From positions 186,001 to 250,000 of the forward strand of contig NZ_JAFLHG010000004.1 in the NCBI RefSeq assembly GCF_018717645.1: a stretch of 64,000 nucleotides of DNA. The letters are read 5' to 3'. The stretch's first letter is position 1, and the number at the start of each line of letters is the position of its first letter. The DNA comes from Microbacterium flavum. GTDB taxonomy: Bacteria > Actinomycetota > Actinomycetes > Actinomycetales > Microbacteriaceae. Below the pieces are notes generated by a model. It was not told where the DNA came from and did not search any database. It saw only the letters and a program-made list of their open reading frames with translations. Positions 1 through 64,000 of the stretch are shown here, piece by piece. A program made the position numbers and the translations under genes.

Positions 1-1752
1 GCGGAAGCAGATGAGGTCGCCGAGCTGGTAGGCGGGGGATGCGTCGACAGCAGTGCTCGAATAGTCGGTGCGGTTCGCGCACGTGTTGCCGTCGCCGCTC
101 ACGCCGGTGATCTTCGCGCGCGCGGTGTTGGCGGAGACCGCCTTGGAGAGGGAGACCAGACCGGTGTCGAGCGTCGCGGAGGATCCGTTCTCGGCGACGA
201 CCTCGCCCGTGTCGACCGTGGTGCCCTCGGCGGGAACGGTCGTGCCGGTCACGTCGGCGACGTTCGTGAAGGTGTCCCCGGTCCCCGTGGGCTGACCGCC
301 CTGGTAGGCGGAGCGCATGACCACCGGGTACTCGATCCAGGCATCCTGGTCCGGCGCACGGTCAGCCACCGTGAACGTGACCGTCGAGCGACCCGTCGCG
401 GTGTCGAAGGAGACCGCCGTCAGCGTGATCCCGTCCGACTGGACGGTGCCGCCGGTGACGCAGTCCGCGGGCCAGCCCTCCGGCGTGGGAACGCCCGTCG
501 GGATCACGGGGCAGAGGCCGTCCGGCACGACGTCGGTGATGGTGGTGCCGACGGTGTCGACGTAGTCGCTGGTGCGGACATCCAGGCGGTAGATGCCCTG
601 CTCGCCGGCCGAGAAGACCTCCGCCGGACCCGTCTTCACGATGCCGAGGTCGAGGACGGTGACCGTCGCCTCCGCCTCGACCGAGACGTCGGTGCTCCCG
701 CCCTCGCTGACGTCGCCCTGATAGGAGGCGCTGGCGGATGCCGTGTTCTTCACCGCCGTGCCCTTGCCTGCGGGGCGGGTCGACGCGCCGGTCGCAGTCC
801 CGTCCGCGGCGATCTGCCGCTCGCCGACGTGGGCGTCGTAGGTGAGCGTGAGGCTTCCCGCAGGGTCGAGGTCGCCGACCACCCAGGTCAGCTTCGTGAA
901 GACGGCACCGTCGATGACCACCGTCTCCGCGGTGCACGCGGCGGGCGTGACGGTGCACGGCGCGGAGGTGAACCGGTCGAAGATGAACGTCGCCGGGATG
1001 AGGTCGGTGACGACGACGTCGTCGGAGCCGGCGGCATCCGCCGTCCGTACGGTGACGGCGAAGGTCGCGGGGTTGCCGGGGCCGCGGTAGACCTCGCCCT
1101 CGGGGTTCGCGGTCTCGGCCTTCTCGATCTCCAGCGCGACGACGGTGAGCGTCGAATCCGCCGAAGCCCCTTCGGTGGCATCCGTCACTTCCGGCGCGCC
1201 GCCGGCATCGGGGACCGTGACGGTCGGGACAGTCCGCTCGTCGCTGTTGGCGTAGACACCGATGCCGACGTCGAATGTCTCGCCAACCAGGTAGAGCTCC
1301 GGGTCGGCGGTCACGGCGAAGGAGAAGGTGGTCTGCGCCCCCACGGGAAGGTCGGCGATGTTCTCCCACACAAGAGCCTGGGCCGTGACAGTCGGGGTGG
1401 CAGGGTCGGGGATCCAGGTGAGCACCGTGGGCTCGCCGATCGCGTTCGGAGCGCCGGGCAAGGCGGACCCCGATACGTAGGTGACGCCCACCGGCAGCAC
1501 GATGACTCCCGACGCGTTGTAGAGGTCGACCCCGTCGGGGTTCTGGGCCGTCACGCTCACGCGTCCGTCGCCGCCCGCGAGCACGGTCGCACCCGTCGAG
1601 GTGACCGTGAGCCCGCTCTGGACCTCGCCCGAAACGGGTACCGTCGCTGACGCCGGAGAGGCGACCCCGATACCGACGGACAGCAGCAGCGCCACCACCA
1701 CCGTCATCACGACGATCCGAAAACGCGCGCTCACGCCGACCACACCACTCAC
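1..1752 (-). CDS. DUF11-repeat secreted surface protein, 3' end outside window
   Basis: Reads leftwards and runs off the window, so only the first 584 residues are visible. The N-terminus has a signal peptide: a basic start (SARFR), a hydrophobic stretch (VVMTVVVALLLSVGIGVA) and a likely cleavage after SPASA. What follows are successive beta-rich conserved repeats of the DUF11/isopeptide-forming type, with phrases such as TVTAQNPDG, ATFAVTVRTAD and GIYRLDVRTSDY, the usual build of large extracellular adhesin-like proteins in actinobacteria. I chose the GTG at 1752 because a GGAG lies 7 nt upstream; GTG codons at 1755 and 1743 are alternatives. The cell-wall anchor (sortase motif or C-terminal helix) would be outside the window, so the anchoring mode is unknown. 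The substrate or partner cannot be told from the sequence. Confidence 0.75.
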   Translation of the reverse strand, partial: MSGVVGVSARFRIVVMTVVVALLLSVGIGVASPASATVPVSGEVQSGLTVTSTGATVLAGGDGRVSVTAQNPDGVDLYNASGVIVLPVGVTYVSGSALPGAPNAIGEPTVLTWIPDPATPTVTAQALVWENIADLPVGAQTTFSFAVTADPELYLVGETFDVGIGVYANSDERTVPTVTVPDAGGAPEVTDATEGASADSTLTVVALEIEKAETANPEGEVYRGPGNPATFAVTVRTADAAGSDDVVVTDLIPATFIFDRFTSAPCTVTPAACTAETVVIDGAVFTKLTWVVGDLDPAGSLTLTYDAHVGERQIAADGTATGASTRPAGKGTAVKNTASASASYQGDVSEGGSTDVSVEAEATVTVLDLGIVKTGPAEVFSAGEQGIYRLDVRTSDYVDTVGTTITDVVPDGLCPVIPTGVPTPEGWPADCVTGGTVQSDGITLTAVSFDTATGRSTVTFTVADRAPDQDAWIEYPVVMRSAYQGGQPTGTGDTFTNVADVTGTTVPAEGTTVDTGEVVAENGSSATLDTGLVSLSKAVSANTARAKITGVSGDGNTCANRTDYSSTAVDASPAYQLGDLICFR

Positions 1753-1867
1753 CACGTCACTCCATCACGCTGTTCGGAGGGAGTGCCGTCGGGCGGGCAC
1801 CGTCGACCCCGCGACAGCCTTTCCAGCACGCTACAGGCGTCAGGTCTCGACGAGATAACGGTGATCG

Positions 1868-1912
1868 AACGACGAAGGGGCCGGGCCCAGCGCGAAGCTG
1901 AGGCCCGACCCC
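1868..1912 (-). terminator. intrinsic terminator downstream of tuf
   Basis: Arms 1877-1887 and 1902-1912 form an 11-bp stem with one mismatch and a 14-nt loop. On the minus strand the stem is followed by a T-rich tail (TTCGTCGTTCG). It lies 21 nt past the tuf stop codon. Confidence 0.7.
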
Positions 1913-1932
1913 TGTCGGTGAAGTCCGAGGAC

Positions 1933-3126
1933 TTACTTGATGATCTTGGTGACGGTACCGGCACCGACCGTACGACCACCCTCACGGATGGCGAAGCCGA
2001 GGCCGTCTTCCATCGCGATGGGCTGGATCAGGTCGACCTTCATCTCCGTGGTGTCGCCGGGCATGACCATCTCGGTGCCCTCGGGCAGCGTGATGACACC
2101 GGTGACGTCCGTGGTGCGGAAGTAGAACTGCGGACGGTAGTTCGTGAAGAACGGGTTGTGACGGCCACCCTCCTCCTTGGAGAGGATGTAGGCCGTGCCC
2201 TCGAACTCGGTGTGCGGGGTGACCGAACCGGGCTTGACGACGACCTGGCCGCGCTCGACGTCGTCACGCTTGGTGCCGCGAAGAAGCAGACCACAGTTCT
2301 CGCCGGCCCAGGCCTCGTCGAGCTGCTTGTGGAACATCTCGATACCCGTGACCGTGGTCTTCTGCGTCGGGCGGATGCCGACGATCTCGACCTCGGAGTT
2401 GATCGCGAGGGTACCGCGCTCGGCGCGGCCCGTGACGACCGTGCCACGACCGGTGATCGTGAAGACGTCCTCGATCGGCATGAGGAACGGCTTGTCCTTG
2501 TCGCGCACCGGGTCCGGGATGGACTCGTCGACGGCGGCCATGAGCTCGACGATCGACTCGACCCACTTCTCGTCGCCCTCGAGAGCCTTCAGGCCCGAGA
2601 CGCGGACGACGGGGGCGTTGTCGCCGTCGAAGTCCTGCGACGAGAGCAGCTCGCGGACCTCGAGCTCGACGAGCTCCAGGATCTCCTCGTCGTCGACCAT
2701 GTCGCTCTTGTTGAGCGCGACGAGCAGGTAGGGCACGCCGACCTGCTTGGCGAGCAGCACGTGCTCACGCGTCTGCGCCATCGGGCCGTCGGTGGCCGCG
2801 ACCACGAGGATCGCGCCGTCCATCTGAGCGGCACCGGTGATCATGTTCTTGATGTAGTCGGCGTGACCGGGCGCGTCGACGTGCGCGTAGTGGCGCTTCG
2901 GGGTCTCGTACTCGACGTGCGAGATGTTGATCGTGATACCACGCTGACGCTCTTCGGGCGCCGAGTCGATCGACGCGAAGTCACGCTGGACGTTGGTGGC
3001 CGACGGGAACTTGTCGGCGAGCACCTTCGAGATGGCGGCGGTGAGCGTCGTCTTGCCGTGGTCGACGTGACCGATCGTTCCGATGTTGACGTGCGGCTTG
3101 GTCCGCTCGAACTTGGCCTTGGCCAC
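1933..3126 (-). CDS. tuf: elongation factor Tu
   Basis: EF-Tu delivers aminoacyl-tRNA to the ribosome as a GTPase. The 397-residue length is normal. The GTPase motifs are intact: GHVDHGKT at about residues 19-26, DAPGHAD, and NKSD. Domains 2 and 3 follow ([26 protein letters not shown]), ending in TVTKIIK. The start is a GTG with AGGAGG about 6 nt upstream. It is the last gene of the str operon, but a separate promoter (3201-3229) and a leader hairpin (3150-3188) suggest it is also transcribed on its own, as expected for a very abundant protein. Confidence 0.98.
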
Positions 3127-3149
3127 TGGGTCCTCCTCAGGACATTCGT

Positions 3150-3188
3150 GTAGAGGTTCCGGTCGCTGGATTGCGACCGGCGCTCTAC
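3150..3188 (-). promoter_or_regulatory. long hairpin in the tuf 5' leader
   Basis: Two nested perfect arms: GTAGAG/CTCTAC (3183-3188 with 3150-3155) outside, and CCGGTCGC/GCGACCGG (3159-3166 with 3173-3180) inside, with a 6-nt loop. It lies between the predicted transcription start near 3194 and the ribosome binding site. It could stabilise the tuf mRNA or mark a processing site; the function is inferred. Confidence 0.6.
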
Positions 3189-3200
3189 GGGGATGTGTCT

Positions 3201-3229
3201 AGTTTACGGGTATGAAGTTGTGTGTCACC
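3201..3229 (-). promoter_or_regulatory. candidate tuf promoter
   Basis: Minus-strand -10 box TAAACT (3201-3206) with a 17-nt spacer to a weak -35 box GGTGAC (3224-3229). It places a start about 68 nt upstream of the tuf GTG. Confidence 0.5.
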
Positions 3230-3275
3230 GGGATGCCGCGTCCTTCGACGAGCTCAGGAGCTGGTGCGGCATCCC
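3230..3275 (-). repeat. hairpin and repeat arm at the fusA-tuf junction
   Basis: A perfect 10-bp inverted repeat (GGGATGCCGC at 3230-3239, GCGGCATCCC at 3266-3275) encloses one arm of the dispersed repeat CTTCGACGAGCTCAGGA (3243-3259). It sits just past the fusA stop and overlaps nothing coding. It may act as a partial terminator between fusA and the tuf promoter. Confidence 0.6.
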
Positions 3276-3285
3276 GATCGGGCGA

Positions 3286-5400
3286 TTACTCGCCCTTGTT
3301 CTTCTGGACGATCTCGTCGGCGACGGCCCTGGGGACCTCGGCGTACGAGTCGAACTCCATCGAGTAGACCGCACGACCCGAGGTCTTCGAGCGCAGGTCG
3401 CCGATGTAGCCGAACATCTCCGACAGCGGGACGAGGGCGCGGACGATCTTGATGCCCGAGCCGTCCTCCATCGACTGGATCTGCCCACGACGGGAGTTCA
3501 GGTCGCCGATGACGTCGCCCATGTACTCCTCGGGGGTGCGCACCTCGACCGCCATGAGCGGCTCGAGGATGACGGGGTTCGCCTTGCGGAGGGCCTCCTT
3601 GAAGCCCATCGAACCCGCGATCTTGAACGCCATCTCGGACGAGTCGACATCGTGGCTGGCACCGTCGAGCAGGCTGGCCTTGACGCCGACGATCGGGTAG
3701 CCGGCGAGCACGCCGACGTTCATCGCGTCCTGGAAGCCCTGGTTGGTGGGCTCGATGTACTCGCGCGGGATGCGACCACCGGTGACCTTGTTCTCGAACT
3801 CGTACGTCTTGTCGGACGCGAGGTCGAGGGGCTCGATCGCGAACTGGATCTTCGCGAACTGACCCGATCCGCCGGTCTGCTTCTTGTGCGTGTAGTCGTG
3901 GCGCTCGACGGCCTTCTTGATCGTCTCGCGGTACGCGACCTGCGGCTTGCCGACGTTCGCCTCGACGTTGAACTCGCGCTTCATGCGGTCCACGAGGATG
4001 TCGAGGTGCAGCTCGCCCATGCCCTTGATGACCGTCTGACCGGTGTCGGTGTTCAGCTCGGTGCGGAAGGTGGGGTCCTCCTCAGCGAGCTTCTGGATGG
4101 CGACACCCAGCTTCTCCTGGTCGGCCTTGGTCTTCGGCTCGATCGCGACCTCGATGACGGGCTCGGGGAACGTCATCGACTCGAGGACGACCGGAGCTGC
4201 CGGGTCGGTCAGGGTGTCACCGGTGGTGGTGTCCTTCAGACCGATGACCGCGTAGATGTTGCCCGCGGCGACCGAGGGGACCGGGATCTCCTTGTTGGCG
4301 TGCATCTGGAAGATCTTCCCGATGCGCTCCTTCTTGCCCTTGGTCGAGTTGATGACCTGCGCGCCGGAGTCGAGGCGACCCGAGTAGACGCGGATGTAGG
4401 TGAGGCGACCGAAGAACGGGTGCACCGCGACCTTGAACGCGAGCGCTGCGAACGGGTCGTTCGCGTCGGGGTGACGCTCGACGATCGTGTCGTAGTCCTT
4501 CGGGTCGTGCGCCTCGATGGCGCCGACGTCCAGGGGGTTCGGCAGGTAGTCGATGACCGCGTCGAGCATGGGCTGGACGCCGCGGTTCTTGAACGCGGAA
4601 CCGCACAGCACGGGGTAGATCTCCGACGCAACGGTCAGCTTGCGGATCGCACCCTTGATCTCGGCGACCGTGAGCTCCTCGCCGCCGAAGAACTTCTCGA
4701 GCAGCACGTCGTCGGTCTCGGCGACGGTCTCGAGCAGCGCCTGGCGGTACTCGGCGGCCTTGTCGGCGAGGTCGGCCGGGATCTCCTGGATCTCGTACTT
4801 GGCGCCCATGGTGACATCACCCTTGGCGTCACCGGGCCACACCAGGGCACGCATCTCGACCAGGTCGACGACGCCGACGAAGCTGTTCTCCGCACCGATG
4901 GGCAGCTGGATGACCAGCGGCTTCGCGCCGAGGCGGTTCACGATGGTGTCGACGGTGAAGTAGAAGTCGGCGCCCAGCTTGTCCATCTTGTTGACGAAGC
5001 AGATGCGGGGGACGTTGTACTTGTCGGCCTGACGCCACACGGTCTCGGACTGGGGCTCGACGCCCTCCTTGCCGTCGAAGACGGCGACCGCGCCGTCGAG
5101 GACGCGCAGCGACCGCTCGACCTCGACCGTGAAGTCGACGTGGCCGGGGGTGTCGATGATGTTGATCTGGTTCTTGTTCCAGTAGCAGGTCACGGCGGCA
5201 GACGTGATCGTGATGCCGCGCTCCTTCTCCTGCTCCATCCAGTCGGTGGTCGAGGCGCCGTCGTGCGTCTCACCGATCTTGTGGTTGACGCCCGTGTAGA
5301 ACAGGATGCGCTCGGTCGTCGTCGTCTTGCCGGCATCGATGTGCGCCATGATGCCGATGTTGCGGACCTTGTTGAGGTCGGTGAGCACTTCTTGTGCCAC
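3286..5400 (-). CDS. fusA: elongation factor G
   Basis: EF-G is the translocation GTPase. It is 704 aa, the normal size. The N-terminus carries the P-loop ([15 protein letters not shown], about residues 19-33), the DTPGHVDF switch motif and NKMD; the C-terminal domains IV and V are complete ([26 protein letters not shown]), ending in KNKGE. The start is GTG with AAGGAC about 5 nt upstream. It lies between rpsG and tuf in the str operon. A long inverted repeat fills the rpsG-fusA gap and another hairpin the fusA-tuf gap. Confidence 0.98.
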
Positions 5401-5439
5401 GGGGTGTCCTTACGTGTAGTGACGAATGTGGGCGGGCGG

Positions 5440-5499
5440 CCCTCCGACAGGCTCAGGGACCGGCAAGGCTCTCGCCCCGGTCCCCGAGCCTGTCAGGGG
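5440..5499 (-). repeat. inverted repeat between rpsG and fusA (GACAGGCTC family)
   Basis: Two arms of about 24 nt (5440-5463 and 5477-5499) pair almost perfectly around the core GACAGGCTCAGGGACC. The same core recurs at 3241-3259 and 28170-28207 and, degenerately, inside lhr near 57178. It would form a strong hairpin in the str operon mRNA right upstream of fusA. Confidence 0.75.
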
Positions 5500-5500
5500 G

Positions 5501-5971
5501 TTACCAGCGGTAGTGCGCGAAGGCGCGGTTCGACTCGGCCATCTTGTGGGTGTCCTCGCGGCGCTTGACCGCGGCACCCAGGCCGTTCGAGGCGTCGAGG
5601 ATCTCGTTCTGCAGACGCTCGGTCATCGTCTTCTCACGACGACCCTTCGCGTAGGAGACGAGCCAGCGCAGCGCGAGCGTGTTCGCGCGGTGCGGCTTGA
5701 CCTCGACGGGCACCTGGTAGGTCGAGCCACCGACGCGGCGGCTCTTGACCTCGAGGGTCGGACGGACGTTGTCGAGCGCCTTCTTGAGCGTCGCGACGGC
5801 ATCCTGGCCGTTCTTGGCCTCCACGCCCTTGAGGGCGTTGTAGACGATGGCCTCGGCGATCGACTTCTTGCCGTCGACGAGGATCTTGTTCACCAGCTGG
5901 GTGACGATCGGAGCACCGTAGACCGGATCGTTGACGACGACGCGGCGGGGTGCGGGTCCCTTGCGAGGCAT
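5501..5971 (-). CDS. rpsG: 30S ribosomal protein S7
   Basis: S7 nucleates assembly of the 30S head and contacts the E site. The length of 156 aa is canonical, starting [10 protein letters not shown] and ending RAFAHYRW. Conserved stretches include [12 protein letters not shown] and [14 protein letters not shown]. Second gene of the str operon, 5 nt behind rpsL. In other bacteria S7 autoregulates this operon; I did not find the regulatory structure here. Confidence 0.98.
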
Positions 5972-5976
5972 CTGAC

Positions 5977-6345
<369 letters not shown>

Positions 6346-6585
6346 GTTCTCTCCTTGTCATGCTGCGGCGTCCTCTCGGATTCCGCAGGTGCTGCACGGT
6401 GACAGCGATGGTGGTTTCACCACAGATCCGCCGGCGCAGCACGAGGTGCTGTGCTTTTCTGGTGGATATGCCGTGGGGGCGGCCTGTTCGCAGGTCGATC
6501 CCTGTGCGACGCGCTGGTCGCCTCGGTGGATGCCGGGGACGGATCCACGGCACGGCACAAGGCGCGCAAAGCGCACACCCGCCCA

Positions 6586-6614
6586 ATACTACGCCGTATG
6601 ACGAACCCGGGCAA
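6586..6614 (-). promoter_or_regulatory. str operon promoter
   Basis: Minus-strand -35 box TTGCCC (6609-6614), exactly 17 nt spacer, and -10 box TAGTAT (6586-6591). It precedes rpsL and is one of the best sigma-70-type promoters in the window. Confidence 0.75.
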
Positions 6615-6660
6615 ACACGCGGGGGTGTCGCGCAGCCGGGGGCCCGGGGTTGGCGGCATG

Positions 6661-6720
6661 CCGAGTGTCCAAGACCCGCGGAGTCCGACTCGCTCGGCAC
6701 CGCGTGTTCTGGACACTCGG
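6661..6720 (-). repeat. 60-bp element with perfect 11-bp terminal inverted repeats
   Basis: Ends CCGAGTGTCCA (6661-6671) and TGGACACTCGG (6710-6720) are perfect complements, and pairing continues inwards for about 10 more bases with a few mismatches. It lies 36 nt past the stop of the FHA gene, so it is the best candidate for the end of the kinase operon transcript. Confidence 0.6.
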
Positions 6721-6756
6721 GGGGATGTGGCAGGGCGCGGGGGCGGGCGTCAGGGG

Positions 6757-8454
6757 TCAGGGGGCGAGGCGGCGCAGGTGGAACTCCTCATCACCGAGGA
6801 AGAACCGCTCTCCGGCATCCAGCTGCTCACCGGGTTCGACTTCGACCTCGTCGCCCATGAGGGTGCGCACGAGGACCCCGTTGGTGGAGCCGAGATCGGT
6901 GACGATCCACGCCTCGCCGCGCTGCTCGATCCGGGCGTGCGTCTTGGAGACGGTCCGGGCATCGCCGGCCACCGCGACCAGCTGCGCTGCGGGGAACGCG
7001 GGATCGCCCGCGGGCCGGCGCCCGAGGATGACGACGGCGGCCGTGAGGGCGATGGGCGCACCCGAGGCGGGCACCAGCTCCCAGGTCGGGCGCGCCGCGC
7101 GGCGCGTCATGATCGTCTGGTCGATGTCCTCCGAGTCGGGGGCGATCGGCTCCTCCGGGGCGAGGCGTCCGGCGCGGCCCGCGCGCGTCTCGCCCTCCGG
7201 GGACTCCGCGCGGTGCTGCTGAGCCGAGACCGCTCCCGCCGCCGAGCGCGGGCGGCCGGCGATCGGCGCGCCGACCACGGCCGAGACCTCCCCGGACATC
7301 TCGGGGAAGCCGTCGGGGTCCGGCTCGTACGCCCGCCGGGCCCGCGCGGGCCCGGCGAAGGTCGCGGCGGCCCCGTCCTCCGCATCCGGGCGGGCGGCGA
7401 CGGCGGCATCCGCGTCGACGGGGCGTGCGGCCGGGACCCGCGTGACGGGCGCCGACGGAGGCACCTCGTCCCGATGCGTGCGGCGACCGGGGACGAAGGC
7501 GATCGGGCCGGATTCCGCGCCGACGGGCGCGCTGACGAACGGCCGCCCCGCGGCCGAGCTCGGCGGGAATGGCGATGGGTGGATCGCCGAGACGTCGTCC
7601 ACCTCGGAGGGCCACGCATCGTCGGCGGCATCCGGATCCGTCGCCGGCGGCGTCGAGGCGCGGACAGGTGCGGGCACGCCCGGCGGCGGCGCGACGGAAC
7701 CCTCGGATGGGGGAGGCGCGGGCGAGTCGGCCGCGGCGGGACCTGCGGCCCGAGGCGGCGCAGCGGCGGCCGGCGCTGCAGACCGGGGCGCGCCGGGAGA
7801 CGCGGCGGAGCCCGGGCGAGGGCTGGTGTCGGGCGGCGTCCACCCGCCCGTTCCCTGGGCCGGCGGCGCGAAGGACGCGCCATCCGCCCACGCGGAGTCC
7901 GAATCCTCCGGAGCAGCGCTCTCCTCGTTCGACCCGGATGCGGCCGAGGAGGCGCTCTCGGGCGGAAGGAGGCGGGCGATGGGCATGCTCGCTTCGGGGG
8001 GCGGAGCGGCATCGGCGTCGCCGGATCCCGGCTCTGCCGACCGCCGGTCCCGCGACGGGGCGGCGCGACCGGCATTTCGCGCGCCGAGCCAGCGCGCGGG
8101 ACCGAAGCCGAGGATGCTCGCCCACACGACGAACAGGAACACCGCGAGGACGGTCATCCCCGAGCCGTACCCGAAACCGGGGTTGATACGGTGCACGGCG
8201 ACGATCAGGACGACCAGCACCGCGATGTTCGCCACGGGCACGACGAGCAGGAGCACGAGCCAGGGGCTGAACCCGCCCCACCGCAGGACGGTGGCGAGGT
8301 TCAGGAACGGCACCCAGCCCTTCCACGGCTCCTCGCCCATCTTCCGGAACATCGCGGAGAGCGCGAGAGCGGTCCAGACGTAGAGGGCGAGGTTCACCAC
8401 GGACGCCAGCAGCACGAACAGGGCCAGGGGGGAGTCGTCGACGGGTGCGTTCAT
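6757..8454 (-). CDS. membrane FHA-domain protein, last gene of the kinase operon
   Basis: 565 aa. Residues 1-125 hold about four membrane helices (LALFVLLASVVNLALYVW, then LVLLLVVPVANIAVLVVLI and MTVLAVFLFVVWASIL), like DUF5684-type anchors. A long Pro/Ala/Ser-rich cytoplasmic linker follows. The last 100 residues are a forkhead-associated domain with the expected pThr-binding landmarks: LGRRPA, SKTHARIE and GSTNGVLV. FHA domains bind phosphothreonine, so the likely ligand is a target of the kinase encoded first in this operon (inference). The ATG overlaps the preceding stop by 4 nt (ATGA). The linker's composition suggests a flexible arm rather than a folded domain. Confidence 0.85.
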   Translation of the reverse strand: MNAPVDDSPLALFVLLASVVNLALYVWTALALSAMFRKMGEEPWKGWVPFLNLATVLRWGGFSPWLVLLLVVPVANIAVLVVLIVAVHRINPGFGYGSGMTVLAVFLFVVWASILGFGPARWLGARNAGRAAPSRDRRSAEPGSGDADAAPPPEASMPIARLLPPESASSAASGSNEESAAPEDSDSAWADGASFAPPAQGTGGWTPPDTSPRPGSAASPGAPRSAAPAAAAPPRAAGPAAADSPAPPPSEGSVAPPPGVPAPVRASTPPATDPDAADDAWPSEVDDVSAIHPSPFPPSSAAGRPFVSAPVGAESGPIAFVPGRRTHRDEVPPSAPVTRVPAARPVDADAAVAARPDAEDGAAATFAGPARARRAYEPDPDGFPEMSGEVSAVVGAPIAGRPRSAAGAVSAQQHRAESPEGETRAGRAGRLAPEEPIAPDSEDIDQTIMTRRAARPTWELVPASGAPIALTAAVVILGRRPAGDPAFPAAQLVAVAGDARTVSKTHARIEQRGEAWIVTDLGSTNGVLVRTLMGDEVEVEPGEQLDAGERFFLGDEEFHLRRLAP

Positions 8455-10874
8455 TCGGTGCGCCGCACGCTGCTCCGCGCGCGGCTCCCCCTCTCGGTGC
8501 GTGGCGAGGGCCGCTTCCAGCCCTCGGGGATGAACGATCTCAACGATACGGCCGCCCGCAGGCGTTGCCAGCGGGTCGGCGCGAATGCGGTGCGCTCGCC
8601 GTCGACGATGCGCCAGAACTCGACCGCGTCATCGTCGGTGGCCGCTCCACCGGAGAACACCGCACGGTCGGCGGAGACGGCGAGTGCGGGCGCCGCAGCG
8701 CTTCCGAGCGCGTGGGCGATCTCGAGGCGTGTGGATGCCGCAGGAGCCGTCCGGCCGGCATCGGCCGCCGCGTCGAGGTACTCCTCCCACCCTCCGGCGA
8801 TGCGGTCGGCCGGGGCGGCCGCCTCCCGCCGCGCGCGGCGCCGCAGCGCTTTGGCCGCGAGGATGCCGAGGACCGGGCCGACGAGGATCAGCACCACCGC
8901 GAGCGAGATCCCGCCGACGCGCAGCGTCGTCCACAGCCAGGCGAGATCGAGCTCGTCCGGTCGGGTGACGTCCGTCGGGGTGTCCTCCTGTGCGGGCTTC
9001 GGGGGGTCGACCTCCTCGACGGCATCCGGCCGCACCTCCGTCCCGACCGTGGGGTCCGGCTGCGCGGTCACCTCTCGGCTCGGCGCCTGCGCGTGCTGAG
9101 GGGTGGCGTCGACGGGGATCCACTCCCCCGCGGCGCTGCGTACCTCCACCCAGGCCGACAGGTCCTCGGCGCGGCAGGTGCCGCCGTCGCACACGGACAG
9201 GTCGGCGTCCTGCGCACTCGTCCGCGCCCCGACGACGACGCGGGCCGGGAAGCCGAGCTCGCGCGCGAGCAGCGCGACGGCGACGGAGAACTGCTCGTCG
9301 TCGCCGACCGCCGCGACGAAGTTCCCCGCCTGGGCGGCACGCGGATCCTGCTCGCGGTCCAGGAGCGCCGTGAACATCTGATCGATCCGCGCCAGGGAGT
9401 GCCCCGCCGCGCTCGGCACGAAGGTGTCGACCCCGGCATCCGCCATCCACGCGGTCTGCGACTCGCTCAGGCTGTGGCTGAGGTATCCCCGCTGCCGCAA
9501 CAGGGCGACGACACCCTCGAGCGCCGAGCCGCCCGTCCCGGTGACGTGGCCCTGCAGCCACGTCCGGAGGCTGGCCGGAGCGTCTGGCCCCGCACCGGCA
9601 TCGCCGGGGGACTCAGCCGTCCCGAGCGGTGCCGACGCGGGCACCGACGCCCGCAGCCGGTAGGCGTCGCCGGGGCGCCACCCCGCGGTCTGCACAGCCG
9701 CGTCGAGCGTGTCGTCGACGTAGAACGCATCAGCCAGCGCAGCGGCACGGGTGCCGGCGAAGCGGACGGATGCCAGGGTGCCGGCCGACGGCATCCAGAT
9801 GCCGTCCAGGTCGCCGATGACGATGTCGGCGTCGACGGCGGTGCCGGCCGGCGGCGTACGTGAGGACGCCATCCGCACGAAGTCGGAGCCGTCCGATCCC
9901 GTGCGGAAGACCGCCCCGTCGTACTCGTCGAGGACGGCGAGGCGGACCCGCTCCGGCACGGCGGCGCCGGTGACCGAGAACAGGATGCGCTTCTGCGGGT
10001 CGACCGGGGATCCGGGGGCACCCTGGAACATCGTGCGGTACGAGGAGAGGGGGCTGACGGCGCGCGAGAGCTCGATGCGCGGGCCCGTCGCCTCGCGCAG
10101 CACGGAACGCTCGGCAGGGACCGCCGCGACCGGCACGGCGAGCGCCGCCACCCCCGCGAGGGCGATCATGCCGGCGCCCAGGACGAGGCGCCGCGAGCCC
10201 GTGCGCGTCGAGCGCCGCAGCCGCACACCGCTGGAGGCCGCCGCCCGGCGCAGCGCCGCGACCCTCGCATCACGGCTGCGCCAGGACAGCCAGATCACCG
10301 CGGATCCGAGGGCGCCGAGACCGATCACCGTCTCCACGGGCGCGTGCAGCGTCACCGGCCCGAGCTCGATCGGGGCGCTCACATCGGTGCGCCCGAACAG
10401 GAGGCCGAACGCCGACATCGCGAGCACGACGGGCACGGCGGCCACCGCGACGGCGCTGCGCCGCCACGAGAGGAGGAGCGCGAACGTCGTCCCGACGAGG
10501 AACACCACGAGAGCCGGGACCAGGAGGTTCCGGTAGGCGCCCACCGGCAGGTCGACGGTGAGGAGGTCCTTCCACCCCACGACGAGTCCCGCACCGAGCT
10601 CGCCGAGGCCGTGGATGAGCCCCGCCGCGTCGGTGAGTCGCGTCGGGACGGCGAGCGGAACGCCGACGATGAGGATCGTCGCGGCCAACAGGGCGAGGAC
10701 CGCCCACACGTCCCAGCCCCTCCACCGCACGAGAGCGGCGATGCCCGCGGCGAGCGCCGTCGCCGCCACGACGAGCAGGACGAAGGATGCGGAGCGGTAG
10801 ATCGGCCACGCGGCGACCGCGGCCAGCAGGACGCCGACGCCGACGTAGAGGGATCCTGCGACGATGCGCCTCAC
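8451..10874 (-). CDS. TgpA-like transglutaminase-core membrane protein with altered active site
   Basis: 807 aa. The N-terminal third has about six membrane helices, with a seventh near residue 230. A periplasm-side region and a transglutaminase-like core follow (about 500-595), then another helix (WTTLRVGGISLAVVLILVG) and a cytoplasmic tail. The core is recognisable from ALLARELGFPARVVVGA and SAWVEV. Active members read G-D-C-E-Q and H-A-W-V-E-V; here these are G-D-D-E-Q (Asp526 for Cys) and S-A-W-V-E-V (Ser573 for His). Only the Asp of the triad (D589) is kept. So this copy is probably not an active transglutaminase or protease. GTG start overlapping the DUF58 stop by 4 nt. Confidence 0.8.
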   Translation of the reverse strand: MRRIVAGSLYVGVGVLLAAVAAWPIYRSASFVLLVVAATALAAGIAALVRWRGWDVWAVLALLAATILIVGVPLAVPTRLTDAAGLIHGLGELGAGLVVGWKDLLTVDLPVGAYRNLLVPALVVFLVGTTFALLLSWRRSAVAVAAVPVVLAMSAFGLLFGRTDVSAPIELGPVTLHAPVETVIGLGALGSAVIWLSWRSRDARVAALRRAAASSGVRLRRSTRTGSRRLVLGAGMIALAGVAALAVPVAAVPAERSVLREATGPRIELSRAVSPLSSYRTMFQGAPGSPVDPQKRILFSVTGAAVPERVRLAVLDEYDGAVFRTGSDGSDFVRMASSRTPPAGTAVDADIVIGDLDGIWMPSAGTLASVRFAGTRAAALADAFYVDDTLDAAVQTAGWRPGDAYRLRASVPASAPLGTAESPGDAGAGPDAPASLRTWLQGHVTGTGGSALEGVVALLRQRGYLSHSLSESQTAWMADAGVDTFVPSAAGHSLARIDQMFTALLDREQDPRAAQAGNFVAAVGDDEQFSVAVALLARELGFPARVVVGARTSAQDADLSVCDGGTCRAEDLSAWVEVRSAAGEWIPVDATPQHAQAPSREVTAQPDPTVGTEVRPDAVEEVDPPKPAQEDTPTDVTRPDELDLAWLWTTLRVGGISLAVVLILVGPVLGILAAKALRRRARREAAAPADRIAGGWEEYLDAAADAGRTAPAASTRLEIAHALGSAAAPALAVSADRAVFSGGAATDDDAVEFWRIVDGERTAFAPTRWQRLRAAVSLRSFIPEGWKRPSPRTERGSRARSSVRRTE

Positions 10875-12241
10875 GAGGTCGCCCCCCGGAGGAGGAGTCC
10901 CGCGAGGTCGTCGAGGGTGCCGACGGTGACGACCGTGAGCCCACCGAGCACGCGCGTGCGCGGATGGGCGCGCTCATCGCACACGATCGCGACGGTCGCG
11001 GCATCCGCCGGGAAGGCGAGCGCGGCTTGACGCAGCTTCCCGACGCCCACCGTGGAACCGGTCACCATGACCGCGATCGAGAGCCGCTCGTTGGCCTCGG
11101 CGGCGAGGCGGCAGACCTCCGCGAACGGCATCGTGTCGCCGAGGCGGTCCACGCCGCTGAACCCGTCGAGGACGGACCGCGGCGTGCCGGTCGGAATGTG
11201 CCGGATGGCCCGCAGGCGCCCCCGGACGACCCGAGGGATCTGGGCGCCCACGACGATGTCGAGTTCGCGCGCGTCCCGCACGGCGCGGACCGCGAGCGAG
11301 GATGCCGCGCTGACGGCGAGCTCGAACTCGGCATCCGACGCGTACTCGTCGGTGTCGAGCCCCAGGACGACCGCCATCCGCGAGCGCCGCGACTCCTCGT
11401 ACTGGCGGACCATGAGGCGCCCCGTCTTGGCGGTCGACTTCCAGTGCACCTGACGGCGGGAGTCCCCGGGGGCGTACTCGCGGATCGCATGGAAGGACAT
11501 GTCCGCGTCGACGAGGCGCGTCGTCGGGCTGCCGTCGAGGTCGCGGATGAGACCCGCGCTCGTCGAGGGCACGGGGACCGTGCGCGGGTGGACGTACAGA
11601 TCGTGCACGTCATCGAACGCGTGCTCGCGCCGGAGCAGGCCGATCGGATCCGAGCGGACGGTCGTCGCCGGCCCGATGCGCACGATGCCGCGTGGTTGAG
11701 GCGGCAGCTCGAGGACCTGCTCGCTCGATGCCCCGGCCCGCAGCAGCGGGACGCCGAACTCCACCAGGCCCGCCCCGACCGGGACGTCGATCCGGCCCGG
11801 CAGGACCGCGCGACGCCCGGAGTTGCGGATCGTGACCGTCGCCTGCACTCCGTTCCCGGCGACGACCCGCTCGTGCGCGAGGGCGAGATCGACCTCGTAC
11901 GTGCGGGACTGGAAGAGGAACGGCGCGCTCAGCAGAAGGAGCACACCCGCCGCGACGCCTCCGACCAGGGCCTCCACCCACCCGAAGGCGAGCCCGGCGA
12001 GAAGGCCCACGGTCGCCGCGGCGAGGGCGAGCACCCCGGCCGGTCGCACCGTGCGCCGGATCGCCGCCCACGCGCGGGCCAGCGCGACGCGGCCTCCGGT
12101 CCACGCTCGCGTCGCGCGGACCGCCGCGCCCACCAACCGACGTCCGCGCACGGAGGTGACCTCGGTCCGCTCCCCCGTCAGGGAGCCGGCCGAGGTGCGC
12201 GTGAGGCGCGTGTCCGCGAGGGTGCCGGGGCGTTCGGTCAC
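10871..12241 (-). CDS. DUF58 domain protein of the MoxR-DUF58 pair
   Basis: 456 aa. A basic N-terminus is followed by two membrane helices at about 65-105 (VLALAAATVGLLAGLAFGWV and an adjoining one). The DUF58 signature is plain: RRQVHWKSTAKTGRLMVRQY, followed by a von Willebrand A-like fold. In many bacteria MoxR ATPases and DUF58 proteins work together as a chaperone-like pair; the client is usually unknown. Here both lie between the giant Ig protein and the transglutaminase-like protein, so one of those is the likely client (inference). GTG start, GTGA overlap with the MoxR gene. Confidence 0.85.
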   Translation of the reverse strand: MTERPGTLADTRLTRTSAGSLTGERTEVTSVRGRRLVGAAVRATRAWTGGRVALARAWAAIRRTVRPAGVLALAAATVGLLAGLAFGWVEALVGGVAAGVLLLLSAPFLFQSRTYEVDLALAHERVVAGNGVQATVTIRNSGRRAVLPGRIDVPVGAGLVEFGVPLLRAGASSEQVLELPPQPRGIVRIGPATTVRSDPIGLLRREHAFDDVHDLYVHPRTVPVPSTSAGLIRDLDGSPTTRLVDADMSFHAIREYAPGDSRRQVHWKSTAKTGRLMVRQYEESRRSRMAVVLGLDTDEYASDAEFELAVSAASSLAVRAVRDARELDIVVGAQIPRVVRGRLRAIRHIPTGTPRSVLDGFSGVDRLGDTMPFAEVCRLAAEANERLSIAVMVTGSTVGVGKLRQAALAFPADAATVAIVCDERAHPRTRVLGGLTVVTVGTLDDLAGLLLRGATS

Positions 12242-13203
12242 ACACGCTCCCGGCGGGTCGGCGGCGGCACATCCAGCAGCACCTGACCGATGACGGCCTC
12301 GGCGGTGATCCCGTCGAACTCGGCCTCGGGGTGCAGGATCAGGCGGTGCGCGAGGACCGCGACAGCGAGCTTCTTCACGTCATCGGGCGTCACGTAGGTG
12401 CGCCCGTGGGCCGCCGCGGCCGCGCGGCTGGAGCGGGTCAGGGCGAGCGCGCCGCGGATGCTGACCCCGAGCCGGACCTCGTCGGCCGAGCGGGTGGCAT
12501 CCACGATCCGGGCGATGTAGTCGAGGACGAGCGCGTCGACGTAGACCTCGTCGGCGAGCTCCGCCATCCCGGCGAGCGCGCCGGGGGTGATGATCGGGAC
12601 GAGCTCGCCGATCGGGGTGGCGCCGCGATCGAGGATCCGCACCGTCGCGGCGTGGTCGGGATAGCCGAGCGAGGTCCGCAGGAGGAAGCGGTCCAGCTGC
12701 GCCTCGGGCAGCCGGTAGGTGCCCGCCTGCTCGACGGGGTTCTGCGTCGCGAGGACGAGGAAGGGGCGACCGACGGGCCGCGTGACGCCGTCGATCGTGA
12801 CGTGGCCCTCCTCCATGACCTCCAGGAGCGCGGCCTGCGTCTTGGGGCTCGCCCTGTTGATCTCGTCGGCGAGGACGATGTTGGCGAACACCGGGCCCTC
12901 GTGGAAGTCGAACGCGCCGGTCTTCTGGTCGTACACCGTGATGCCGGTGATGTCCCCGGGCAGCAGGTCGGGCGTGAACTGGATGCGCGTCGTGGTCCCC
13001 TGCACCGACTGCGCGACCGCGCGGGCGAGGGACGTCTTGCCGGTGCCGGGCACGTCCTCGAGGAGGACGTGCCCCTCGCTCAGCATCGCCGTGAGGACGA
13101 GCTCGACGACGTGGCGCTTGCCGAGCACCGCACGCTCCACATTGTCGGCGAGGGCGGCGAAGGTCTCCGAGAACCAGGTCGCCTGTTCGGGTGTGATGGT
13201 CAC
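12238..13203 (-). CDS. MoxR-family AAA+ ATPase
   Basis: 321 aa, typical for the family. Walker A EDVPGTGKTSLARA (GTGKT at about 53-57), Walker B VLADEINRASPKTQAALLE with the MoxR-typical E-I-N-R-A, sensor 1 LATQNPVEQAG, and the C-terminal lid domain. The GTG at 13203 is chosen because it overlaps the upstream stop (GTGA); a longer frame upstream exists but is only the shadow of the previous gene. The protein is expected to be cytoplasmic and to remodel a partner using ATP. Confidence 0.92.
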   Translation of the reverse strand: MTITPEQATWFSETFAALADNVERAVLGKRHVVELVLTAMLSEGHVLLEDVPGTGKTSLARAVAQSVQGTTTRIQFTPDLLPGDITGITVYDQKTGAFDFHEGPVFANIVLADEINRASPKTQAALLEVMEEGHVTIDGVTRPVGRPFLVLATQNPVEQAGTYRLPEAQLDRFLLRTSLGYPDHAATVRILDRGATPIGELVPIITPGALAGMAELADEVYVDALVLDYIARIVDATRSADEVRLGVSIRGALALTRSSRAAAAAHGRTYVTPDDVKKLAVAVLAHRLILHPEAEFDGITAEAVIGQVLLDVPPPTRRERV

Positions 13204-16200
13204 GGGGTGCCTCCGGAGGTGGGGGGAACGGGTGTGCAGCGGGCGGAGAGTGTCGTCGTGGCGGGCTCGAGACCCCAGCCCTGCGCCGACCAGTCGACCG
13301 TGACGCGGATGCCGTCGACCCGCGTCGCCCGCGCGGGCACGGTCCACGGGTCACCCGTCGCCGGGAGGACCTCGTCGGAGGCGTCGTAGAAGGTGGCGCC
13401 GCTCGCGTCGAAGTCGATCTTCGCGAGCGAGTCGGTGGAGCGTCCCGTCCGCGTGAGCTCGGCGCCGCCGGTGCACGCACCGAGCGACCAGGTCGCCTGC
13501 ACCTGGTACGGGGCGCTGCCCGGCGCCGGGGTGACCGCGCCCCATTCCGACTGCCACCAGCCGGAGACGTGCTCGTACCGCACGCGGATGCCGGGGTCCT
13601 GGTCGAACACGCCGGAGGGGAACCCCGAGAACACCGCGACGTTGTCCCGCGGAGGCTGCTCGGACGAGGTGGGGTCCTGAGCGATCGTCCAGGCCGCCCG
13701 GCCGTCGGTGAGGGTGGGCGTCGGCCCGACGACGAAGGTGTAGCCGCGCGGGGCCGCCCCGCTCTGCACCGCGCGGACCTCCGCACTGGTCGTCGACCGT
13801 CCGAACACCGTCCCGTCCGACCACGACTCGACGCACAGGTCGAAGCTGTACGCGCGACCGTCCTGGTAGCCGCGGAAGACCTGCCGGTCGCCGCCCGGCG
13901 TCGGGGTGCACGCCTGCCCCTGCGGGACGATGCCGAAGCGGAGCGTCGATCCGTCGCCGCCCGACCCCGCGGTGCCGACCGCCGTGATGTCGACGAGGCC
14001 GCCGCCGGTGTTGGCGGCGGACAGCGCGAGGGCGGGCGCGGTCGGCGCACCGATGCCGCTCGCGGTGAAGGTGAGGGGCGAGGCCGCCGCCTCCCCGAGC
14101 CCCTGCGGGACGTCGTAGCGGGAGACCGGCGTGACCGTCACCGGGCTCGCGGAGTTCGCCCCCACCCGGAACAGAGGCACGGTCAGTGTCGTCGCGGCGG
14201 GGTCCACCGCGACGGTCAGGGTCTCCCCCACGGGGCTCGAGATCTGGAGCGCGCGGGCGTTCGCGGCATCCACGCCGGCGAAGACGATCGAGACCACCCC
14301 GCCGTCCGCACCCGCGACGACCGGGGTCGGCGTCGCGGCGGACGGGGGCGCCGGCGCGTCATAGGCCCAGGCCGTGGTTCGCACGGACGTTCGCGAGGCG
14401 CCGACCGCGTTGATCGCGACGGCCTCGTAGAGGCGCTGCTCGCCGTTGGGAGCGGCGAGGGGCGGGCACACGCCCTGCGCCGAGCAGGTCGCGACCGTCT
14501 GATCGTCCGAGCGGATCTCGAAGCCCGTGACCGCGGGGTAGGAGGTCTGCGCGGCTCCCGGATCGACGCGCAGTGTCAGACTGCCGTCGGCGTAGGCGGA
14601 CTGGACCAGCGATCCGGGCGCGCGGGGGAACCCCAGGAGGTCGAGCGCGACGACCCCGTCGCGTGCCGCCGCGCTCTGACGCCCCTGCGCGTCGCGCACC
14701 GTGAAGCGCGCGGAGCAGGTCGCGCCGGGGGCATCCCCGTCCCAGCTGGCGACGACCCGCGTGGGCGATGCGACCGCGAACGACACCCCGGTGCACGCGC
14801 TCGTCGCGGCGACCGCCACGACGGTCAGCGGCGTGGACGGGAGCGGGTTCACCTCGCCGGGTGCCCCGATCACCTCGACCTCGCACGAGCTGCCGGTCGC
14901 CTGGCTGCACTGCAGCGCGGCCTGACCGCCCTGCGGCAGCGTCGACGGAGCGGCGCCGACGCGCAGCGTCAGGCGGGCGGGGGTCACGCCCGGGTGGCTC
15001 GTCACCTCGATGGCGACGCTCTCCACGGTTCCAGGCGCGGCCCCGTCGCCGCCGCGCACGGTCAGCTGGGAGTCCTGGAGGGTCAGCGCGAACGAGCTCG
15101 TCGTACCCGATATCCGATAGGAGACCGGCTCCGCCCGCCCACGCCACGACGTCATGGCGCCGAGGTCGAAGACGAAGGTGTCGCCCGGAGCGACCTCGAG
15201 CGCCGCGGGCGCGAGCACCGGCTGCGGCGCGCGCGGGCTGACCTGGACGGGGATCGTGAGCACCGACCAGGTTGAGGTGCCCACCAGACGCACGGGGACG
15301 ATGCAGGCGTCGGCCCACGGCGCGCCGTCGCCGGCGCTGTAGCGGATGCCCGTGCCCGCCGCGGCGGCGCAGCCGGCTGCCGCGCGGGCGCCGGAGGCGC
15401 GGACTCCGTCCGCGTCGATCTCCAGCGTGCGCCCGCGCGGCAGCGCGACGAGGGTCGCGACATCGGCATCCGCCTGCTGGCCCTCATCGACGACGATCGG
15501 CGGCGCGTCCGCACGGAGCGAGAGCGCACCCTCGGAGGCCGCGGGGATGCGGACGAATGCGTACGTCGTCACCGGGCCACCGGCCGATCGGCCGGTCACC
15601 GAGAACGGGATGATGCGAGCGGTGTCGCCGGGTGCGGCGCGCAGCCGGTGCCCGGTGACGGTCACCCCCGGCGGGGTGCCCCACAGCCCGACCGTGAGGT
15701 CGGCGACCTCGCCCCCCGACCACAGCACCTTGCCCGCGAGGACGTCGACGCCGATCTGGAGGTCGTCGCGGTCCGCCACCGTCAGGACGGTGTCGGAGAC
15801 GACGGGGTAGTCGGGCACCCGCTGGGACACGACCTTCACCACGAGGAGCCCGCGCGCGGTGTTGCCCGAGGACGAGGTGACGTCGTACAGGAAGGACATC
15901 GTGCCCGGCTCGGTGCCGGCGGCGATCGTGACGGTGTCGTCGGAGACGGACCGGATGCGGCCGGAGAGGCGCGCGTACTCCGCGCTCGTCGATCCGTCGA
16001 GGGCCGTCTCCGGCACATCGGGGCGCACGCGGGTGAGCGTCAGCGTGCCCCGCAGCGGGTCGATGTCGTTCGCGAGGGGATGGACCCGGATGACGCTGTC
16101 CCCGCCCGCCTGCACGTGCACGTAGTCGGTGTAGGTGACGGGGCTCGGGCTCGTCTCGCCGCTGAGTACACCGACGCGGACGGTTCCCTCTCCGGAGCCC

Positions 16201-19190
16201 CCGAACGCGTCGACCACCCGGTAGGTGAAGGTGTCCTGACCGCTCGCCCCGGCGGTGCTCGAGTAGACGATGCCCGAGCCGTCGGGCGCGATGGTGGCGG
16301 TGCCGTGCGCCGGCTGGGAGACGACGCTGTCGAGGCGCACGACGTCACCGTCGGGATCCATCCCGAATCCGTCGAAGGGGATGGTCGTCTGCAGTCCGCT
16401 CGCGACGCGCCCGGACAGCCGCGGCGGCAGGGGGTCGCGGTTCTCCCCCGCCCCGACGACGCGGACGTGCACCGTCGCGATGTCGCCGAGCGACGGGGAG
16501 CCGGTCGTGAATGCGCGGTACTCGACCGTGTAGTCCCCCGCCTCGCTCGGGGCGAGATAGCGGAGCACGTCCCCGGCGGCGAAGGCGAGCGCATCCGGCG
16601 ACGACGAGGTGATCGACTCGGCGTCCAGGCGCGGACGCCCCCCTTCGGCGGCGACGTCGTTGTCGAGGACGGGCACGTCGATCTGCTCCCCCGCGCGGAC
16701 GACGACGCTGTCATCGACCGTGATCGGCGCCGCGTCGGGCGGCGGGGGAAGGAGGTACACCGTCGCCTCGCCGACGACGGCGGCGCCCTCGTCCGCCGTC
16801 CCGTCGCTGACGCGGTAGGCGACGGTGCCGAGGAGTCCGGACTCCTGGGTGGCCGTCGCGCCCGACACGCGCAGCTGACTCTGGCCCACGGCGTCCGCGA
16901 CGAGCGAGGATCCCGCTGCGGCGGAGACGACCACGTCGCTGAGCAGCAGGACGCGCCCCGTGGGGTTGGCGACGGCGGCGAGCACGTCGACGGTCGCGTC
17001 GGCCTGGGGGCGCACGAAGGCGACGATGGGCGCCGTCGCGAGCTGCGCGGGAGCATCGGGGGCGAGCAGGGTGACGCGCGCCGTCCCCGTCGCCTCCCGG
17101 GCTCCCGCGGCGACCGTGACCGCGACGCGGTACGTGCCGGGGCTCGCGGCGGAGAAGTCGAACTGCGTGGTGCCGCCGACGACCGTCGCCGTCGCGGCGG
17201 CGTCGTCGAGGACGCGCGCGGCGGTGAGGGTGAGCCTGCCGGCCGTGCCGGTCACGTGGGGCGCGACGTCGACCGACAGCCGCGAGCCTGCCGTGTCCAC
17301 GACGGCGAACGACTGGATATGCGGCTGCGGGTCGCCCGACACCCGCACCGTGAGCGTCTTGGTCGTGACGGCTCCGCGCGTGTCGGCCACGGTGAGGGTG
17401 AGCGGCACCGTTTCGTCACCGCCCTCCCCGGCGTCGGGGTGCTGATAGACGACCCGCCCTTCGGGCGTCGCCGCGACCTGGCCGACGCCGGAGTCATCGC
17501 GTGCCGAGAGGAGGAGGATCGGGTCGCCCTCAGGGTCGACCCAGTCGCCGAGCACCGGCAGCGCGACCGTGCCGCCCGCCGCCACCTCCGGCTGCGGCCA
17601 CGATTGCTGGCACCCCTCCACGCCGCACCACTGCGGGGCGGAGTTCTCGCCGTCGGCAGCGACGCGCAGAGTCACCGTCGCAGGAGCCGAGAGCAGACCA
17701 TCGGGGGCGGTTCCATCGGTCACGGCGTAGGCGAAGGTCGCGGTTCCGGCGGCGTCCGCCGCCACGCGGACCGCGAGCCGCTGCCGATCGTCGGTCATCG
17801 TGAGCGTCCCGAAGGCGGGATCGAGTCCGTTCACGGATGCCGGGTCGATCTGGAGCACGTCCTCGTTGGGGTCGTGGTCGTTGAGCAGCACCGGCAGCGT
17901 CACGAGGGCGCCCGGTCGCACCCCGAACGCGTCGTTCACGGCGACCGGCGGCCGCGGATCGATGACGGCGGGAGGTTCCTGGGTCGTCGTCTCGGGCGCC
18001 GTCACGACGTCGTCCTCGAGATCCCAGTTCTGACTCGACGGCACGAGCCGGCCGTCGGGCACGCTCCACACCCACCCCGACCGGGTGTCGTTGAGGACGA
18101 GCCCGTCGCCGGCGTCGGCGAACACTGGTCGGCGGTTCGAGGGCAGCGTGGCGCCGCCGTAGTCGAGGGAGACGTCCCCGGCATCCGATGTCCACAGCGT
18201 CCCCGGCCCGGCGCCCTCCGGAAGCCACGCGGCGTGGACGATGCCGCCGCGCACCACGGGACGGGCGGGGGCGCCGCGCGCGGTCGTGCGATCGCCGAAG
18301 ACGCGCTCGGGGTCGGCGCCCTCCGTCGGGATGCGCACGAGTCCGCTCTGGTCGGCCAGGTACACCGCCTGCCCGTCCGCGTCGACGCGCGAGAGCGCGA
18401 CCGCCCCGCTCGTCCCCGCCGACGCACCGCCGCGGTGGGACGTCCAGTAGGTGCCGTCCGTCGTGTCGACGAGCACCCAGTCGTCGCCCGCGGCGCTCAG
18501 AGCCGGCGCAGCGACCTGCGCGTCCACGGTGTCGGTGGCGAGGATCGCGCCGGTCACGGTGTCGATCCGCGCGATGGTGTGCGCCGCGGCGGAGTAGCTG
18601 AATACCTCGCCGTCGGAGCCGACCGCGATGGCGTCGGAGGTGGCCGCGGATGCCACGCCGGGTGTCGCGCCGGGTCCGCCGGCGTCGCGCGCTGCGCCGC
18701 CCGGGTCGAGCTGTCTCACGTCGCCGGTGGACAGCCGCCCCGCGTAGACCGCCCCGGCATCGGTGCGGTAGGCCACGAAGTCGCCGGCCGTGTCGACCTC
18801 CACCGCGCCGGGAGGGGCGGAGGTGGCCGCGCGCATCCCCTCCGCGTCGAGATCGGCCGGGACGGCATCGTCGATGCGGATCACCTTGGCGTCGCTGTCG
18901 GTGAACATGTACGAGGCATCCGCCGTCTGCACGATGCGACTCGGGTTGCTGACGGTGCGAACGGTGTCGAGTTCGTCGATCGCCGTGTTGACCCGTGCGT
19001 ACCGGAGACCGTCGGACTGCAGCACCCAGGCGGTCGTCGTGGTGGGCGGCGTGCGCTGCGCGTCCAGCCCGGGCCAGATAGCGCTGACCCCCGCGACCAG
19101 CGCGACCACCGCTCCCGTCGCGGCGAGCCCGATCACCGTCCGCCGCGTCATCGGGCCGCCAGCCCCTCCCTCAGGCCGCCTGCCGCTCAT
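13200..19190 (-). CDS. giant Ig-like/Fn3 repeat envelope protein (1996 aa)
   Basis: Starts MSGRRPEGG. One membrane helix at about 15-35 (VIGLAATGAVVALVAGVSA) leaves a short cytoplasmic tail and a very large outside part. About residues 40-350 look like a beta-propeller (repeated short strands, e.g. GEVFSYSAAAHTIARID). Then come many tandem-95/cadherin-like Ig modules, recognisable by NDAFGVRPGALVTLPVLLND, VLDNDVAAEGG and PLANDIDPLRGTLTLTRV, and in the last third Fn3-like modules. No sortase motif or second anchor is seen. The ATG shares one base with the kinase stop (TGATG). In bifidobacteria the equivalent Fn3 protein is thought to bind host factors; the ligand here is unknown. No active site is recognisable. 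Confidence 0.85.
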   Translation of the reverse strand: MSGRRPEGGAGGPMTRRTVIGLAATGAVVALVAGVSAIWPGLDAQRTPPTTTTAWVLQSDGLRYARVNTAIDELDTVRTVSNPSRIVQTADASYMFTDSDAKVIRIDDAVPADLDAEGMRAATSAPPGAVEVDTAGDFVAYRTDAGAVYAGRLSTGDVRQLDPGGAARDAGGPGATPGVASAATSDAIAVGSDGEVFSYSAAAHTIARIDTVTGAILATDTVDAQVAAPALSAAGDDWVLVDTTDGTYWTSHRGGASAGTSGAVALSRVDADGQAVYLADQSGLVRIPTEGADPERVFGDRTTARGAPARPVVRGGIVHAAWLPEGAGPGTLWTSDAGDVSLDYGGATLPSNRRPVFADAGDGLVLNDTRSGWVWSVPDGRLVPSSQNWDLEDDVVTAPETTTQEPPAVIDPRPPVAVNDAFGVRPGALVTLPVLLNDHDPNEDVLQIDPASVNGLDPAFGTLTMTDDRQRLAVRVAADAAGTATFAYAVTDGTAPDGLLSAPATVTLRVAADGENSAPQWCGVEGCQQSWPQPEVAAGGTVALPVLGDWVDPEGDPILLLSARDDSGVGQVAATPEGRVVYQHPDAGEGGDETVPLTLTVADTRGAVTTKTLTVRVSGDPQPHIQSFAVVDTAGSRLSVDVAPHVTGTAGRLTLTAARVLDDAAATATVVGGTTQFDFSAASPGTYRVAVTVAAGAREATGTARVTLLAPDAPAQLATAPIVAFVRPQADATVDVLAAVANPTGRVLLLSDVVVSAAAGSSLVADAVGQSQLRVSGATATQESGLLGTVAYRVSDGTADEGAAVVGEATVYLLPPPPDAAPITVDDSVVVRAGEQIDVPVLDNDVAAEGGRPRLDAESITSSSPDALAFAAGDVLRYLAPSEAGDYTVEYRAFTTGSPSLGDIATVHVRVVGAGENRDPLPPRLSGRVASGLQTTIPFDGFGMDPDGDVVRLDSVVSQPAHGTATIAPDGSGIVYSSTAGASGQDTFTYRVVDAFGGSGEGTVRVGVLSGETSPSPVTYTDYVHVQAGGDSVIRVHPLANDIDPLRGTLTLTRVRPDVPETALDGSTSAEYARLSGRIRSVSDDTVTIAAGTEPGTMSFLYDVTSSSGNTARGLLVVKVVSQRVPDYPVVSDTVLTVADRDDLQIGVDVLAGKVLWSGGEVADLTVGLWGTPPGVTVTGHRLRAAPGDTARIIPFSVTGRSAGGPVTTYAFVRIPAASEGALSLRADAPPIVVDEGQQADADVATLVALPRGRTLEIDADGVRASGARAAAGCAAAAGTGIRYSAGDGAPWADACIVPVRLVGTSTWSVLTIPVQVSPRAPQPVLAPAALEVAPGDTFVFDLGAMTSWRGRAEPVSYRISGTTSSFALTLQDSQLTVRGGDGAAPGTVESVAIEVTSHPGVTPARLTLRVGAAPSTLPQGGQAALQCSQATGSSCEVEVIGAPGEVNPLPSTPLTVVAVAATSACTGVSFAVASPTRVVASWDGDAPGATCSARFTVRDAQGRQSAAARDGVVALDLLGFPRAPGSLVQSAYADGSLTLRVDPGAAQTSYPAVTGFEIRSDDQTVATCSAQGVCPPLAAPNGEQRLYEAVAINAVGASRTSVRTTAWAYDAPAPPSAATPTPVVAGADGGVVSIVFAGVDAANARALQISSPVGETLTVAVDPAATTLTVPLFRVGANSASPVTVTPVSRYDVPQGLGEAAASPLTFTASGIGAPTAPALALSAANTGGGLVDITAVGTAGSGGDGSTLRFGIVPQGQACTPTPGGDRQVFRGYQDGRAYSFDLCVESWSDGTVFGRSTTSAEVRAVQSGAAPRGYTFVVGPTPTLTDGRAAWTIAQDPTSSEQPPRDNVAVFSGFPSGVFDQDPGIRVRYEHVSGWWQSEWGAVTPAPGSAPYQVQATWSLGACTGGAELTRTGRSTDSLAKIDFDASGATFYDASDEVLPATGDPWTVPARATRVDGIRVTVDWSAQGWGLEPATTTLSARCTPVPPTSGGTP

Positions 19191-20317
19191 CAGGTGAGGA
19201 CCATCCAGATCCACCCGGCGCCGGCGCCGAGGGCGACGAGCCCCGCCACCCCGCCCACGACCCACGGCCAGATGGGTCCGTGTCCGGCGGGCGGGGTGGT
19301 GACGTCCGTGTCCTCCTCGCGCCGGAGCGCCGTGCCCTCCAGGGGCTCGCCCGTCCGACGGCTCTCGGAGGCCACGCGGCTGCGCACCGGACCGCGGGGC
19401 GCGGCGTCGGCGAAGTCGATGGGCACGGATGCCGGCATCCACTCGTCCGCGGGGACCTCGAGCGGCGTGGGGGCCAGCCCCGCTCCGCGCTGCACCTCGC
19501 GCACCGCCTCGCCGAACTCGGCGGCGCTGCGGTAGCGGCGGGCCGGGTCGCGGGCCATCGCCGTGGCGAGGACCTGCTGCAGTGCGTCGGGGACGTCGTC
19601 GCGCGCGATCGGCACGAACGTGCCGCGAGCGATCCGGCGCCGCATCAGGTCGCGGGTGTTCTGCCCCTTCTCGCGCCGCTCGAACGGGCTGTGGCCCGCC
19701 AGGAGCGAGTAGACGGTGGCGCCCAGCCCCCAGACCTCGCTCGCGATGGTGCCGCCGGTCTGCTCGGCGACGACCTCGGGCGCGCTCCACGGGATGGACA
19801 TGGCGAGCACCTCGTCGTCCCCCGACCGGACGAGTGTCGAGGAGATGCCGAAGTCGGCGAGCACCGCCGAGCCGAACGTCGTGATGAGGATGTTGCTCGG
19901 CTTGATGTCGCGATGGATGAGGCCGGCGCGATGGGCGGATTCGAGGGCGCCGGCGAGCCGCACCGCGATCGCCATGACCTCCTCGACCGGAACGCGCTCG
20001 ATGCGGTAGCGCTGCGCGAGGGAGCCGGGGCAGTACTCCATCACGATGAAGGGACGACCGTCGGCGGAGATGCCCGCCTGGTAGACCGTCACGATCGAGG
20101 GGTGCGCCGACAGGTGGGCGAGGACGTCGGCCTCGGCGTTGAACATCCGGAGCATGTCCGGGTCGCGCTCCCCGATCGGCAGCACCTTGACCGCGACCTG
20201 ACGGCGCGGCATGTCCTGCTGATAGAGGAAGACGTCGGCGAAGCCGCCGGAGCCGAGGGGGCGGACGTAGTCGAGACCCGGAAGCAGCGGCGGCGCGGAG
20301 GGGAGCCTGCGCGTCAT
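19190..20317 (-). CDS. PknB-type Ser/Thr protein kinase, first gene of a six-gene operon
   Basis: 375 aa. All kinase landmarks are intact: glycine loop GSGGFADV (22-29), Lys44 in VAVKVL, catalytic HRDIKPSN (Asp137), DFG (155-157) and the APE motif. A juxtamembrane segment of about 80 residues ends in a single C-terminal membrane helix (WVVGGVAGLVALGAGAGWIW) with essentially nothing outside, so there are no PASTA or other sensor domains. A sensing role could be supplied by the giant Ig protein encoded next (inference). No PP2C phosphatase gene is present in the window. The ATG has a GAAGGGAT ribosome binding site. Confidence 0.93.
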   Translation of the reverse strand: MTRRLPSAPPLLPGLDYVRPLGSGGFADVFLYQQDMPRRQVAVKVLPIGERDPDMLRMFNAEADVLAHLSAHPSIVTVYQAGISADGRPFIVMEYCPGSLAQRYRIERVPVEEVMAIAVRLAGALESAHRAGLIHRDIKPSNILITTFGSAVLADFGISSTLVRSGDDEVLAMSIPWSAPEVVAEQTGGTIASEVWGLGATVYSLLAGHSPFERREKGQNTRDLMRRRIARGTFVPIARDDVPDALQQVLATAMARDPARRYRSAAEFGEAVREVQRGAGLAPTPLEVPADEWMPASVPIDFADAAPRGPVRSRVASESRRTGEPLEGTALRREEDTDVTTPPAGHGPIWPWVVGGVAGLVALGAGAGWIWMVLT

Positions 20318-20403
20318 GGCATCCCTTCGCTCACGGTCATCGGCCTCATCGACGACCCGGCAATGCTAACAAGACCGGGCCCCGCCCCTGTCGCGGGCGC
20401 AGG

Positions 20404-21075
20404 TCACGGTTCGGTCAGACCAGGACCCGGATCGGGGTTCGGGTCGAACGGCGCATCGAGCGAGCGCGTCAGTTCTTCGAGCATCGCCGCGATCTGCGGC
20501 TCGACGTACTGCGCGACAGCGGCCTGGATCCGCAGGCGGTGGTGCAGCAGCACGGCGCAGACCTCGCGGCCGATCATGTTGGCGTAGTCGTCGGCGAGCC
20601 CGATCTCCTGACGCAGCGCCGCCTTGGCCTCGTCGCTGAGCGGCGGAAGGGCGGGGATCGCGGCATCCACCTCCTCCGCCAGCCCTCCGATCGTGAAGAG
20701 GAAGGGGGCGCCGGGCACGGGGTCGGGGTCCATCGGCAGCCCGTCGAACTCGGGCTCGAGGCCCTCGGTCGGGCGGTAGCTGCGGGCGCGATTGCGGGCA
20801 GCCTGCTGATCGAGCTCGGTCTGCAGGAGCGGAAGGTTGCGCGCGGTGTACTCGGCGACGGCGTGGTCGACGATCGTCTTCACCCGGGTCGACAGACCGT
20901 GCTGCACGCCGTGGGGCACATCGGCGCCCAGACCCGCCGCGGAGAGCACCGGGGAGCCGATGCAGCGGCGGCACGGGGCGACGCGACCGCGGTGGGTGGC
21001 GGGCTCCCAACGCGGCAGCCAGCGCAGCCAGGCATCGACTGCCTGGCTGACCTGGGTCTCGATCGACCGCTCCAC
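20404..21075 (-). CDS. conserved protein of unknown function
   Basis: 223 aa, mostly helical by composition, without signal peptide or membrane helix. Features: RWLPRWEPATHRGRVAPCRR with a C-x-x-C pair (CRRC), a middle helical region (DHAVAEYTARNLPLLQTELD), and an acidic Pro-rich tail. I do not recognise the family. The GTG at 21075 is preceded by GAGAAT at exactly 6 nt, which fits the leaderless pattern of this genome; a longer frame upstream is only the shadow of the neighbouring membrane gene. It may be cotranscribed with the kinase operon 86 nt downstream, but an intervening start signal near 20363 (TAGCAT) is possible. Confidence 0.6.
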   Translation of the reverse strand: MERSIETQVSQAVDAWLRWLPRWEPATHRGRVAPCRRCIGSPVLSAAGLGADVPHGVQHGLSTRVKTIVDHAVAEYTARNLPLLQTELDQQAARNRARSYRPTEGLEPEFDGLPMDPDPVPGAPFLFTIGGLAEEVDAAIPALPPLSDEAKAALRQEIGLADDYANMIGREVCAVLLHHRLRIQAAVAQYVEPQIAAMLEELTRSLDAPFDPNPDPGPGLTEP

Positions 21076-21137
21076 GGGTCCATTCTCGCCGGTCGCGCGC
21101 CGTTTCGTCCGTTTCCCGGCGTGCTCCGCGCGCCGCG

Positions 21138-21617
21138 TCAGTCCTCGTCGCCCTCCCAGGGCCACCGCGGACGCCCGGCACGGGTGCGCACGAGAGCGAC
21201 GGCGCTCCACCCGCAGACGAGGGCGATGGATGCCAGCAGCACGCCGAACCACGACGTGGCGAAGCCGCCCACCGCCGCGACCGCACGGGCCAGGTCGACA
21301 CCGGAGACCAGTGCGCCGATCCCCAGCCCGAGGAGGTAGGCCAGGGGGACGGCGACCGCGGTGAGCCACACCCCGCGGTACGACGGCCGGGGGCGGCGGA
21401 CGATCGATGCCGTGACGGCGGCGAAGGCGACCACCGCGGCGACGGTCGCGACGACGCCCGGCGCCTGGCCCAGTCCGCGGACGGGGATCACCTCGGCATC
21501 CGTCGCGAGGCTCAGCATGCCGAACCCCGCGACCAGGAGCGCGAAGAACCCGGCCGTCGTCAAGGCGACGGCGACCCGAGCGCTGACACCGCCCTCGTCA
21601 CGAGGCGGGAGGGTCAT
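21138..21617 (-). CDS. small four-helix membrane protein, DUF6121-like
   Basis: 159 aa with four membrane helices: VALTTAGFFALLVAGFGMLS, VVATVAAVVAFAAVTAS, LTAVAVPLAYLLGLGIGALV and TSWFGVLLASIALVCGWSAV. The layout and the phrase FGMLSLATDAEVIPV resemble the DUF6121 family of Microbacteriaceae, from memory. The C-terminus WPWEGDED is acidic and cytoplasmic. It follows the next gene by 18 nt, so the two are probably cotranscribed. Function unknown. Confidence 0.65.
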   Translation of the reverse strand: MTLPPRDEGGVSARVAVALTTAGFFALLVAGFGMLSLATDAEVIPVRGLGQAPGVVATVAAVVAFAAVTASIVRRPRPSYRGVWLTAVAVPLAYLLGLGIGALVSGVDLARAVAAVGGFATSWFGVLLASIALVCGWSAVALVRTRAGRPRWPWEGDED

Positions 21618-21635
21618 CGGCTCACGCGACGCGCC

Positions 21636-22658
21636 TCAGGCCTGCTGGATGCGCGGACCCGCCTCGAGGGTGCGCTCGTACTCGCGCTGCGACTCGCGGT
21701 TGAGCTCGGCCATCCGCTTGCCGCGTGCAGCGACCCACGCGCCGAACCAGATCGTGAGCTCACGGCCCACGACGAACGCGACGATCGCAAGCGGGGCGAG
21801 GAGCTGATCCTGCACCACCTGCTGACCCTGGCTGGCCGTCAGCTGCCAGAACGGCGCCTGGAAGAGCTGCCCGAGGAGGTGCCCGCCGTAGGAGGCGGCG
21901 CCGACGAAGAGGCCGAAGATGACCCAGTGACCCCAGCGGCCGCGATTGATGATCGCGCCGAGGAGCCAGAACGCGAGGAAGAAGACCGCGACGGGAACCC
22001 AGAACCACCACGAGGTGAGGGCCGAGGATGCCTCGGTCCCGACGTTGGAGGTCGTCACGTCGCCGCCGAGGGCGCGGAGGCCCAGGGCCGCGGCGAGGTA
22101 GAGCAGGGCGAACGCGACGGTCGCGAGCAGGCCGATGAGTCCCGCCGCGCCACGGTTCCCGCGGGGGCGCGGCGCTTCGGGCGCCTGGACGAAGATCGGC
22201 TGCGGTGCGGGCGCGACGGACGCCGCGGGAGCGACCGCGGCGGGGGCGACGACGGCGGGCGCGACGACCTCGGTGGGCGCGTCGGTGCGGTCGGAGTAGG
22301 CACCCGGCACGTAGGCCTCGTCGACCGGATCGTCGGCGTACATCCCGCCGTGGGCGGCGGGCGCAGCGGGCGCGACCGGCTCGGCGGCCACCTCCGACGC
22401 GGCGGAGGAGTATCCGGAGTGCGACGAGCCCGGCTCGACGACCGGCTCGGCCGAGGTCACCGCGGCGTCGCGGTCGTGCGCGGCGTCGCGATCGTACGCG
22501 GCGGCATCCGTCGCCGGGTCCGGGGCGACCACGTCGCGTGAGGCCGCCTCTGCGTCCGCAAGGCCCTCGTGGGCACTCGCGACGGCATCGTCGGCCGACG
22601 TCACGGGGTGGCCGACGGTTCCCTCGTCGACCGGCTCGCCGTACTTGTGGTCGCTCAT
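21636..22658 (-). CDS. membrane protein with disordered acidic N-terminus
   Basis: 340 aa. The first 160 residues are Ala/Asp/Val-rich and low complexity (repeated YDRDAAHDRDAA and VVAPAVVAPAAVAP), surely disordered. About four helices follow: LLATVAFALLYLAAALGL, WWFWVPVAVFFLAFWLLGAI, WVIFGLFVGAASYGGHLLG and LLAPLAIVAFVVGREL. A charged tail (GKRMAELNRESQREYERT) closes the protein. The start MSDHKYGE is supported by GTGAGGAG about 8 nt upstream. Such proteins are often labelled ABC transporter in Microbacterium, but no ATPase or permease motif is visible, so I leave the function open. Confidence 0.7.
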   Translation of the reverse strand: MSDHKYGEPVDEGTVGHPVTSADDAVASAHEGLADAEAASRDVVAPDPATDAAAYDRDAAHDRDAAVTSAEPVVEPGSSHSGYSSAASEVAAEPVAPAAPAAHGGMYADDPVDEAYVPGAYSDRTDAPTEVVAPAVVAPAAVAPAASVAPAPQPIFVQAPEAPRPRGNRGAAGLIGLLATVAFALLYLAAALGLRALGGDVTTSNVGTEASSALTSWWFWVPVAVFFLAFWLLGAIINRGRWGHWVIFGLFVGAASYGGHLLGQLFQAPFWQLTASQGQQVVQDQLLAPLAIVAFVVGRELTIWFGAWVAARGKRMAELNRESQREYERTLEAGPRIQQA

Positions 22659-22778
22659 GGCGTTGCTCCTCACGCGGGGGCACGTGCCGCCGCACAGCGA
22701 GAGTAACGCCCGGATCGGGCCGTGCCGCGGCGCCTCGCCGCGATTTCGCCACTGCGCGCGTCCGGCGGCGCACCCGCC

Positions 22779-22784
22779 TATCGT
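22779..22784 (+). promoter_or_regulatory. leaderless -10 box for the 22791 lipoprotein
   Basis: TATCGT followed by exactly 6 nt and the ATG at 22791; no Shine-Dalgarno sequence is present. Confidence 0.55.
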
Positions 22785-22790
22785 GGGGGC

Positions 22791-23438
22791 ATGCCTCGCC
22801 CCGCCCGCACCCGATCCGCCCTCGTCGCGGCGTCGGCGGCGCTCGCCATCCTCCTCGCGGGCTGCGTCGCCGAGCCCGGCCCCGGTTCACCCTCGGGCAC
22901 GGCAACGGCGATCGCACCGCGACCCACCCCGTCGGGGTCGATCACGCCGTTCCCCCTCGGCGCCTCGGTGTCGACGACGCCGCTGCCGGCGGACCTTCCG
23001 CAGGGGTGCCGCGACCTGCTCGACGCCGACGTGCTGGCTCAGCTCGACGGCATCCCGCTCAACGCGGAGGGGATGGGCGGCGGCATCCGCGAAGACAGCT
23101 CCCGCGTCTGCGTCTGGAGCGAGCCGGGAGCGGCGACCACGCGCCTGGTGACGGTCATCGGCTACTCCCCCGAGCGCGAGGCGCGCGACGCGCTCTTCGC
23201 CCTGGGGCAGGACGGCTTCACCTGCTACGAGCCGCAGGGGGGCCTGCGCTGCGAGAAGACCTGGACCGATCCGGTCCTGCCGGTCGAGGACGGCCGCACC
23301 CTGTTCTGGCGCGACGGGGTGATCGTCGACACCCAGTACTCGAACCTCTCACCCGACGGATACACGGATGCGGTGATCGCGGCCCTCTGGCCCGCCGGCG
23401 GGCGCACCCCGAAGCCGAGCCCGACGCCCTTGGGGTGA
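22791..23438 (+). CDS. lipoprotein with four conserved cysteines
   Basis: 215 aa. Lipoprotein signal peptide with lipobox LLAGC (Cys at about residue 25), then a Thr/Pro/Ser linker and a folded domain with cysteines in the phrases GCRDLLD, VCVWSE, FTCYEP and LRCEKT. The domain layout resembles DUF3558-type actinobacterial lipoproteins. The convergent gene at 23559-24161 encodes a protein with the same cysteine spacing and similar phrases, so the two look like paralogues. The start at 22791 is set by a leaderless -10 box. Likely location: outer face of the cytoplasmic membrane. Function unknown. Confidence 0.75.
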   Translation: MPRPARTRSALVAASAALAILLAGCVAEPGPGSPSGTATAIAPRPTPSGSITPFPLGASVSTTPLPADLPQGCRDLLDADVLAQLDGIPLNAEGMGGGIREDSSRVCVWSEPGAATTRLVTVIGYSPEREARDALFALGQDGFTCYEPQGGLRCEKTWTDPVLPVEDGRTLFWRDGVIVDTQYSNLSPDGYTDAVIAALWPAGGRTPKPSPTPLG

Positions 23439-23456
23439 TGCGAGCGCCGCGCCATC

Positions 23457-23525
23457 CGGGAGGAGATCGACGCTCCGGAGGATGCCTGACGCGCAGGAGT
23501 ACTCCCGAACGCCGATCTCCTCCCG
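23457..23525. repeat. 69-bp element with perfect 13-bp terminal inverted repeats
   Basis: CGGGAGGAGATCG (23457-23469) pairs with CGATCTCCTCCCG (23513-23525). The interior holds two further short palindromes, CTCCGGAG and GGAGTACTCC. It lies between two convergent genes and may terminate both. Confidence 0.6.
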
Positions 23526-23558
23526 AACGCACGTCGTCCCGCACGCGGAGACCCGGAT

Positions 23559-24161
23559 TCAGCCCCAGACGCGGTCGCCCGTGCGGCGGACGTACTCGGC
23601 AGGATGCCACGCGCTCTCGCTCGTCGACAGCCACAGCCCCCCACCGGCCTCGATCGTCTCGACGAGCTCCCCGTCGGTGCGCGCGCAGCGCGTGCGGTCG
23701 TCGACCGCCTCGCACGTGAAGCCCGCCGCGGGCAGCGCGGCCGCGGCGATCGCCCCGGCATCCGTCGGCACCGTCGCGAGCGTCGTCGACACCGTCCCGG
23801 CATCGGCATGCCAGGAGCACGTGAACAGGACCTGGGGCTGGAGCGCGGTCACGAGCGACTGGGCCGTGCTCGTCGGCGCGTCGGCGGAGGGCGTCATGAC
23901 GGAGCCGGGCGCGAAGCGCATCGTCGCCCACAGGGCGGAGTCGTACAGGCCCGAGCACTCGGTGGGGACGCCGGCGGCGCCCTCCCCGTCGGCGCCGTCC
24001 GCGACCGCGGAACCCGTCGGCCGGTTCACTGTGTCGCCCATCCACGCCACCGACGCAGGGATCAGCGGGATGGCGAGGAAGGCGAGGACGCCGACGACGG
24101 CGAGGCAGAGGACCCCGACGATCCATGCGAAAACGGCATTCCTGCCCCCGACCCGTGCCAT
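23559..24161 (-). CDS. membrane-anchored four-cysteine protein, paralogue of 22791 lipoprotein
   Basis: 200 aa. One N-terminal membrane helix (AVFAWIVGVLCLAVVGVLAF) anchors a domain outside the membrane. Cysteines occur in ECSGLYD, FTCSWH, FTCEAVD and TRCART, in the same order and near-equal spacing as in the convergent lipoprotein; the phrases GFTC and the ending after a Trp-rich part also match. The start follows a leaderless box TACGCT at 6 nt. It is separated from rpoC by a strong terminator. Function unknown. Confidence 0.75.
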   Translation of the reverse strand: MARVGGRNAVFAWIVGVLCLAVVGVLAFLAIPLIPASVAWMGDTVNRPTGSAVADGADGEGAAGVPTECSGLYDSALWATMRFAPGSVMTPSADAPTSTAQSLVTALQPQVLFTCSWHADAGTVSTTLATVPTDAGAIAAAALPAAGFTCEAVDDRTRCARTDGELVETIEAGGGLWLSTSESAWHPAEYVRRTGDRVWG

Positions 24162-24167
24162 GGTTCC

Positions 24168-24173
24168 AGCGTA
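24168..24173 (-). promoter_or_regulatory. leaderless -10 box for the 24161 gene
   Basis: Minus-strand TACGCT, exactly 6 nt before the ATG ending at 24161. Confidence 0.55.
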
Positions 24174-24208
24174 GGCGGCGTGCGTCGCGGGGCATGGCGG
24201 ACACGACG

Positions 24209-24240
24209 AAGGCCCCCGGGAACGATGTCCCGGGGGCCTT
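24209..24240 (-). terminator. rpoC intrinsic terminator
   Basis: A perfect 13-bp stem (24209-24221 with 24228-24240) rich in G/C with a 6-nt loop, followed on the minus strand by TTCGTCGTGTCC. It lies 17 nt past the rpoC stop. Confidence 0.88.
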
Positions 24241-24257
24241 CATCATGGCGTGATCAC

Positions 24258-28130
<3,873 letters not shown>

Positions 28131-28169
28131 TGGTTCTCCTGTGTCTCAGAAAGTTCTTGAAATCGGTGG

Positions 28170-28207
28170 TTCGACAGGCTCAGGGGTCATTCCCTGAGCC
28201 CGTCGAA
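28170..28207 (-). repeat. hairpin repeat between rpoB and rpoC (GACAGGCTC family)
   Basis: Arms TTCGACAGGCTCAGGG (28170-28185) and CCCTGAGCCCGTCGAA (28192-28207) pair over 16 bp with one mismatch and a 6-nt loop. Same family as at 5440-5499. Confidence 0.8.
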
Positions 28208-28210
28208 GGG

Positions 28211-31705
<3,495 letters not shown>

Positions 31706-31857
31706 GGGGATGACCTCCATGAGCCCGGGCGGGGGCTGGTTTCCTTGTCGTCAGGTGGAGTGCTCCGATCCACTCCTGCGCGCAAGCCGTCTGACAACGG
31801 GGCGCAGGCACAGCCGACCACCATATGAGGGCATGGGGGATGGGAGCGCAACTACCC

Positions 31858-31886
31858 ACTATACGTGCTGCGACGCGCCATGTCCA
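31858..31886 (-). promoter_or_regulatory. rpoBC promoter
   Basis: Minus-strand -35 TGGACA (31881-31886), exactly 17 nt spacer, -10 TATAGT (31858-31863). It leaves a 5' leader of about 145 nt in which I see no further recognisable element. Confidence 0.75.
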
Positions 31887-31985
31887 GTCGAATCTTGACG
31901 AGCATCGGATGCTGCGGTATAAACGCGCTCCCGCGGTGGAGGAGAAGAACCGCAGGCGCATCCCGCCCCTCCGGTCCCCGGCCGG

Positions 31986-32573
31986 TCAGGCGGTGAACAC
32001 CCAGGACGCGAGCACCGGTCCGGTCACCGCGGCGCGCTCGTCGTCGGTGACCGTGGGGCTGAAGCTGAACGTGACGATGTAGGTCTGGGAGGCGTCGGAC
32101 ACGTAGAACTGGTCGATCACGTAGGACGCGCCGCCGCTCTCCAGCGCCGCCGTCAGGTGCGAGCTCTCGCTCCCGGCGACCGTGAGGCGGGGCTGCACCG
32201 TGACGTCCGTGGCCCCGCTCCCCTTCAACTCGGTCACACCCTGCGACTCGACCTGGTCGGGGGTGATCTTCCCCGCGGGCGAGAGGATGACGTTGACGTT
32301 GTCGGAGAAGCCGTCGGCGTCGGAGCCGTCCACCGCGAGGCTGTCGGGGTCGAAGCCCTCGATGGGGCCGGGGTCGCCCCAGCCCTCGGGGACGGAGAAG
32401 CGATAGCCCGTTCCCGTGATGACGGTGCCGGCCGCGGGCGTCGCGCTCGGAGCGGCGGGGCTGGAGGCCGTGGATTCCGCGGGCGCCGAGGCGGAGCATC
32501 CCGCCGCCCCGAGGGACAGCCCGAGGGAGAGCGTGGCGGCGAGAGCGAGGGTGGCGATCCGTGCGCGGGTCAT
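31986..32573 (-). CDS. lipoprotein with LpqN/PsbP-like domain
   Basis: 195 aa. Signal peptide MTRARIATLALAATLSLG with lipobox LGAAGC (Cys at about residue 26), an Ala/Ser/Pro linker, then a domain starting GYRFSVPEGWGDPG. This opening and the late strands (YIVTFSFSPTVTDDER, VLASWVFTA) are typical of LpqN/PsbP-like lipoproteins. The start is set by a leaderless box TACAGT at 6 nt. It lies upstream of rpoB in the same orientation, but rpoB has its own promoter. Probably on the outer membrane face; no specific role can be given. Confidence 0.72.
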   Translation of the reverse strand: MTRARIATLALAATLSLGLSLGAAGCSASAPAESTASSPAAPSATPAAGTVITGTGYRFSVPEGWGDPGPIEGFDPDSLAVDGSDADGFSDNVNVILSPAGKITPDQVESQGVTELKGSGATDVTVQPRLTVAGSESSHLTAALESGGASYVIDQFYVSDASQTYIVTFSFSPTVTDDERAAVTGPVLASWVFTA

Positions 32574-32579
32574 ACCGTC

Positions 32580-32585
32580 ACTGTA
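32580..32585 (-). promoter_or_regulatory. leaderless -10 box for the 32573 lipoprotein
   Basis: Minus-strand TACAGT exactly 6 nt before the ATG. Confidence 0.55.
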
Positions 32586-32610
32586 GGAGACGGCGGCGAC
32601 ACGCGGGAGG

Positions 32611-32670
32611 CATCCCGGGGCATCCCGGGGCATCCCCGGGCATCAGCGCGCATCAGCGCGCATCAGCACG
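32611..32670. repeat. six 10-bp tandem units beginning CATC
   Basis: Three units of the type CATCCCGGGG (32611-32640) followed by three of the type CATCAGCGCG (32641-32670), just past the stop of pxpBC. A seventh, decayed unit may follow inside the gene's last codons. Confidence 0.75.
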
Positions 32671-32674
32671 GAGG

Positions 32675-34321
32675 TCAGCGCGCATGACGGAAGCGCACCC
32701 GCGTGCCGGGTCGCGCCTGGGCCAGGGCGTCGCGCGTGGCATCGGTCACCACGGCGACGACGGGGTAGCCGCCGGTCACCGGTCCGTCGGGCCCGAGGAT
32801 CACGGGGCATCCGTCCGGCGGCACCTGGACGGCGCCGGGCAGCATCCCCTCGCTCGCGAGCTCGCCCTGGCGCGCACGTCCGTCCGTGCGCGCCAGCGGC
32901 GGCCCGTCGAGGCGGACCCCGACCCGGTCCGCGCGCGCCGAGACCGTCCACACACCCTCGAAGAGGAGCTCCGGCTGCGCGAACCAGTCGGCGCGCGGAC
33001 CAGGGGCGACCTCGAGGTCGATCGCCGACGCGGGCGGCGGACCCCACGGGTGCAGGTCGGTGGCGGGGATGGGGGCCGCCGGATGCCGGTCGATGAGGTC
33101 GACGGCGTCGCCGGGGCGGAGGGCGGCAGGACCGAGGCCGGAGAGCGTGTCCGTGGCGCGCGATCCGACCGCGACGGAGGCCGCGACACCGCCGCGCACG
33201 GCGACCACGGCGCGCACTCCGTGGGTGAACGCGTCGAGGGCGAGCTCCGCCCCCCGCGGCCAGGCGTGAGCGGTGGACGGATCCACGTCCCGACCGTCGA
33301 GACGGACGCCACCCCACGCGCCCGTGACGGCGAACCAGAGGTCCTCCTCCGCGACGGCGCGGAAGCCGCCGAGCGCGACCTCCAGCGCGGCGGCGCCCTC
33401 CGGGTTGCCCACGAGGCGGTTGGCGCGGCGGAGTGCCGCCCGGTCGGCGGCGCCCGAGACCGCGATCCCCTCCGCGGCGTGACCCGGGCGTCCGAGGTCC
33501 TGCACGGTGGTCAGGGCGCCGGGATGGAGGACCCGGAACGCCGCGGTGGGGGCCCGCCGGGGGTCGCGCTCCCCGCCTGCGGCGTGGGGTTCGGCCGGAA
33601 CAGGCGGCGCGGTGTCCGACGCGGCGGCCCCCGGTGCGGCCTCCGGAGCGGCCTCCGGAGCGAACCTGACCCGGGTTCCGGGGGCGAGGAGGGCGGGCGG
33701 CGCGGCATCCGCGTCGAACAGCGGCGCCGTCGTGGTGCCGATCAGCTGCCATCCACCGGGGGTCTCGCGCGGGTAGGCCCCCGTGAAGCCGGCGGCGAGT
33801 CCGACGGCGCCCGCCGGGACGCGGGTGCGCGGCGAGTCGAGGCGCGGGATGTCGTACGTCCAGTCCTCGCTCACGAGGTACCCGAACCCGGGGGCGAAGC
33901 CGGTGAAGGCGACGGTCCACTCGCACGCGGCGTGCCGGCCGGCCAGCTCCGCCGGCGTGAGCCCCAGGGTTTCGGCGAGAGCCGCGAGGTCCGGCCCGTC
34001 GTAGACGATCGGCAGGCGCACGGCGTCGCCGGCCTCGCGGGTGGGCGCGGGGCCCACGGCGGTGCGCTCGATCCAGGAGCGGACGGCTGCCAGCGGGAGC
34101 CGCCGCGGGTCCACGTGCACGAGGACGGTGCGCGCGGCGGGCACGAGGTCGATGACGCCGTCCGGGCAGGCCCGGGCGAGGCGCGCACGGATGGCGAGCG
34201 CCTGATCGAGACCGGCGCATTCGACGAGGACACCCCGGTCGCCGAAGGGCAGCACGCGCGCCGCCGCGGCGGGCGCCGCCGCGGCCGGCGACGGCGCGGC
34301 GGGCGACGATGGCCTCACCAC
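32675..34321 (-). CDS. fused 5-oxoprolinase subunits PxpB and PxpC
   Basis: 548 aa combining two subunits of the ATP-dependent 5-oxoprolinase that opens pyroglutamate to glutamate. Residues about 20-215 are PxpB/KipI-like (LPFGDRGVLVEC, FTGFAPGFGYLV, PRTRVPAGAVGLA). An Ala/Pro/Glu linker of about 50 residues follows. Residues about 270-548 are PxpC/KipA-like (VLHPGALTTVQDLGRPG, GSRATDTLSGLG, GYPVVAVVT). Such fusions are known in actinobacteria. The GTG at 34321 lies 15 nt behind the pxpA stop in the same reading frame, within three 11-bp direct repeats; a second GTG follows at once. No dedicated transporter lies next to it. Confidence 0.88.
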   Translation of the reverse strand: MVRPSSPAAPSPAAAAPAAAARVLPFGDRGVLVECAGLDQALAIRARLARACPDGVIDLVPAARTVLVHVDPRRLPLAAVRSWIERTAVGPAPTREAGDAVRLPIVYDGPDLAALAETLGLTPAELAGRHAACEWTVAFTGFAPGFGYLVSEDWTYDIPRLDSPRTRVPAGAVGLAAGFTGAYPRETPGGWQLIGTTTAPLFDADAAPPALLAPGTRVRFAPEAAPEAAPGAAASDTAPPVPAEPHAAGGERDPRRAPTAAFRVLHPGALTTVQDLGRPGHAAEGIAVSGAADRAALRRANRLVGNPEGAAALEVALGGFRAVAEEDLWFAVTGAWGGVRLDGRDVDPSTAHAWPRGAELALDAFTHGVRAVVAVRGGVAASVAVGSRATDTLSGLGPAALRPGDAVDLIDRHPAAPIPATDLHPWGPPPASAIDLEVAPGPRADWFAQPELLFEGVWTVSARADRVGVRLDGPPLARTDGRARQGELASEGMLPGAVQVPPDGCPVILGPDGPVTGGYPVVAVVTDATRDALAQARPGTRVRFRHAR

Positions 34322-34343
34322 GGCCTCACCACGGCCTCACCAC
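34311..34343. repeat. three perfect 11-bp direct repeats at the pxpA-pxpBC junction
   Basis: GGCCTCACCAC occurs three times without gap (34311, 34322, 34333). The array includes the pxpA stop and the pxpBC start. Confidence 0.85.
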
Positions 34344-35092
34344 GGTGCCGCCACCGCGACACCCGCCTCATCAAGTGCGGCCCGCACCGCGTGCGCCATC
34401 GCCACGGAGCCCGGGGAGTCCCCGTGCAGGCACAGCGAGACGGCGCCGGTCGTGACGACGGCGCCGTCCACGGCCTCGACCTCGCCCGTGAGGGCCAGTC
34501 GCACGGCCCGCGCGGCGACGACGACGGGATCATCCAGCAGGGCATCGCGGTCGCCGCGGGGGACGAGGGCGCCCGAGGCGAGGTAGCCCCGGTCGAGGAA
34601 GGCCTCCCGACGGAACGGGAGCCCGGCCGATGCGGCGGCGCGCGAGATGGCGCCGTCGAGGCCGAGGATCGGCACGGCGCGGCCCACCCGCTCCGACAGC
34701 GCGGCGACGGCGGCGACCACCGCGGCGGCCTGCGCCGTGTCGTCCCGCACCGCGTGGTACAGAGCGCCGTGCGGCTTGACGTATCGGACATCCGCGCCCG
34801 CGGCGACGAGCGCGTGCAGCTGCGCGGCGACGCTCTCCCGCAGGTCGCCTGCGCCGAGCGCCGGCCGGACGCGACCGAATCCGGCACGGTCGGGGTACGA
34901 CGGATGCGCCCCCACCGCGACCCCGTGCGCGGCCGCGCGGGCCACGGCATCCCGCATCGACGCGGCATCGCCCGCATGTCCGCCGCACGCGATCGAGGCA
35001 CTGGAGATGACCGCGAACATCGCGGCGTCATCGGCGGTCGGCGCCCCGTCGACCGTCTCGCCCAGGTCGGCGTTCAGGTCGATCGCGCTCAT
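34337..35092 (-). CDS. pxpA: 5-oxoprolinase subunit A (LamB/YcsF family)
   Basis: 251 aa, the normal length. It opens with the family signature DLNADLGE, followed by SSASIACGGHAGD, VGAHPSYPDR and VKPHGALYH, and ends with CLHGDSPGSVAMA. Together with the fused PxpBC it should form a complete ATP-dependent 5-oxoprolinase in the cytoplasm. The start is set by a leaderless box (TAGCGT at 6 nt). Two inverted 18-bp boxes lie upstream and may bind a repressor. Confidence 0.93.
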   Translation of the reverse strand: MSAIDLNADLGETVDGAPTADDAAMFAVISSASIACGGHAGDAASMRDAVARAAAHGVAVGAHPSYPDRAGFGRVRPALGAGDLRESVAAQLHALVAAGADVRYVKPHGALYHAVRDDTAQAAAVVAAVAALSERVGRAVPILGLDGAISRAAASAGLPFRREAFLDRGYLASGALVPRGDRDALLDDPVVVAARAVRLALTGEVEAVDGAVVTTGAVSLCLHGDSPGSVAMAHAVRAALDEAGVAVAAPW

Positions 35093-35098
35093 GCCGCC

Positions 35099-35104
35099 AC
35101 GCTA
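35099..35104 (-). promoter_or_regulatory. leaderless -10 box for pxpA
   Basis: Minus-strand TAGCGT exactly 6 nt before the pxpA ATG. Confidence 0.55.
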
Positions 35105-35117
35105 CCGGCCGCGCCGC

Positions 35118-35215
35118 GTACCGTATGCAGGATCGACCGCCGCCGGCAGGAGCGTGAGGCGCGGCATCGCGGGCCTCGCGCTCCGGCGCAGCCGCGGCGA
35201 TCCTGCAATCGGTAC
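35118..35215. promoter_or_regulatory. pair of inverted operator-like boxes, pxpA promoter region
   Basis: GTACCGTATGCAGGATCG (35118-35135) and, on the other strand, GTACCGATTGCAGGATCG (35198-35215) match at 16 of 18 positions and face each other across 62 nt. Spacing and symmetry suggest a regulator that could bridge both boxes and act on pxpA and the divergent gene at 35256. The core TGCAGGATC looks like GntR-type sites, but no regulator gene is adjacent. Confidence 0.5.
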
Positions 35216-35242
35216 GCATCGGCCGGGGCACCGCGGCCTGTG

Positions 35243-35248
35243 TACCGT
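35243..35248 (+). promoter_or_regulatory. possible leaderless -10 box for the 35256 gene
   Basis: TACCGT followed by 7 nt and the ATG at 35256, one base longer than in the other cases. Confidence 0.45.
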
Positions 35249-35255
35249 GGGCACC

Positions 35256-36116
35256 ATGGCCCGCGCACACGTCGAAGAGCCGGAGCAGGTCCGTCTCTCC
35301 GACGGCTCCCTCGCACGTGTGGTGCCCAGCAGGTTCGCGGGCGGCTTCGAGCTCGACGTCGATGGGACGCCGCAGTCGCACGTCGACCTCGACGATCCGA
35401 CCCACCTGCACTTCGAGTACGTCGCCCGCATGGGCGCCGTGATCGATCTGCTCCGGATGCCGGGACAGCCGCTGACCGCGGTCCATCTGGGCGGCGGCGC
35501 GCTGACCCTCCCCCGCTACGTCGCGCACACCCGACCGGGATCGCGCCAGCAGGTGATCGAACTCGAGCAGCCGCTCATCGACCTCGTGCGCACGCACCTC
35601 CCGCTCCCCCGCACCGCGCAGGTGCGCGTGCGGATCGGCGACGCGCGCGCTGTCGCCGCGAAGCTTCCGCCCGGCCTGCAGGGCACGGCCGACCTCGTCG
35701 TCTCGGACGTCTTCGCCGGCGCGCAGACCCCCGCTCACCTCACGACGGCCGAGTACTACGGCATCCTCGCCGGCCTCCTGACACCGGACGGCGTGCTCCT
35801 GGTCAACGTCGCCGACGGCTCCGGCCTCGCCTTCGCGCGCCGGCAGGTCGCGACCATCCGCGCCGTCCTGCCGGAAGTGATCGTGCTCGCCGAGGTGCAG
35901 ACCCTCAAGGGCCGCCGGTTCGGCAACCTCGTGGTCGCGGCATCCGCCGCACCCCTGCCGACGCAGTGGCTGCCGCGCCTCATGGCCGCCGGTCCCCACC
36001 CCGCGAAGGTCGCGCAGGGGCGCGAGATCGATGACTTCGTGCGGAGCGCGACCGTCGTGACCGACGCCGACGCGACGTCCTCACCGAAGCCGTCGTCGGC
36101 GCTGTTCGAGCGCTGA
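35256..36116 (+). CDS. spermidine synthase-like methyltransferase-fold protein
   Basis: 286 aa. The Rossmann nucleotide-binding signature is present (VHLGGGALTLPRY, then VIELEQPLID and RIGDARAVA), with VSDVFAG at the place of the acidic catalytic segment in polyamine synthases. The N-terminal beta domain is short (SDGSLARVVPSRFAGGFEL). Many actinobacterial proteins of this class are called spermidine synthase without proof of activity; a SAM-binding enzyme is safe, the product is not. The ATG has no ribosome binding site and likely starts a leaderless mRNA. Divergent from pxpA. Confidence 0.75.
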   Translation: MARAHVEEPEQVRLSDGSLARVVPSRFAGGFELDVDGTPQSHVDLDDPTHLHFEYVARMGAVIDLLRMPGQPLTAVHLGGGALTLPRYVAHTRPGSRQQVIELEQPLIDLVRTHLPLPRTAQVRVRIGDARAVAAKLPPGLQGTADLVVSDVFAGAQTPAHLTTAEYYGILAGLLTPDGVLLVNVADGSGLAFARRQVATIRAVLPEVIVLAEVQTLKGRRFGNLVVAASAAPLPTQWLPRLMAAGPHPAKVAQGREIDDFVRSATVVTDADATSSPKPSSALFER

Positions 36117-36225
36117 GCAGAGCCGTCGGAGACGGGTCGGGCGGCACGCCGGGCGAGGTCGGCGCGAGCCCGCGCGATCGGGAGACACTGGTCACCGCAC
36201 CGTCCGCGCACGAAGGGGGATGCCG

Positions 36226-36753
36226 GTGAGCTACATCCAGGGATACGATCCGCAGACCCTGCGGGAGATCGTGGACGAGGCCCAGTGCCGCGACCGGCTC
36301 GACGAGCTCGGCGACCAGCGGTCGCTGGCCGCCCTCCTCGAACGCGTGTGGCTGCTGAAGGTCACGGGAGACCTCGACGAGGCGCTCGTCGTCTCCGAGC
36401 AGTCGGTGCGCGTCGCCCGGATGGGCGGACCCCGGAAGGACCTGCTGCGCTCCCGCGTGCTGCACGCGACCGTCCTTCAGGCGCGCGCCGCGTACGCCGC
36501 GGCGATCCAGGAGCTCACGACGTGCGGCGAGGAGGCCGAAGGCCAGGGCTGGTCGGCGCTCGCTGCGTTCGCCTACCAGCACCGCGGCAAGGTGTTCTAC
36601 GACATGAACGACTTCGTGAATGCACGCGCCGACTTCAAGCGCGCCCTGTTCCTCCGCCAGGAGGCTGGCGCGCCCGAGGAGCAGCTCGAATCGACCCTCA
36701 CGGCGATCGACGCCGCCGAGAGGCGCCGCTCGGGCTCGCAGGTCGCCAGCTGA
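36226..36753 (+). CDS. TPR-like helical protein
   Basis: 175 aa, all-helical with tetratricopeptide-like repeats: LLERVWLLKVTGDLDEALVV, LHATVLQARAAYAAAIQEL, and AYQHRGKVFYDMNDFVNARA. TPRs make protein-protein contacts; the partner is unknown. I place the start at the GTG at 36226 (MSYIQGYD) because AGGGGG lies 6 nt upstream; the ATG at 36220 abuts that sequence and is less likely. No membrane segment. The next gene starts 58 nt further on with its own -10 box. Confidence 0.75.
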   Translation: MSYIQGYDPQTLREIVDEAQCRDRLDELGDQRSLAALLERVWLLKVTGDLDEALVVSEQSVRVARMGGPRKDLLRSRVLHATVLQARAAYAAAIQELTTCGEEAEGQGWSALAAFAYQHRGKVFYDMNDFVNARADFKRALFLRQEAGAPEEQLESTLTAIDAAERRRSGSQVAS

Positions 36754-36799
36754 CGCAGCCGCCCGCGCGTCCGATCGATCCCGTGTCGTACATCCGTTC

Positions 36800-36805
36800 T
36801 ATACT
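36800..36805 (+). promoter_or_regulatory. leaderless -10 box for the SprT-like gene
   Basis: TATACT exactly 6 nt before the ATG at 36812. Confidence 0.65.
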
Positions 36806-36811
36806 TCCCGC

Positions 36812-37339
36812 ATGTCCGATCTGATCGAGGTGCGGCGCATGGCTGAAGCGCTGCTGCACACGCACCTCGACGCGTCGTGGACGTTCGCCTTCGACAACGC
36901 GAAGCGGCGCGCCGGCGCGTGCGACTACACCCGGGGACGCATCACCGTGTCGCGCTACCTCGCTGCCCGCTACGACGACGAGACCAACCGTCAGACGCTC
37001 CTGCACGAGGTCGCGCACGCCCTCGCGGGGGCGCGCGCGGGGCACGGACCCGTGTGGAAGCGCACGGCGCGCGGCCTCGGCTACACCGGCGGCACGACCC
37101 ACTACGGCGAGACGGCGACCGAGCTCGCACCGTGGGTGGGGGTGTGCCCGGTGGGCCACGTCGCCTACCGCCACCGCCGGGCGACGCGGGCGACCTCGTG
37201 CGCCGTCTGCTCTCCGACCTTCGACGCCCGCTTCCTCTTCACCTGGACCCGCCGCGAGATCACGCCCGCCACCCGGCTCGCAGCGATGACGCCGCGCGAT
37301 CAGTCGACGGTGGAGCGAAGGACCGATCAGTCCGCGTAG
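36812..37339 (+). CDS. SprT-like zinc metalloprotein
   Basis: 175 aa. The zinc-protease motif HEVAH (65-69) with a third ligand candidate His78 (RAGHGPVWKR) marks a SprT/Spartan-like domain. A C-terminal zinc ribbon follows: CPVGH and then CAVC about 25 residues later. In eukaryotes Spartan cleaves DNA-protein crosslinks; bacterial SprT-like proteins are less well understood, so the substrate is open. The stop overlaps the convergent ComB-like gene by 13 nt. Confidence 0.85.
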   Translation: MSDLIEVRRMAEALLHTHLDASWTFAFDNAKRRAGACDYTRGRITVSRYLAARYDDETNRQTLLHEVAHALAGARAGHGPVWKRTARGLGYTGGTTHYGETATELAPWVGVCPVGHVAYRHRRATRATSCAVCSPTFDARFLFTWTRREITPATRLAAMTPRDQSTVERRTDQSA

Positions 37340-37977
37340 GGGCGGAAGACGTCGCCGCGCAGGACGGGCACGGATGCCGAGGCATCCACTTCTGCGGCGG
37401 CGAGCACCTCATCCCGCCCGCCGCGCTCGACGAGCTCCTGCCCGGAGCCGCTCGCGGTGAGGAGATGCCGCGTCGCGCCCCGCAGACCGCGGAACGCCTC
37501 GGCGGCGGCGGCCGCGTCGGGAGCGGTGTGATCGATCCCGAGCGCGCCGAGAGCGTCGACGACGGCGCCCGCTCCGAGGAGATCCTCCACGGCGAAGCGC
37601 AGGGGTGCGCCCGGCCGGCGCCCGGCGAGCTCTCCCGCGGGGATGACGGCGATGCTCGTCCGCGCCCCCCGGCGGGTCTGCTCCGCCAGGGCGGCGCGCG
37701 CCGCGGCGCTCGCGTTGCGGAGGCCGCCGAGCAGGACGACGGGCCGATGCGCGAGCTGCGCGGCATGGGCTGCGACGGCCGCCCCGTTGAGCGACGCGGC
37801 GTGCGCCGCGGCATCCAGCGGCACGTCCTCCCCCGCGTCCAGGCGCGCCGCGACCGTGGTGCTGAACCGGAGGACGTCGACGACGATCACGACATCGGCG
37901 GGCGCGAGCATGTCGAGGCCCGACGCCCCCCATGCGAGGCGCACCTGGTAGCGGGACTGGTCGAACGGTGAGCTCAT
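37327..37977 (-). CDS. ComB-like 2-phosphosulfolactate phosphatase family protein
   Basis: 216 aa. The family opening is clear: an Asp-rich strand VVIVVDVLRFSTTVA, then an Asn/Gly-rich segment AASLNGAAVAAHAAQL, and VLLGGLRNASAAA. ComB removes phosphate from phosphosulfolactate in coenzyme M synthesis; most actinobacteria lack the rest of that pathway, so a different phosphatase substrate is likely (inference). The start follows a leaderless box (TAGCCT at 6 nt), although GGAGGG directly before the ATG could also look like a ribosome binding site. The 3' ends of this gene and the SprT-like gene overlap. Confidence 0.75.
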   Translation of the reverse strand: MSSPFDQSRYQVRLAWGASGLDMLAPADVVIVVDVLRFSTTVAARLDAGEDVPLDAAAHAASLNGAAVAAHAAQLAHRPVVLLGGLRNASAAARAALAEQTRRGARTSIAVIPAGELAGRRPGAPLRFAVEDLLGAGAVVDALGALGIDHTAPDAAAAAEAFRGLRGATRHLLTASGSGQELVERGGRDEVLAAAEVDASASVPVLRGDVFRPYAD

Positions 37978-37983
37978 CCCTCC

Positions 37984-37989
37984 AGGCTA
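37984..37989 (-). promoter_or_regulatory. leaderless -10 box for the ComB-like gene
   Basis: Minus-strand TAGCCT exactly 6 nt before the ATG. Confidence 0.55.
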
Positions 37990-38029
37990 CGGGCGGGATG
38001 CAGGCGCGCCCGCGCCCGCATGCCCCATC

Positions 38030-38093
38030 GCGCCGTCGCCGCGTCGCGCCGTCGCCGCGTTGCGCCGTCGCCCCGTTGCGACGTCGCCCCGTT
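38030..38093. repeat. four 16-bp tandem units
   Basis: GCGCCGTCGCCGCGTC and three variants of it, without gaps, ending exactly where the 70-bp palindromic element begins. Confidence 0.8.
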
Positions 38094-38163
38094 CCGAAAG
38101 CAGGCTGGACCGTACCTTTCGTCGCCGACACGGCGTGCGCCCGCCGGTGCGCCCTGCTTTCGG
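38094..38163. repeat. palindromic element, copy 1 (CCGAAAGCAGG ends)
   Basis: Ends CCGAAAGCAGG (38094-38104) and CCTGCTTTCGG (38153-38163) are perfect complements. A second copy with the same ends and nearly the same length lies at 41309-41377. Confidence 0.75.
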
Positions 38164-38238
38164 GACGCGGGACGCGGGATTCGGGACGCGGAACGCGGAA
38201 CGCGGGATTCGGGACGCGGGATTCGGGGCGCGGGACGC
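38162..38238. repeat. eleven heptanucleotide repeats
   Basis: Units GGGACGC, GGGATTC, GGAACGC and GGGGCGC alternate eleven times in strict 7-nt phase, beginning in the last bases of the palindromic element. Confidence 0.85.
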
Positions 38239-38317
38239 GGGCGGCCGGAACCTGCTCAGGCGCGGCGGGCCCGGGCGTGCGCCGACGCGGTCGCACCCGC
38301 AGTGCGAGACTGGGCGC

Positions 38318-38893
38318 ATGCGGATCCTCGTGAAGATCGTGCTCGACTGCGACGCGGATGCCGCGTGGCGCGCCCTCCACTCCCCGCGGGTGATCGCCGA
38401 TCTCTACGGGCCGCTGGTGGACCTCGAGCCGATGGGAGCGGGCGGCATGCCGATCCGACTCGCGCCGGGCGACGACGTCCCGGTGCGGATGCGGGTGGGG
38501 GGAGCCGCGCTCGGCGATCAGCTGATCCACGTGAGCGAGCGGGTCATCCCCGAGGCACGGGGCGATGTGCGGATCCTCCGCGACAGCGGCATCCCGCTCA
38601 CCGGCCCCCTCGCGAGCCTCGACGTGTGGGACCACCAGATGGCCGTCTCGCCCGCGCCGGGCGACCCCGGCCGCACGCTCTGGCGCGAGCGCCTGGTCAT
38701 CGGGGGTGCCGCGGCACCCGTGCTCTGGCCCGTGCTGTGGACGATCTGGCAGTGGCGCGCGGCGCGCCTGCGGACCCTGGCACCGACCTGGGCCCACGAC
38801 CCGGAGACCACGCCCGCCTCCGACCCCGGACTCGCGTCAGGGTTGGAGCCGGGATCGGAGGCTGTGGCCGAGGCGGGACCCGCGGCATCCTGA
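38318..38893 (+). CDS. conserved protein, possibly SRPBCC fold
   Basis: 191 aa. The opening MRILVKIVLDCDADAAWRAL and the strand-rich middle (RDSGIPLTGPLASLDVWDHQ, LWRERLVIGGAA) recall small ligand-binding START/SRPBCC-like proteins, but the match is from general pattern only. A hydrophobic segment near residues 128-142 (APVLWPVLWTIWQW) could be a membrane contact. The C-terminus is an acidic Pro/Gly-rich tail. GAGACT lies 6 nt before the ATG, so a leaderless start is possible. Function unknown. Confidence 0.6.
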   Translation: MRILVKIVLDCDADAAWRALHSPRVIADLYGPLVDLEPMGAGGMPIRLAPGDDVPVRMRVGGAALGDQLIHVSERVIPEARGDVRILRDSGIPLTGPLASLDVWDHQMAVSPAPGDPGRTLWRERLVIGGAAAPVLWPVLWTIWQWRAARLRTLAPTWAHDPETTPASDPGLASGLEPGSEAVAEAGPAAS

Positions 38894-38905
38894 GCGCTCC
38901 GCGCG

Positions 38906-40420
38906 CTATTCGGCGAGCGCCTCGACGGCGCTGACCCGCGTCGCGAGCCGCGTGGGGACGACGGCCGCGACGAGCGTGAGCATGGCGATCGCGGCGATCA
39001 CGACGAGCACGGGCACCCACGGGATCGCGGGCGCGACGAGCGTCGGGGACGTAAACGAGGGCGGCGCCGCCACCGACCCGAGGAGCGACTGCGCGGCGAT
39101 CCACCCGTAGGCGATGCCGAGCAGCAGGCCGAAGGCGAGGGCGGTGATCGTCACGTGCACCGCCTCGAGCAGGACGACGCGGCGCACCTGACCGGACGTG
39201 AGCCCGAGCGCACGCAGGAGGCCGAGCTCGCGCCGGCGCTGCACGACACCGATCGTCAGGAGGTTGACGAGCCCGACGGCGGCGATGACGGCGGATACGG
39301 CGACAAGGCCCATCATGATGGCGGCGAAGGTGTCCATGATCCGCCCGAACTCGGCGGGCGGCTCGCCGCCGGAGGATGCCGTGAACACCGCCTTCAGCGA
39401 CTCGTTCGCGACTGCGAACATCACCACGAGCGTGACGCCCATGACGACGCCGATGGCCATGCGGCTGGAGCGCTCGGGGTAGCGCAGCGCGTTCTCGGCC
39501 GCGAGCCGCGCGGGCGCGGAGCGACCGAACGCCCGACCAGTGAGCCGCAGGAGGGGCGGCATGATGACCACCGCCCCGAGGCTGAGGCCGGTGAACGAGA
39601 GGATGCCGCCGAAGAACGCGACCGCGATGCCGAGCGGGGTGACGAGACCGATCGCGACCCCGGCCGCGAGGAGCAGGGCACCCGTGATGGTCATGACGAG
39701 CGCGGTGACGTTGCGCCCCCGGCTCCGGGCGACCTCGCCGTGCGAGCGCGGGGCGGATCCGCCGATCGCCTCGAGGGGAGTCACCTCCAGCACGCGACGC
39801 GATCCGCTCCACGCGCCCGCCCACGTCGTCAGTGCGACCACCACGGCGGGGACGAGCAGGATCGGCTGGACCACGCCGTACCCGGTCGAGATGCCCAGCG
39901 CGGCATCCGCCCATCGCAGAAGGATCGCCGCGGCGGCGGTTCCGGCGACGAGTCCGGTGACGGCGCCGATCGTGCCGACGGCGGCGCCCTGTGCGGCGAC
40001 AGCCCCCCGTTGCGAGCGGGCAGAGGCGCCGATGAGGCGCAGAAGCGCGATCTGCCGTGTCCGCCCCGCGACGATCGTCGCGAAGGTGTTCGCCGTCACG
40101 ATCGCCGCGACGTACACGGCGACGCCCACGAGGAGGACGCTCAGGATGCCGACGACGAGCGTCAGCGTGTCGCCGGCGAGCGCCTCCTCGCTGTTCGCCC
40201 ACGCGCCGATGTAGCCGGTCGCGCTCAGCAGGAGCACGCCGAAGGCCGTCGAGATCGCGGCGACGAGCACCGTCGCCCCCATCCCCCGTTCGCGCAGCGC
40301 CGCGGCGAGGCGGGAGCTCCCCGACGCGCGACGGGCCTTGCCGTGCGGCATCCCGTCGCCCGCGGATGCCGAGGGCACCGGCCGTGCGTCGCGGACGTCG
40401 ACGGAGGATGCCGCGGTCAT
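38906..40420 (-). CDS. FtsX-like ABC exporter permease
   Basis: 504 aa with about ten membrane helices arranged as two FtsX/MacB-like units. The first unit includes TLVVGILSVLLVGVAVYVAA followed by the typical cytoplasmic loop TIVAGRTRQIALLRLIGAS; the second includes LVAVSAVIAAVGLVNLLTIG and the equivalent loop RRRELGLLRALGLTSGQVRR. No large periplasmic domain is present. Its ATG overlaps the stop of the ATPase gene by 4 nt, so the two form one transporter. Likely substrates are peptide antibiotics or lipids, judged only from the neighbouring two-component system. Confidence 0.9.
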   Translation of the reverse strand: MTAASSVDVRDARPVPSASAGDGMPHGKARRASGSSRLAAALRERGMGATVLVAAISTAFGVLLLSATGYIGAWANSEEALAGDTLTLVVGILSVLLVGVAVYVAAIVTANTFATIVAGRTRQIALLRLIGASARSQRGAVAAQGAAVGTIGAVTGLVAGTAAAAILLRWADAALGISTGYGVVQPILLVPAVVVALTTWAGAWSGSRRVLEVTPLEAIGGSAPRSHGEVARSRGRNVTALVMTITGALLLAAGVAIGLVTPLGIAVAFFGGILSFTGLSLGAVVIMPPLLRLTGRAFGRSAPARLAAENALRYPERSSRMAIGVVMGVTLVVMFAVANESLKAVFTASSGGEPPAEFGRIMDTFAAIMMGLVAVSAVIAAVGLVNLLTIGVVQRRRELGLLRALGLTSGQVRRVVLLEAVHVTITALAFGLLLGIAYGWIAAQSLLGSVAAPPSFTSPTLVAPAIPWVPVLVVIAAIAMLTLVAAVVPTRLATRVSAVEALAE

Positions 40421-41178
40421 GCCGCCACCTCCGCCGCGAGCATGAACGCGGAGACCTGCGCGGCGCTCTGACGTGTCTTGTCGGCGACGATGTGGCCGTC
40501 ACCGAGGAAGACGACCCGATCGGCGTGGGCGGCCGCCACCGGGTCGTGGGTGACCATCGCGATCGACTGCCCGTGCTCGCGGCTCGCGGCGGCGAGGAGC
40601 GTGAGAACCTCCCGGCTCGACCGGGAGTCGAGGTTGCCTGTCGGCTCGTCGGCGAAGACGAGGTCGGGCCCCGTGGCGAGCGCGCGGGCGATCGCCACCC
40701 GCTGCTGCTGACCGCCGGAGAGCTGGTGCGGCCGGTGGCGCAGGCGGGCGCCGAGCCCCAGGGTCTCGACGAGCCCGTCGATGCGGGCACGCTCGAGCGC
40801 GCTCGGTCGGCGCCCGTCGAGGTCGAAGGGCAGCAGGATGTTCCCCATCGCATCCAGGGTGGGCACGAGGTTGAACGCCTGGAAGACGAAGCCGACCCGG
40901 CGGCGACGCAGGAGCGTCAGCTCCAGGTCGCCGAGCCCCGTGATCTCGGTGTCGCCGATCCACGCGCGCCCCGAGGAGGGGGCGTCGAGCCCGGCCATGA
41001 TGTGCATGAGGGTGGACTTGCCCGATCCGGATGGTCCCATGATCGCGGTGAACTCGCCGCGACGGATGCCGACGCTGACGTCGTCGAGGGCGCGCACGCC
41101 CGACTCGCCCGCCCCGTAGGTCTTCGTGAGGTTCTGCACGCGGGCGGCGAGGCCCAGCTGCGTCGTCGTGATCTCCAT
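40417..41178 (-). CDS. ABC transporter ATPase, MacB/LolD type
   Basis: 253 aa. Walker A GPSGSGKST (48-56), Q-loop, signature LSGGQQQR, Walker B LVFADEPTGNLD and the H-loop (AMVTHDP) are all intact. The D-E-P-T-G-N-L-D sequence is typical of the MacB/LolD/SalX exporter ATPases. The start MEITTTQLG follows a TAGCGT box at 7 nt. It pairs with the FtsX-like permease downstream. Confidence 0.94.
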   Translation of the reverse strand: MEITTTQLGLAARVQNLTKTYGAGESGVRALDDVSVGIRRGEFTAIMGPSGSGKSTLMHIMAGLDAPSSGRAWIGDTEITGLGDLELTLLRRRRVGFVFQAFNLVPTLDAMGNILLPFDLDGRRPSALERARIDGLVETLGLGARLRHRPHQLSGGQQQRVAIARALATGPDLVFADEPTGNLDSRSSREVLTLLAAASREHGQSIAMVTHDPVAAAHADRVVFLGDGHIVADKTRQSAAQVSAFMLAAEVAA

Positions 41179-41185
41179 GCTCTCG

Positions 41186-41191
41186 ACGCTA
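41186..41191 (-). promoter_or_regulatory. possible leaderless -10 box for the exporter operon
   Basis: Minus-strand TAGCGT, 7 nt before the ATPase ATG. Confidence 0.45.
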
Positions 41192-41308
41192 CGGAGGGCG
41201 CCCCCGCCGGCGCCTCGGCCGCAGGTCGCGCCGGCGTACATCGCGAGGATGATCCGCCGCGCGTGCCGCGCGTGCCGTGCCGGGGCGGGCCGTGCCGGGC
41301 CGCGTGCG

Positions 41309-41377
41309 CCGAAAGCAGGCTGGATCGGCCGTTCGGTGGCGCCGGGGCCCCGCGAGGTCGATCGAGCCTGCTTTCGG
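41309..41377. repeat. palindromic element, copy 2 (CCGAAAGCAGG ends)
   Basis: Arms of 19 nt, CCGAAAGCAGGCTGGATCG (41309-41327) and CGATCGAGCCTGCTTTCGG (41359-41377), pair with one mismatch. The first 15 bases are shared with copy 1 at 38094. It lies between the exporter operon and the response-regulator gene. Confidence 0.8.
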
Positions 41378-41457
41378 AGCGCGAACGGCCGGTCACGGCA
41401 GCGTGGCCCGAGCCGGACCCGCCCAGGCGCTGGCGCTGGCGCTGGCTCTGGGGGCGG

Positions 41458-42117
41458 TCAGGCGAGGCCGTGCTCGAAGGCGAAGACCACGAGCTGGACG
41501 CGGTCGCGGAGCGCCAGCTTGGCGAGGATGCGGCTGATGTGGGTCTTCACCGTCGCCTCGGAGAGGTATTCGCGCTGCGCGATCTCCGCGTTCGACAGGC
41601 CGCGGGCGGCGAGCGCGAAGATCTCCCGTTCTCGCTCGGTGAGCTCGCCGTACGCCGGCGGTACGGGCGCCGTCGCCGGCCCCATGACGTGCGCGAACAG
41701 GTCGCGGGTGGCGGATGCCGCGATGACGGCGGAGCCGGCGTGCACGGTGCGGATCGCCGCCAGGAGGAACTCGGGGTCGGCGTCCTTCAGGAGGAATCCA
41801 CTCGCCCCCTGCTGGATCGCGCGCGCCGCCGCCTCGTCGAGGTCGAACGTCGTGAGCATCACGACTCGCGGCGGGTGGTCGCCGAACGAGGTGTCGGCGA
41901 GAAGCTCTGACGTGGCGGCGAGGCCGTCCCGCACCGGCATCCGGATGTCCATGAGGACGACGTCGGGGCGGGCGGCACGGACGACCCGCACGCCCTCCTC
42001 CCCGTCGCCCGCCTCGCCGACGACCTCGAGGTCGGGCTGCGAATCGATGACCATGCGGATGCCGGCACGGAACAGCGCCTGGTCGTCGACGAGCACGACG
42101 CGGATGGGCGCGCTCAT
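41458..42117 (-). CDS. NarL/LuxR-type response regulator
   Basis: 219 aa. N-terminal receiver with acidic pair DD (11-12), phospho-acceptor Asp57 in LMDIRMP and the conserved Lys (LLKDADPE). C-terminal LuxR helix-turn-helix: ELTEREREIFALAARGLSNA, then EATVKTHISRILAKL. It should dimerise on phosphorylation and bind DNA. Its ATG overlaps the histidine kinase stop by 4 nt. The likely target is the exporter operon just downstream (inference). Confidence 0.94.
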   Translation of the reverse strand: MSAPIRVVLVDDQALFRAGIRMVIDSQPDLEVVGEAGDGEEGVRVVRAARPDVVLMDIRMPVRDGLAATSELLADTSFGDHPPRVVMLTTFDLDEAAARAIQQGASGFLLKDADPEFLLAAIRTVHAGSAVIAASATRDLFAHVMGPATAPVPPAYGELTEREREIFALAARGLSNAEIAQREYLSEATVKTHISRILAKLALRDRVQLVVFAFEHGLA

Positions 42118-43364
42118 GTGGCATCCGCCCGGGGAAGAGTCGCGCTGACGATGAAGCAGCCGGAGGGGTCGGCGCCCGCGTCGAGGGTGCCGCCGACCAG
42201 CTGGGCGCGCTCGCGCATGCCGATGAGGCCGTGTCCGCGGCTCGCGCCGGCGACCTCGGGGATCGGCCGGCGCAGCGCATTGGCGACGATCATCTCCACG
42301 CGATCATCGTGCCACGCGAGCCGGACGTCGACGCGCCCTGCCGCTGTCCCCGCCGGGGCTCCGGCGTCCTGGCCGCCGCGGGCTCCGTGGCGCAGCGCGT
42401 TCGTGAGCGCCTCCTGCAGGATGCGGTACACCGCGAGCTGGGTGGCGGCCGGGATGTCGCCCCGCGGCGCGGGATCCACATCCACCGCGAGGTCGACGCC
42501 GGCGGCCCGGACCTGCGCGTAGAGCTGCTCGAGGTCGGCGAGCGTGGGCTGAGGCCCCTCGGCCTGGGTGTGCCGGAGCTGCGTGAGGAGCATGCGCACG
42601 TCGGCGAGCGCCGCCCGCGCGGTCGCCGAGATCGTGCCGAGGGCGCGGGATGCCGCCTCGGGATCAGCCGCGGCGGCGTACCGCGCGCCGTCGGCCTGCG
42701 CGATGACGACCGCGAGCGAGTGTGCGACGACGTCGTGCATGTCCCTCGCGATGCGCGTGCGCTCCGCCTCCGCCGCGGCCTCGGATTCGGCGGCCTGCTG
42801 GGCCTGCCGATTCTCCCGCGCGCGTAGGCCGGAGCGTACGAGAGCGCCGATCGTCCAGGCCAGCAGGAGCGCCAGGGCCGAGGCGATGAAGGTCATCACG
42901 GCGGCGAAGACGTACGTGCGCAGCTGCCCCACATCGCCCGAGCCGATGATCTCCATGGCGCCGGGGATGATGAGGTACACCGCGATCGCCGCAGCGCCCG
43001 CGAGCGACGAGGCGAACCCGATCCAGAACAGCCGCCGCGTGCCGTAGGCGGCGGTCGTGTACAGCACGCCGAAGATCGCGAGATTCGCGGGCAGCGGCGG
43101 AAGCCCGGCGGACATCTGCACGATCGCGGCGACCCAGCAGATCGCGAGGGCGAGCCCCGGAGAGAGACGGCGCAGGGCCAGGGCTCCCGAGAAGGCGAGC
43201 AGGAGCACCAGCGCGATGAGCAGCGCGATGTGCATGTTCACGACGCCGGAGCCGATCGAAGATCCGCGCCACGGGATGAGCGTCGCCGCGAGGGCGAACA
43301 GCGCGAAGAGCGTCGCCGCGAGGATGTCGAGGGTCAGCTGGAGGCGCGTGAGCGGGCGGAACAC
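42114..43364 (-). CDS. NarL-type sensor histidine kinase
   Basis: 416 aa. About six membrane helices in the first 180 residues with only short loops outside, as in intramembrane-sensing kinases. Then a coiled segment (RAQQ-type, AAESEAAAEAERTR), the HisKA_3 phospho-acceptor RDMHDVVAHSLAVV (His210), and the HATPase domain with LQEALTNALRHG and RGHGLIGMRERA. GTG start behind a leaderless box (TAGCGT at 6 nt). Partner of the adjacent response regulator. The small sensor part fits detection of membrane stress or cell-envelope drugs. Confidence 0.92.
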   Translation of the reverse strand: MFRPLTRLQLTLDILAATLFALFALAATLIPWRGSSIGSGVVNMHIALLIALVLLLAFSGALALRRLSPGLALAICWVAAIVQMSAGLPPLPANLAIFGVLYTTAAYGTRRLFWIGFASSLAGAAAIAVYLIIPGAMEIIGSGDVGQLRTYVFAAVMTFIASALALLLAWTIGALVRSGLRARENRQAQQAAESEAAAEAERTRIARDMHDVVAHSLAVVIAQADGARYAAAADPEAASRALGTISATARAALADVRMLLTQLRHTQAEGPQPTLADLEQLYAQVRAAGVDLAVDVDPAPRGDIPAATQLAVYRILQEALTNALRHGARGGQDAGAPAGTAAGRVDVRLAWHDDRVEMIVANALRRPIPEVAGASRGHGLIGMRERAQLVGGTLDAGADPSGCFIVSATLPRADAT

Positions 43365-43370
43365 GCTTCG

Positions 43371-43376
43371 ACGCTA
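43371..43376 (-). promoter_or_regulatory. leaderless -10 box for the histidine kinase gene
   Basis: Minus-strand TAGCGT exactly 6 nt before the GTG at 43364. Confidence 0.55.
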
Positions 43377-43414
43377 CGCGAGCGCCTGCGCAGCGACATC
43401 CTCCCTGAGATGTA

Positions 43415-43867
43415 TCAGCGAGCCGTCGGGACGACGGGACGGTGCTCGTAGAAGGTCTGCAGGACGACGGTCGTGCGCGTGCGGACGTTCGCGGCCATGC
43501 GGATGTCGCGGATGAGGTCTTCCAGCGCGCGCGGCGAGGCGACGCGGACGAACAGCATGTACGCGGCGTCGCCCGCGATCGAGTGGCACGCCTCGATCGC
43601 GTCGAGGTGCTCGAGGAGCTCGGGTGCGATGTCCGGCTGGGCGGGGTCCAGCGGCGTGATCTCGACGAAGGCCGAGAGGGGCCGGCCGGCCGCCTCGGGG
43701 TCGAGGGTCGCGCGGTATCCCGTGATGACACCGCGGGACTCGAGCCGCCGAAGGCGCGCCTGCACCGCGGACACCGAGAGGCCGGTCGCCGCGGAGAGGT
43801 CGGAGAGCGTCGCCCGCCCGTCACGGGAGACCTCGCCCAGGATTCGAAGGTCGACAGCGTCATCCAT
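43415..43867 (-). CDS. Lrp/AsnC-family transcriptional regulator
   Basis: 150 aa. N-terminal winged helix-turn-helix (LRILGEVSRDGRATLSDLSA, then LSVSAVQARLRRLESRGVI) and a C-terminal RAM effector-binding domain (FVEITPLDPAQPD, GDAAYMLFVRVASPRALEDL). It should form octamers and respond to an amino acid or related small molecule. It is divergent from the DUF6421-SDR pair, and the 73-nt spacer holds a strong AT-rich palindrome touching its own start, so it most likely controls both itself and that pair. Confidence 0.92.
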   Translation of the reverse strand: MDDAVDLRILGEVSRDGRATLSDLSAATGLSVSAVQARLRRLESRGVITGYRATLDPEAAGRPLSAFVEITPLDPAQPDIAPELLEHLDAIEACHSIAGDAAYMLFVRVASPRALEDLIRDIRMAANVRTRTTVVLQTFYEHRPVVPTAR

Positions 43868-43871
43868 GCAT

Positions 43872-43913
43872 GGAATAATACCGGAGTCGGCGCTTCTGCG
43901 CCGGAAATATTCC
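43872..43913. promoter_or_regulatory. AsnC-type operator palindrome
   Basis: GGAATAATACCGG (43872-43884) and CCGGAAATATTCC (43901-43913) are complementary at 11 of 13 positions. It is the most AT-rich spot in this area and lies between the divergent regulator and DUF6421 genes. Confidence 0.65.
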
Positions 43914-43940
43914 TGTCTGCGCCGATCGGAGGTGCCCACC

Positions 43941-45386
43941 ATGTCCCTTCTCACCACGCCGTCGAAGTCCGTCATCGGAGAGCCCGAGGTTGTCGAAGAC
44001 AACCGACCGACAGCGCCGATTGTCGAAGACAACCGACCGACGACGCCGATTGTCGAAGACGGTCGCGAGCTCCGTGCGCAGCCGGCATGGCTCCTCCTGA
44101 AGGATGCCGCGACCGCGCTGCAGCCCCTGCAGGCCGCGGACGGATCGATCCCCGACGCCGGCGACCACGCGGCCGCACGCGAACTCGTCGCGTCCATCAC
44201 GACGTCGATCGCCGCCCTCGCGCCGCTGTTCCCGCACGATCGCGCGTATCTGGAGGCATCCGTCGTCGATTTCGATCGCTGGGTCGAGAGCGGCTTCGCC
44301 GTCCCCGACTTCCTCGACTCGCTCGTCGCCTTCCAACCGCAGGAGCACCGCATCGATGGGCTCCCCCACCTCGTCGTCTTCCCGATGTACACGCAGAACG
44401 GCTCGCGCAGCCGGCTCGTGGAGGCGCTCCTGTGCGAGGTGATCTGGCCGGAGTTCATCGCCGAGCTCGAGCAGACGTACACGAACCGTCTGTTCGTGAG
44501 CCTTCGCCTGCTTGATTTCACCCCCGGATACGACACGAACTCGGCCGTGCTGTTCCCCGAGACGGTCGCGATGCGCGAGGTTCCGACCTTCACGTGGGGC
44601 GCGATCTTCCAGGATCGCGAGGCCGCGCGCTTCCGCCGGGTCGTGGCCGCAGCATCCGAGATCACGAAGCTCGACCTGCCGGCGGGCGCCGCACGGATGC
44701 TGTCCCACCAGCGCCTCACCGAGGACACCTTCGTGATGTGGGACCTCATCCACGACCGCTCGCACATGCGCGGCGATCTGCCGTTCGATCCGTTCATGAT
44801 CAAGCAGCGGATGCCGTTCTTCCTGTACTCGCTCGAGGAGCTGCGCTGCGATCTCACCGCCTACCGGGCCTGTGTCGAGCTCGGTTCGCGAGACGACGCG
44901 ATCGGTGAGCACGCGCGGCTCGTGCAGTACGCGGTGCTGTTCGACCGGATCTTCCGCTTCGCCATCACCGGCTCGCGGGTGCGCAACTACGACGGGCTCG
45001 GCGGGCAGCTGCTGTTCGCGTGGCTGCACCAGCGCGGCGTGCTCCACTGGACCGACACGCAGCTCGCGTTCGACTGGGATGCGGTCCCGGCCGCCGTCAT
45101 CGAGCTGTCGGATGCCATCGATCGCCTGTACTGGGAGTCGATCGACCGGCCGAAGGTGGCGCACTGGCTCGCCGCGTACGAGCTCGTCCGCTCGGTCGTC
45201 ACCCCGCACCCCGCGTCGCAATGGGCGCGCGGTCTGCCGCGGGAGGTTCTCGCCGGCGCCCCGAAGGGGTACACCGACGCCGTCCTGGACGACGAGTTCC
45301 CCCTGTCGATGTTCTTCGAGGCGCTCGAGAAGAAGATGCGGGACGTCATCTCCGCGACGGCCGGGATCACCGGACGCGATGACTGA
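43941..45386 (+). CDS. DUF6421-like protein, probable metal-independent enzyme or binding protein of unknown role
   Basis: 481 aa, soluble, no signal peptide. I recognise it as like the actinobacterial DUF6421 family (remembered, not searched): LLLKDAATALQPLQAADGSI near the start, LPHLVVFPMYTQNGS, and a His-rich centre (MLSHQRLTEDTFVMWDLIHD, then RSHMRGDLPFDPFMIKQRMP). The H-x(4)-H type arrangement DLIHDRSH could be a metal site, which is only a guess. Residues 18-40 are a 10-residue repeat (VEDNRPT[A/T]PI). ATG with GGAGG 8 nt upstream. The next gene overlaps by 8 nt, so the pair acts together. Confidence 0.7.
   Translation: MSLLTTPSKSVIGEPEVVEDNRPTAPIVEDNRPTTPIVEDGRELRAQPAWLLLKDAATALQPLQAADGSIPDAGDHAAARELVASITTSIAALAPLFPHDRAYLEASVVDFDRWVESGFAVPDFLDSLVAFQPQEHRIDGLPHLVVFPMYTQNGSRSRLVEALLCEVIWPEFIAELEQTYTNRLFVSLRLLDFTPGYDTNSAVLFPETVAMREVPTFTWGAIFQDREAARFRRVVAAASEITKLDLPAGAARMLSHQRLTEDTFVMWDLIHDRSHMRGDLPFDPFMIKQRMPFFLYSLEELRCDLTAYRACVELGSRDDAIGEHARLVQYAVLFDRIFRFAITGSRVRNYDGLGGQLLFAWLHQRGVLHWTDTQLAFDWDAVPAAVIELSDAIDRLYWESIDRPKVAHWLAAYELVRSVVTPHPASQWARGLPREVLAGAPKGYTDAVLDDEFPLSMFFEALEKKMRDVISATAGITGRDD
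43992..44060 (+). repeat. 30-bp tandem repeat inside the DUF6421 N-terminus
   Basis: Two full units (43992-44021, 44022-44051) and a partial third encode VEDNRPTAPI, VEDNRPTTPI and VED. Each full unit contains the short palindrome TTGTCGAAGACAA across its start. Unit length is a multiple of three, so copy changes keep the frame. Confidence 0.85.
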
Positions 45387-46086
45387 GCAGGCGGCAGCCG
45401 CCTCGGCCGGAGCGCAGGGTCGCACCGTCGTGATCGCGGGCGCGACGAGCGCGAGCGGGCTCGCCGCCGCCCGGGCGCTCGCGGACGCGGGAGCGCGGGT
45501 GATCGCGGTGGGCCGCGACCACACGAAGCTCGACGCGCTCGCGACGGCCCTCGCCGACAGCGGTCACGTCCGCACGGTCGTGTGCGATCTGCAGGATGCC
45601 GATGAGGTGCAGTCGCTCGTGGGCGCGCTCCGCCACGACGGGGTGCGCATCGACGGCATCCTGCACCTCGTCGGCGGTTGGCGCGGCGGCGGCGGACTGC
45701 CGGGCCAGAGCGACGAGGACTTCCGCGCGCTCGCGGGGGGCCTCACCGCGCTCCGCCACGTCACCCGCGAGTTCTGGCCCGACCTGATCGCCTCGGACGC
45801 CGCGCGGTGCGCGATCGTCTCCTCCACGGCGGTCGAGCGGCCGCTCGCGGGCGGCGCCAACTACGCCGCCGTCAAGGCGGCCGAGGAGGCCTGGGCGCGG
45901 GCGATGGCGCAGGGCTTCGCGAAAGACGCCCGCGATGCAGGCCGGACGCTGCGCGCGGCATCCGCCGTCTTCCGCGTGCGGACCCTTGCCGGATCGGAAG
46001 GCGTCCTCGCGGATCGCTTCACGGGACTGTGGGATGCAGAGGCCTCCGCCGTCAACGACGCGGTGATCCCTCTCGAAGCTCTGTGA
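45379..46086 (+). CDS. short-chain dehydrogenase/reductase
   Basis: 235 aa. Rossmann fold with the cofactor loop IAGATSASGLAAA (20-33; a slight variant of TGxxxGxG), the aspartate step VCDLQD, and the catalytic Ser (SST at 148-150), Tyr162 and Lys166 (NYAAVKAAE). So a working NAD(P)-dependent oxidoreductase is likely. The substrate is unknown. The ATG overlaps the DUF6421 stop region by 8 nt, which points to a joint reaction pathway under control of the divergent AsnC regulator. Confidence 0.9.
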   Translation: MTEQAAAASAGAQGRTVVIAGATSASGLAAARALADAGARVIAVGRDHTKLDALATALADSGHVRTVVCDLQDADEVQSLVGALRHDGVRIDGILHLVGGWRGGGGLPGQSDEDFRALAGGLTALRHVTREFWPDLIASDAARCAIVSSTAVERPLAGGANYAAVKAAEEAWARAMAQGFAKDARDAGRTLRAASAVFRVRTLAGSEGVLADRFTGLWDAEASAVNDAVIPLEAL

Positions 46087-46113
46087 GAGCGCTGAGAGCG
46101 CGCCGGGCGCGAC

Positions 46114-47559
46114 TCAGGAGAGGCCGGCGTCTCCGCCCCGCGCCTGCAGCGCCTGCGGCGGCGTGACCGCGCCGTCGGCACCCGTGTCCGCGGCGGCCGC
46201 CTCGTCGGCGGGGCCCGCCGCATCCACCTCGTACCCCCGCGAGAGCACCCGATAGGACCGGGTCGTGAAGGCGAGCACGCCGATGACCACCATCACGAGA
46301 CCCGCGACGAGGAACACCAGCGCGATGCCGCGGGCTTGGCCGTCGCCGAGCAGCCACGACCAGCTCGACCGCCCCGCGTCCGAGTCCATGTACGGGATCA
46401 CCCAGAACTGCGCGATCGGAGCGATGAGGAACGCGGTGATGGGCGCCGCGCCCGCCTCGAAGGTCGCCGCCGCGCCGAAGACGCGCCCCTGCGTCTGGAA
46501 CGGCACCACCTTCTGGATGACCGTCTGCTCGGCGGACTCGATGATCGGCACGAGCGACATGTAGAGCCAGATGCCCAGCACGTACAGCCACCACCAGTCG
46601 CGGATGGTGAACAGAGCGCCGAGGAGGCCCATGACGATCACCGCGAGGAGCATCGTGCGGATGGGGTTGCGGCCGAGGCCGCGCTTCGCGACGATGGCGC
46701 CGCCGATGATGAACCCCGTCGAGGTCACGCCCAGCACGACGCCCCACATCTTCACGTCGAACAGCGTCAGGCCGTACGGGTCCATGAGCGCGAGGTAGAC
46801 GCCGCCGATCAGGTTGTTGAACGTCGAGAAGAGGATCAGCGCGAACAGGCCGGGGACGGCTCGGATGGCGACCGCCGCGCCCGCGATGTCGATCGCCTTC
46901 GTGCCGGGGGTGCGCTCCGGTTCCTCCTCGGGGATCCGGAGGGTCAGCAGGTGGACGAGCGCGACCGCGGTGAGGACCAGGGCGATCACGAGGGTCCACC
47001 CCATCCCGACGAGCCCGATCGCAAGCCCGGAGAAGACGCTCGTGACGAGGAACGCCAGGCCCTGAACCGTGCCCACCAGACCATTGGCGTTCGCATGGCG
47101 CTCCGTGGGCACGAGGAGAGTCACGGTGGTGGAGAGGGCGATGTTGCGCAGGTTCTCCACGACGGCACCCGCCAGGAGGATCCCCGAGAACAGCCAGAAC
47201 CACGGCCCGCCCAGGTCGAGGATCGCGCGCTCGGGGAGGAGCAGGAAGATCACGCCCGCGATGGCGAACGCGACGAGGGTGAAGACCGCGGACACCACCA
47301 TGACCCGATGTTTGCGATGGCGGTCGACGAAGGTGCCGAACACCATGCCGAAGAGGGCGAGGAGCAGCATGTACGCCCCACCGATGATCCCCGTCGCGAG
47401 CACCGACCGCGTCTCGAGGTACACCCAGAAGGTGAGGGCGAACCAGAGGAAGCTCGTCGTCACGTTGGCGACGGCGGTGTTCACGAGCACGCCGAAGAAC
47501 GTGCGCATGCCGCCGTGCGGTGCGGCGGACGGTGCCGCAGCGGTCTCCTCCGAGGTCAT
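46114..47559 (-). CDS. MFS transporter, drug-efflux type
   Basis: 481 aa with twelve membrane helices. The loop after helix 2 reads GTFVDRHRKHRVMVV, the motif A of the major facilitator family, and the overall layout fits the MefA-like (MFS_3) branch. A hydrophilic tail of about 45 residues follows the last helix. Convergent with the SDR gene. The start is supported by a leaderless box (TAGCCT at 6 nt). Exported substrate unknown. Confidence 0.88.
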   Translation of the reverse strand: MTSEETAAAPSAAPHGGMRTFFGVLVNTAVANVTTSFLWFALTFWVYLETRSVLATGIIGGAYMLLLALFGMVFGTFVDRHRKHRVMVVSAVFTLVAFAIAGVIFLLLPERAILDLGGPWFWLFSGILLAGAVVENLRNIALSTTVTLLVPTERHANANGLVGTVQGLAFLVTSVFSGLAIGLVGMGWTLVIALVLTAVALVHLLTLRIPEEEPERTPGTKAIDIAGAAVAIRAVPGLFALILFSTFNNLIGGVYLALMDPYGLTLFDVKMWGVVLGVTSTGFIIGGAIVAKRGLGRNPIRTMLLAVIVMGLLGALFTIRDWWWLYVLGIWLYMSLVPIIESAEQTVIQKVVPFQTQGRVFGAAATFEAGAAPITAFLIAPIAQFWVIPYMDSDAGRSSWSWLLGDGQARGIALVFLVAGLVMVVIGVLAFTTRSYRVLSRGYEVDAAGPADEAAAADTGADGAVTPPQALQARGGDAGLS

Positions 47560-47565
47560 GCCGCG

Positions 47566-47571
47566 AGGCTA
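47566..47571 (-). promoter_or_regulatory. leaderless -10 box for the MFS gene
   Basis: Minus-strand TAGCCT exactly 6 nt before the ATG. Confidence 0.55.
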
Positions 47572-47632
47572 GCGGGCGCCTCGGACACGCGGAAGGGACG
47601 GACCCGGGGAGGGCGAGCGCCCGCGGGGGCGC

Positions 47633-48436
47633 TCAGTCGACGGGCCGGAACTGCCGCAGCACGCGCATGCCCGCCGGAACGAGGATCACGAGGATCGCGC
47701 CCACCAGCGCGGCGATGCCGATCGGGGTGCTGGGCAGGTCGCCGCCCAGGCGCGCGACCGACAGCCATCCGAGGCCCCATCCGATCGCGAGGGCGGGCGC
47801 GATGCTCCACCGCGACCACGCCGTGAGGGCGAGGGCGATCACGACGACCGCGACGACCACGAGGGTTCCGGCGAGCGCCGCCGCGCTGGCCCACGATTCG
47901 GGCCCGGTCGCGGTGAGCGCCGCCCCGAGGTTCGCGACCGTCGCCAGCGTCGCCCAGCCGAGGTGCAGCCCGGTCGCGCCGTCGTAGAGCAGGGCCGGGA
48001 GGATCCCGTCGTGCGGCTCCCGCGTCCGGACGATCTTCACGTAGGCCGCACACAGCGCCGCGAGCAGGAGCGCGAGCACCACGACCGTCGCCCACACGCC
48101 CGCGAACTGCACCGTGACCAGCCACGCGCCATTGAGCACCATGGTGAGCGCGATCCACCAGCCGACGACACGCTGCCGCTCGCTCGCGCGCTGGCTCGGA
48201 AGGGCCTGCCAGACGGTGTAGCCGAGAAGGCCCAGGTAGATCAGGCTCCAGATGCTGAAGGCCGTCGTCGTGGGAGTCAGGTACGAGGCATCCGGGTCGA
48301 ACGCTCCACCGACGGCGTCCTGGATCGGAGTGCCGCCGAAGGCGCCGATCCCGACCATGTCCCCGACGATCATGAAGCAGAACGCACTGATGACGACGAT
48401 CTGCCGGGAGAGGTCGCGGGATCGAGGCGAAGCCAT
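47633..48436 (-). CDS. TspO/MBR-like (tryptophan-rich sensory protein family) membrane protein
   Basis: 267 aa with about seven to eight membrane helices, longer than the five-helix TspO core. Recognisable segments are TTTAFSIWSLIYLGLLGYTV and the Trp-bearing helix starts (GWWIALTMVLNGAWLVTVQF, LHLGWATLATVANLG). This extended form is common in actinobacteria and is usually called tryptophan-rich sensory protein. Ligand binding (porphyrins, cholesterol-like molecules) is known for true TspO and not shown for this branch. Divergent from the threonine aldolase gene across a 40-nt spacer. Confidence 0.72.
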   Translation of the reverse strand: MASPRSRDLSRQIVVISAFCFMIVGDMVGIGAFGGTPIQDAVGGAFDPDASYLTPTTTAFSIWSLIYLGLLGYTVWQALPSQRASERQRVVGWWIALTMVLNGAWLVTVQFAGVWATVVVLALLLAALCAAYVKIVRTREPHDGILPALLYDGATGLHLGWATLATVANLGAALTATGPESWASAAALAGTLVVVAVVVIALALTAWSRWSIAPALAIGWGLGWLSVARLGGDLPSTPIGIAALVGAILVILVPAGMRVLRQFRPVD

Positions 48437-48442
48437 GACGAC

Positions 48443-48448
48443 AGCCTA
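48443..48448 (-). promoter_or_regulatory. leaderless -10 box for the TspO-like gene
   Basis: Minus-strand TAGGCT exactly 6 nt before the ATG. Confidence 0.6.
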
Positions 48449-48464
48449 GGCACGCGGGAGAATC

Positions 48465-48470
48465 TAGGCT
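48465..48470 (+). promoter_or_regulatory. leaderless -10 box for the threonine aldolase gene
   Basis: TAGGCT exactly 6 nt before the GTG at 48477. It uses the same hexamer as the divergent gene. Confidence 0.6.
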
Positions 48471-48476
48471 GGAGCG

Positions 48477-49538
48477 GTGACAACGCTCCATGATCGTGCT
48501 ATCCGAGGCTTCGCCAGCGACAACTACTCCGGGGTGCACCCGGAGGTGCTCGCGGCGATCGCCGCCGCGAACGACGGCCACCAGATCGCCTACGGGGAGG
48601 ATGCGTACACCGCGCGCCTCCAGGAGGTGTTCGCGAGCCACTTCGGCGAGGGCGTGAGCGCCTTCCCGGTGTTCAACGGGACGGGCGCGAACGTGACCGG
48701 GCTGCAGTCGATGCTCCCCCGCTGGGGCGCGGTGATCGCGGCATCCACGGCCCACATCAACGTGGACGAGGGCGGCGCACCCGAACGGGTCGCGGGGATC
48801 AAGATCCTCAACGTGCCGACGACCGACGGCAAGCTCACCCCGGAGCTCGTCGACCGCGAGGCGTGGGGCTGGGGCGACGAGCACCGTGCGCAGCCCCTCG
48901 TCGTGTCGATCACGCAGTCCACCGAGCTCGGCACCCTCTACACGCCGGAGGAGATCCGCGCCCTCGCCGACCATGCGCACGCACGCGGCATGCGCTTGCA
49001 CCTGGACGGGGCCCGCATCGCGAACGCCGCCGCGGCCCTCGACCTGCCGCTGCGCGCCTTCACACGCGACGTGGGCGTCGACGTCCTCAGCTTCGGCGGC
49101 ACGAAGAACGGCGCGCTGGGCGGCGAGGCGGTCGTCGTGCTCGATCCCGCGGCATCCGACGGACTGCTGTTCCTGCGCAAGCTCAACATGCAGCTGGCGT
49201 CGAAGATGCGGTTCATCTCGGCGCAGCTGGTCGCCCTCCTCGAGGGCGACCTCTACCTGCGCAACGCCCGCCATGCCAACGCGATGGCCGCGCGGCTGCG
49301 GGCGGGCGTCGAGGCCGGGCTCTCCGACGGTTCGATCACGGGGGTGACCTTCAGCCAGCCGACCCAGTCCAACGGCGTGTTCGCGACCCTGCCCGACGGG
49401 GTCGCCGACCGGCTTCGGGAGGCGTTCCGCTTCTACGACTGGGACGCGGCGAAGAACGAGGTGCGCTGGATGTGCTCGTTCGACACCGAGGAGTCGGACG
49501 TGGATGCCTTCGTCGCGGAGCTCTCCCGCCTCACCTGA
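48477..49538 (+). CDS. low-specificity L-threonine aldolase
   Basis: 353 aa, PLP-dependent, splitting L-threonine or allo-threonine into glycine and acetaldehyde. It opens IRGFASDNYSGVHPEV, with VFNGTGANVTGLQSM, the ring-stacking His region (STAHINVDEGGAPE), the cofactor aspartate in HLDGARIANAA, and the PLP lysine Lys210 in SFGGTKNGALGGEA. All key residues are present. GTG start behind a leaderless box; the GGAG two bases before the start is too close to act as a ribosome binding site. Confidence 0.93.
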   Translation: MTTLHDRAIRGFASDNYSGVHPEVLAAIAAANDGHQIAYGEDAYTARLQEVFASHFGEGVSAFPVFNGTGANVTGLQSMLPRWGAVIAASTAHINVDEGGAPERVAGIKILNVPTTDGKLTPELVDREAWGWGDEHRAQPLVVSITQSTELGTLYTPEEIRALADHAHARGMRLHLDGARIANAAAALDLPLRAFTRDVGVDVLSFGGTKNGALGGEAVVVLDPAASDGLLFLRKLNMQLASKMRFISAQLVALLEGDLYLRNARHANAMAARLRAGVEAGLSDGSITGVTFSQPTQSNGVFATLPDGVADRLREAFRFYDWDAAKNEVRWMCSFDTEESDVDAFVAELSRLT

Positions 49539-49580
49539 ATGCGGGCCGCCGCGACGCGATCTTCAGGCGCGGGCGCGGCC

Positions 49581-51521
49581 TCACGCCCCCGCGAGCCATT
49601 CTCGATAGGCGTCGAAGCGGTAGGGCCGGCCGAGGAACGACGTGACGAGATCGGCCGCGTCGCGGCTTCCCCCGGGCTCGAGGATGTCGCGACGGTAGCG
49701 CTCCGCGACGGCCGGGTCCATCAGGTCCCCCGCGAAGGCCGACAGCAGGTCGCGCGCGATCACGAGGCTCCACTGGTACGTGTAGTAGCAGGACCCGTAG
49801 CCGGTGAGGTGCCCGAACCCCGCGTAGCTGTGCAGCCCGCGCAGGGGCTTCACGGGGCTCGTCACGTCGTACCAGTGCTCCGTCGCGGCCTGCAGGTCCG
49901 CCGGGCGGTCGACGTGCAGGTGGTAGGACACGTTCGCGTGGCCGAGCTGGCGTCGCACCTCGAGGGCGCGCCCGAACCCGTCGGCGACCGCCATCTTCGC
50001 GACGAGATCGGCGGGGATCGGCGAACCCTCCGCGTCGGCGGTGAAGGTCGCGAGGACCCCGGCATCCCACGCCCACTCCTCCAGGAGCTGGCTCGGCGCC
50101 TCGACGAAGTCCCACTCGGTCGCGACTCCCGTGAACCGTGCGAAGCGCTGGTTCCCACCCAGGATGGCGTGGACGAGGTGGCCGAACTCGTGGAAGAAGG
50201 TGACGACCTCATCGTGGGTCATGAATCCGCGGGCGAAGTTGCACAGGAGCACCGACTCCGGCAGAACCCTCCCGGTCACCCCGGGAGCCAGGCCGAAGCA
50301 GGCGGCGTGGGTGTACTTGCCCTCGCGCGGGTGCAGGTCGAGGTGGATGCGCCCGAGCCGCTCGCCACCTCGGATCACGTCGTAGGAGTGAACGTCGGAA
50401 TGCCATGTGGGGACATCGACGGGCACGTAGGACACGTCGAGGAGTCGGCCCGTCGTCGCGAGGAGGCCCGGGAGCACGCGGTCGAAGGTGAAGTAGGAGC
50501 GCACGAGCTGCGCGTCGACGTCGTGGCGCTCCTTGCGGAGGGCGCTCAGGAGGTAGAAGAAGTCGGCGATCGTGACCTCGGTCGCGTCGGGATCATCCCG
50601 ACGGAGGCGCTCGAGCAGGAGCGGGTACTCCGCCTCCGCGGCGCCCGCGGAGGCCTCATCCAGGCGCGCGAGGAAGTCGGCGATCGCCCCACCCGACCCG
50701 ATCATCCGGGTCTCGGTCTCGTAGTCGGCCCAGTCGCCGTAGCCGAGGAGCGCCGCACGCTCCGCGCGGACGTCCAGGAGCTCGGCGAGGATGGCGTCGT
50801 TCGCGGGCCACGCCAGATCGTTGTACGCCGCGACGAGCGCCGTACGAGTCTCCCGATCGCTGGCGTATTCACGCACGGGCATGAGGTCGGGGTAGTCGGT
50901 CGTCAGCACGACCCGGCCATCCTCGCCGGCCGGGTGCTCGTCGATGAAATCCTGCGGCAGCCCGGCGAGCGCCTCGGGCGCCACCCGGATCTCGCGCCGC
51001 CCGTCGCGGACGTTGCGCGAGAACTCCAAGCTCAGCTCGGTGTCGCGATCGGAAAGGGCACGCACCCGCTCGCGCTCGGCGTCGGGGAGGTCGACGCCAC
51101 CGCGGCGGAAGTCGCGCAGCGCCTGCGTGAGAAGGCGGCGCTCGTCCTCGTCGAGGCCGGCGGATGCCGCGTCGGCGTCGGCTGCCTGCAGCGCCGAGAA
51201 CAGTGCACGGTCCTGGAGCCGCTCCGCATCGAGGGCCTCGAGCCGCTGCACCTGCTCCTCCGCGGCGGCGCGGACACCCGCATCCGGATGCGACTCGCTG
51301 AGGAGGTACACCTCACTCGTGGCGCGACGGAGCGCCAGGTCGGCGTCGTTCCAGAGCTCGAGGATGGCGGTGGCATCCATCCGCGCGCCGGGTTCTGCTG
51401 CGGCGATGAGCCGGGCGTCGATGTCGGCGACGAGGGCGACCGCTGCGCTCGGACGCTCGGTCACGAACGCGCGCCAGCCTTCGGGGTCGGTCGGGAACGC
51501 GAGAGGCTCGGGGAAGGTCAT
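49581..51521 (-). CDS. M3-family zinc metallopeptidase (oligopeptidase)
   Basis: 646 aa, close to the family norm. The zinc motif HEFGH is at about 442-446 (VVTFFHEFGHLVHAILGG), with the third ligand Glu in the following helix (EWDFVEAPSQLLEEWAWD). The C-terminal lid region ends GRPYRFDAYREWLAGA. No signal peptide, so it is cytoplasmic and should clear short peptides. It is convergent with the aldolase gene. Leaderless start (TAGGCT at 6 nt). Confidence 0.94.
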   Translation of the reverse strand: MTFPEPLAFPTDPEGWRAFVTERPSAAVALVADIDARLIAAAEPGARMDATAILELWNDADLALRRATSEVYLLSESHPDAGVRAAAEEQVQRLEALDAERLQDRALFSALQAADADAASAGLDEDERRLLTQALRDFRRGGVDLPDAERERVRALSDRDTELSLEFSRNVRDGRREIRVAPEALAGLPQDFIDEHPAGEDGRVVLTTDYPDLMPVREYASDRETRTALVAAYNDLAWPANDAILAELLDVRAERAALLGYGDWADYETETRMIGSGGAIADFLARLDEASAGAAEAEYPLLLERLRRDDPDATEVTIADFFYLLSALRKERHDVDAQLVRSYFTFDRVLPGLLATTGRLLDVSYVPVDVPTWHSDVHSYDVIRGGERLGRIHLDLHPREGKYTHAACFGLAPGVTGRVLPESVLLCNFARGFMTHDEVVTFFHEFGHLVHAILGGNQRFARFTGVATEWDFVEAPSQLLEEWAWDAGVLATFTADAEGSPIPADLVAKMAVADGFGRALEVRRQLGHANVSYHLHVDRPADLQAATEHWYDVTSPVKPLRGLHSYAGFGHLTGYGSCYYTYQWSLVIARDLLSAFAGDLMDPAVAERYRRDILEPGGSRDAADLVTSFLGRPYRFDAYREWLAGA

Positions 51522-51527
51522 GATCCG

Positions 51528-51533
51528 AGCCTA
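51528..51533 (-). promoter_or_regulatory. leaderless -10 box for the M3 peptidase gene
   Basis: Minus-strand TAGGCT exactly 6 nt before the ATG. Confidence 0.6.
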
Positions 51534-51584
51534 GGCCGGACGGGCGACACGCGCCGGGCCGCCATCGGCGCGGGGGCGGTCTGC

Positions 51585-52397
51585 TCAGCGGCGGCCGAGC
51601 ATCAGGTCGGCGAACGTCGGGCGGAAGTGCCGCGCGACGTAGGTGACGGCCTCGTCGACGCCGAACGCGCGCGTCGAGTTGCCGACGCGCACCCACAGGT
51701 CCTTCGACGCGCCCTGGGTGAGGAAGACGGGCTCGCTCGAGCGCGGGCAGCGCACCGCGCACACCTCGCGCCCGTCGATCTCGGCGAAGCGGATGCGCGG
51801 CAGCGCGGCGGCGTTCTTCCCCAGCGCGGCGGTCAGCATGTCGCGCAGCCATAGTTCGAAGCGGTCGGCGTCGGGCGTGCGGAGGGTCGAGTAATCGCGG
51901 GCGAGGCCCCGCGGCGCACCGGCGTCGTCGACACCGATCACGAGCGTGCCGCCCGCGCTGTTGAGGAAGGCCGCGACGGTCTTGGCGACGGTCAGCTCCA
52001 TCCGCGGGTCCTTCTTCTCCTCCCGCACGTTCCACCGGGCCGTCTCCTTGAACTCCACCCGATCGCTCTCGCCCGCGCCCAGCAGCGCCGGCACGTCGAT
52101 GGCCGGCTCGTGGCGCAGGACGGCGTAGGCGGCCGCCACGAGGAAGGACAGCCCGAGGCTCGTGCCCACCGCGATCAGCGCCGTCGTCGGCATCCACAGG
52201 CGCAGCCCGAACGTGAACCAGCCCGCGATGAACAGCCCGACGCTGAGTCCCACCACCGACACGTTCGTCATGATCGACAGCGGCAGCGACAGTCGCGCGC
52301 CGAACAGCCGGCGCAGCAGCCACGCGATCGCGAACGCCGCGAGCAGCGCGAGCGGGAGAGCGACCGCGAACTCGACGAGAGTGGAGCTGCGGGGCAT
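51585..52397 (-). CDS. membrane-anchored AlbA_2 (Schlafen-type) protein
   Basis: 270 aa. Residues 1-95 hold three to four membrane helices (VEFAVALPLALLAAFAIAWL; VSVVGLSVGLFIAGWFTFGL; LIAVGTSLGLSFLVAAAYAV). From about residue 110 a complete AlbA_2 domain follows: ESDRVEFKETARWN, then AKTVAAFLNSAGGTLVIGVD and an acidic loop. This domain is found in Schlafen proteins and in many bacterial regulators or defence proteins, usually soluble; a membrane-anchored form is less usual. The ATG shares a base with the stop of the NUDIX gene (TGATG), so both are translated together. Substrate unknown. Confidence 0.82.
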   Translation of the reverse strand: MPRSSTLVEFAVALPLALLAAFAIAWLLRRLFGARLSLPLSIMTNVSVVGLSVGLFIAGWFTFGLRLWMPTTALIAVGTSLGLSFLVAAAYAVLRHEPAIDVPALLGAGESDRVEFKETARWNVREEKKDPRMELTVAKTVAAFLNSAGGTLVIGVDDAGAPRGLARDYSTLRTPDADRFELWLRDMLTAALGKNAAALPRIRFAEIDGREVCAVRCPRSSEPVFLTQGASKDLWVRVGNSTRAFGVDEAVTYVARHFRPTFADLMLGRR

Positions 52398-53065
52398 CAG
52401 CGCAGGGCGCCCACCGACGCGAGCGCCTGCCGCAGGAGGATCGAGCGGCCGCCCTCCATCTCGGCGGCGAGGGAGTCGGATGCCGCCTCCTCGGGGCTCA
52501 TCCAGGTGACCTCCAGCGCATCCTGACGCGGCTCGCAGGTGCCTGTGACGGGCACGACGAACGCCAGGGACACGGCGTGCTGCCGGTCGTCGTGGAACGC
52601 GCTCACGCCGGGGATCGGGAAGTACTCCGCGACAGTGAAGGGCACCGGCTGCGGCGGGAGGAGCGGGAAGGCCATCGGGCCGAGGTCGTTCTCGAGGTGG
52701 CGGAAGAGCGCATCGCGGATCGTCTCGCCGTAGCGGACCCGACCCGAGACGATCGATCGGGTGATCTCGCCGATCGGCGTCGCCCGCAGCAGCACCCCGA
52801 TCTGCGTGACCTGCCCCATCCCGTCGGTGCGGACGGGGATCGCCTCGACGTAGAGGATGGGCAGCCGGCGACGCGCCTCGGCGAGCTCGATGTCGGTGAG
52901 CCAACCCGGATTCGGGGAGCCTCCGGGCGTGGAGGACCCGAACATGCCGTCGCCGCCCGACGGTCCGCGCCCGCCACCCGCGCGGCCGCCGCTGCCGAGC
53001 GGATCACGAGGGGTCCCGTCGTCGTCGCGCTCGTTCGGGTCGGGGTCGGGGGTGCGCACGGCCAT
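52397..53065 (-). CDS. NUDIX-fold protein (DUF4916-like) with degenerate Nudix box
   Basis: 222 aa. A disordered Gly/Pro/Asp-rich N-terminus of about 50 residues precedes a NUDIX-like domain: WLTDIELAEARRRLPILYVE, IGVLLRATPIGEITRSIVSG. The Nudix box region reads GRVRYGETIRDALFRHLEND. The canonical R-E-x-x-E-E metal ligands are replaced by R-H-L-E-N-D, so only one glutamate remains in phase and normal pyrophosphohydrolase activity is doubtful. The family is often annotated DUF4916 in actinobacteria. The start is MAVRTPDPD; TATACA lies 6 nt upstream. Translationally coupled to the AlbA_2 gene. Confidence 0.78.
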   Translation of the reverse strand: MAVRTPDPDPNERDDDGTPRDPLGSGGRAGGGRGPSGGDGMFGSSTPGGSPNPGWLTDIELAEARRRLPILYVEAIPVRTDGMGQVTQIGVLLRATPIGEITRSIVSGRVRYGETIRDALFRHLENDLGPMAFPLLPPQPVPFTVAEYFPIPGVSAFHDDRQHAVSLAFVVPVTGTCEPRQDALEVTWMSPEEAASDSLAAEMEGGRSILLRQALASVGALR

Positions 53066-53179
53066 GCCTCATGTATACCCCGTCCGCCGCCGGATGCCCG
53101 TCCGCCGCCCGATCGCTCGGGCGCGGCGCCGGGACGGCGTGCTCGGCGGGATGTCGGACGCGGATGCCAGGATGTCGGT

Positions 53180-53860
53180 ATGAGCGAGATCCCCGCCCTC
53201 GACGACGCGGCCGCCCTCTGGTCGTGCCCGCCGGAGGAGCGCGCGGGCAGGCCGCTTCTCATCCTCCTGCACGGCTACGGGTCGCACGAGGGCGACCTGT
53301 TCAGGCTCGTGCCCTTCCTCCCGCCGGAGTTCGTCGTCGCGGCCGTCCGCGCGCCGCTCAGCCCCCCGTTCCCCGCGCCGGGGTGGTCCTGGTTCCCGAT
53401 CGAGGGCGTCGCGGACGCGGCGAGCACGGCCGCGGCAGACGCCTCGGCGGCGGTGACCGCGGCAGCCGAGAGCCTGCGCGCGTGGCTCGGTCGCACCACC
53501 GACCCGGCGACCGCCGTCGGCCTCCTCGGCTTCTCGCAGGGCGGCGCCGTCGCACTGCAGGCGCTGCGGCTCGCGCCGGAGCGCTTCTCGTTCGTCGTGA
53601 ACCTCGCCGGCTTCGTCGTACCGGGAGAGCTCCCCACCGATGCCGCTCTCGCGGAGCTTCGACCGCCGGTGTTCTGGGGTCGAGGAGCGCGCGACGAGGT
53701 CATCCCGCCCGGCCGCATCGCCCACACGACCGAGTGGCTGCCCCGCCATGTGGATCTCAGCGGCCGCGTGTATCCGGGTCTCACCCACAGCGTCTCGGAG
53801 GAGGAGCTCGCCGACGTCCGCGCGTTCCTGGAGAAGCGGCTCGGCGACCTGTCCGGCTGA
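53180..53860 (+). CDS. alpha/beta-hydrolase, phospholipase/carboxylesterase type
   Basis: 226 aa. Oxyanion-hole motif LLHGYGSHEGD (30-39), nucleophile Ser119 in GFSQGG, an acidic residue in GARDEVIP and the histidine in GLTHSVS: a complete triad of the PF02230-type esterases. No signal peptide, so cytoplasmic. CAGGAT lies 6 nt before the ATG, giving a weak leaderless signal. It is followed by the ABC-F leader region in the same direction but not in the same operon, judging from the promoter at 53926. Confidence 0.9.
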   Translation: MSEIPALDDAAALWSCPPEERAGRPLLILLHGYGSHEGDLFRLVPFLPPEFVVAAVRAPLSPPFPAPGWSWFPIEGVADAASTAAADASAAVTAAAESLRAWLGRTTDPATAVGLLGFSQGGAVALQALRLAPERFSFVVNLAGFVVPGELPTDAALAELRPPVFWGRGARDEVIPPGRIAHTTEWLPRHVDLSGRVYPGLTHSVSEEELADVRAFLEKRLGDLSG

Positions 53861-53925
53861 GGCGTCGAACCCCGGCGGCCCGGCACCGGCCGCGCCGGGG
53901 CGGCGGCCCCGGTCGTCGGCGGCCC

Positions 53926-53954
53926 TGGCACCGGGTGCGACAGTCCGGTAGAGT
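53926..53954 (+). promoter_or_regulatory. promoter of the ABC-F transcript
   Basis: -35 TGGCAC (53926-53931), exactly 17 nt, -10 TAGAGT (53949-53954). It places the start near 53961, about 30 nt before the leader ORF. Confidence 0.55.
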
Positions 53955-53990
53955 GTCGGCGTTCCCGTTGCCGAGTGTGAGGACGAGCCG

Positions 53991-54017
53991 TTGAAGCGTA
54001 TCGACGCCGCGCTGTGA
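53991..54017 (+). CDS. 8-residue leader peptide MKRIDAAL
   Basis: TTG start with GAGGA 7 nt upstream, codons for K-R-I-D-A-A-L, then TGA. It lies about 30 nt behind the promoter and 183 nt before the ABC-F start. Its own good ribosome binding site and the complementarity between the downstream leader and the ABC-F ribosome binding site suggest that drug-stalled ribosomes on this peptide could change the leader fold. Too short for statistics, so the call rests on position and the ribosome binding site. Confidence 0.5.
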   Translation: MKRIDAAL

Positions 54018-54106
54018 CCCCGCGCTGATCGTCGATCCTCCGCTCGTCCCGATCGGAACACCGACGCGTCCGCGCATCCATCCGCGCCGACCGTCGACCT
54101 TCTGCC

Positions 54107-54197
54107 GTCCTCCGTGCGCCCGAGCCCCTGTGCTCCCGGGCCGCGCGCCTCCGGGGCTCAGCGTCCGCCGCGTCCGCGCATCCGCGATTCGGAGGAC
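54107..54197 (+). promoter_or_regulatory. Shine-Dalgarno-sequestering leader structure
   Basis: GTCCTCCG (54107-54114) is perfectly complementary to CGGAGGAC (54190-54197), which contains the ABC-F ribosome binding site. Between the arms lies a GAGCCCC/GGGGCTC hairpin (54122-54128 with 54153-54159). A further CCTCCG near 54035 could compete for pairing. Confidence 0.55.
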
Positions 54198-54200
54198 CCC

Positions 54201-55910
54201 TTGCACACCATTTTCTCCCCTTCCCCCGCGGTCGTCCTCGACCGCGTCACCTTCTCCTGGCCCGACGGCACCCCGGCGCTCCACGATGTGTCGGGAGCGT
54301 TCGGCGACGGGCGGACCGGCCTCGTCGGCCGCAACGGCTCGGGCAAATCGACGCTGCTCGCGCTGATCGCGGGCGCGCTGACCCCGGCATCCGGCACCGT
54401 CTCCGCCATCGGCGACGTCGACCTCCTGCCGCAGCGGCTCACTCTCGCGACCGACCGGCGGGTCGCCGAGGTCCTCGGCGTCGCGGCGACGCTCGACGCC
54501 GTACGCGCGATCTCCGCGGGCGACGTGTCCCCCGATCACTTCGACGCGGTGGGCGATGACTGGGACGTCGAGGCGCGCACCGCGGCGGCCCTGTCCGAGG
54601 CGGGGTTGCCTCCGAGCGTGCTCGATCGCCGGATCGGGCAGCTCTCCGGCGGCGAGGCGGTGCTCGCGGCGCTCGTGGGCGTGCGCCTGCGCGGCGCGGC
54701 GGTCGCGCTCCTCGACGAGCCGACCAACAACCTCGACCGCGATGCGCGGGCGCGGGTGTACGACCTCGTCCGTCGCTGGCGCGGGGCGCTCGTCGTGGTG
54801 AGCCACGACCCGGCGCTGCTCGACCTCATGGACGACACCGCCGAGCTCTACGGGAACACCCTGTCCACGTTCGGCGGACCGTACACTCCGTGGCGGGAAG
54901 CACGGGATGCCGAGCAGGCCGCGGCCCGGCAGGCCGAGAGCGCAGCGCGCCAGGTCGTGCGACGCGAGAAGCGCGACCGCATCCATCAGGAGCAGGTGCT
55001 CGCGTCGCGCGCGGCGATGGGGCGCCGAGCCCAGATCGAGAAGCGTGTGCCCGGGATCGTGGCGGGTGCCCGCAAGCGCTCGGCGCAGGAGTCCGCCGGA
55101 CGACTGCGGATCGAGGCATCCGGAAAGGAGGCGCAGGCCCGCGCGGCCCTCGACGCCGCCGAGCGCCGGGTCCGCGACGACGACAGCGTGCGGATCGACC
55201 TGCCCGACCCGGGCGTCGGCTCGGGCCGGCGGCTCGCGACGTTCACGGGCGGCGGACGGTCATGGGTGCTCCAGGGGCCCGAACGGGTGGCGCTGGTCGG
55301 GCCGAACGGGGCCGGCAAGACGACCCTCGTCCGCCGGTTGGTCGACGACGGACGGCAGGACTCCTCCGCTCCGACCCCCGGCGGGGCGGATCCGGCGTTT
55401 CCGCCCCCCTCGGTCGCGAACCGGTGGCGTTCTGTCGACGTCACCGCGCAGACCGACCGGATCGGGTACCTGTCGCAGCGGGTCGATGGACTGGACGACG
55501 CGGGCTCGCCCCTCGAGAACCTGCGCCGGGCGGCGCCCGGTGTCGGCGATGTCGAGCTGCGCGGCAGACTCGCCCGGTTCCTGCTGCGCGGGGACACGGT
55601 CCTGCGGCCCGTCCGGGCTCTCTCGGGCGGCGAACGGTTCCGACTGGCGCTCGCCTGCGTGCTGATGGCGGACCCCCCGCCGCAGCTGCTGGTGCTCGAC
55701 GAGCCGACGAACAACCTCGACCTCGACACCGTCGATCAGCTCGTCGACGCGCTCTCCGCCTACCGCGGCGGAGTGATCGTCGTCAGCCACGACGACGGGT
55801 TCCTCGCCCGGCTGGAGCCCGACCTCGTGCTCGAGCTGCGGGACGGCGCGCTCACGGAGGGAGGCCTGCGGACCGCTGCCGCCGCGAGCCACCCGCCCGA
55901 GCGGGGGTAG
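54201..55910 (+). CDS. ABC-F family ribosome-associated ATPase, candidate antibiotic-resistance protein
   Basis: 569 aa with two ATP-binding cassettes and no membrane helix. First Walker A GRNGSGKST (43-51) with signature LSGGE; second Walker A GPNGAGKTT (about 369-377) with LSGGE. The charged interdomain linker (about residues 235-330, e.g. RREKRDRIHQEQVLASRAAM) is the arm that reaches into the ribosome in ABC-F proteins. The TTG start is preceded by GGAGG at 5 nt. The leader peptide and attenuator-like leader are typical of ABC-F genes induced by ribosome-targeting drugs; housekeeping members usually lack them. The drug class is unknown. Confidence 0.85.
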   Translation: MHTIFSPSPAVVLDRVTFSWPDGTPALHDVSGAFGDGRTGLVGRNGSGKSTLLALIAGALTPASGTVSAIGDVDLLPQRLTLATDRRVAEVLGVAATLDAVRAISAGDVSPDHFDAVGDDWDVEARTAAALSEAGLPPSVLDRRIGQLSGGEAVLAALVGVRLRGAAVALLDEPTNNLDRDARARVYDLVRRWRGALVVVSHDPALLDLMDDTAELYGNTLSTFGGPYTPWREARDAEQAAARQAESAARQVVRREKRDRIHQEQVLASRAAMGRRAQIEKRVPGIVAGARKRSAQESAGRLRIEASGKEAQARAALDAAERRVRDDDSVRIDLPDPGVGSGRRLATFTGGGRSWVLQGPERVALVGPNGAGKTTLVRRLVDDGRQDSSAPTPGGADPAFPPPSVANRWRSVDVTAQTDRIGYLSQRVDGLDDAGSPLENLRRAAPGVGDVELRGRLARFLLRGDTVLRPVRALSGGERFRLALACVLMADPPPQLLVLDEPTNNLDLDTVDQLVDALSAYRGGVIVVSHDDGFLARLEPDLVLELRDGALTEGGLRTAAAASHPPERG

Positions 55911-55939
55911 CCCTGGGCGGACATCCGCGCCGAGGCCCC

Positions 55940-56019
55940 TCTGCGCAATGTCGGGTCTGCGCGATGTCGGGTCTGCGCAATGTCCCCTCTGCGCGATGTC
56001 CCCTCTGCGCAATGTCGGA
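55940..56019. repeat. five 16-bp tandem units before lhr
   Basis: Units of the form TCTGCGC[A/G]ATGTCSSS in strict 16-nt phase; the variable base alternates A,G,A,G,A, while the last three bases change from GGG to CCC. The array ends 21 nt before the lhr start. Confidence 0.85.
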
Positions 56020-56040
56020 GGGTCGCGCGAAGATGGACGG

Positions 56041-60936
<4,896 letters not shown>

Positions 60937-60960
60937 CGGCGCCGCGACGCGGAGCAGCAC

Positions 60961-61743
60961 ATGCCTGAAGGCGACACCGTCTTCCGCACGGCGCGCCGTC
61001 TCCACGAGGCCCTCGCCGGGCAGGAGGTCACGCGCTTCGACCTCCGTGTGCCACGCCACGCGACAGCTGACCTCACCGGCCAGATCGTCCACGACGTGAC
61101 GCCGCGCGGCAAGCACCTGCTCATGCACATCGGTGCGATGACGCTTCACTCGCACCTGAAGATGGAAGGGCGCTGGCTCGTCTTCCGTCCGGACGAGCGC
61201 TGGCGCTCCCCCGCGTACCAGGCACGCGCGATCGTCGGGACGCCGGGCGCGGTCGCCGTCGGCTTCGAGATCGCGATGGTCGACCTCGTGCCGGCCGATG
61301 AGGAGGACGAGCTCGTCGGACATCTCGGCCCCGACCTTCTCGGGCCGGACTGGGATGCGGTGGCGGCGGCAGCGCATCTGGCCGAGGACTCCCGACCCGT
61401 GCACGTCGCGCTCCTGGATCAGCGGAACCTCGCCGGGCTCGGCAACGAATACGCGAACGAGCTCCTCTTCGTCCGCGGCATCCTCCCGATGCGGCCCGCC
61501 GATGAGGTGGGCGACACCGGGATCGCAGGGCTCGTCGACACCGCGGCTCGCATGATCCGCGCGAACCGTGACCGTTCGGGGCGGACGTTCACGGGCGACA
61601 CCCGTCCCGGTCAGCAGGACTGGGTGTATCGGCGCGGCGGCAAACCGTGCCGTCGGTGCGGCACGCTCATCCGCCGCACCGACCTCGGCGCCACCGCGAC
61701 GAGCGAGCGCATCGTGTTCTGGTGCCCCGTGTGCCAGACCTGA
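60961..61743 (+). CDS. nei: Fpg/Nei-family DNA glycosylase (endonuclease VIII type)
   Basis: 260 aa. N-terminal catalytic PEGDTV (Pro2, Glu3) after Met removal, the conserved Lys in PRGKHLLMH, the helix-two-turn-helix (LLDQRNLAGLGNEYANELLF), and a C-terminal zinc finger CRRCG...CPVC. So an active bifunctional glycosylase for oxidised pyrimidines is expected. GGAG 8-9 nt upstream of the ATG. It follows lhr in the same operon; the association of a helicase with a glycosylase points to a shared repair role. Confidence 0.93.
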   Translation: MPEGDTVFRTARRLHEALAGQEVTRFDLRVPRHATADLTGQIVHDVTPRGKHLLMHIGAMTLHSHLKMEGRWLVFRPDERWRSPAYQARAIVGTPGAVAVGFEIAMVDLVPADEEDELVGHLGPDLLGPDWDAVAAAAHLAEDSRPVHVALLDQRNLAGLGNEYANELLFVRGILPMRPADEVGDTGIAGLVDTAARMIRANRDRSGRTFTGDTRPGQQDWVYRRGGKPCRRCGTLIRRTDLGATATSERIVFWCPVCQT

Positions 61744-61772
61744 CCGGGCTATCGCATCACCCGTGCCCGCCG

Positions 61773-62438
61773 TCAGTGCCCGAGGTACCGCCCCGGCCGG
61801 TGGTTCAGGGCGAGGACGAGATTCAGCAGCACCGCGCCGACCGCGCTCATGGCGACGTTCGTCCACGGCACGACGAGGAGCGCCGACACGACGATGAGCA
61901 CGTCGAAGATCATCATCGTCCAGCCGGCGCGGAATCCGGTGCGGTCCTGGATCTCGAGCCCGATGATGTTGATGCCGCCGACGCTGGCCCGGTGACGGAA
62001 GAGGATCAGGACGCCGACCCCGGCGAGCAGGTTGCCGGCGAGGGTGCCGTACCACGGCGCGATCCAGCCGATCGGGAAGAGCGCGTCGTGCACCACCGCC
62101 CAGCCCGATACCGCCACCACGCAGAGGACCGTTCGGATCGTGAAGTCCCACCCGCGCCGCCACACCGCGAGGAAGGCGAACGGGACGTTGATGATGAGGA
62201 ACAGCAGCCAGAACGGCCACGCGGTCGCATACCCGAGAAGGAGCGAGAGCCCCGCCGTCCCGCCCGTGACGGCGTGCGCCGCATGGAGCAGATGGAGGCC
62301 GAGCGACACGAGGAACGTCCCGGTCGCGAGGCCCAGCACGTCCTCCGCGACGCCGTGGGCGTGGGTCTTCTCCTCGAAGACGAGGGAGGGTCCGGTCGTG
62401 GGATCGGGGTCCGGTTCGGGTGTGCTCACGACATCCAT
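61773..62438 (-). CDS. YitT/DUF161-type membrane protein
   Basis: 221 aa with about five membrane helices (ATGTFLVSLGLHLLHAAHAV, WLLFLIINVPFAFLAV, TIRTVLCVVAVSGWAVVHDA, and two more). The conserved family segments TGGTAGLSLLL and SVGGINIIGLEIQDRTG are clear. It lacks the C-terminal DUF2179 domain of Bacillus YitT. The ATG at 62438 has GGGGAAA directly upstream; a GTG at 62429 is an alternative. Convergent with the nei-type gene. Transport role unknown. Confidence 0.82.
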   Translation of the reverse strand: MDVVSTPEPDPDPTTGPSLVFEEKTHAHGVAEDVLGLATGTFLVSLGLHLLHAAHAVTGGTAGLSLLLGYATAWPFWLLFLIINVPFAFLAVWRRGWDFTIRTVLCVVAVSGWAVVHDALFPIGWIAPWYGTLAGNLLAGVGVLILFRHRASVGGINIIGLEIQDRTGFRAGWTMMIFDVLIVVSALLVVPWTNVAMSAVGAVLLNLVLALNHRPGRYLGH

Positions 62439-62525
62439 TTTCCCCAGTCTGGGAGCGCTCTGAGCACACCGATACGGCGGGAATGAACGGGGCATCCCTC
62501 CGGTTGGACCAGTCAGGAGGGCCAA

Positions 62526-62933
62526 GTGGGCAAGAACTACGTCGACATCGAGGACGAGCAGGGCAAGACGCTGCGCTACCGCAAGCACGTGAACGGGCGC
62601 GGCCTGATCGCGAACGGGGCGAAGGTGCACGCGAGCGCCCTCGTCGAGGCGGGCGCCTACGTCGAACCGGGCGCCCAGATCGGCGAAGACGCGCACATCG
62701 GGCGTGGAGCGTGGATCGAACCGGATGCGGTCATCGGCCGCGGCGCCGAGATCGCCCCGCACGCCCACATCGGATCCGGCGCGGCGATCGGCTCGAAGGC
62801 GAAGATCGGCGTCCGCACCGTCATCGGGGCCCACGCGCGCGTCGTCGGAGGGTCCCTCATCGGCGATGACGAGCAGGTGGCCGACGGCGAGACCGTCGCG
62901 ACCGACCGCCGTGGACTCCGCCTGGCCGCCTGA
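62526..62933 (+). CDS. small left-handed beta-helix (hexapeptide repeat) protein
   Basis: 135 aa. About ten hexapeptide turns fill residues 28-115 (ANGAKVHASALVEAGAYVEP, GAQIGEDAHIGRGAWIEPDA, IGSGAAIGSKAKIG). The repeats form a triangular beta-helix as in acyltransferases, gamma-carbonic anhydrases and bactofilin-like parts. The His triad of carbonic anhydrases and a clear acyltransferase loop are not visible. GTG start with AGGAGGGC upstream. A trimer is likely; activity is open. Confidence 0.8.
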   Translation: MGKNYVDIEDEQGKTLRYRKHVNGRGLIANGAKVHASALVEAGAYVEPGAQIGEDAHIGRGAWIEPDAVIGRGAEIAPHAHIGSGAAIGSKAKIGVRTVIGAHARVVGGSLIGDDEQVADGETVATDRRGLRLAA

Positions 62934-63052
62934 TCCGAACGTCCGCACCCGACGGCCCGCCATCCGCCGTGGACCTGCTCGTGGATGCCGAGCCCACGGC
63001 CCTCATCGCCGGCGCCGGGCTGTGAGTCGACTGCCCCGGCGACGTGCGCGAC

Positions 63053-63058
63053 TACGCT
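63053..63058 (+). promoter_or_regulatory. leaderless -10 box for the 63065 gene
   Basis: TACGCT exactly 6 nt before the ATG. Confidence 0.55.
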
Positions 63059-63064
63059 GGCACC

Positions 63065-63868
63065 ATGGCGGCTGGACGATCGGCGGGAAAGCCGCCACGG
63101 AACAAGAAGCCCGGCGGCAAGACCCCCGGCGGGAAGACCCCCGGTGGCAAGAACTCCGGCGGCAAGAACTCCGGCGGTAAGAACCCTGGTTCGAAGAAGC
63201 CGAGCGTCCCAAAAGCAGGCCACATCGTTCCGGGCGCCGCGCAGCGCTCCTCCGACGCCGCATCCCGCCTGCCGACGGGACCGCTCCGCCTCGGCGCGAT
63301 CGAGGGCGCGACCCCCGGCAAGTGGATCGACATCTGGAAGGACCGATACCCGGACGTCCCCCTGGAGCTCGTGCCGCTCACCCCGGCGGGTCAGGCCGAG
63401 GTGATGGCCGCGGCCTCCGTCGATGCCGCCCTCGTCCGCCTGCCGATCCCCCGCGCAGGGCTCCACGTGATCCCGCTGTACGAGGAGGTTCCCGTCGTCG
63501 TGTGCGCGGCGGAGTCCCACCTCACCGCCGCCGACGAGCTGACGCTCGCGGACCTCGACGGCGAGGTGGTGATCACCCCCGCACATCCGCCCCTCGCGCT
63601 CGAGGTTCCCGGATCGGTCGCTCCGCGCTTCGCAGCGCCGCCGACCGTCGCCGACGCGATCGCGCTCGCCGCGACCGGCGTGGGCGTCGTCGTCGTTCCG
63701 CTCTCACTGGCGCGCGCGCACCATCGGAAGGATGCCGCGCACCGCCCGCTCACGGACGGGCCCCACTCGACGGTCGCGCTCGTCTGGCCCGACGCCGGCC
63801 CGACGCCGCCTCTCGTCGACGCCTTCGTGGGAATCGTGCGCGGCCGCACGGCGAACTCCTCCCGCTGA
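63065..63868 (+). CDS. LysR-type effector-binding domain without helix-turn-helix
   Basis: 267 aa. From about residue 72 a periplasmic-binding-like LysR effector domain: LRLGAIEGATPGKWIDIWKD, VPLTPAGQAEVMAAASVDAA, and VADAIALAATGVGVVVVPLS. The DNA-binding domain expected in front of it is missing. Instead residues 1-50 are Lys/Gly/Pro-rich, with five 5-residue repeats (GGKTP, GGKNS) ending in SKKP. This tail is strongly basic and disordered, and might contact nucleic acid (guess). Leaderless start. Stand-alone LysR effector domains exist in actinobacteria; their partners are unknown. Confidence 0.78.
   Translation: MAAGRSAGKPPRNKKPGGKTPGGKTPGGKNSGGKNSGGKNPGSKKPSVPKAGHIVPGAAQRSSDAASRLPTGPLRLGAIEGATPGKWIDIWKDRYPDVPLELVPLTPAGQAEVMAAASVDAALVRLPIPRAGLHVIPLYEEVPVVVCAAESHLTAADELTLADLDGEVVITPAHPPLALEVPGSVAPRFAAPPTVADAIALAATGVGVVVVPLSLARAHHRKDAAHRPLTDGPHSTVALVWPDAGPTPPLVDAFVGIVRGRTANSSR
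63113..63187 (+). repeat. five 15-bp tandem units in the basic tail
   Basis: Units encode GGKTP, GGKTP, GGKNS, GGKNS, GGKNP. Unit length keeps the frame, so tail length can vary by slippage. Confidence 0.85.
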
Positions 63869-63905
63869 CGCCCGCCGGCTCCTCCGACCGCGCGCCAGCG
63901 CGACG

Positions 63906-63937
63906 GGGGGCCGGCGCTCCCCAGTGCGCCGGCCCCC
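63906..63937 (+). terminator. intrinsic terminator after the LysR-like gene
   Basis: Perfect 12-bp stem GGGGGCCGGCGC (63906-63917) with GCGCCGGCCCCC (63926-63937) and an 8-nt loop, 38 nt past the stop. There is no long T run, as is usual at this GC content. Confidence 0.75.
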
Positions 63938-64000
63938 TCGACGGCCGCCAGTCCCCCCGACGTACGCCCGCCCCCGCGAAAGGTCCGCGTCACCACTCCC

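Follow-up and report, generated by a model that had tools for sequence, protein, structure and literature searches.

The Leader and Its Surroundings

The window analyzed here is a stretch of 64,000 nucleotides from Microbacterium flavum, the genome of which measures 3.26 Mb. In this window, a leader is flanked by a carboxylesterase-like gene and by the gene of an ABC-F ATPase, and the latter is followed by a helicase gene. This helicase is identified as an ATP-dependent helicase and is presumably of the Lhr type. The features of the region are listed below, with positions counted from the first nucleotide of the window.

53926..53954, + strand: promoter, consisting of TGGCAC (−35, at 53926-53931), 17 nt and TAGAGT (−10, at 53949-53954); the −10 is conserved
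53957..54036, + strand: conserved leader element, comprising the 5′ part, the Shine–Dalgarno (SD)-like site of the upstream ORF (uORF), the uORF and hairpin 1; from covariance model R1
53979..53983, + strand: SD-like GAGGA of the uORF; from sequence
53991..54017, + strand: uORF TTGAAGCGTATCGACGCCGCGCTGTGA, TTG start, encoding MKRIDAAL followed by a stop; start codon conserved, peptide not
54000..54012, + strand: 5′ arm of hairpin 1 (AUCGACG plus GCGC), within the uORF; from folding
54022..54036, + strand: 3′ arm of hairpin 1, or B1, GCGCUGAUCGUCGAU; from folding
about 54056..54098, + strand: hairpin 2, a second copy of hairpin 1 (GACGCGUCCGCGC / CGCGCCGACCGUC); from folding and a weak model match
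54107..54114, + strand: GTCCTCCG, 8-bp complement to the SD of the ABC-F gene; at chance level
54156..54183, + strand: A3 region (GCUCAGCG...CCGCGUCCGCGCAUCC), candidate switch segment 5′ of the ABC-F SD
54190..54197, + strand: SD region of the ABC-F gene, CGGAGGAC; from sequence
54201..55910, + strand: ABC-F ATPase, 569 aa, TTG start, apparently ARE5-like

An earlier, sequence-only reading of this DNA had placed a promoter here, in front of an ORF of eight codons (MKRIDAAL) with an SD-like site of its own. Both are present, and both were found again in the ABC-F leaders of the genus. For this comparison 150 leaders were fetched, two of which (L032 and L037) were left out as belonging to other families. 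The remaining 148 comprise 28 genus loci, including the window's own, and 120 more from the best ABC-F matches listed. A TANNNT hexamer lies 38-43 nt 5′ of the uORF start in all 148, compared to 1, 0, 0, and 0 of 148 in control scans shifted 100, 150, 200, and 250 nt upstream. A scan of 53800-54300 with the strict sigma-70 consensus yielded no promoter and hence missed TGGCAC/TAGAGT; the promoter is supported by the conservation of the hexamer at a fixed place across the leaders of the genus. Hairpin 1, of which the 5′ arm lies inside the uORF, and its second copy were absent from the earlier reading. Hairpin 2 is matched weakly and partially by the leader model (model positions 39-83, E 0.0037). 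An Rfam scan of 53000-56100 gave six matches, every one under its gathering score, by which assignment of the leader to a known Rfam family was rejected.

In the intergenic region between the ABC-F and helicase genes, a 16-bp unit (TCTGCGCRATGTC plus 3 bases) is repeated five times head to tail, at 55940-56016. The 12-base core of this repeat occurs nine times in the genome, including the five occurrences at 55940-56016.

The ABC-F Protein

The protein encoded downstream of the leader has the ABC-F fold, with two ABC ATPase domains (PF00005, two stretches) and a long two-helix linker. In the predicted structure (pLDDT 80.7, pTM 0.56), the linker helices span residues 228-279 and 285-323. Ranked by E-value, the top 25 Foldseek hits are all ABC-F proteins or complexes containing one, with low TM-scores by query (0.30-0.45). 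Among 195 families, the best match is NF000355, the NCBIfam family of ribosomal protection ABC-F proteins, with a score of 275.7 bits, which is below the curated cut-off of 380.

A tree was made from 38 of 44 rows, after leaving out rows in a wrong frame (L276, L004, L005 and probably part of L044) and rows on long branches (L076 and L112). In this tree, the clade of the window's protein forms one group (97/93) with four ABC-F proteins from Streptomyces, Saccharopolyspora and Micromonospora, the leaders of which contain, as read by eye, the uORFs MLV, MRI, MLI and MAGDDDISG. Two characterized leaders, are5sc (MLV, TTG start) and tiaA (MVGDDDISG), likewise have a short uORF in front of an ABC-F gene, of an apparently neighboring clade (PMC12421871). 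Reading by eye, the uORF of one Streptomyces locus (L042), TTG CTC GTC TGA, encodes MLV as in are5sc, and that of two Micromonospora relatives, MAGDDDISG, is one residue off that of tiaA; the proteins of L042 and L038 are in the same 97/93 clade as the window's ABC-F. From these sequence relationships, the gene appears to be ARE5-like. Another ABC-F of the same genome pairs with one of Microbacterium testaceum (100/100, short branches), and we take this protein to be EttA-like.

Co-occurrence of the Leader and the ABC-F Gene

Of the 295 genus genomes, 250 have the ABC-F at E ≤ 1e-100. For the leader, a covariance model (R1) was built from 28 seed sequences, among which the window's own; its match to the window leader (G000:C4:239957-240036) has an E-value of 6.4e-15. 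At E ≤ 1e-5, R1 matches 94 of 119 genus genomes, with a single match per genome. Such a strong match is present in 93 of 99 genomes with the ABC-F compared to 1 of 20 without, and in 65 of 71 compared to 1 of 20 when the 28 seed genomes are left out. For 69 of these matches the place of the ABC-F is listed, and each of the 69 precedes it by 80-262 bases in the same orientation, by which the possibility that the element also precedes other genes was rejected. For the other 25 of the 94 the ABC-F place is not listed. Among these is G095 (L302, about 100-700), the sole leader without an ABC-F match, in which an intact leader is followed by a decayed remnant of the ABC-F gene. In G095, a helicase gene comes directly after the remnant.

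Six genomes have the ABC-F without a strong leader match, and in the one that was read (G066) the leader is diverged and includes a short uORF that by eye encodes MRNLAVA. The weaker R1 matches, from 2.2e-5 upward among the matches listed, look like background. The named M. testaceum genome has the same leader (R1 E 1.4e-11), with uORF MKNVDASAPLSAR before the ABC-F start. Outside the genus, in 297 genomes of the order, R1 at E ≤ 1e-5 finds G563, where the match lies before an ABC-F gene, and G409, where the match coincides with the beginning of an exonuclease-like frame (judged by eye) and is probably due to chance.

The co-occurrence with one gene argues against the leader being a general sensor of translation stress or starvation, comparable to the uORF of whiB7/wblC and not specific for peptidyl-transferase drugs, or simply a 5′ leader without regulation. 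In favor of a general sensor, a uORF of this kind would stall at any block of initiation or early elongation. However, the uORFs do not contain a run of codons for one amino acid, and the closest studied leaders are reported to respond to peptidyl-transferase drugs (PMC12421871). We therefore regard a general sensor or an unregulated leader as improbable.

A Conserved Start and a Variable Peptide

The uORFs were located by script in 132 of the leaders, accepting only ATG, GTG and TTG as starts, and by motifs set by eye in the other 16. A very short uORF lies between the promoter and the ABC-F gene in 148 of 148 leaders, with its start codon at the corresponding place, and each leader shows the same order of elements: promoter hexamer, SD-like site, uORF and, beginning about 10 nt past the first base of the uORF, a hairpin arm. 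An SD-like string, from a loose list of eight, is present at most 22 nt upstream of the start in all of them. TTG is the predominant start codon (121 leaders), followed by GTG (18) and ATG (9), and CTG does not occur. The base directly after the start codon is A in 145 leaders. Counted from the first base of the start codon, base +11 is C in 148 and base +12 is G in 145 of the 148, both in the 5′ arm of hairpin 1. Hence, the distance between the uORF start and the hairpin is fixed, while the peptide is variable.

This variability is considerable. The 148 leaders encode 53 distinct peptides of 2 to 13 residues, with lengths of 2 (60 leaders), 8 (17), 9 (52), 11 (6), 12 (4), and 13 (9). The two-codon uORFs are MI-stop in 59 cases and MF-stop in one. 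MKRIDAAL is seen only once, in the window, and the nearest relative among the 148 is MKRIDAAQ of L009. One leader (L180) has the hairpin type and the upstream sequence of the two-codon group, yet a uORF of 13 codons; the coding part therefore changes while the RNA scaffold stays. By comparison of the sequences, the promoter, the uORF start, the spacing and the hairpin are shown to be conserved, with the peptide drifting.

MKRIDAAL had been put forward as a possible new stalling peptide, and frame-disrupting changes of the short ORF in relatives had been named as what would speak against the proposed attenuator. Such changes are present, the octapeptide is not conserved, and a stalling role for it is unsupported, as 60 of the 148 uORFs stop after two codons. 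The translational attenuator of ermC resembles the proposed switch in its helices, 1:2 and 3:4 alternating with 2:3 so that the SD is concealed or released, and differs from the leaders of the genus in its dependence on macrolides and on a specific arrest peptide. The conserved stalling peptide of erm-type systems is not found among the 53 peptides and two-codon uORFs described here. That MKRIDAAL and its kin are arrest peptides holding a drug-bound ribosome at an inner codon is thus very improbable, although many of the 88 longer uORFs follow the pattern M-K/T-x-I-D/V-A-T/S-A-L. The letters that they share are mostly found where hairpin arm 1 constrains the RNA, and the uORFs of other genera are, by eye, unrelated. 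In favor of a role for the peptide, the identity of the MIN uORF is described as crucial, and MIN thus as sequence-sensitive, in vmlR of Bacillus subtilis (PMC10201436), but according to a figure legend, vmlR uORF variants from other Bacillus species also work (PMC9226507).

Folding of the Leader

The leader of the window alone folds only slightly better than its shuffled versions (z −1.27). To mimic a ribosome, a 35-nt block was placed on the leader and the energy of opening the ABC-F SD was measured, using the 132 of 148 leaders located by script. The ABC-F starts in this test were picked by script according to SD strength instead of being individually checked, and that of L118 at least is doubtful. 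A block on the uORF start brings the opening energy down by 1.40 kcal/mol on average over the 132 leaders, compared to −0.02 with the leader middle shuffled and −0.02 with the 5′ part shuffled. Per leader, there is a fall of more than 1 in 70 and a rise of more than 0.5 kcal/mol in 23. In 40 non-redundant leaders (<80% identity), the fall is 2.44 kcal/mol compared to 0.10 and 0.09 in the two shuffle sets (Wilcoxon p 3e-8 and 2e-7), with 29 representatives falling and 4 rising by more than 0.5.

The effect depends on the position of the block. With the block centered anywhere between 18 nt upstream and 12 nt downstream of the uORF start, the average fall is 1.1-2.0, and at 24-108 nt downstream it is 0-0.55; near the gene, at 114-150 nt downstream, it is again 0.9-1.7. 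A block on the uORF stop has little average effect (12.38 to 12.13). With the block on the uORF start, the expected pairs between arm 1 and B1 decrease from 8.47 to 2.34, which is partly built in because the block covers part of arm 1, and those between B1 and A3, the region before the ABC-F SD, increase from 0.04 to 3.10. The support for an ABC-F start that is exposed when a ribosome occupies the beginning of the uORF thus comes from folding models only.

Which helices accomplish this is less clear from the comparison. The complementarity of B1 and A3 is moderately above that of shuffles (18.35 compared to 15.37, the real median being reached by 12% of the shuffles), and in the window the two share a 7-bp match with one G-U pair, a pairing to which covariation gives no support. 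Over 29 leaders, B1 and A3 of one leader have no pairing advantage over B1 and A3 taken from different leaders (p 0.24), and B1:A3 was rejected as a covarying helix and retained as a folding prediction only. Pairing of the uORF SD with the ABC-F start is striking by eye, both in the window (GUGUGAGG with CCUUGCAC) and in other leaders (CGUGAGG with CCUCAUG, GUGUCU with AGACAC). It was rejected as well, as matched segments did not outperform swapped ones in 37 leaders (p 0.49). Because swapped segments pair equally well, no particular alternative helix is proven by covariation. Hairpin 1 itself has, among 95 sequences, one pair with a two-sided change (A-U to U-A in 29, lost in 24), and its other pairs hardly vary. 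Altogether, for two mutually exclusive folds of the leader, the folding with a blocked uORF is positive relative to shuffles, and the individual pairings are without covariation support. In the window, which has the extra copy of hairpin 1, the switch may not be exactly the one used by leaders with two-codon uORFs.

The ribosome binding site of the ABC-F gene had earlier been described as hidden by an exact 8-bp complement of its SD. This complement is present, but a match of at least 8 bp is reached in 147 of 1000 dinucleotide shuffles of the window leader, and in 19 of 132 leaders compared to 11 of 132 shuffled ones. The 8-bp anti-SD was consequently rejected as the switch, since the window's match does not exceed chance and that in relatives is weak. 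A concealed start as such is what folding of the whole leader points to.

Control at the Level of Translation or Transcription

Control on translation rather than on transcription is favored, because the leaders do not contain a T-tract terminator. A hairpin followed by a T-tract before the gene, as in intrinsic terminators, was not found: a run of four or more T is present in only 5 of 148 leaders, six or more T within eight bases in 6 of 148, and the window contains no terminator-like site in 53800-54300. Alternatively, the stalled ribosome could prevent premature termination of transcription, at a terminator without a U-tract or one that is Rho-dependent. GC-rich actinobacteria may indeed terminate without long U-tracts. 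Moreover, induction of are5sc was reported with transcriptional fusions, and a premature terminator is described for lmrC (PMC12421871, PMC8546547). On the other hand, the transcriptional fusion of tiaA was constitutive and induction was seen in translational fusions only, for which its authors blame the construct (PMC12421871). Considering this together with the scarcity of T-runs and the opening of the ABC-F start in the folding test, transcription attenuation seems unlikely, albeit the most serious of the alternatives.

A Proposed Start-Codon-Stalling Attenuator

The conservation of the start codon and of its distance to the hairpin, together with the drift of the peptide, favors a peptide-independent attenuator based on stalling at the start codon. 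We consider it reasonably probable that the leader is such an attenuator, controlling an ARE5-like ABC-F ribosome-protection gene and probably acting on translation. Without drug, ribosomes would start the uORF, complete its few codons and depart, upon which hairpin 1 would re-form and the ABC-F start would be kept folded away. A drug acting against the first peptide bonds, i.e., a lincosamide, streptogramin A or pleuromutilin, would freeze the ribosome on the uORF start codon, and hairpin 1, whose 5′ arm invariably begins some 10 nt further on, would lose that arm to the footprint of this ribosome. With the 3′ arm released and the 5′ segment occupied, the leader would then refold and expose the ABC-F ribosome binding site. 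The signal sensed would be the position of the stalled ribosome and not the peptide, and for that reason the uORF could drift and shrink to two codons.

The inducing drugs, the stalling at the start codon and the resistance are inferred from the Streptomyces relatives. In the are5sc and tiaA leaders of S. coelicolor, lincosamides, streptogramin A and pleuromutilins are reported to stall ribosomes at the uORF start codon (PMC12421871). In the same study, the two uORFs are 3 and 9 codons long and the leaders are described as forming terminator and anti-terminator structures; the leaders of the genus lack a T-tract, form another hairpin, and have uORFs that range from 2 to 13 codons without a fixed peptide. 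A third ARE5 ABC-F gene, lmrC of Streptomyces lincolnensis, is described as controlled by ribosome-mediated attenuation in response to the same three drug classes, but through a premature terminator tested by mutation, which is overlapped by uORF2, the loss of which leads to constitutive expression (PMC8546547). In Bacillota, the ARE-ABCF genes cplR, vmlR, vmlR2 and lsaA likewise have very short uORFs (MR[I/M], MIN, MK[L/Q] and MAGN), and leader hairpins are reported to hide the SD of cplR and vmlR, as proposed here. They differ in subfamily and phylum and in having uORFs of three or four codons, and cplR and vmlR additionally in their intrinsic terminators (PMC10201436, PMC9226507).

The kind of system is therefore already known, namely the uORF attenuator of an ABC-F resistance gene. 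The sequence-only reading had compared the layout to drug-induced translational attenuation, which holds for the genus-conserved uORF leader before an ABC-F gene, resembling known drug-induced ABC-F attenuators, and not for the part given to the peptide. Judged by sequence, the leaders of the genus differ from known systems in their two-codon uORFs, the absence of a T-tract terminator, and a fixed spacing between start and hairpin that is separate from a free peptide. A two-codon minigene has been reported in a toxin–antitoxin operon (PMC8708949). Our literature search, partly limited to top results, found no paper on this leader in Microbacterium and no description of the ABC-F gene in this genus, and the main text of the are5sc/tiaA study contains no word beginning with Microbacter (PMC12421871). 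Tentatively, and with somewhat more doubt than the attenuator itself, the leader peptide may be altogether dispensable: the leaders would be genus-wide drug sensors reading only the place of a frozen initiating ribosome, with uORFs shrunk to start-sense-stop (perhaps to start-stop in two other genera) and an ABC-F start uncovered without a terminator.

If the leaders work as proposed, about 150 related leaders, in which one RNA scaffold bears 53 peptides, down to two residues, offer a test of whether peptidyl-transferase drugs need a particular peptide to trigger a resistance gene. The widespread and inducible ABC-F gene would then be a probable intrinsic determinant of pleuromutilin and lincosamide resistance in the genus, and the leaders could provide compact reporters for drugs that stall ribosomes at start codons.

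Leaders in Other Genera

The R1 search misses the leaders of Streptomyces, Micromonospora and Ancrocorticia (best E 0.0125 to none), and the link to these leaders was made through their architecture and uORF, read by eye. A scan of named genomes with a broad alignment returned mostly distant ABC-F proteins, and 6 of the 80 loci were read for leaders. By eye, uORFs before ABC-F genes in other genera of the order include MKFFDGFAPQSAR, MTGISGFATQSAR, MEIEVDRA, MDLICA, MKI and MLL.

In another genus of the same family, four loci (L271, L276, L280, L281) have a distinct leader with, as read by eye, MEIEVDR-A/L/I-stop or MLTPEIDRA-stop. Their uORFs end in TAG, after which comes a GC-rich inverted repeat, and are perhaps leaderless. 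Three genomes of two genera (L287, L289, L321) have, by eye, an ATG TGA start-stop 5′ of the ABC-F gene. Ancrocorticia populi (L040), which belongs to another family, has the same architecture, with uORF MMLIYDLLDAPTAR, then GCGCGCUGACGUCGC, and GUUGUCAGCGCACCCACUGACAAC before the ABC-F SD, all read by eye.
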